A stretch of 20,989 nucleotides of DNA from a virus, in the IMG/VR virus record IMGVR_UViG_3300027899_001089, positions 1 to 20,989 of that record. The stretch is one strand, 5' to 3'. The notes below the pieces were generated by a model. That model saw nothing but the letters and a program-made list of their open reading frames with translations. It ran no database searches and was not told the origin of the DNA. This document shows positions 1 to 20,989 of this stretch, in pieces; positions within the stretch are counted from its first letter, which is position 1, and every line of letters begins with the position of its first letter. Both the position numbers and the translations under genes were made by a program.

Positions 1-2
1 AT

Positions 3-1421
3 CTAGTACCCAAGGGCACAGTAAACCATAAATGGCATTGGCGCACAGATGATCAACTGGTTCCACGTCGTGGGAATCCCGAGATTTTTTACATGGATTT
101 TATGAATCCCGAAAGTAAACTTCAGTTTGAAACTCTTAGAGAAAAATATCCCAATATTAAAAGTACACGGTATGTATCAGATCATCTAAATGTATTAAAA
201 CGCATAGTGAATTTAGCTACCACGGAATACGTTTGGGTCATTAGTAGTATTTGCGATTACCATTCTTTTGATTTTACCTGGCATCCCGGGCAATGGCAAA
301 CAGAAATGATTCATTGTTTTGCCAGTGGCAATCAGAAACGTGGTGATACTTTCTATATTCATGTGCCTAGCTTTAAGCAACAGATGTACAACCTGGAATT
401 GTTAGATTGGTTTAATGTCATAAATTATCTAGAACACGTAAGTGTTCCGCGTTTTGATATGCCAATTCATAATTATGACACCGACGATTTAGTTTCTGAG
501 ATCAGGCAATATCAGTTTACCACCCCGTACGCACTCTTCAGTAATCAACCAGATTGTTATCCACGTTTTGATCCCTGTCTGTGGAGGGAAAAAGATCGCG
601 CCATCGAGGGTTTTACTCCAAGCAATGCCATTTGTGCAGTTCCCAGAGACATAAAGCTTTATCTGAATACTCAAGTTTATGACTATCCCTACGTATTAAA
701 AGATCACTCACGGCACTATTTTTTGGAGACTCAACTGGATATTGTTTATATCAGCAATGGTGAACCCAACGAGCAGGAGTACTATGACTGGCTCACTAAC
801 AATACTAGTGCGCGTGATTATTCTGGTAAAATACACTGGGTCCGCGGGGTAAATGGGCGCACACAAGCATATCAGGAAGCTGCTAGGCGTAGTTCAACGC
901 CCTGGTTTTTCACGGTGTTTGCCAAGTTGCGAGTAGACCCAAATTTTGATTTTAATTGGAAACCCGATTACTTCCAACAGCCCAAGCACTATATATTTCA
1001 TGCAAAAAATCCTGTTAACGATTTGGAATATGGGCACATGGGCATGATTGCCTACAATAAAATGCTGACATTAAATACTCAGGAAACTGGGCTAGATTTT
1101 ACACTCAGTGCAGCACATGAGGTAGTACCAGTACACAGTGGTGTTGCTGAATACAATCAGGACTCCTGGGTGACCTGGAGAACTGCATTTAGAGAGGTGT
1201 TAAAATTAAAACACTTTGCATCGTTAAACTTGGACATACAGGCAAAGCATAGACTCAACCGATGGCTGACTGTGGCACAGGGCAATTTTGCAGAGTGGAG
1301 CATACATGGTGCCACTGATGCTGTTGAATATTATAACAGTGTTGCTGGTGACTTTGCTAAACTAAAACTCAGTTACGAGTGGAGTTGGTTGTCCCAGTAT
1401 TATAATTCCAAATACCAGTAA
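3..1421 (+). CDS. Glycosyltransferase-like protein with two repeated domains, 5' end cut by window edge
   Basis: The frame is open from the first bases of the window, so the ATG at 93 is probably internal and the true start lies upstream. The protein resembles large glycosyltransferase-like proteins of marine tailed phages; this is recalled family likeness, not a search result. Two segments look like copies of one domain. The first, about residues 1-150 counted from the ATG at 93, has TTEYVWVIS, then FDFTWHPGQWQ and DTFYIHV. The second, about residues 215-375, has LDIVYISNGEPNEQEYYDW, GVNGRTQAYQEAA, STPWFFTVFAK, FDFNWKPDYFQQ and KHYIFHAKNPVNDLEYGH. A GT-A-like fold is plausible, but no certain catalytic DxD was assigned. 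It ends 6 bp from the convergent sugar aminotransferase gene, which fits a role in making or modifying a surface glycan. The sugar donor and target are unknown. Confidence 0.75.
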   Translation, partial: LVPKGTVNHKWHWRTDDQLVPRRGNPEIFYMDFMNPESKLQFETLREKYPNIKSTRYVSDHLNVLKRIVNLATTEYVWVISSICDYHSFDFTWHPGQWQTEMIHCFASGNQKRGDTFYIHVPSFKQQMYNLELLDWFNVINYLEHVSVPRFDMPIHNYDTDDLVSEIRQYQFTTPYALFSNQPDCYPRFDPCLWREKDRAIEGFTPSNAICAVPRDIKLYLNTQVYDYPYVLKDHSRHYFLETQLDIVYISNGEPNEQEYYDWLTNNTSARDYSGKIHWVRGVNGRTQAYQEAARRSSTPWFFTVFAKLRVDPNFDFNWKPDYFQQPKHYIFHAKNPVNDLEYGHMGMIAYNKMLTLNTQETGLDFTLSAAHEVVPVHSGVAEYNQDSWVTWRTAFREVLKLKHFASLNLDIQAKHRLNRWLTVAQGNFAEWSIHGATDAVEYYNSVAGDFAKLKLSYEWSWLSQYYNSKYQ

Positions 1422-1427
1422 TGGATA

Positions 1428-2534
1428 TTAGCAGAAATTTTTAACCTGTGCTGCTATGTATTCAACTTCGGCATCAGTTAGTTCAGGGTATATGGGTAAG
1501 CTCAGGCACTCACCGCAGAAGGCGCTGGCTTCTCTGTACAATTCTGATGCGTAGTTAATATATGGGTATCCCACTGGATATTCATACAATGGCTTTTCGT
1601 AATGTATTTTTGTTTCAATGCCGCTGTTTAACAATCGTTGCATTATTTCATGGCGATTAGTAGTTTTTATTACATACTTGTGCCAGGAATGCACTACATG
1701 GTCAGATACCACAGGAACATCCACGATACCATCAAGTTCCTGAGTATAATACGCTGCAATCTGCCTGCGCCTTGACTGCCAGGCGTCAAAGTGGCTCAGT
1801 TTAACTATCATCTGAGCACAGTCAGCCTCACTCATTTTACTGTTGGTCCCGGCAATTTCGTGTTCGCTGGACTTCCCGTTGTCTCTTAATGCCAGCAATG
1901 AATTTTTAATCTCCAGGCTATCAGTTAATACCATGCCCCCGGACCCGTAGTTGTTTAAGTTTTTTGTGGGATCAAAGCTTAGTACACTAATATCCCCTAA
2001 ACTGCCACTGGGTATGCCCTTGTAGCTGGCACCAAAACTTTGTGCAGCGTCTTCTATAATACCAAGATCCTGATTAAAAAACTCAGTGGTAACTTTAAAC
2101 CGATCCCAGTCCACGATGTTGCCAAATATGTTTACATACATGATACCAGCAACACCAGCACCTTTTATGGCAAAATCCAAGCTCTCTAGATCTATTAGTG
2201 CTTGATCGTCAGTGTCACATATTACCGGGATATTATCGCTTTGTATGATACTGTTGATTGTGGCAACAAAACTGATGGCAGGTATTAGAATTTTTGAGTT
2301 TTTAGGGAATAGCAATCCTTGTGCAAATACCAATCCCTGTGTGCCGCTGTTTACCGCCACGGCGTACCGTCTATGACAACGTTTCGCGATTAGTCTTTCA
2401 AAATCTGCGGTATAAAAGCCATCAAGGACTTGTCCGCTGGAGTAAACTGCATCAGTTACGTCCAGCAGCTCTTCTCTGAGATTTTGATACTGGCGTCTTA
2501 CTCCAAAGAAACGAATTATATCCGGTCTTTCCAA
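1428..2534 (-). CDS. DegT/DnrJ/EryC1/StrS-family PLP-dependent sugar aminotransferase
   Basis: This is a 368-residue fold-type I aminotransferase of the family that aminates keto-sugars bound to nucleotide carriers. Visible landmarks are FFGVRRQYQNLREE near the N-terminus, SSGQVLDG at 32-39, VNSGTQGL at 61-68, the cofactor-contacting EDAAQSFGA at 161-169, and SFDPTKNL with Lys191 as the expected Schiff-base lysine, followed by NNYGSGGMV. The length is typical. The ATG overlaps the 3' end of the upstream epimerase gene by 19 nt, and the sequence right after it already matches the usual family N-terminus, so this start is kept. With the epimerase and the facing glycosyltransferase it makes a small amino-sugar module. 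The exact sugar cannot be read from the sequence. Confidence 0.9.
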   Translation of the reverse strand: MERPDIIRFFGVRRQYQNLREELLDVTDAVYSSGQVLDGFYTADFERLIAKRCHRRYAVAVNSGTQGLVFAQGLLFPKNSKILIPAISFVATINSIIQSDNIPVICDTDDQALIDLESLDFAIKGAGVAGIMYVNIFGNIVDWDRFKVTTEFFNQDLGIIEDAAQSFGASYKGIPSGSLGDISVLSFDPTKNLNNYGSGGMVLTDSLEIKNSLLALRDNGKSSEHEIAGTNSKMSEADCAQMIVKLSHFDAWQSRRRQIAAYYTQELDGIVDVPVVSDHVVHSWHKYVIKTTNRHEIMQRLLNSGIETKIHYEKPLYEYPVGYPYINYASELYREASAFCGECLSLPIYPELTDAEVEYIAAQVKNFC

Positions 2535-3478
2535 AATGGACTTTCGTTAAACCATTTGTAATATCTTCGGAAACCTTCCTCAACGTCAACTCGGGGATCA
2601 AATCCAAAGTCTTTTCGTGCTGCGTCAATGTTCAATGCACCACGACTGGGGAAGTCTGCGTCTTTGTCTTTGCATTCTATGGCACCATGTCCAGCAATGC
2701 TCACTGCTAGATTTGCGGCATCCAATAAACTATAGCTGTGACTTTTTGTAATATTATAGATTTTATTTTTTGCATTGTCACTTATAGAAGCCTGCACTAT
2801 GCCTCTAGCAGCATCTTCAACGTATGTAAAATCCAAGGTCTCTCCGGCCCCGTTTACCTTGAGTGTCTTTCCACGCATTGCCGACAGAATAAACTTTGAT
2901 ACCACACGATCTTCCACGTCATACTCACCGTAGACCGCACTGGGCCTAATGATGGTGTAGTCAAAGCATTTACGTCTAGCGTAATCTTTAACCAGCCACT
3001 CTCCCATGAGCTTCATGATACCGTACTGTCCCTGTGGGCGACAATTGTAATCTTCAGTGACCTGATCGTCGAAGTCTCCGTAGACCATGCTGCTGCTGAT
3101 GTAAGTAAAACGTTTGACACCATGATCCTTGGCGCACTCCAATAAATTAATAAGTCCAGTTGCCATGACTTCACTGCCCCAGACCGGATTAGCACTGACT
3201 ACTTTTTGTCTGGGGAAACTGGCCAGGTGAATCACAGAGTCAGGTTTGAATACTGCAAATTTTTCATCTAACGATTCCCTGTTTCTGATATCAGTATGCA
3301 CTATCTCAGCTTTAAATTTTTTTCGTCGTTCGCTGAACAGATATTGCAATTCATCCTGTGGAACAAATCCATAGTCTGAAAGTGTATCAGCAACTAGGCA
3401 TTCGTGCCCCAGTTCTTCTAGTAATTTTACCACATTGTGGCCAATAAAGCCGGCCCCGCCCGTGACAAATATTTTCAT
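2516..3478 (-). CDS. NAD-dependent epimerase/dehydratase (extended SDR family)
   Basis: This 320-residue protein is a nucleotide-sugar-modifying short-chain dehydrogenase. It shows the N-terminal Rossmann glycine motif TGGAGFIG (6-13), Asp31 at the end of the second strand as a likely NAD ribose contact, the HLASFPR strand (84-90), the Ser run SSS at 128-130, and the catalytic pair Tyr152/Lys156 in YGIMK. The IIRPSAVYGEYD segment is the usual substrate-side motif. Family members act as 4-epimerases, dehydratases or reductases on UDP-, GDP- or dTDP-sugars, and the specificity here is unresolved. A GGAAAA stretch 6 nt before the ATG can serve as SD. It follows thyA by 17 nt and overlaps the downstream aminotransferase, so they are probably co-transcribed. 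Confidence 0.88.
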   Translation of the reverse strand: MKIFVTGGAGFIGHNVVKLLEELGHECLVADTLSDYGFVPQDELQYLFSERRKKFKAEIVHTDIRNRESLDEKFAVFKPDSVIHLASFPRQKVVSANPVWGSEVMATGLINLLECAKDHGVKRFTYISSSMVYGDFDDQVTEDYNCRPQGQYGIMKLMGEWLVKDYARRKCFDYTIIRPSAVYGEYDVEDRVVSKFILSAMRGKTLKVNGAGETLDFTYVEDAARGIVQASISDNAKNKIYNITKSHSYSLLDAANLAVSIAGHGAIECKDKDADFPSRGALNIDAARKDFGFDPRVDVEEGFRRYYKWFNESPFWKDRI

Positions 3479-3495
3479 TAATGATTTTCCATAAT

Positions 3496-4410
3496 TTATA
3501 CAGCCATATCGGCTTTGATTGCCCCGTGGCTCTGGTAATTTTCCAGTTTAATATCAGCCATGGTAAATTTAGTTATGTCGTTGATTTCTGGATTCAACCA
3601 CAATTGTGGGGCAGGTAATGGTTCACGTGATATCTGGTCTTTTACCTGCTCTACATGGTTTAGGTATATGTGTGCATCACCGAGCACGTGAACAAACTCC
3701 CCTACATCCAAATTGCACACCTGGGCTATTAGATGCGTTAGCAAACTGTAGCTCGCGATATTAAAGGGTACACCTAAAAACATGTCACAACTTCTTTGAT
3801 ACATCTGGCAACTCAAGCGTCCATCATTGACATAAAATTGTGCAAACGTGTGGCATGGTGGCAATGCCATATTTTCTAATTCTCCAGGATTCCATGCACT
3901 AAGAATATGCCGTCGACCATCTGGATCTGTACGCAGGGAATTGATCAGTAGCGACAACTGATCCACTTCTTTTATCTGTATGGGCGAAGTTCTGCGGTAG
4001 GTATTGCCAAAATCATCTTTAAAAGTCCCTTCGCCGCGATCAATGGGAGTTCTCCAGTGTCTCCATTGTACCCCATACACCCTGCCCAGGTCGCCATCAA
4101 ACTTGGCTCTGGATTTCCAATAAGGTGCTGTGGCATTGGCAGTCCAGATAGTGGTCTTGGACTGATCTCGTGCACCATGGAGAATTTCTGCTAGCCGTCT
4201 TTCATCTCCTGTGCCTTCAATGAACCATAACAATTCCGACGCCATGGACTTCCAGGCTAATTTCTTTGTGGTGATTGCGGGAAATCCCTTGCTTAGATCA
4301 TATCGTTGTTGCATTCCAAAGCAACTGATGGTACCAGTACCAGTTCTATCTGTTTTAGTCGTGCCATTTTCTAGCACGAATTTAAGTGCATTTAGATATT
4401 CATGTTCCAT
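3496..4410 (-). CDS. thyA: Thymidylate synthase (ThyA type)
   Basis: This enzyme makes dTMP from dUMP using methylene-tetrahydrofolate. The 304-residue protein carries the family landmarks in order: DRTGTGT (21-27) with the phosphate-binding Arg22, [14 protein letters not shown] (107-119), LPPCHT with nucleophile Cys186, the [18 protein letters not shown] block (200-217), GDAHIYLNH (244-252), and the closing residues Asp-Met-Ala-Val. It is slightly longer than E. coli ThyA (264) and T4 Td (286), with the extra length mainly around residues 80-140. It lies 16 nt downstream of the DHFR gene, the same order as frd-td in T4, so the pair regenerates and consumes folate together. No intron is seen. 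A clear SD is not visible; the gap is AT-rich. Confidence 0.97.
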
Positions 4411-4426
4411 AAATTATATTATACTA

Positions 4427-4936
4427 CTACTGACGGAAGACGTCGATATTTTTATAAGTCATCCAGGTGCAGCGGCGGTCCAGGCTGGGCCCTGCACTCC
4501 GGGCCTGAAACATGCGCAAATACTTTCTTAGATCTATCTGCGTATCTGTTCGAAACTGACCTTTAAAATGTGTGATATGTGCTTCGTCGACCAAGTCCAT
4601 GGTTTCCATTAAAATCTTGGGACCACCCACGATCCAGACTATTTTATCGGAATTTTTTTCAGCAATACTTTTTATATTGGCGCAGATATCGCCCTGTATA
4701 ATCTTAACCCCCTGATAGGGCTGCGACAGTGGCCTACTGGTGATAACATGTGTGCTACGTTCAGGCAGCGGCTTGGGCATTTTTGGATCATCCCAGGTTC
4801 TCCGCCCCATGACAACTATGTGATTTTTTGTTTGTTCTTTAAAATATTGTAGATCTTCTCTATGATGGGGCCAGGGCAATGAGCCGTTAAAGCCCATGCC
4901 ACCCCAATGATCCACAGCAAATATGGCTTTTATCAT
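4427..4936 (-). CDS. frd: Dihydrofolate reductase
   Basis: This enzyme reduces dihydrofolate to tetrahydrofolate with NADPH, resupplying thymidylate synthase encoded just downstream. The 169-residue protein has GGMGFNGSLPWP (12-23), the catalytic acid Asp28 in REDLQYFKEQT, the cofactor-binding VVMGRRTWDD, VITSRPL, and the VGGPKI glycine motif. Its length is near that of E. coli FolA (159). The ATG overlaps the stop of the preceding gene in an ATGA junction, indicating translational coupling. The gene ends with two consecutive TAG stops. The name follows the T4 homologue; a host-like folA designation would be equally valid. Confidence 0.95.
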   Translation of the reverse strand: MIKAIFAVDHWGGMGFNGSLPWPHHREDLQYFKEQTKNHIVVMGRRTWDDPKMPKPLPERSTHVITSRPLSQPYQGVKIIQGDICANIKSIAEKNSDKIVWIVGGPKILMETMDLVDEAHITHFKGQFRTDTQIDLRKYLRMFQARSAGPSLDRRCTWMTYKNIDVFRQ

Positions 4937-5271
4937 AATTTAGATAATACTTTATCTGTTTCTGGTTGTACAGTGGCTTCTACTAGATCAATATCAACAA
5001 AAAAGTCTACGTTGTCTATATAATCGTCTAGCTCGTCTAACCTTGATGTTACATGGGATTCTACCTCATCCGGATCAGCACCCTGCTCGAGCAACTTTTT
5101 AATGTCCACAGTTACAGTGGTGCCGTCCTTGAGAGATACTACTAATTTTTCCAAAATATGTATGGGTACTTCTTTTTTGTCTACATCTTTAAGAATGTTC
5201 CTCCAGGCTGCTTTTGGATTTAAATTAAGCTTCTTTGGCTTTGGCGATTTTTTTGGATTTTGTTGTGCCAT
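4933..5271 (-). CDS. Conserved phage protein of unknown function, Lys-rich N-terminus
   Basis: This 112-residue protein has a basic, proline-rich first 20 residues and an acidic second half (DELDDYIDNVDFFVDIDLVEA). The centre, with LVVSLKDGTTVTVDIKKLLEQG, looks like a small beta-rich unit. I do not recognise a domain with a known function, although proteins of this kind seem common in T4-like aquatic phages. Its first 47 nt overlap, out of frame, the 3' end of the gene upstream, and its stop overlaps the DHFR start (ATGA). No good SD precedes the ATG. Tight packing suggests translation coupled to the upstream gene. Confidence 0.75.
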   Translation of the reverse strand: MAQQNPKKSPKPKKLNLNPKAAWRNILKDVDKKEVPIHILEKLVVSLKDGTTVTVDIKKLLEQGADPDEVESHVTSRLDELDDYIDNVDFFVDIDLVEATVQPETDKVLSKL

Positions 5272-5914
5272 TTGTTTTAACTGGGCTCGTTAATGATATT
5301 GCTTCTTGTTGAAGTCTTGCTGCCTCGGCCAATAGTGCCTTGGCATTATCCTGCAACTGTTGTGCTTGCGCCAAACGTTGTTTTGCCAGTTCACCATCAG
5401 TTAAAATATCGCTAATTTTTATATTAGTATCAACTTCTACTGGGATACTGCGGCTCTCCCTGGGCGTACGAACTTCACCCAGCATCTGGCCTGGATTATT
5501 ACGTTTACGTTTACCAGACATGCCTGCATTTTTATCTAGATCTGCTAGTTCTTTTACAGCCGCTTCGCCCTGTTTCATCTTACCAAGAATGTCATTTAAT
5601 TCGTCTAGTCGAACTGTGCTTTTAGCATTGGGTGTGACGATTACCTGATTAGTTGGTACTTTTTTAATCATACCCTCACGATGTAACGTCTCCAGGGCGT
5701 TGTTGCCATCGCTTAGTGTATACCTAAACAGGTAATCACTGAGTTCAGCTGCCTGCTGCCCGGGTTCACTTTCTAAAGCACTCATTAAATCATCATGAAT
5801 ATGTCGCTGCATGGTGTCGGGATATGCAACTAGACACATATGATCTTCTCCTGGTACTGTTTTAAATAAAATTATGCACTTTTTGTTGTTATGCTTGCCA
5901 ACATGCTTGATCAT
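5225..5914 (-). CDS. Conserved T4-like phage protein of unknown function with coiled-coil C-terminus
   Basis: This 229-residue protein begins with a conserved-looking block (KHVGKHNNKKCIILFKTVPG, then HMCLVAYPDTM and RHIHDDLMSALESEPGQQA) and continues with a winged-helix-like stretch including LHREGMIKKVPTNQVIV. Residues around 170-210 (a run with AKQRLAQAQQLQDNAKALL) are predicted by eye to form a long Ala/Gln-rich coiled coil, followed by a Lys-rich tail. I recall similar proteins in T4-like aquatic phages, but no role I can vouch for. A good SD, AAGGA, lies 7-8 nt before the ATG. The tail overlaps the next gene by 47 nt out of frame. Confidence 0.8.
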   Translation of the reverse strand: MIKHVGKHNNKKCIILFKTVPGEDHMCLVAYPDTMQRHIHDDLMSALESEPGQQAAELSDYLFRYTLSDGNNALETLHREGMIKKVPTNQVIVTPNAKSTVRLDELNDILGKMKQGEAAVKELADLDKNAGMSGKRKRNNPGQMLGEVRTPRESRSIPVEVDTNIKISDILTDGELAKQRLAQAQQLQDNAKALLAEAARLQQEAISLTSPVKTNGTTKSKKIAKAKEA

Positions 5915-5923
5915 GTATTTTCC

Positions 5924-6166
5924 TTATGGTAAAAGGCCAGATGCTACTCCGGCCTGAATGCTTTCGTTGTTTGCTTGATTACTGGATTTAGAAGAATTAA
6001 TTGCACCCAAGTCAGTTAAAAACTCGAAAATTTTTTGATATGCGGTTCCTATCTCAACAAACTCTTCGGGTCTGAATGACCCTCTACTACTGGCTAACTG
6101 AATGCTACTTAGAACAGATAATAGTTCTTGAGTTGGGACCACGACCTGGCGCGCTTGATTTTCCAT
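5924..6166 (-). CDS. Small conserved phage protein, unknown function
   Basis: This 80-residue protein has an N-terminal half predicted helical (TQELLSVLSSIQLASSRGSF, then EEFVEIGTAYQKIFEFL) and a low-complexity Ser/Asn-rich tail. No known domain was recognised. GGAG lies 5 nt before the ATG, supporting this start. It ends 9 nt before the next gene of the same strand, so the two are likely co-transcribed. A TATAAATT sequence about 50-60 nt upstream resembles a T4-type late promoter. Confidence 0.7.
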   Translation of the reverse strand: MENQARQVVVPTQELLSVLSSIQLASSRGSFRPEEFVEIGTAYQKIFEFLTDLGAINSSKSSNQANNESIQAGVASGLLP

Positions 6167-6216
6167 TGGTACTCCATTGATACAACAATATTTACTCTCT
6201 TACAGATCGCAGTAAA

Positions 6217-6224
6217 AATTTATA
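6217..6224 (-). promoter_or_regulatory. Possible T4-type late promoter octamer (TATAAATT)
   Basis: The minus strand reads TATAAATT, one mismatch from the T4 late octamer TATAAATA. It overlaps the stop codon of the 6220-6507 gene and points to the genes at 6166 and below. The surroundings are AT-rich, so chance is a real possibility. Confidence 0.3.
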
Positions 6225-6507
6225 ATTGCTCCCATTTATTGATTTGATCAATACGCAATGCAAAATAACTTGCTTCACTGTGTATCTCAAATGCAGCACA
6301 TTTTGATTTTGCCATTGACGAATTTGAATCTTCAGCGAAGATATCACCTAGCCAAAATCTTCCGGAAAGATTTTCATAAATCCAGTCGGAGATCTTTTTT
6401 TCGTGTGTTTTAATATCAAATATCACAGATTCAAAATGCGGGGGCTTATGCTCAATTCGTCTAAGTCCAAACACATTGAGAGGATTAATTTCTCCGTATT
6501 TAAGCAT
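6220..6507 (-). CDS. Short phage protein, diverged member of the F-x-L-R-W-tail family
   Basis: This 95-residue protein shares its layout with the paralogs clustered at 8.2-11.2 kb. A helix with a W...EN..G pattern (DWIYENLSGRFW) is followed by a hydrophilic linker and then an A-F-E-I strand and EASYFALRI, which corresponds to the D-A-x-x-F-x-L-R-W tail of the others. Unlike them, it continues another eleven residues (ending KWEQL), and there is no SD encoded in the tail. The function is unknown. It starts 1 nt after the stop of the upstream gene, with only a weak SD. Confidence 0.65.
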   Translation of the reverse strand: MLKYGEINPLNVFGLRRIEHKPPHFESVIFDIKTHEKKISDWIYENLSGRFWLGDIFAEDSNSSMAKSKCAAFEIHSEASYFALRIDQINKWEQL

Positions 6508-6508
6508 A

Positions 6509-6970
6509 TTAGTCAGTTGACTCAGTATAACACAATTTGGTCATGGTGATAAAGTGATCATAGGCTGCACGAACACTAGCATGTTTCATTAATTTATCTG
6601 CTTCAGCCATCATGGCTTTAATTCCGGCTTCGGCAACATCGCGATTAGATGCCCCCTGTAATGGGCAAAGCTCATCACCAAGTTCCTTGGCCAGTTTCTG
6701 CCATGCTTTTTTCTGTCCGGGTGTAATTGGAGTCTGCTTGGGACGCAGTTCTGATGCTTTGCACATTGCGGAACACATGGCGTCTTCAGCCACCCGGCTC
6801 GCCGCAATCAGGGCAGCATAGTTAGGATCAATGTTAAAACGGCGAGACTGCCCTCCGGGGTATACACTAACCAGGTGGTTGCCCTTTGGAAAGCTATCCA
6901 AATACTGGCTATCATATTCTGTAATTGGTACATATTTTCTTCCCACTTTTTCATAGTATATCTTTTTCAT
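6509..6970 (-). CDS. Conserved phage protein of unknown function
   Basis: This 153-residue protein begins with MKKIYYEKVGRKYVPI and a beta-rich segment (SFPKGNHLVSVYPGG), followed by helices containing the conspicuous ASRVAEDAMCSAMCKASEL, and ends in a helical region (AYDHFITMTKLCY). Proteins with this N-terminus occur in T4-like aquatic phages as far as I recall, without assigned function. GGAG lies 9 nt before the ATG. The start overlaps the upstream gene by 20 nt and the stop is adjacent to the next gene, so it sits inside an operon. Confidence 0.75.
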   Translation of the reverse strand: MKKIYYEKVGRKYVPITEYDSQYLDSFPKGNHLVSVYPGGQSRRFNIDPNYAALIAASRVAEDAMCSAMCKASELRPKQTPITPGQKKAWQKLAKELGDELCPLQGASNRDVAEAGIKAMMAEADKLMKHASVRAAYDHFITMTKLCYTESTD

Positions 6971-7244
6971 CTAATGTTACTCCGTTACCACGTTTATCTG
7001 AGACTTTATCTAAATCTTGGAACAGACGTTTTTCTTGTTGGGTAAGTTCTTTGAATGATTTTCTAGGATTCATACACATTACACACTTGGGATCACCACA
7101 GTTCATTGCGTGATGTTTGGCAAATTTGTGAGGCTCAGATACAGGTACTCCATACGCTTTGGCAATCTTGGTCTGCCGCTTTACAGCATTTTCATCACTA
7201 AGCCTGCGCTTTGAATTTTTAAATTTATCGTCTTCAGTGCTCAT
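6951..7244 (-). CDS. Small protein with a possible zinc-binding Cys cluster
   Basis: The ATG at 7244 (MSTEDDKFK) is chosen over an upstream TTG at 7262 because AAGG lies 8 nt before it; the product is 97 residues. The middle holds H-H-A-M-N-C-G-D-P-K-C-V-M-C-M-N-P-R-K, which contains a C-x(4)-C-x(2)-C cluster with nearby histidines and could bind a metal. The rest is highly charged (KNSKRRLSDENAVKRQTK; QQEKRLFQDLDKV). No named domain was recognised. Its 3' end overlaps the next gene by 20 nt. Confidence 0.7.
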   Translation of the reverse strand: MSTEDDKFKNSKRRLSDENAVKRQTKIAKAYGVPVSEPHKFAKHHAMNCGDPKCVMCMNPRKSFKELTQQEKRLFQDLDKVSDKRGNGVTLDEKDIL

Positions 7245-7283
7245 TATGTATACCTTGTTCAAGCTTTTAATGTGGCAATTTGT

Positions 7284-7312
7284 ATTGTGCGCCCTGACTG
7301 ATTTATCGTCAA
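7284..7312 (-). promoter_or_regulatory. Weak sigma-70-like promoter, TTGACG-17-CACAAT
   Basis: The minus strand has TTGACG (7312-7307), a 17-nt spacer and CACAAT (7289-7284), upstream of the 7244 gene. The -10 is poor (4 of 6). The -35 includes the TGA stop of the 7309-7548 gene, as at three other sites in this window. Confidence 0.35.
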
Positions 7313-7548
7313 CCGATAACTATCACGCGGCGAATACCTTCGTAGTCGCCTTCATCTTCATATATCTCGTCTTCGTCCAACATCTTGTGCATGCTGTGAT
7401 AGGTACTGTATTTCACAAATCCGTCTCCGACCGTGTCCACAGTAGGAGCAAGCTCAGTGCGCCAGTAGTCATTGGACGGATATGCAAAATGCACTTCCAA
7501 ATTGGGATCAAAATCTTTCAGAAGATCAATGAGGTCTGATACTTTCAT
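7309..7548 (-). CDS. Small acidic conserved phage protein
   Basis: This 79-residue protein starts with MKVSDLIDLLKDFDPNLEV, a pattern seen in many small phage proteins that opens with a helix followed by a strand. The middle contains AYPSNDYWRTELAPTV, and the C-terminal part is acidic (MLDEDEIYEDEGDYEGIRR) before a final VIVIG strand. The function is unknown. CAGGAG lies 7 nt before the ATG, and a consensus promoter (TTGACA-17-TATAAT) ends 34 nt upstream, so it should be well expressed early. The stop codon sits in the next -35 box. Confidence 0.8.
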   Translation of the reverse strand: MKVSDLIDLLKDFDPNLEVHFAYPSNDYWRTELAPTVDTVGDGFVKYSTYHSMHKMLDEDEIYEDEGDYEGIRRVIVIG

Positions 7549-7582
7549 AACTTACTCCTGTTTGTTGATTATCTAAGTACGT

Positions 7583-7611
7583 ATTATATATCCAAAGCGA
7601 TTTAGTGTCAA
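7583..7611 (-). promoter_or_regulatory. Consensus sigma-70-type promoter, TTGACA-17-TATAAT
   Basis: The minus strand carries a perfect TTGACA (7611-7606), a 17-nt spacer and a perfect TATAAT (7588-7583). It points at the 7548 gene, giving a leader of about 28 nt with AATCAACAA just before the SD. This is the strongest promoter match in the window. Confidence 0.8.
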
Positions 7612-7679
7612 CCTGCGTAATCGTAGTAATCTTCGGGATGATCTTGATCATAACATCCCTTGGTAATTTGTTATATTGT

Positions 7680-7898
7680 TTATAGGATCCTATCCTCAAC
7701 TTCATAAATCAGCTGATCTAGGTCCTGGCTAAAATCTCGATCGAGTCTACGTTTGGCCCAAATAGCATTGACTAATTCTTTGACGCTATCTTCTGCGGTG
7801 ATCCTAACCCCACGTGATTTCAATTCTTTGATTAGATCATCAGTATCAAAATCATACAGATCAACATGTACTTCTACTTCTTTATAAATCATGGGCAT
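7680..7898 (-). CDS. Small conserved phage protein, unknown function
   Basis: The start at 7898 (MPMIYKEVEV) is favoured because GGAG lies 8 nt upstream and the ATG overlaps the stop of the preceding gene as TAATG; the product is 72 residues. It begins with a strand (MIYKEVEVHVDLYDF) and then DTDDLIKELKSRGVRI, a small helix-strand unit of a type frequent in phage accessory proteins, with an acidic C-terminus. No enzymatic motif is seen. After its TAA the frame continues through a second TAA and then encodes an ordered-looking peptide, noted separately. Confidence 0.75.
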   Translation of the reverse strand: MPMIYKEVEVHVDLYDFDTDDLIKELKSRGVRITAEDSVKELVNAIWAKRRLDRDFSQDLDQLIYEVEDRIL

Positions 7899-8065
7899 TA
7901 TACAAGCTCCTCTGCAATGCCCAGTGCTTCTGCTGCAATGAGCAATACCCCAGCTGTCCACACATGCCCGATCATAAGAGCTACACCGGCAATAATTCTA
8001 ATACCACTTTTAGCAAGACTGATATACAGGTGTCCTCGACTAGTATCTTTGGGTTGAATATTCAT
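7898..8065 (-). CDS. 55-residue membrane protein
   Basis: A short gene encodes M-N-I-Q-P-K-D-T-S-R-G-H-L-Y-I-S-L followed by a hydrophobic stretch around residues 23-47 (IRIIAGVALMIGHVWTAGV, then LLIAAEALGI) and the ending EELV. It is likely a one- or two-pass inner-membrane peptide. AGGA lies 7 nt before the ATG, a promoter (TTTACT-17-TATAAT) is located about 50 nt upstream, and the TAA overlaps the next ATG (TAATG). Similar short proteins with a polar KDRNTGHL-like start are, to my recollection, common in T4-like marine phages. The function is unknown; effects on the host membrane or lysis timing are only guesses. Confidence 0.75.
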   Translation of the reverse strand: MNIQPKDTSRGHLYISLAKSGIRIIAGVALMIGHVWTAGVLLIAAEALGIAEELV

Positions 8066-8116
8066 TTTGTTTCCTAGTAACTATATGTTAAGATTATTGC
8101 TATTCGATCCACTTAC

Positions 8117-8145
8117 ATTATATGTTCAATATTAATTTTAGTAAA
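8117..8145 (-). promoter_or_regulatory. Sigma-70-type promoter, TTTACT-17-TATAAT
   Basis: The minus strand has TTTACT (8145-8140), a 17-nt spacer and TATAAT (8122-8117) in the 99-nt gap upstream of the 55-residue membrane protein gene. The -10 is perfect and the -35 matches 4 of 6. Confidence 0.6.
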
Positions 8146-8164
8146 GATATTTTGATAAAATATT

Positions 8165-8524
8165 CTACGGCCATTTGATTGCTGCTATTGTAGCATATTT
8201 TGCATATTTTCGTCTGATCTTTATAGTTAGCCGATTTTCCGTGGCATCGCGATCTGCCATGCCCCAGTTCCAATCTCGCCCCTGCTTGCCCACATGCTTT
8301 TCTAACCACGGCCTGTAATGCTCGTTAGGATCTGCTGACAACCACTGCTCGTCTGTTTTATATTGATCAATGAATTCTTTAATTATTGGACCATTGGGCC
8401 ACGCTACATTGATAACAACTCCGGGCACAAATCGCCACCAAAGTTTGTCATACAGATTAAGACCACACGGCATCCAGTTTTGATCTCCAAAAAAGGTAAG
8501 GCCAGTAATTTCACTCTTACTCAT
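8165..8524 (-). CDS. Last gene of the paralog array, ends in I-K-W-P
   Basis: This 119-residue product starts at the ATG in the ATGA overlap at 8524; a GTG two codons upstream is less likely. The preceding gene's tail codons supply GAGGTGG as SD. Residues near the end follow the array pattern: a helix (YRPWLEKHVG), a Trp-containing stretch (GRDWNWGMADRD), a strand (RLTIKIRR) and ATIAAIKWP. The final Leu-Arg-Trp is replaced by Ile-Lys-Trp-Pro with codons ATA AAA TGG CCG, so no SD is encoded. That fits, since no gene follows within 99 nt. It is the longest array member. The function is unknown. Confidence 0.75.
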   Translation of the reverse strand: MSKSEITGLTFFGDQNWMPCGLNLYDKLWWRFVPGVVINVAWPNGPIIKEFIDQYKTDEQWLSADPNEHYRPWLEKHVGKQGRDWNWGMADRDATENRLTIKIRRKYAKYATIAAIKWP

Positions 8525-8787
8525 AACCACCTCAATAAAAACGCAGTAGCATCACGGCCTTCTTTAAATGCAAACTTTCCATCCCAGTAAAAATGCTCAC
8601 CTGCATTTGCATCTACCCATTGTTGCATTACTTTTTTAGACCCATATAGAAATGCATGCTGATAGGGAACATCAACTATGGTCCAGCCTAACGTTTCGTA
8701 TAGTATTTCATTATCAATGCTATCTGCCAAGTCATTGGTGAGTTTGTCTAATAACACCTGAACATCAAATTTTTTGGATATTGTCAT
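8521..8787 (-). CDS. Array paralog, C-terminus L-L-R-W-L
   Basis: The start is the ATG at 8787 (MTISKKFDVQVLLDKL), giving 88 residues. The preceding tail codons GAGGTGGGC form the SD, with an ATGA overlap. The C-terminal half shows the family order: a helix (KVMQQWVDANAGEHF), a Trp (YW), a strand (GKFAFKEG) and DATAFLLRWL. The last codons, TTG AGG TGG TTA TGA, provide the SD and ATGA start of the next gene; the final Leu replaces the usual Ser or Ala but keeps the A needed for ATGA. The function is unknown. Confidence 0.8.
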   Translation of the reverse strand: MTISKKFDVQVLLDKLTNDLADSIDNEILYETLGWTIVDVPYQHAFLYGSKKVMQQWVDANAGEHFYWDGKFAFKEGRDATAFLLRWL

Positions 8788-9035
8788 GCCCACCTCAATC
8801 CAACCCAAGTTGCCATCTTTGGATCCTTGAATGTGATGGTAGAAACAAACTGTTCACCATCCGGCTGACTGGCATTGTATGCACTATAATAGAACCAAGC
8901 ATCAGTATCCTTAAAGTCAGTGTGAAGAAGAAGAAAACGACCCGATACTGACCTATATACATTACCTGGCCCGATATTTTCTAGTAACCACTCAAAACAC
9001 TGGTTTGGAATACCTTGACGAAACTCTACTCTCAT
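8784..9035 (-). CDS. Array paralog, C-terminus G-L-R-W-A
   Basis: The ATG at 9035 (MRVEFRQGIPNQ) is chosen over the GTG at 9041 because it forms the ATGA junction with SD GAGGTGG. The 83-residue product has CFEWLLENIGPGNVY, the W...EN.G helix seen in several members, then a beta-rich middle and a final strand (FVSTITFKDPK) followed by MATWVGLRWA. The tail codons TTG AGG TGG GCA TGA act as the next gene's ribosome-binding site. The function is unknown. Confidence 0.8.
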   Translation of the reverse strand: MRVEFRQGIPNQCFEWLLENIGPGNVYRSVSGRFLLLHTDFKDTDAWFYYSAYNASQPDGEQFVSTITFKDPKMATWVGLRWA

Positions 9036-9223
9036 GACCACCTCAATATGAACATTAGTTTGTCTTGCTCTTTGGTAAAAAGGAAACGTTCATCCATATA
9101 TTCCCAATCTTTTGTACACTTGCCTATAGACGAAGAACACCAATCACTCAATTCTCTCCAATCTCCGTTATACCAGTTGTCTGTTCTAGGATACTTTATA
9201 TAATAAGGGAAAATAAGTTTCAT
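9032..9223 (-). CDS. Array paralog, C-terminus I-L-R-W-S
   Basis: This 63-residue protein starts at the ATG at 9223 (MKLIFPYYIKYPR) in the ATGA overlap. It is the most compact complete example of the family: a Trp-Cys helix (ELSDWCSSSIGK), a Trp (KDWEY), a strand (ERFLFTKEQ) and DKLMFILRWS. The tail codons TTG AGG TGG TCA TGA hold the SD and start of the next gene. No catalytic motif is evident. A small binding protein is the most one can say. Confidence 0.8.
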   Translation of the reverse strand: MKLIFPYYIKYPRTDNWYNGDWRELSDWCSSSIGKCTKDWEYMDERFLFTKEQDKLMFILRWS

Positions 9224-9507
9224 GACCACCTCAATAAAAACATAGTACGATCAGATTCGTTGCGGAACCAAAACACAGAATCGTTCATATACCAACGACC
9301 ACAATTTGTTTCCCATATGTTTGAGACAGGTCCGTAAGTTTTGATTGCCCACTTTTCCAGCACCATCCAATCAGCGAACACCGGCTTTACTTGATAGTAC
9401 CGAGCACCGTGTACTCTACCTTCATCTAATATAAGTGACATCTTAGGAATGCACGGAGCGAATATCATTGCCGGATACATACTGTTTATATCGTTGTCAA
9501 TGTTCAT
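9220..9507 (-). CDS. Array paralog, C-terminus L-L-R-W-S
   Basis: This 95-residue protein begins at the ATG at 9507 (MNIDNDINSMYPAM). Its second half contains a helix (DWMVLEKWAIKTYG), then NIWETNCGRWYMND, a strand (SVFWFRNES) and DRTMFLLRWS. It is translationally coupled on both sides by ATGA overlaps with a GAGGTGG SD inside the preceding tail. The first half has no visible likeness to neighbouring members, so N-termini vary while the tail stays fixed. Confidence 0.8.
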   Translation of the reverse strand: MNIDNDINSMYPAMIFAPCIPKMSLILDEGRVHGARYYQVKPVFADWMVLEKWAIKTYGPVSNIWETNCGRWYMNDSVFWFRNESDRTMFLLRWS

Positions 9508-9704
9508 GCCCACCTCAATATAAACATCAACGCATCTTTTTCATCGCGGAAATAGAAATCAGTCTTATTGTAACCATATACTGCATTCCATTTATCCTTA
9601 AATGCTCCTAGATTTTTTCCTAACCAAATTTCAATGTTTTCTATTTTGTCAGCATTGTTGATAGCAACTGATTTTGGCCACAGTGTTTTCTTTAGTACTC
9701 TCAT
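9504..9704 (-). CDS. First paralog of the downstream array block, C-terminus I-L-R-W-A
   Basis: The 66-residue product starts at the ATG at 9704 (MRVLKKTLWPKSV); GTG at 9710 is rejected by analogy with the other junctions. Family features are IENIEIWLGKNLG, KWNAVYG, a strand (TDFYFRDEK) and DALMFILRWA. It is the first gene after the promoter at 9761-9789. Its SD is the same GAGGTGG, though no full gene precedes it; the leader upstream can be read as a leftover F-I-L-R-W-A-stop tail. The function is unknown. Confidence 0.8.
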   Translation of the reverse strand: MRVLKKTLWPKSVAINNADKIENIEIWLGKNLGAFKDKWNAVYGYNKTDFYFRDEKDALMFILRWA

Positions 9705-9722
9705 GCCCACCTCAATATAAAA
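9705..9722 (-). repeat. Leader copy of the array SD repeat, ghost of a C-terminal tail
   Basis: The minus-strand bases just before the ATG at 9704 include ATATTGAGGTGGGC, the sequence found at the coding junctions at 9507, 9223, 9035 and 8787. Read in the appropriate frame they encode F-I-L-R-W-A-stop. The array unit therefore appears to have been copied together with the tail of an earlier gene. Confidence 0.7.
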
Positions 9723-9730
9723 TATAAATA
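9723..9730 (+). promoter_or_regulatory. T4-type late promoter octamer TATAAATA
   Basis: There is an exact TATAAATA on the plus strand, 108 nt upstream of the first holin-like gene. In T4-like phages this octamer is the -10 of late promoters read by the phage late sigma factor. Late expression suits membrane proteins that act at lysis. The single octamer lies in AT-rich DNA, so chance is not excluded. Confidence 0.55.
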
Positions 9731-9760
9731 GTTTCTTTCATACCTAAATAGTAACACTTA

Positions 9761-9789
9761 ATTATAACAAAAATTTGCATCTTTGTCTA
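9761..9789 (-). promoter_or_regulatory. Sigma-70-type promoter of the paralog array, TAGACA-17-TATAAT
   Basis: The minus strand has TAGACA (9789-9784), a 17-nt spacer and TATAAT (9766-9761). It lies in the gap between the divergent array and holin-like genes and would start a transcript about 50 nt before the ATG at 9704. Five of six -35 bases and all -10 bases match consensus. Confidence 0.7.
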
Positions 9790-9837
9790 TGGTTCTCTGC
9801 GTTGTTTAACAGTAGTTCTTAATTGGTAAATAATAGT

Positions 9838-10113
9838 ATGGACTTCCTAACTTTAGTAGCAGAACTTGGATTCCCTATTGCAGCAGCCATTGCATCAGGG
9901 TATTTCGTGTTCCTTACATTAAAATTTATATTAGCCAGCGTGACTAGTTCCGTAACCAGCATGGGTACAATTGCCAAAGGGCTTGACTCTCGCGTAGATA
10001 CTATGACACACCAATTGCAAAGGATTGACGTAAAAGTTAGCCATGTGTTAGGAATACAACCAGACTACGAAAGAATTGCCAGAGCCGAACAATCAGACCA
10101 GAGGAAAGACTAA
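9838..10113 (+). CDS. Holin-like small membrane protein, copy 1
   Basis: This 91-residue protein starts at the ATG at 9838 (MDFLTLVAELGFPIAAA); a TTG five codons upstream is less likely because the chosen start aligns with the sister gene. An N-terminal membrane segment at residues 10-33 (GFPIAAAIASGYFVFLTLKFI) is followed by a hydrophilic, probably helical part (DSRVDTMTHQLQRIDVKVSHV) and a basic end. One membrane segment plus a charged coiled-coil tail is the layout of BhlA/UviB-type holin-like proteins. It is expressed on the opposite strand from its neighbours, behind a late octamer. Its TAA overlaps the start of copy 2 (TAATG). The holin role is inferred, not shown. Confidence 0.65.
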   Translation: MDFLTLVAELGFPIAAAIASGYFVFLTLKFILASVTSSVTSMGTIAKGLDSRVDTMTHQLQRIDVKVSHVLGIQPDYERIARAEQSDQRKD

Positions 10114-10394
10114 TGAACAACATAGTTGAGTTAGTTGATAAATTTGGATTTCCGATTATAGCAGCATTCGGCTGCGGGTTCATGATATATTACGTGTGGA
10201 CTTGGGTAACTAAAGAAATTAAACCAGTGATCAGTCAAACTAATACTACATTGGTTGCACTTATTGATCGTATCAGACTGCTGGACAATGATTTAATCAG
10301 ATTAAATCAAAAAGTTGAAACTGTTATTGAATTACGCAACATTGCGATAGAGCGCGAGCGTATGCAAGCAGACGTTGATATAAACAAAGAATAA
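10113..10394 (+). CDS. Holin-like small membrane protein, copy 2
   Basis: This 93-residue protein starts with MNNIVELVDKFGFPIIAAFG, clearly related to copy 1 (V-D/E-x-x-GFPI-x-AA). A hydrophobic stretch (residues 12-34) precedes a helical charged region with heptad-like spacing (VISQTNTTLVALIDRIRLL, then LIRLNQKVETVIEL). GAGGAAAG lies 5-6 nt before the ATG, and translation is probably coupled to copy 1. Two related proteins may act as a hetero-oligomer, as in holin/antiholin pairs, or simply reflect duplication. The downstream sequence contains two short hairpins. Confidence 0.65.
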   Translation: MNNIVELVDKFGFPIIAAFGCGFMIYYVWTWVTKEIKPVISQTNTTLVALIDRIRLLDNDLIRLNQKVETVIELRNIAIERERMQADVDINKE

Positions 10395-10412
10395 AAAAGG
10401 CCTTTCTGCCTT
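10393..10412 (-). terminator. Probable intrinsic terminator of the upper array block
   Basis: On the minus strand a 5-bp stem (AAGGC/GCCTT) with a 6-nt loop is followed by six U residues. It lies about 70 nt after the last gene of the 11188-10483 block. The stem is short, so strength is uncertain. Confidence 0.5.
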
Positions 10413-10415
10413 AGT

Positions 10416-10434
10416 GCTGGTTACATGTTCCAGC
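10416..10434. terminator. Short hairpin in the convergent gap
   Basis: GCTGG and CCAGC pair around a 9-nt loop, followed on the plus strand by a pyrimidine-rich stretch. It may help end transcription of the holin-like pair; evidence is weak. Confidence 0.3.
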
Positions 10435-10482
10435 CTCCTCCTTATTTTGTAGTCGGTTTTCTTGCGTCAGCTGCTGAGAAAT

Positions 10483-10734
10483 TTATGACCACCTCAATAA
10501 AAACATAGTCCATTGTTTGTTGGTAAATTCATAGGTCACATGACTTCTTTTACAACGATACATTTTGGACATTCCAAAATATTCAGGTACTGATAAAAAT
10601 AGACCTTCGTACCCCTTGCACTCCCACATTACCATCATATCTGCTGGCATCTGTGTTCTAACAATTTCATCAACCATTTTCCATTGCCGAATTTGTGATA
10701 AGTCATTTATAAATCCACAACTCAGAACTTTCAT
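10483..10734 (-). CDS. Array paralog, C-terminus L-L-R-W-S, last of the upper block
   Basis: The 83-residue product begins at the ATG at 10734 (MKVLSCGFINDLSQ); an in-frame ATG at 10740 is possible. It has no obvious shared N-terminal sequence, a central Cys/Met-rich part (MPADMMVMWECKGYEGLFL) and the tail VTYEFTNKQWTMFLLRWS. The last codons TTG AGG TGG TCA still spell the SD, but the stop is TAA rather than the ATGA overlap and no gene follows on this strand. The SD is thus orphaned next to the holin-like insertion. The function is unknown. Confidence 0.75.
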   Translation of the reverse strand: MKVLSCGFINDLSQIRQWKMVDEIVRTQMPADMMVMWECKGYEGLFLSVPEYFGMSKMYRCKRSHVTYEFTNKQWTMFLLRWS

Positions 10735-10961
10735 GTCCATCTCAATGTAAACCAGGCTAACTGCTCGGGGGTATCAAATGTCACAGTCATGCCACTCACC
10801 ACGCCTCCGTTTTCTATACACCAGATCACCAATTCATCAATGTGTTGCGCCCAATATCCAATGTCGGTTAAGATGACCACTATATTGGGTTCAACTAGCA
10901 AATGGTAAGCAGCAACGACAAATTTACTGTTCCGCCATTCCTGAAATACATCCTGGCTCAT
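10731..10961 (-). CDS. Array paralog, C-terminus T-L-R-W-T
   Basis: The 76-residue product starts at the ATG at 10961 (MSQDVFQEWRNSKF), in the ATGA overlap; another ATG two codons upstream (10967) is possible. The second half shows family features: HIDELVIWCIENGGVV, a strand (SGMTVTFDTPE) and QLAWFTLRWT. The tail codons are TTG AGA TGG ACA TGA, so the SD is changed to GAGATGG, still usable but weaker. The function is unknown. Confidence 0.75.
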   Translation of the reverse strand: MSQDVFQEWRNSKFVVAAYHLLVEPNIVVILTDIGYWAQHIDELVIWCIENGGVVSGMTVTFDTPEQLAWFTLRWT

Positions 10962-11188
10962 GTCCATTTTAGCTTAAACCATGCAGCATCTTGTGCGTGT
11001 TTAAAATAAAAAAATGTAGTGCCAAACATGGTGCTAAGTCCCCAGTTTCCCAGCCCTTCCCAATGCAGTGGCTCACTGTAGAACCAGAGTATGTGGTGAT
11101 CTCCGAATAAACTTTTGCACCAGGATATCATCTCCTTTTGCAGGTGGTACTGATTTTTATAAATCTCAACAGTGTACGTCACAGTCAT
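10958..11188 (-). CDS. Array paralog, C-terminus K-L-K-W-T, first of the upper block
   Basis: The 76-residue product is taken from the ATG at 11188 (MTVTYTVEIYKNQY). A longer frame from a TTG at 11230 would run through a 13-bp hairpin and is not favoured. Family features are EMISWCKSLFGDHH, a Trp-rich centre (LHWEGLGNWGLS), a strand (GTTFFYFKHAQ) and DAAWFKLKWT. The tail codons CTA AAA TGG ACA TGA encode Lys rather than Arg and give no SD, although the next gene still overlaps at ATGA. No SD is visible for this gene either; a strong stem-loop sits just upstream. Confidence 0.7.
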   Translation of the reverse strand: MTVTYTVEIYKNQYHLQKEMISWCKSLFGDHHILWFYSEPLHWEGLGNWGLSTMFGTTFFYFKHAQDAAWFKLKWT

Positions 11189-11200
11189 GATACAGTGTTC

Positions 11201-11230
11201 TTGATCCGAGTGCGCCTGCACTCGGATCAA
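11201..11230 (-). other. Perfect 13-bp inverted repeat with 4-nt loop
   Basis: TTGATCCGAGTGC and its complement flank a 4-nt loop, with no mismatches. It lies between the stop of the VWA-like gene (11239) and the ATG at 11188, 12 nt before the latter. No U-run follows on either strand, so it is not a classical intrinsic terminator. RNA processing, message stabilisation or control of the next start are possible. Confidence 0.8.
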
Positions 11231-11238
11231 AACTATTA

Positions 11239-12537
11239 TTAGGCACTAGCTAATTTTTTAGACACTTCGTAGTGTGCCCAGACTCCGAATTCTGGTTCGG
11301 CATTTTCGTTGCCCTTGATAATCCATACCGTGTCGCAGTAGTCCTTGACATCGTGGGGGCGCCAGCCGTAAAAGCAAAAATCTGTGAACATGATCAATTT
11401 CTTGGGCTCAATGTTCTCAGCAATTAGCCAATCCCAGACGCAGTGTGGATCAGTACCGCCACCGCCGCCGGGCTGATATGCTGCAATATCGGCAAGATTA
11501 TCACTGGTATATTCCTGGGGATTATAGACACTGGTGTCCCAGGTGATCACACGAATTTTATATTCATCGTAGGATTCCATCATGCCCTTGACCTCGCTCA
11601 AAAAGATTCCGATATCTTCTTCGGAAATTGATCCCGAAGTATCAATGGCCACGCAGACGTCAATCTGGCTTCCGGGAGTCATACCGGGCATGATAGCATC
11701 CATGTGCCAGCTACGGCGATTTGGGCGCATCCAGCTAAAGTCATTTTTAACAGTGGACTGGATCTGCTGATCCATGAGCTCTCGCCAGTTGACCACAGGT
11801 TTTGTAAGATCCTTGATCAGACGCTTGACTCCGGCCGGTAGGTTACTAGAGCCAGTTGCCTGGGCAGCCTGCAACAGTGCCTGGCGAATCTCGTCCTTGA
11901 TCTCACGACGTTCTTCGTCGGACAACCTGGGACGACCACGTCCATTGCCTGTGCCGTCTTTTTCATCCTGGCTGCCAGCCTGGGAATCTGAACTTCCATC
12001 CAGATGTTCGTCCAGAACTTCTTGCAGCAGATTACTGATGTCAATTTTGTCAGCTTTTTCGTAGAGATCGTCGTAGACTTCTTCAGCGCTCCAGCCACGA
12101 TACTTGGTATCGTACAGGCATGGTGTAATTTTCTCACCGATCTTCTGATCAATTAGATCACTGTTTACACAAAAATCAGCAGCACAATTGAACAACTGGC
12201 GATCTCTGGTGCTGCCAGTGCGGCCAATATGATCGTAGACATTGTGCAATACTTCGTGCCCAAACAGAAATTCTACTTCCTTGGGCTTCAGTTTATTAAC
12301 AAATTCAGTATTGTAGAAAAAGTTACGGCCGTCGGTGGCAGCAGTGCCTAGCCAGTTATCTGCGTTGACCAATTTAAGTCGAGTTGCTAGATTACCAAAA
12401 AACGGTGCACGTAGTAAAAGCCCAATACGTGCCGTGATTAGTTTTTCGCGCACTAGATTATCCAGATGCGGATCAATGGTTTCGGTCAATTTGCCGGCCA
12501 GTTTGTGATTCTTTTTTTCCTTGGATGTAGTTGCCAT
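11239..12537 (-). CDS. VWA-like/putative metallopeptidase protein, partner of MoxR ATPase
   Basis: This 432-residue protein has two recognisable parts. The N-terminal putative metallopeptidase region contains the zinc-binding signature HEVLH (His94, Glu95, His98). The C-terminal von Willebrand A-like region has a MIDAS motif DTSGS (299-303), an RVITWDTSVY strand and GGGGGTDPHCVWDW. Between them lies a charged, low-complexity linker (about 175-215). The arrangement matches the DUF2201 family, usually encoded with a MoxR AAA ATPase, as here. The known theme of such pairs is metal insertion or remodelling of protein complexes; the phage role is unknown. AAGGA lies 9 nt before the ATG, and a strong promoter lies about 35 nt upstream. 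Confidence 0.88.
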   Translation of the reverse strand: MATTSKEKKNHKLAGKLTETIDPHLDNLVREKLITARIGLLLRAPFFGNLATRLKLVNADNWLGTAATDGRNFFYNTEFVNKLKPKEVEFLFGHEVLHNVYDHIGRTGSTRDRQLFNCAADFCVNSDLIDQKIGEKITPCLYDTKYRGWSAEEVYDDLYEKADKIDISNLLQEVLDEHLDGSSDSQAGSQDEKDGTGNGRGRPRLSDEERREIKDEIRQALLQAAQATGSSNLPAGVKRLIKDLTKPVVNWRELMDQQIQSTVKNDFSWMRPNRRSWHMDAIMPGMTPGSQIDVCVAIDTSGSISEEDIGIFLSEVKGMMESYDEYKIRVITWDTSVYNPQEYTSDNLADIAAYQPGGGGGTDPHCVWDWLIAENIEPKKLIMFTDFCFYGWRPHDVKDYCDTVWIIKGNENAEPEFGVWAHYEVSKKLASA

Positions 12538-12572
12538 CTAGCTGTTCCTTAAGTTAGTTAACGTATGCATGT

Positions 12573-12601
12573 ATTATATCTGAATCTAGATTTAACGTCA
12601 A
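12573..12601 (-). promoter_or_regulatory. Sigma-70-type promoter, TTGACG-17-TATAAT
   Basis: The minus strand has TTGACG (12601-12596), a 17-nt spacer and TATAAT (12578-12573). It drives the VWA-like gene. The leader closely resembles that of the promoter at 15177-15205, sharing GTTAAC-like and AAGGAACAG blocks. Confidence 0.75.
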
Positions 12602-12612
12602 CGTCCAAATAT

Positions 12613-12927
12613 TTAACCGTATTTTAATTTGAAAAATGCAGCCTGTTCGCCGCCAGATAGATAGATAAAACCCACGGGTCTGAATCGGTACTTCCTGGGT
12701 GTTGGATCTACCAAACGCCAGGACCAGATGTCATTGTAGAGTTGCCCTAGTTCCACCGTGATCAGATCTATTTCACAACTGGCACCCCAGGTTTCCCAGC
12801 AGAACTTTCTAATTTTTAAAAATTCTTCAAATCCATATAGGGGCACACGATACTGAAATAAAGTGTGGCCCGTATGACGGGCATCAAGTTTTTCAAGAAC
12901 AATGGACATATTTAGAATAATGGACAT
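12613..12927 (-). CDS. F-x-L-K-Y-tail paralog between the MoxR and VWA genes
   Basis: This 104-residue protein belongs to the same short family as the 8.2-11.2 kb array. A Trp-Cys helix (FLKIRKFCWETWGA), a Trp pair (DIWSWRLVD), a strand (GFIYLSGGE) and QAAFFKLKYG correspond to the shared layout. The tail codons TTA AAA TAC GGT carry no SD, and no gene overlaps downstream. The first residues are a tandem duplication (MSIILN-MSIVLE) caused by an 18-bp repeat, so the start may be at 12927 or 12909; no SD is visible for either. The function is unknown. Confidence 0.7.
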   Translation of the reverse strand: MSIILNMSIVLEKLDARHTGHTLFQYRVPLYGFEEFLKIRKFCWETWGASCEIDLITVELGQLYNDIWSWRLVDPTPRKYRFRPVGFIYLSGGEQAAFFKLKYG

Positions 12928-12936
12928 ATTTCTAAT
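12901..12936 (-). repeat. Tandem 18-bp repeat duplicating a start codon
   Basis: Two adjacent 18-bp units (12901-12918 and 12919-12936) differ at 2 positions. Each carries an ATGTCCATT on the minus strand, so the gene has two in-frame starts 18 nt apart. Confidence 0.85.
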
Positions 12937-12948
12937 AATAGGAAATAG

Positions 12949-12964
12949 GGGGCATGCATGCCCC
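12949..12964. terminator. 16-bp GC-rich palindrome after the MoxR gene
   Basis: GGGGCATGCATGCCCC folds as a 6-bp stem with a 4-nt loop. It lies 6 nt past the MoxR stop on the minus strand, where the following sequence is only mildly U-rich. A TAGTTTTTA tract follows on the plus strand instead. It may slow or end transcription between the MoxR gene and the paralog, or protect the message end. Confidence 0.45.
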
Positions 12965-12970
12965 TAGTTT

Positions 12971-14083
12971 TTACTTCTGGCTAGCTGCCACCACATACTT
13001 GCCAAACCGCTTGTGGAATTCATCAAAATTCTTGAGCTTGCCGGGCACAAAGGGCAGATCGTAGGTAGTAAGTGCAACACGGGCTCCCATGACGGTTACC
13101 TCAGTGGTAAAGTTATCCATCATAAACTTAAAGAAGTTATCAGCCTTGGCGTGCCATTCAGCACTGGGCTTACCGCTGTCTTTCTGGATGGCGTCTTGCA
13201 ACTCATAGCACATGGCCACAGTGAGCGAGTACATGGCGGAAATTTCCTTGATTTTGAGCTCAGTTACTTTGCCCATCAGGATTTCTTCGGGTTTGGGCAA
13301 CTGTCCTGAAATTTTACGGTGTGCCATGAATTTAATAGCAACACCTTCACCAACTGCACCAGAAATCAGGTCAGTCATTTCACCATCACTGAGTCCTGTG
13401 TCTTCATTGAGCAGCTGACTGACAAAACTCCAGGTACGTGGTGTAGCAAATGCACGGGAACTGGACCGCGGATCAAAATCATGCAGATCCTGCTTGGCAA
13501 AACCCACGTAGCCCACGACATCTTTATGAATTTTATTGTTCACTGCCCAGGACTCCCAGCTGGCATGATCCACACGCATTTCAAGATGCAGGAAACGATT
13601 GGCCAGAGGGGCAGGCATGCGATAAGTGACGCCTTTGTCGCTTTCACGGTTGCCTGCGGCAACTACCACCACATTCTTGGGCAACACATATTTGCCGATT
13701 CGGCGATTAAGGATCAGCTGATAGGCAGCAGCTTGGATGCTGGGCGCAGCACTGTTCATTTCATCAAGAAACAGAACAACGATTGGGTGCTGGCTAGCAG
13801 TTTCTTCGTCGGGCAGATCCACCGGAGGTGCCCAGTCCATACGACCAATATCTTTGTTAAAGTAGGGAATTCCACGGAGATCAGTGGGTTCCATCTGTGC
13901 AAGGCGTAGATCAATCATTAGCCCGCCCAACTGTGTGGTGATACTGGCAATCAGTTCAGATTTGCCAATTCCCGGAGGGCCCCATAGGAAGACAGGGCGT
14001 TGCATCTTGAAGCAGGCCATGATGCTGCGGCGGGCGGTTTCGCTGGTAACAGTACGATTTTCGGATACAGTTTCTTTGCTCAT
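12971..14083 (-). CDS. MoxR-family AAA+ ATPase
   Basis: This 370-residue protein carries Walker A GPPGIGKS (35-42), Walker B VVLFLDEMN (102-110), and a sensor-1 stretch VVVVAAGNRESD with Asn145, followed by MPAPLANRFLHLEM as the arginine-finger region. The layout fits the MoxR/CbbQ/NorQ group, chaperone-like ATPases that work with a VWA partner. That partner is encoded about 430 nt downstream, separated by one small gene. The SD AAGGAG lies 8 nt before the ATG, and a promoter (CAGACA-17-TATAAT) lies about 40 nt upstream. Which complex the pair remodels during infection is unknown. Confidence 0.9.
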   Translation of the reverse strand: MSKETVSENRTVTSETARRSIMACFKMQRPVFLWGPPGIGKSELIASITTQLGGLMIDLRLAQMEPTDLRGIPYFNKDIGRMDWAPPVDLPDEETASQHPIVVLFLDEMNSAAPSIQAAAYQLILNRRIGKYVLPKNVVVVAAGNRESDKGVTYRMPAPLANRFLHLEMRVDHASWESWAVNNKIHKDVVGYVGFAKQDLHDFDPRSSSRAFATPRTWSFVSQLLNEDTGLSDGEMTDLISGAVGEGVAIKFMAHRKISGQLPKPEEILMGKVTELKIKEISAMYSLTVAMCYELQDAIQKDSGKPSAEWHAKADNFFKFMMDNFTTEVTVMGARVALTTYDLPFVPGKLKNFDEFHKRFGKYVVAASQK

Positions 14084-14124
14084 TTATATACTCCTTGGTG
14101 GTAGTTGATTGCGTTAAAAATTAA

Positions 14125-14153
14125 ATTATATACAAAATCTGAATTATTGTCTG
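14125..14153 (-). promoter_or_regulatory. Sigma-70-type promoter, CAGACA-17-TATAAT
   Basis: The minus strand has CAGACA (14153-14148), a 17-nt spacer and TATAAT (14130-14125), upstream of the MoxR gene. The leader holds AATCAACTACC just before the SD. Confidence 0.6.
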
Positions 14154-14159
14154 TTGCTT

Positions 14160-14573
14160 TTAAGCAACAACTACATAGTGTCGGTCCCATTTGCCAATGG
14201 TAACATTAACATACCAGCCCACATCAAAGTAATCCGTTTGGGCATCGCTGTTATCGTGATTGCCTTTGTTCATGACAGCAAAAACTTCCTTGAGAAAAGA
14301 CAGTGCTTTGCCGTCATAATGTTCTTTGAACCAGTAGGGATTAACATCAGAGTAGCCACTGGTATTAGTTGTAAATCCACGACTTACTTGATAATGATCA
14401 GCACCGCAGACCTTGTTACTGTTGCCAATAAAGTCAATGGCACCTTGGCTGATGTTCAGGCAAAGAGTGCTGTGATTGTATACACTCAGGCTAGCCTTGA
14501 CCTTGTACTTTTTGCAGATTGCCTTGATGGTGGGTGCCAGCGATTTCTTGAGTTCCTGGGATACGTATGCCAT
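14160..14573 (-). CDS. LPD29-like domain protein
   Basis: The ATG at 14573 (MAYVSQELKKSLAP) is chosen because GGAG lies 8 nt upstream and a promoter lies just before it; longer readings would run through that promoter. The 137-residue product, with ELKKSLAPTIKAICKKYKVK and SLSVYNHSTLCLNI, then NPYWFKEHYDGKALSFLKEV, resembles the LPD29 group (large polyvalent protein-associated domain 29) found in phages and mobile elements. No catalytic function is established for it. The stop lies inside a small hairpin (GTTGCTT/AAGCAAC, 14154-14169). Confidence 0.75.
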   Translation of the reverse strand: MAYVSQELKKSLAPTIKAICKKYKVKASLSVYNHSTLCLNISQGAIDFIGNSNKVCGADHYQVSRGFTTNTSGYSDVNPYWFKEHYDGKALSFLKEVFAVMNKGNHDNSDAQTDYFDVGWYVNVTIGKWDRHYVVVA

Positions 14574-14604
14574 TTGGATTGCTCCGGTTGTTGATGATGA
14601 ATCA

Positions 14605-14633
14605 ATTATAACAAATTTTTGATTTTTGGTCAA
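14605..14633 (-). promoter_or_regulatory. Sigma-70-type promoter, TTGACC-17-TATAAT
   Basis: The minus strand has TTGACC (14633-14628), a 17-nt spacer and TATAAT (14610-14605). The TGA stop of the upstream gene is within the -35. The leader to the LPD29-like gene is only about 25 nt and holds ATCAACAACC before GGAG. Confidence 0.75.
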
Positions 14634-14794
14634 ATCAGATCGTCTTCATAGGCATACTGTTCTTGAAGTTCCTGAACAATGGTCATGACGTCATCGTAGC
14701 TGACATCAAATGCCTGTGCAATGTGCCTGAAAGAAAGTTCACCACGCTGGATTTCATCTTGAATATCAGCGACCAGATTACGATTTTTACTCAT
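14630..14794 (-). CDS. 54-residue helix-turn-helix-like protein
   Basis: The start at 14794 (MSKNRNLVADIQ) has AAAGGAG 6 nt upstream; a longer reading from 14818 is not needed. Residues 8-35 (VADIQDEIQRGELSFRHIAQ, then AFDVSYDDVMTIV) look like a small three-helix DNA-binding fold in which SFRHIAQAFDVS resembles a helix-turn-helix. The C-terminus is acidic (YAYEDDLI). A regulator is plausible but unproven. It lies 23 nt after the gene above and its stop is inside the next promoter. Confidence 0.65.
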   Translation of the reverse strand: MSKNRNLVADIQDEIQRGELSFRHIAQAFDVSYDDVMTIVQELQEQYAYEDDLI

Positions 14795-14817
14795 TAGAAT
14801 CTCCTTTAAAAATACCA

Positions 14818-15141
14818 TTAGTCAACTTTGGACCAGCCCATGCTCATGCACACATAATCGGTGCCGTCGATGGCAACCAAATCACCTACACTGACAGACC
14901 GGCCACGACCATAACGCGCCACACGCTCGTCCTGCCGACCAGGGTTGTTGGTGAGATCAAACACTTCTTCCAGGATATCTTCATGGGAAGCTTCTCCCAG
15001 TTCAGCAAAGTCGATCTCGAAATGCTGGCCATATTTGCCATGATCACGAAGTGTTTTTGCAGTTTCTATCTGATTCTGGCGGAAGTAAAATTCCCCCAGC
15101 AACTGGGATTCTACCAGTTTAATTGTTGCCACATTTTGCAT
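14818..15141 (-). CDS. Conserved phage protein with a GRS-x-SVGD C-terminal motif
   Basis: In this 107-residue protein, the first part (SQLLGEFYFRQNQIE, then FEIDFAELGEASHEDILEEV) is followed by RYGRGRSVSVGDLVAI and DYVCMSMGWSKVD. The GRS-x-SVGD-(V/L)-V...Y-x-C-x-x-x-GW pattern recurs in YodL-like and related phage proteins, as far as I recall. The role is unknown. AAGGA lies 9 nt before the ATG and a strong promoter (15177-15205) lies about 35 nt upstream. Confidence 0.75.
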   Translation of the reverse strand: MQNVATIKLVESQLLGEFYFRQNQIETAKTLRDHGKYGQHFEIDFAELGEASHEDILEEVFDLTNNPGRQDERVARYGRGRSVSVGDLVAIDGTDYVCMSMGWSKVD

Positions 15142-15176
15142 TTTCTGTTCCTTGCAGGTTGTTAAACAATGCCTGT

Positions 15177-15205
15177 ATTATATCAGAAAACGATTTATTG
15201 GTCAA
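15177..15205 (-). promoter_or_regulatory. Sigma-70-type promoter, TTGACC-17-TATAAT
   Basis: The minus strand has TTGACC (15205-15200), a 17-nt spacer and TATAAT (15182-15177). The upstream gene's TGA stop lies inside the -35. The leader contains TTTAACAACC and AAGGAACAG blocks, shared with the promoter of the VWA-like gene. Confidence 0.75.
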
Positions 15206-15579
15206 CTGTTGGCGGTAAGCTCTAATTTTTCCAAATAGGACACCAGATCTCCATCCAGAAGACCTAGCATGGAAGCATCTTCTTGGTCAAACACCATGAT
15301 TTTTCGTGGATTGGCCAGGTAGTAGGTACCCTGGAAGTGTCGTTCTAAAAGAAGCAGATGTTTGTTTACCAGGGTCCTGGTAAGTTCAAATACATAAGAT
15401 TGTATGGCTAGTTCTTTTGACAAAAACTTGTAGCCATGGGCACTTAGCCGTAAACTTGAATGATTAGTGGGAGTATGCCAAGTACTCCAGGCAATTTCAT
15501 AGGTGGTCTTGCCTGAACGTGAGGCCCACAGTTCATTTAACTGTGGCTGGGTGTGCCTTTTATGGGTAAATGCGCTCAC
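15202..15579 (-). CDS. Phage protein of unknown function, probable GTG start
   Basis: This 125-residue frame begins with GTG (15579), overlapping the upstream gene by 20 nt, with only a weak AAGG adjacent, so the start is uncertain. It includes LNELWASRSGKTTYEIAWS, SSLRLSAHGYKFL, a helical middle (VFELTRTLVNKHLLLLERHF), and MLGLLDGDLVSYLEKLEL near the end. That suggests a compact alpha/beta protein, but no domain was recognised. Its TGA stop is part of the -35 box of the next promoter. Confidence 0.7.
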   Translation of the reverse strand: MSAFTHKRHTQPQLNELWASRSGKTTYEIAWSTWHTPTNHSSLRLSAHGYKFLSKELAIQSYVFELTRTLVNKHLLLLERHFQGTYYLANPRKIMVFDQEDASMLGLLDGDLVSYLEKLELTANS

Positions 15580-15847
15580 CTTGTCTAAGCAGAACCACAG
15601 TGAATAGATTTGTTTTGAACAATAAATTTAGCTTTTTTGCCAGATTGATGGCATGCCCCGGATTGCTAAAACTGGTTTTTTTATATTTTGGGCCCGGATA
15701 GCTGACCAGCATATTTTCAGATTTTAGATTTATGGGCTTACTGTCATAAAATACTGCCCAGATACCGTCACTGAATATGATCTGCTCACTCTTGTATGTG
15801 TGTTTATTTACATGTTCCACTAACACGTTTGGTTTAGGTCTGCCCAT
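15560..15847 (-). CDS. Small conserved phage protein, unknown function
   Basis: This 95-residue protein starts MGRPKPNVLVEHVNKHTYK. It is basic and beta-rich at the N-terminus (EQIIFSDGIWAVFYDSKPI), followed by a helix (AINLAKKLNLLF). It may bind nucleic acid given its charge, but no motif proves that. A 45-nt gap upstream contains CATAAATA, one base from the late octamer. No clear SD is visible. The C-terminus overlaps the next gene by 20 nt. Confidence 0.7.
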   Translation of the reverse strand: MGRPKPNVLVEHVNKHTYKSEQIIFSDGIWAVFYDSKPINLKSENMLVSYPGPKYKKTSFSNPGHAINLAKKLNLLFKTNLFTVVLLRQGERIYP

Positions 15848-15892
15848 GATATTATCGAATGTTTTGTATATTTATGATAAAATATACGCAGA

Positions 15893-16126
15893 TTATTTAA
15901 ATCCACCACCGTCTACTGCTATTTGTATAACTGAATTTTGTTCTTTAGCGATTGATGCTGTTTGTTTGCTCAGCTGTGCACAGTGATTAAGCAAATCAAA
16001 AATATCTGCATGTAGGCTTCTGGCCTCCTGCACAGATAGTGTTAAATTTTGTTTACCTGACTGATTCATTACCTTGACTTTTTCATTAAAGTTTTTAAGA
16101 TGCAGACTCAGATTGGCCGTGGTCAT
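15893..16126 (-). CDS. Small helical phage protein, unknown function
   Basis: This 77-residue protein starts at the ATG of an ATGA overlap with the gene upstream; GAAGG lies 7 nt before it. It is almost entirely helical by eye (LSLHLKNFNEKVKVM, then VQEARSLHADIFDLLNHCAQ), with a polar tail. Two helices with hydrophobic heptads suggest a small coiled-coil or adaptor protein. No functional assignment can be made. Confidence 0.75.
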   Translation of the reverse strand: MTTANLSLHLKNFNEKVKVMNQSGKQNLTLSVQEARSLHADIFDLLNHCAQLSKQTASIAKEQNSVIQIAVDGGGFK

Positions 16127-16605
16127 TCCGCAGCCTTCAATGCATCCAGCATTTCAGTTTTAGTTTTAAATGGTCCCTGAAATTCATAACGATTTAATGT
16201 AATAAATTTTGGACAATAGCTCTTGGCCCAGCTGTGATTGAATTGAATTATATAAAATCCAGCACAAAAAAAACTTTTACTTTTCGATGTTTTGGTAAAC
16301 ACAGGGAATTGGTGCTTGACATCCCACAGCATATTCCAGGGTTTTACTGACGCTGGATATCCATGTACTTCATGTAATTTTTGTTGTTTGTCCCTGGATG
16401 CAGTGGAATTTTCAAAAATTACATTGTACACTTTGGAAAGTCGTTTGATAGTCTTAAACTTCTCTCGCCGTTCATTATACACGTACACAAATCCGCTGTT
16501 GTCATCCACGGCCTGTATGGTTCCCACCTTGGACCCACTGGCTTCCACGATCCAATATTTGTTTTTAAGAACAGTTTTTGCAATAAGGTTATCAGTCATA
16601 AACAT
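16123..16605 (-). CDS. Conserved T4-like phage protein of unknown function
   Basis: This 160-residue protein may start at 16605 (MFMTDN) or two codons later (16599). The order LIAKTVLKNKYWIVEASGSK, NERREKFKTIKRLSKVYNV, VHGYPASVKPWNMLWDVKHQ, TKTSKSKSFFCAGFYIIQFN, YCPKFITLNRYEFQGPFKTK is, to my recollection, typical of a protein widespread in T4-like aquatic phages with no known role. The ATG overlaps the stop of the 51-residue gene (TAATG), and its own stop overlaps the next start (ATGA), so it is in a tight operon. Confidence 0.85.
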   Translation of the reverse strand: MFMTDNLIAKTVLKNKYWIVEASGSKVGTIQAVDDNSGFVYVYNERREKFKTIKRLSKVYNVIFENSTASRDKQQKLHEVHGYPASVKPWNMLWDVKHQFPVFTKTSKSKSFFCAGFYIIQFNHSWAKSYCPKFITLNRYEFQGPFKTKTEMLDALKAAE

Positions 16606-16760
16606 TAAGTATTTTTCCGTTCTAATTTATATTGGCTTTTAAGCCACCATTTATATTTTTGAATATAGTCGCGGTAGGTATATGTCACTGGCCAGCGATA
16701 GCTAACCATTTCATCCACATGCTCAAACCATTTTTCCATGCACCAGAGTTTAAAATTCAT
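16605..16760 (-). CDS. 51-residue small basic protein
   Basis: A short gene encodes M-N-F-K-L-W-C-M-E-K-W-F-E-H-V-D-E-M-V followed by SYRWPVTYTYRDYIQKYKWW and a Lys-rich end. Its support is GAGG 5 nt before the ATG, a position filling the gap between two coupled genes, and a TAATG overlap with the next start. It is rich in Trp/Tyr and Lys, suggesting a helical binding peptide. The function is unknown. Confidence 0.7.
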   Translation of the reverse strand: MNFKLWCMEKWFEHVDEMVSYRWPVTYTYRDYIQKYKWWLKSQYKLERKNT

Positions 16761-16780
16761 AATGGCCTCAGTGGGTGTGA

Positions 16781-16996
16781 TCAGTCAATACGAAATTGTT
16801 TGGCGATTGCGTGTGCAGCAAATTCAGCCCCAATTTTTTCACGATGATCGTTTAGAGACATCATGGCATTTTCAATTGTTGCACAGCACTCTTTAACGAT
16901 CAATTCTGCAAACTTTTCCTGAAGATGCGAGTTGATGGCTGGGTAGTGACTGCCACCCGCTTGAAGTTGAAGATTATATAATAGTTCTTTGTTCAT
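16781..16996 (-). CDS. Small conserved phage protein with AGGSHYP motif
   Basis: This 71-residue protein contains LQLQAGGSHYPAINSHLQEK, FAELIVKECCATIENAM and a C-terminal EKIGAEFAAHAIAKQF. The pattern A-G-G-S-H-Y-P followed by FAELIV-x-E-C is recurrent in small proteins of aquatic tailed phages; the function is not known. Its ATG overlaps the stop of the RNase H-like gene (ATGA), showing translational coupling. Confidence 0.8.
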   Translation of the reverse strand: MNKELLYNLQLQAGGSHYPAINSHLQEKFAELIVKECCATIENAMMSLNDHREKIGAEFAAHAIAKQFRID

Positions 16997-17982
16997 TCTG
17001 GATACCCTGCACTTAATAGTTCACCAAAAGCAGAAGCATTATCACTTAGCCGCTTTAATTCGTATTTCCCACAAAATTTTAAAAACTGTGCCCCCACCAT
17101 GGGGCGATTTAAACATTTCTTATGATCAGCAATTGTATTATCGATGCAAGCCCGCACCTGCTCGGGCTGTGCTGCTAGATCTACCAGAGTACGATTACGA
17201 TGGTAATCGTCCAGTACCCGATGCTCGACATTATTATGATCAGTCCAGCGTTGCAGCATGAAATTGTTCCAATTAAATCCTTGATTTTTCATGTCTTCGT
17301 AGGCATCAACTAGCCCAACTTTGGACTTGGTGCCCTTCTGTCGTACACCCGGATACGCGCTGAATACAAAGTCAGTGGAATCTCCGCGAATGCATTTTTC
17401 AAACAAAATAAATTTTGGATCGGGAATTTTTTTAGGCTCTTTAGTTTTATTATCGATCACCATATTGCCTTTTTTATCAAAAATTCCAGCAAGTGTGTGC
17501 AATTCTTCAGCCACCCCGTTGTATTGGTTAACATTCTCGGCCAAGAGTTGATAAAAATCAGTATCTGTGCTGATAATAGTGTGATGATCACCAGGGTGAT
17601 TCTGTACCCAACCAGCAATAAGATCGTCAGCTTCCAGGGTGGATTGTTGCAATACAGTGCAATTGGTCTTATCGGTTAAAAAAGTTTTAAGATCGTCAAA
17701 TGCTTCCCAGAATAACTTATCTTCTTCCTGCTGAGATTCTGTGAGTGCAGCCCGTGCCACTGAACGATTTTTCTTGTAGGGCTCATAGAAGTCTTTGCGC
17801 CAACTACGTCCTTCAAAGCAAAACACCACGTGATCTGCTCGTTGGTCCCGCCAGGCTTTGTTCACACTGGCCAAGGTGACGTGGATTGCAAACCCAACTT
17901 TATCCCAGGCATCTGATTGACGGTGTGCACTGTGCCGTGCACGAAAAAATGTATTAGCTGTATCGACAATTAAGTAACGCAT
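16993..17982 (-). CDS. rnh: T4 RNase H-like 5'-3' exonuclease (FEN family)
   Basis: This enzyme removes RNA primers and flaps during lagging-strand replication. The 329-residue protein shows family acidic residues in order: Asp7 (IVDTAN), EADD at 117-120, TDTD (139-142), and GDSTD (200-204) followed by a helix-3-turn-helix-like DNA-binding region (FSAYPGVRQKGTKSKVGL). The basic RSWRKDFYEPYKKNR stretch (59-73) is the usual helical-arch side. T4 Rnh has 305 residues. It starts a small operon with the genes down to 15202. No SD is seen; TTGACA-17-TAACAT lies immediately upstream. Confidence 0.92.
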   Translation of the reverse strand: MRYLIVDTANTFFRARHSAHRQSDAWDKVGFAIHVTLASVNKAWRDQRADHVVFCFEGRSWRKDFYEPYKKNRSVARAALTESQQEEDKLFWEAFDDLKTFLTDKTNCTVLQQSTLEADDLIAGWVQNHPGDHHTIISTDTDFYQLLAENVNQYNGVAEELHTLAGIFDKKGNMVIDNKTKEPKKIPDPKFILFEKCIRGDSTDFVFSAYPGVRQKGTKSKVGLVDAYEDMKNQGFNWNNFMLQRWTDHNNVEHRVLDDYHRNRTLVDLAAQPEQVRACIDNTIADHKKCLNRPMVGAQFLKFCGKYELKRLSDNASAFGELLSAGYPE

Positions 17983-17988
17983 ATGGCA

Positions 17989-18017
17989 ATGTTAGTATAT
18001 TATTGAATGATTGTCAA
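17989..18017 (-). promoter_or_regulatory. Possible promoter, TTGACA-17-TAACAT
   Basis: The minus strand has a perfect TTGACA (18017-18012), a 17-nt spacer and a 4-of-6 -10 (TAACAT, 17994-17989). The expected transcription start falls at about 17982, the A of the RNase H-like gene's ATG, so the message might be leaderless. Confidence 0.45.
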
Positions 18018-18044
18018 CACTTGGTTGCACAATTGGCCAGCGAT

Positions 18045-18491
18045 CTAAAATATTTCGCTACGCCCATCACCTATATCCTTTTTTTGAATACCGCTGATGG
18101 GCCTGGGATTGTTTGCCTCATACTGTTCAAATGTCTCGAGTACCACATTTCTGCATATATCCTGGAACCACTGATCCACAATTTGTTGATCGTCTTTTCC
18201 TTTGTACCCTGATTTAATTAACTTGACCACAAAGAACTCATTCCAGTCTAGTTCGAATGCGCCCTGCCCGATGTCTTCGGAATCTAACTCAACACTGACA
18301 ATATTAACCCAGGGTTCTCCCTTACTAGTAGCCAACTCTTTTGCAGTTTTTTTAACTACTCTGGGTTTTTTTACTTTTTTGGGCTGTTTTTCTGGTTTAG
18401 CTGATACCTCGGGGACTCTGACTTCGGGCGGTGGCGCCGCAACAGTGGCCTCAGATTCTTTTGCTTTGAAAAAACGTTCAATTAATCCCAT
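18045..18491 (-). CDS. Conserved phage protein with Pro/Lys-rich linker, unknown function
   Basis: This 148-residue protein has a short start (MGLIERFFKAKE), then about 50 residues of Ala/Pro/Lys-rich linker (PPPEVRVPEVSAKPEKQPKK), then a folded-looking domain beginning GEPWVNIVSVELDSEDIGQG, with FELDWNEFFVVKLIKSGYKG and a helix (IVDQWFQDICRNVVLE). The domain looks like one I have seen in T4-like phages, without a known role. AGGGGA lies 7 nt before the ATG. It follows the QueE-like gene by 23 nt and is likely in its transcript. Confidence 0.8.
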   Translation of the reverse strand: MGLIERFFKAKESEATVAAPPPEVRVPEVSAKPEKQPKKVKKPRVVKKTAKELATSKGEPWVNIVSVELDSEDIGQGAFELDWNEFFVVKLIKSGYKGKDDQQIVDQWFQDICRNVVLETFEQYEANNPRPISGIQKKDIGDGRSEIF

Positions 18492-18514
18492 TTATTATCC
18501 CCTGTTTTTATTTT

Positions 18515-19387
18515 TTATTTTGCCCATCCATTGCCCCAGATGGAACAATGTAATCTTGGGCTAAGATTATACCCACGTGCCATGGCTAGATCCGCAACCT
18601 TGGTTAAGTTCCCCTCATACGCTTCCCGGGTACCGCCTTGCGGCATAACATACACACTGCCAGTAAAGCCCTGATCTCTATACAGAGATACTGCCTGATC
18701 AACTTCTTGAAAATGCTGTTCTGAGTCCACCACAAACTTTAGGTAGGTTACTCCAAGTTTTTCATATTCAGCAATGATCTTGGGTTTTATGGCATCATCC
18801 CAGGATTCCCCGCTGGCACTCAACTTGGGGCTCACACTAAATGTGATGTTGTGGTCCCTGACTCCGCCCAGTGCAGGCTGCTGCCAGGCAGTCAAGAAGT
18901 CTTTGAATCTGGGCTGTAGCTTTTGCGTACCATTGGTTTCAAATGTGATCTCTCGGAGATCCTGCATGTTAACATGGCTAATTAAATCTTCGTAGGCGCG
19001 TTGCCAACCCAGCAAAGGTTCTCCTCCGGTAATCACCAGATGCACATTATTGCCGTTACTCTGACGCCATTTGCCATTGGGCGTTATGGCCAACAATTTT
19101 TCAGTCAGCTGATCGATTTCATAGCTGGGGCTTAGATCTTTAAACGCAGGGTGCCAGCTTGCATAACTGTCGCATCCAGTATTTACCAAGGGCAGAGTGT
19201 CAAAGGTCTTATATAGATGGACATTTTTTGCAATGTCATCAGCCTCGATGCTTTTATCACCAGGCGCACAACCAAAACCACTGCAAGTAAAATTGCAGCC
19301 AAAGGTTCTCAAAAATACACTGGGCACACCGACAAAGCGGCCTTCACCCTGTGCACTGTAAAAAATTTCACTTACTTTAATTTTCAT
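18515..19387 (-). CDS. queE: QueE-like radical SAM enzyme (7-carboxy-7-deazaguanine synthase type)
   Basis: QueE makes the ring-contracted 7-deazaguanine precursor from carboxy-tetrahydropterin, feeding queuosine or 7-deazaguanine DNA modification. The 290-residue product starts at 19387 (MKIKVSEIFYSAQGEGRFVG) in an ATGA overlap. It carries the family opening F-x-SAQGEG, then C-N-F-T-C-S-G-F-G-C (Cys31, 35, 40) and VITGGEPLL for SAM binding. The cysteine spacing is CX3CX4C, not the usual CX3CX2C; Phe38 is where the third Cys is expected, and the downstream TGCDSYASW may supply a ligand. No other deazaguanine genes lie in this window. An NrdG-type or other radical SAM role is an alternative. 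Confidence 0.8.
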   Translation of the reverse strand: MKIKVSEIFYSAQGEGRFVGVPSVFLRTFGCNFTCSGFGCAPGDKSIEADDIAKNVHLYKTFDTLPLVNTGCDSYASWHPAFKDLSPSYEIDQLTEKLLAITPNGKWRQSNGNNVHLVITGGEPLLGWQRAYEDLISHVNMQDLREITFETNGTQKLQPRFKDFLTAWQQPALGGVRDHNITFSVSPKLSASGESWDDAIKPKIIAEYEKLGVTYLKFVVDSEQHFQEVDQAVSLYRDQGFTGSVYVMPQGGTREAYEGNLTKVADLAMARGYNLSPRLHCSIWGNGWAK

Positions 19388-20250
19388 ATTCCACAGTTCT
19401 TTATACAAATAATATTAGTTAAATCTTGCCTATTATAAAATAATTCTTCAATAGTGTCAAAAGTTTTCTTATGCTGATAACAGCAGGTGCTAAATTTCCC
19501 ATTTGCTCCCAGATAGATACTTGGGTAAGCATAGTGCATGCAATCATCTATTTTTGTGCTGGTGTTTTGTTCATTATTCAATGTTTTCAGTAATTTGGAA
19601 ACAGAACCCGGGGGCGAAAGTGTGTACGCTATACCAGACTTGTAATGTTTTACGATGGTGGTTGTTCGATGAAGCGTCGCCATTTTAAATTTTTTAAATC
19701 CCAACTGCTGACTCAGCCGAATACAGTCTTTAATTTGATGTTCATTATGCTGATATGGTATAAATTGCCATACAGCATTGCCGCCATTATTGATAAAAGA
19801 TGTGGCATTATTAATAATCTTATCAAAATCAGTACCTTGCCTGTAAAGATGATGGGTATCACTGAGGCCATCAATACCAAACCACACGTCATGCTCTATA
19901 TTTTTTAATTGTTCTGCCATGTAATGCCACCATTCAGCATTGCGTAGACTTCCGTTGGTGTGTATCTGTATTTTTTTGCAAAACTTTTTACAGAGCTCAA
20001 TTACTTCGGTGATGTTTTTTGCAATCACGGGATCACCATAGTTGCCACATAGTTGTATGGTATGCAAGTTTGGTAGTTTTTTTAATGTTTGTTGCAGTGT
20101 GTCAAAATTTAAATCTTCTTCGACCAAATGATCAACTAACCCAAATCCGAGATTGTTTCTACCACATGCAGGACACCATGCATTGCATCTAGTACTTAGT
20201 TCAACATGAAGCCACTTAATATCAGATTGCTTCAACCCTGGTATTTGCAT
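19384..20250 (-). CDS. Radical SAM protein with SPASM-like C-terminal Cys cluster
   Basis: This 288-residue protein has a canonical CX3CX2C iron-sulfur motif (Cys22, 26, 29 in STRCNAWCPACG), LCGNYGDP as the SAM-binding GGEP-like loop, and FGIDGLSDTHHLYRQG as a typical strand-turn segment. Several cysteines cluster at the C-terminus (DDCMHYAYPSIYLGANGKF, then STCCYQH and CIKNCG), as in SPASM/twitch domains that bind a second cluster. SPASM enzymes often modify peptides or proteins; the substrate here is unknown. It overlaps the QueE-like gene by ATGA, so the two radical SAM enzymes are produced together. Confidence 0.85.
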   Translation of the reverse strand: MQIPGLKQSDIKWLHVELSTRCNAWCPACGRNNLGFGLVDHLVEEDLNFDTLQQTLKKLPNLHTIQLCGNYGDPVIAKNITEVIELCKKFCKKIQIHTNGSLRNAEWWHYMAEQLKNIEHDVWFGIDGLSDTHHLYRQGTDFDKIINNATSFINNGGNAVWQFIPYQHNEHQIKDCIRLSQQLGFKKFKMATLHRTTTIVKHYKSGIAYTLSPPGSVSKLLKTLNNEQNTSTKIDDCMHYAYPSIYLGANGKFSTCCYQHKKTFDTIEELFYNRQDLTNIICIKNCGI

Positions 20251-20263
20251 GTACTGCCCGCTT

Positions 20264-20800
20264 TTATATTTTTTTTAAATCAACTAGGTTATAAATGCCA
20301 GTGGGGCATTCAAATTGCCACAGCGGTTCGGGGGTGTCGGGTCTCATCCGGTTGCGACGTGGGGATCCATCAAGTTCAAAGTATACCATCAATGATTTTC
20401 GTTGAGTGTGATAGGAAAAGGGAATGTTAAAAAAATAAAATTTTGCTTGCACTGGTTCGTAAACGCAAGCATAAAGATCGCCAGTTTTATTTCTAAAATC
20501 AGAAATCCTAGCCTCCATTCTTGGTCTATGTGGATTTACTGCTGCACTAGCTTTTTTAGCATCACCGCCAGGCTCACCATCTTCTCCCAGGAAGTCCGAT
20601 CCCACTGTGCTATATTTTCTAATATTATTTTGTACAGCTATAGCAGTTTCAAGCACACTCTCAACGGTGACATCACCGTTTGGTATCATATAATTTAGTA
20701 TCCAATTTTTAACTTCTTCAGTGGCATTGGGATATGCGAGTGGAAAAAGAAAGTTATAGTATTCTTTTTCATAGTTTTTAATATCTTGACGGAATGCCAT
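20264..20800 (-). CDS. Phage protein of unknown function
   Basis: This 178-residue protein has an N-terminal helical half (IKNYEKEYYNFLFPLAYPN, then VKNWILNYMIPNG), a Gly/Asp-rich loop (GSDFLGEDGEPGGDAKK), and a C-terminal beta-rich half (PRMEARISDFRNKTGDLYAC, YEPVQAKFYFFNIPF, SLMVYFELDGSP). A binding or nuclease-like fold is possible but no catalytic set is evident. It follows the partial gene by 17 nt with no clear SD and precedes the radical SAM gene by 13 nt, so the genes are probably co-transcribed. Confidence 0.75.
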   Translation of the reverse strand: MAFRQDIKNYEKEYYNFLFPLAYPNATEEVKNWILNYMIPNGDVTVESVLETAIAVQNNIRKYSTVGSDFLGEDGEPGGDAKKASAAVNPHRPRMEARISDFRNKTGDLYACVYEPVQAKFYFFNIPFSYHTQRKSLMVYFELDGSPRRNRMRPDTPEPLWQFECPTGIYNLVDLKKI

Positions 20801-20817
20801 TGATGCTTTTGTTGAAT

Positions 20818-20988
20818 TTATTGAATGAACAGATCTTCATTCCATTCACGATGGCCTTCGCGAAACGCCATGTTGCTCTGGGTTTCACGAATCTCCACAC
20901 GGTAGCACCAAAGTCTTGCGGCTTCGCCTTGGCCCCACATATCGGGGATATAGACACCGTTTACGTATTTGTACAGCTGATCTGCTAG
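20818..20988 (-). CDS. C-terminal part of an unknown gene, cut by window edge
   Basis: The last 56 residues before a TAA at 20818 are visible: LADQLYKYVNGVYIPDMWGQ, then GEAARLWCYRVEIRETQSNM and AFREGHREWNEDLFIQ. The frame is open to the right edge, so the start lies outside. The aromatic and Arg-rich composition looks like a real coding sequence. I do not recognise the family. Confidence 0.65.
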   Translation of the reverse strand, partial: LADQLYKYVNGVYIPDMWGQGEAARLWCYRVEIRETQSNMAFREGHREWNEDLFIQ

Positions 20989-20989
20989 A

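Follow-up and report, generated by a model that had tools for sequence, protein, structure and literature searches.

Within the 20,989-nt stretch of viral DNA analysed here (IMG/VR record IMGVR_UViG_3300027899_001089, positions 1 to 20,989; hereafter, the window), there are two minus-strand arrays of short genes, with a common helix-like tail at the gene ends. At several junctions the codons for the last residues of this tail also resemble a Shine-Dalgarno (SD) site for the next gene. This raises the question of how far the conservation of the tail reflects the protein itself and how far it reflects translation initiation of the gene that follows.

Tail genes and junctions in the window

The features of the two arrays, together with a solitary tail gene, are as follows.

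12613..12927, minus strand: solitary tail gene, TTA AAA TAC GGT TAA, uncoupled (family profile E=0.0015)
12601-12573: promoter-like site, after the solitary tail gene
10958..11197, minus strand: first tail gene of the first array, CTA AAA TGG ACA TGA, overlap without an SD site (profile E=2.4e-9)
10731..10961, minus strand: tail gene coupled by ATGA, TTG AGA TGG ACA (family profile E=3.3e-7)
10483..10734, minus strand: tail gene, TTG AGG TGG TCA TAA, without a coupled downstream gene (profile E=0.012, weak)
10397..10412, minus strand: terminator-like hairpin closing the first array, downstream of the 10483 gene end (consensus match only)
9761..9789, minus strand: sigma-70-like promoter of the second array, TAGACA-17-TATAAT, 11/12 matches (consensus match only)
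9701..9715, minus strand: stand-alone TTGAGGTGGGCATGA leader, SD site and ATG of the second array's first gene, no upstream gene body
9504..9704, minus strand: tail gene, 66 aa, TTG AGG TGG GCA TGA (family profile E=1.5e-20; AlphaFold pLDDT 92.8)
9220..9507, minus strand: tail gene, 95 aa, TTG AGG TGG TCA TGA (family profile E=1.2e-12)
9032..9223, minus strand: tail gene, 63 aa, TTG AGG TGG TCA TGA (family profile E=2.1e-11)
8784..9035, minus strand: tail gene, 83 aa, TTG AGG TGG GCA TGA (family profile E=2.9e-5)
8521..8787, minus strand: tail gene, 88 aa, TTG AGG TGG TTA TGA (family profile E=5.8e-7)
8165..8524, minus strand: last gene of the second array, 119 aa, starting inside the overlap at 8524, without a family-profile match

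The exact sequence TTGAGGTGGNCATGA occurs five times in the window and not at all in the reversed control. The starts at 9507, 9223, 9035, 8787 and 8524 each overlap the preceding stop on the same strand as ATGA, and at each of these junctions GAGG lies 5 nt from the next start, within the reach of an SD site (4-9 nt). An earlier reading of this DNA from sequence only had described these five junctions as TTG AGG TGG NNA TGA, and we found them as described, the variable codon being GCA at 9507 and 8787, TCA at 9223 and 9035, and TTA at 8524. Its match of 8 out of 9 bases to the anti-SD complement holds for the TCA junctions only, whereas the GCA and TTA junctions match at 7/9. The same reading had tied TTG and AGG to coupling with a downstream gene, as is the case at the five junctions; however, the 10731 junction, not listed there, is coupled by ATGA and carries TTG AGA TGG ACA, and AGG is therefore not universal at coupled ends. 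Conversely, the ends at 8165 and 12613 do lack both a coupled gene and an SD site, as had been proposed for uncoupled ends, but the gene ending at 10483 (TTG AGG TGG TCA TAA), overlooked although it lies inside the interval under discussion, is a real exception with a full site and no coupled gene. The gene ending at 8165 had been counted as a family member with the end ATA AAA TGG; its actual end is ATC AAA TGG CCG TAG, and it has no match to the family profile at E<=10. The descriptions of the 12613 end (TTA AAA TAC, no coupled gene) and of the Lys-containing member at 10958, which keeps the ATGA overlap without an SD site, were accurate.

The leader at 9715-9701 represents a sixth copy of the site, located about 46 nt below the sigma-70-like promoter at 9789-9761. 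The in-frame ORF upstream of this leader has only 15 codons, and the leader shares an identical run of 21 nt with the junction at 9504. A stop codon within the -35 box was considered as a tail-specific feature and rejected, being common across these phages.

A large family of small phage proteins

A profile seeded with the window gene 9504-9704 found 782 of the 898 tail proteins in the first locus set; when all loci were subsequently scanned, it yielded 1537 members (1124 without near-duplicates). None of 19,400 reversed ORFs matched it. In an alignment of 80 members the mean column identity was 19%, the helix Phe, Leu and Trp being nearly invariant. The AlphaFold model of the 9504-9704 protein (pLDDT 92.8) has the order strand-helix-strand-strand-helix (beta-alpha-beta-beta-alpha), with the tail, residues 55-65, as its final predicted helix. 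The model of a second, dissimilar subfamily (pLDDT 90.4) consists of a strand, two helices, a strand and a helix, again with the tail in the final helix, and showed no convincing match in a viral structure library; judged from layout and profile, the two subfamilies likely share one fold. By helix periodicity, Ala58, Phe61 and Trp65 would lie on one face of the tail helix with Leu63 adjacent, and the variable Ile62 and Arg64 would lie elsewhere. The apparent restriction of the residue between Leu and Trp to Arg or Lys was an artefact of requiring the motif and was removed by the profile-based repeat; in phage Phosso this residue is R, T, A, S, V or E.

The tail family is expanded in jumbo phages, with 88 profile matches in one 94-kb contig. 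Among cultured phages, profile matches were found in Sinorhizobium phage Phosso (29, E<=0.01), Atu_ph07 (5) and PA5oct (4). Carriage of the family by cyanophages is not supported: the profile is absent from RaK2, P-SSM2, HTVC008M, T4 and Vibrio 2.275.O. A tblastn search of phage records with two members gave no match, although the profile finds relatives in Phosso, Atu_ph07 and PA5oct, and one N-terminal pattern, used to search contigs from bacterial genomes, found no relative.

The 80-member alignment matched no profile in Pfam or NCBIfam at E<=0.01, a threshold beyond which a distant family could still lie, and gave one weak match in PHROGs and one or two in PADLOC. Comparison with the PDB by sequence returned one weak match (3ct8, E=0.085), while matches of member A3 to designed TIM barrels were taken as spurious, since no single stretch passes. 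By fold, the best PDB values were a Foldseek E of 0.22 and a VIA Z of 6.5, a range classed as uninformative by the tool. In BFVD, the first model resembles predicted folds from Agrobacterium phage Atu_ph07 and from uncultured Caudovirales phages (Foldseek E 2.6e-4 to about 0.05, TM-score about 0.6-0.8), all of them uncharacterised proteins for which no function has been described. No description of the family was found in the searchable literature, which leaves out most subscription journals. Given their large number, their diversity, their folded nature and the ease with which they are gained and lost, our best guess, offered with low confidence, is that the tail proteins are small binders directed at the host.

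Dependence of tail codons and residues on coupling

Loci were gathered via neighbour genes and via two motifs of one subfamily, one N-terminal and one central, so that the tail codons played no part in the sampling. In loci retrieved through unrelated neighbour genes, 99 ORF ends carried F-x-L-(R/K)-W versus 0-1 for scrambled motifs; these ends are not a product of chance. In the codon-agnostic set, 259 members possess a same-strand stop/start overlap (ATGA or TAATG) with the next gene, the arrangement by which coupled gene pairs are recognized, and the end codons of these members were compared with those of 40 uncoupled members. AGG was found in 161/259 coupled versus 4/40 uncoupled members (OR 14.8, Fisher p=4e-10), Arg in 191/259 versus 14/40 (OR 5.2, p=4e-6), and TTG among Leu codons in 161/254 versus 10/36 (p=9e-5). 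The codon before the Arg/Lys position also ends in G more often under coupling (OR 4.9). In gene bodies, TTG accounts for 20% of Leu codons. Both the codons and the Arg residue thus depend on coupling, and the result expected had coupling been irrelevant, namely equal use of TTG-AGG-TGG in members with and without a downstream gene, was not obtained when this comparison, suggested by the sequence-only reading, was run. The control Phe codon TTT differs slightly by coupling (OR 2.9, p=0.02), so some confounding by composition or subfamily remains.

The tail genes are paralogues, and the coupled arrays could in principle go back to a single ancestor in which TTG AGG TGG was present by chance, with no selection involved. 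We consider such shared descent very unlikely as the explanation. The AGG effect holds within loci that contain both kinds of ends (60/87 coupled versus 5/24 uncoupled, within-locus permutation p<5e-5), as does that of Arg (66/87 versus 12/24, p=0.015). It also holds among homologues discordant for coupling, at both >=35% identity (50 versus 7, p=4e-9) and >=50% identity (20 versus 6, p=0.009). Arg alone fares less well at >=50%, with 12 versus 8. Consistent with shared descent, the contrast is not significant among homologues with >=65% identity (6 versus 3), a comparison in which some "uncoupled" members are misclassified because of a short next ORF. On the other hand, the tail codons persist while gene bodies diverge to the 19% mean column identity given above, and descent alone does not predict the SD-like spacing profile described below, including its -1 overlap class.

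The association is not absolute. Approximately one third of ATGA-coupled members lack AGG and show weak anti-SD pairing, and an SD site is therefore not required; some uncoupled members retain AGG, including the 4/40 above and the window gene ending at 10483.

Spacing to the next start and anti-SD pairing

The frequency of AGG tracks the spacing between this codon and the next start as an SD site would. It is 0.68 at 4-6 nt, 0.67 at 7-9 nt and 0.18 at 10-12 nt, followed by 0.08, 0.14 and 0.05 in three further distance classes, and 0.21 in the 14 members without any next start. Over the same six classes the frequency of Arg is 0.78, 0.77, 0.39, 0.33, 0.49 and 0.32, and that of a third-position G in the codon before it is 0.82, 0.61, 0.37, 0.42, 0.35 and 0.38, whereas Trp stays flat at 0.81-0.93.

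Pairing energies were computed between the 20 bases upstream of coupled starts and an anti-SD sequence that may differ from the host's own 16S tail. The mean values for coupled tails are -10.6 kcal/mol with AGG, -4.8 with AGA, -3.8 with AAG and -2.6 with AAA, as compared with -4.3 kcal/mol for uncoupled ends. Other ATGA overlaps in the same loci, a set that surely includes chance ORFs, have a mean of -4.0 kcal/mol.

Since Phe, Leu and Trp are retained whether or not a gene is coupled, only the choice of Arg versus Lys and the codons can be attributed to the next gene. The comparisons support the view that Phe, Leu and Trp reflect conservation at the protein level, and that part of the Arg conservation, together with the codon choice, probably derives from the SD site of the next gene. 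The earlier proposal that part of the apparent protein conservation comes from initiation of the next gene is borne out for Arg versus Lys and for the codons by the coupling contrasts, and its caution that this concerns only a part was well placed.

Exchange of cassettes at the stop codon

Of 165 pairs of homologous cassettes from different contigs (>=60% identity), 142 have a next gene of a different family. Between homologous cassettes, nucleotide identity is about 0.8 up to the stop and about 0.3 beyond it, the break lying exactly at the stop. Cassettes are thus exchanged at this point, and by these alignments the tail genes behave as shuffled cassettes, with runs of up to 19 genes in the deduplicated set. 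Each cassette seems to provide its neighbour with a ribosome site. Of 379 sites of the TTGAGGTGG type, 12 lack a long upstream ORF, and several of these precede the first gene of an array.

The sharp break at the stop and the differing neighbours would also be expected if the junction were kept as a recombination site, with identical runs of 15-21 nt allowing swaps by homologous recombination or copy choice. Identical flanking runs of >=15 nt were indeed found in 66 of 429 cassettes, reaching 30 nt at most and 21 nt in the window. However, the median flanking run is only 5 nt, and recombination leaves unexplained both the dependence on spacing and the change at uncoupled ends, which makes it very unlikely as the sole reason for the conserved junction; a recombination role may exist alongside the SD site, not in its place. 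Extremely unlikely is a third explanation, in which AGG pauses the ribosome as a rare codon before the stop or serves to avoid the in-frame ATGG of AGA TGG and AAA TGG: AGG does account for only 8% of Arg codons in gene bodies, and an ATG does arise 6 nt ahead of the start in AGA TGG and AAA TGG, but in 145/161 coupled members with AGG the preceding codon ends in G as well, giving GAGG, the ATG-avoiding codons CGG, CGT and CGC are nearly unused (5/191 Arg in coupled members), and AGG declines with distance to the start at an unchanged distance to the stop.

A model for the tail arrays

Very probably, the tail genes constitute a tail-helix family in polycistronic arrays, in which the free position flanked by Leu and Trp is set by the SD site of the next gene. 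In this model, the tail would be the C-terminal helix of a small and very diverse domain, whose genes are strung together in polycistronic arrays. The needs of the protein would maintain Phe, Leu and Trp, while the position between Leu and Trp, presumably for structural reasons, would tolerate Arg, Lys and other residues. Owing to this tolerance, selection could fix AGG and a preceding G-ending codon wherever another gene follows, placing GAGG 5 nt (or 8 nt) upstream of a start that would overlap the stop as ATGA or TAATG. A ribosome finishing one gene may then reinitiate at the next, or a new one may be recruited there. Because each cassette would bring the ribosome site of its neighbour, cassettes could be gained, lost and reordered without loss of translation, a potential advantage for shuffling. 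It is possible, and we propose this more tentatively, that the tail acts as a standard connector, packing the C-terminal helix, the ribosome site and the stop and start codons into about 15 nt, for a shuffled library of hypervariable small proteins in jumbo phages; any cassette would then be expressed wherever it is placed, since its upstream neighbour supplies the ribosome site.

In these large bacterial viruses, one amino acid and several codon choices hinge on the presence of a following gene, a warning that a conserved residue at the end of a gene may reflect the start of the next one. With its hundreds of paralogues, some followed by another gene and some not, the family provides a natural comparison set for telling selection on RNA apart from selection on protein, residue by residue. 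The analysis has also uncovered small folded phage proteins that form a large, unannotated family and are maintained as exchangeable cassettes.

Comparison with known systems

Coupled gene pairs with -4 (NTGA) or -1 (TAATG) overlaps are known (reviewed in PMC12548453; PMC6728339; PMC10666635). The tail arrays resemble them in the stop/start overlap and the close spacing, and in such pairs an SD site can raise coupling; unlike them, the tail arrays repeat one junction through paralogues and join it to a conserved protein helix. NTGA overlaps are likewise well known, as are SD sites embedded in the coding sequence upstream (PMC2784483, PMC12548453, PMC6728339). As in such cases, the end codons of tail genes differ with and without a downstream start, as seen in the AGG, TTG and Arg contrasts. 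A published study of embedded SD sites reports effects of the stop codon and of spacing and does not discuss amino acids, whereas in the tail arrays the choice between Arg and Lys is affected too.

Integron cassettes rely on attC sites and an integrase, whereas tail cassettes abut without intergenic DNA, leaving little room for attC. Another likeness is offered by the bicistronic designs of synthetic biology, in which the SD site lies inside the leader and stop and start overlap. In these designs, translation of a leader cistron precedes that of the target gene, so that the latter is expressed reliably (e.g., PMC5995908, PMC10367133). The match is one of anatomy only, and a likeness in working would be by analogy; the tail arrays differ in being natural and chained over many genes, with each leader a functional-looking protein. 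Within the searchable literature, what seems to be new is this chained use over a hypervariable paralogous family, together with its measurable effect on an amino acid.

Sharing of stop codons with promoters

The TGA stop codon of a gene frequently forms part of the -35 box belonging to the promoter that follows, in matches to the promoter consensus that read T-TGA-CA, 17 nt and TATAAT. Uncoupled tail genes were followed by 37 good matches to a promoter, 16 of which showed this overlap, including gene ends in the collected loci L130, L177, L286, L330 and others, and after other ORFs it was found in 97 of 356 such matches. All other offsets between stop and -35 box were much rarer in this comparison, and the sequence patterns suggest that the sharing is a packing trick used across the whole genomes of these phages.

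Fused cassettes and phage tRNAs

On a 94-kb contig, a single ORF (L285:10960-11367) contains the tail-family domain twice in tandem, and the second copy has kept its Met after the tail of the first; judged from its sequence, this ORF appears to be a fusion of two cassettes. The reader of the tail codon AGG, tRNA-Arg(CCT), is encoded by the phage genome G001 (L310, L311) and by Sinorhizobium phage Phosso (2821-2895), and G001 also encodes tRNA-Leu(CAA), the reader of TTG. Since G001 has about 40 tRNAs, this match may mean nothing.

Genomic neighbourhood of the arrays

The following features lie between or beside the two tail arrays of the window:

9823-10394 (+), two convergent small proteins between the arrays
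11201-11230, hairpin with a 13-bp stem, terminator-like on the + strand, in the interval that separates the first tail gene from the DUF2201 gene
11239-14083, DUF2201 metallopeptidase/VWA-like protein and AAA ATPase, near each other and adjoining the arrays

The two small proteins look alike, each have a hydrophobic N-terminal stretch, gave no match in Pfam and were possibly inserted between the arrays. A DUF2201 protein and an AAA ATPase are likewise close by in Phosso, and Agrobacterium phage Atu_ph07 probably has the same neighbourhood.
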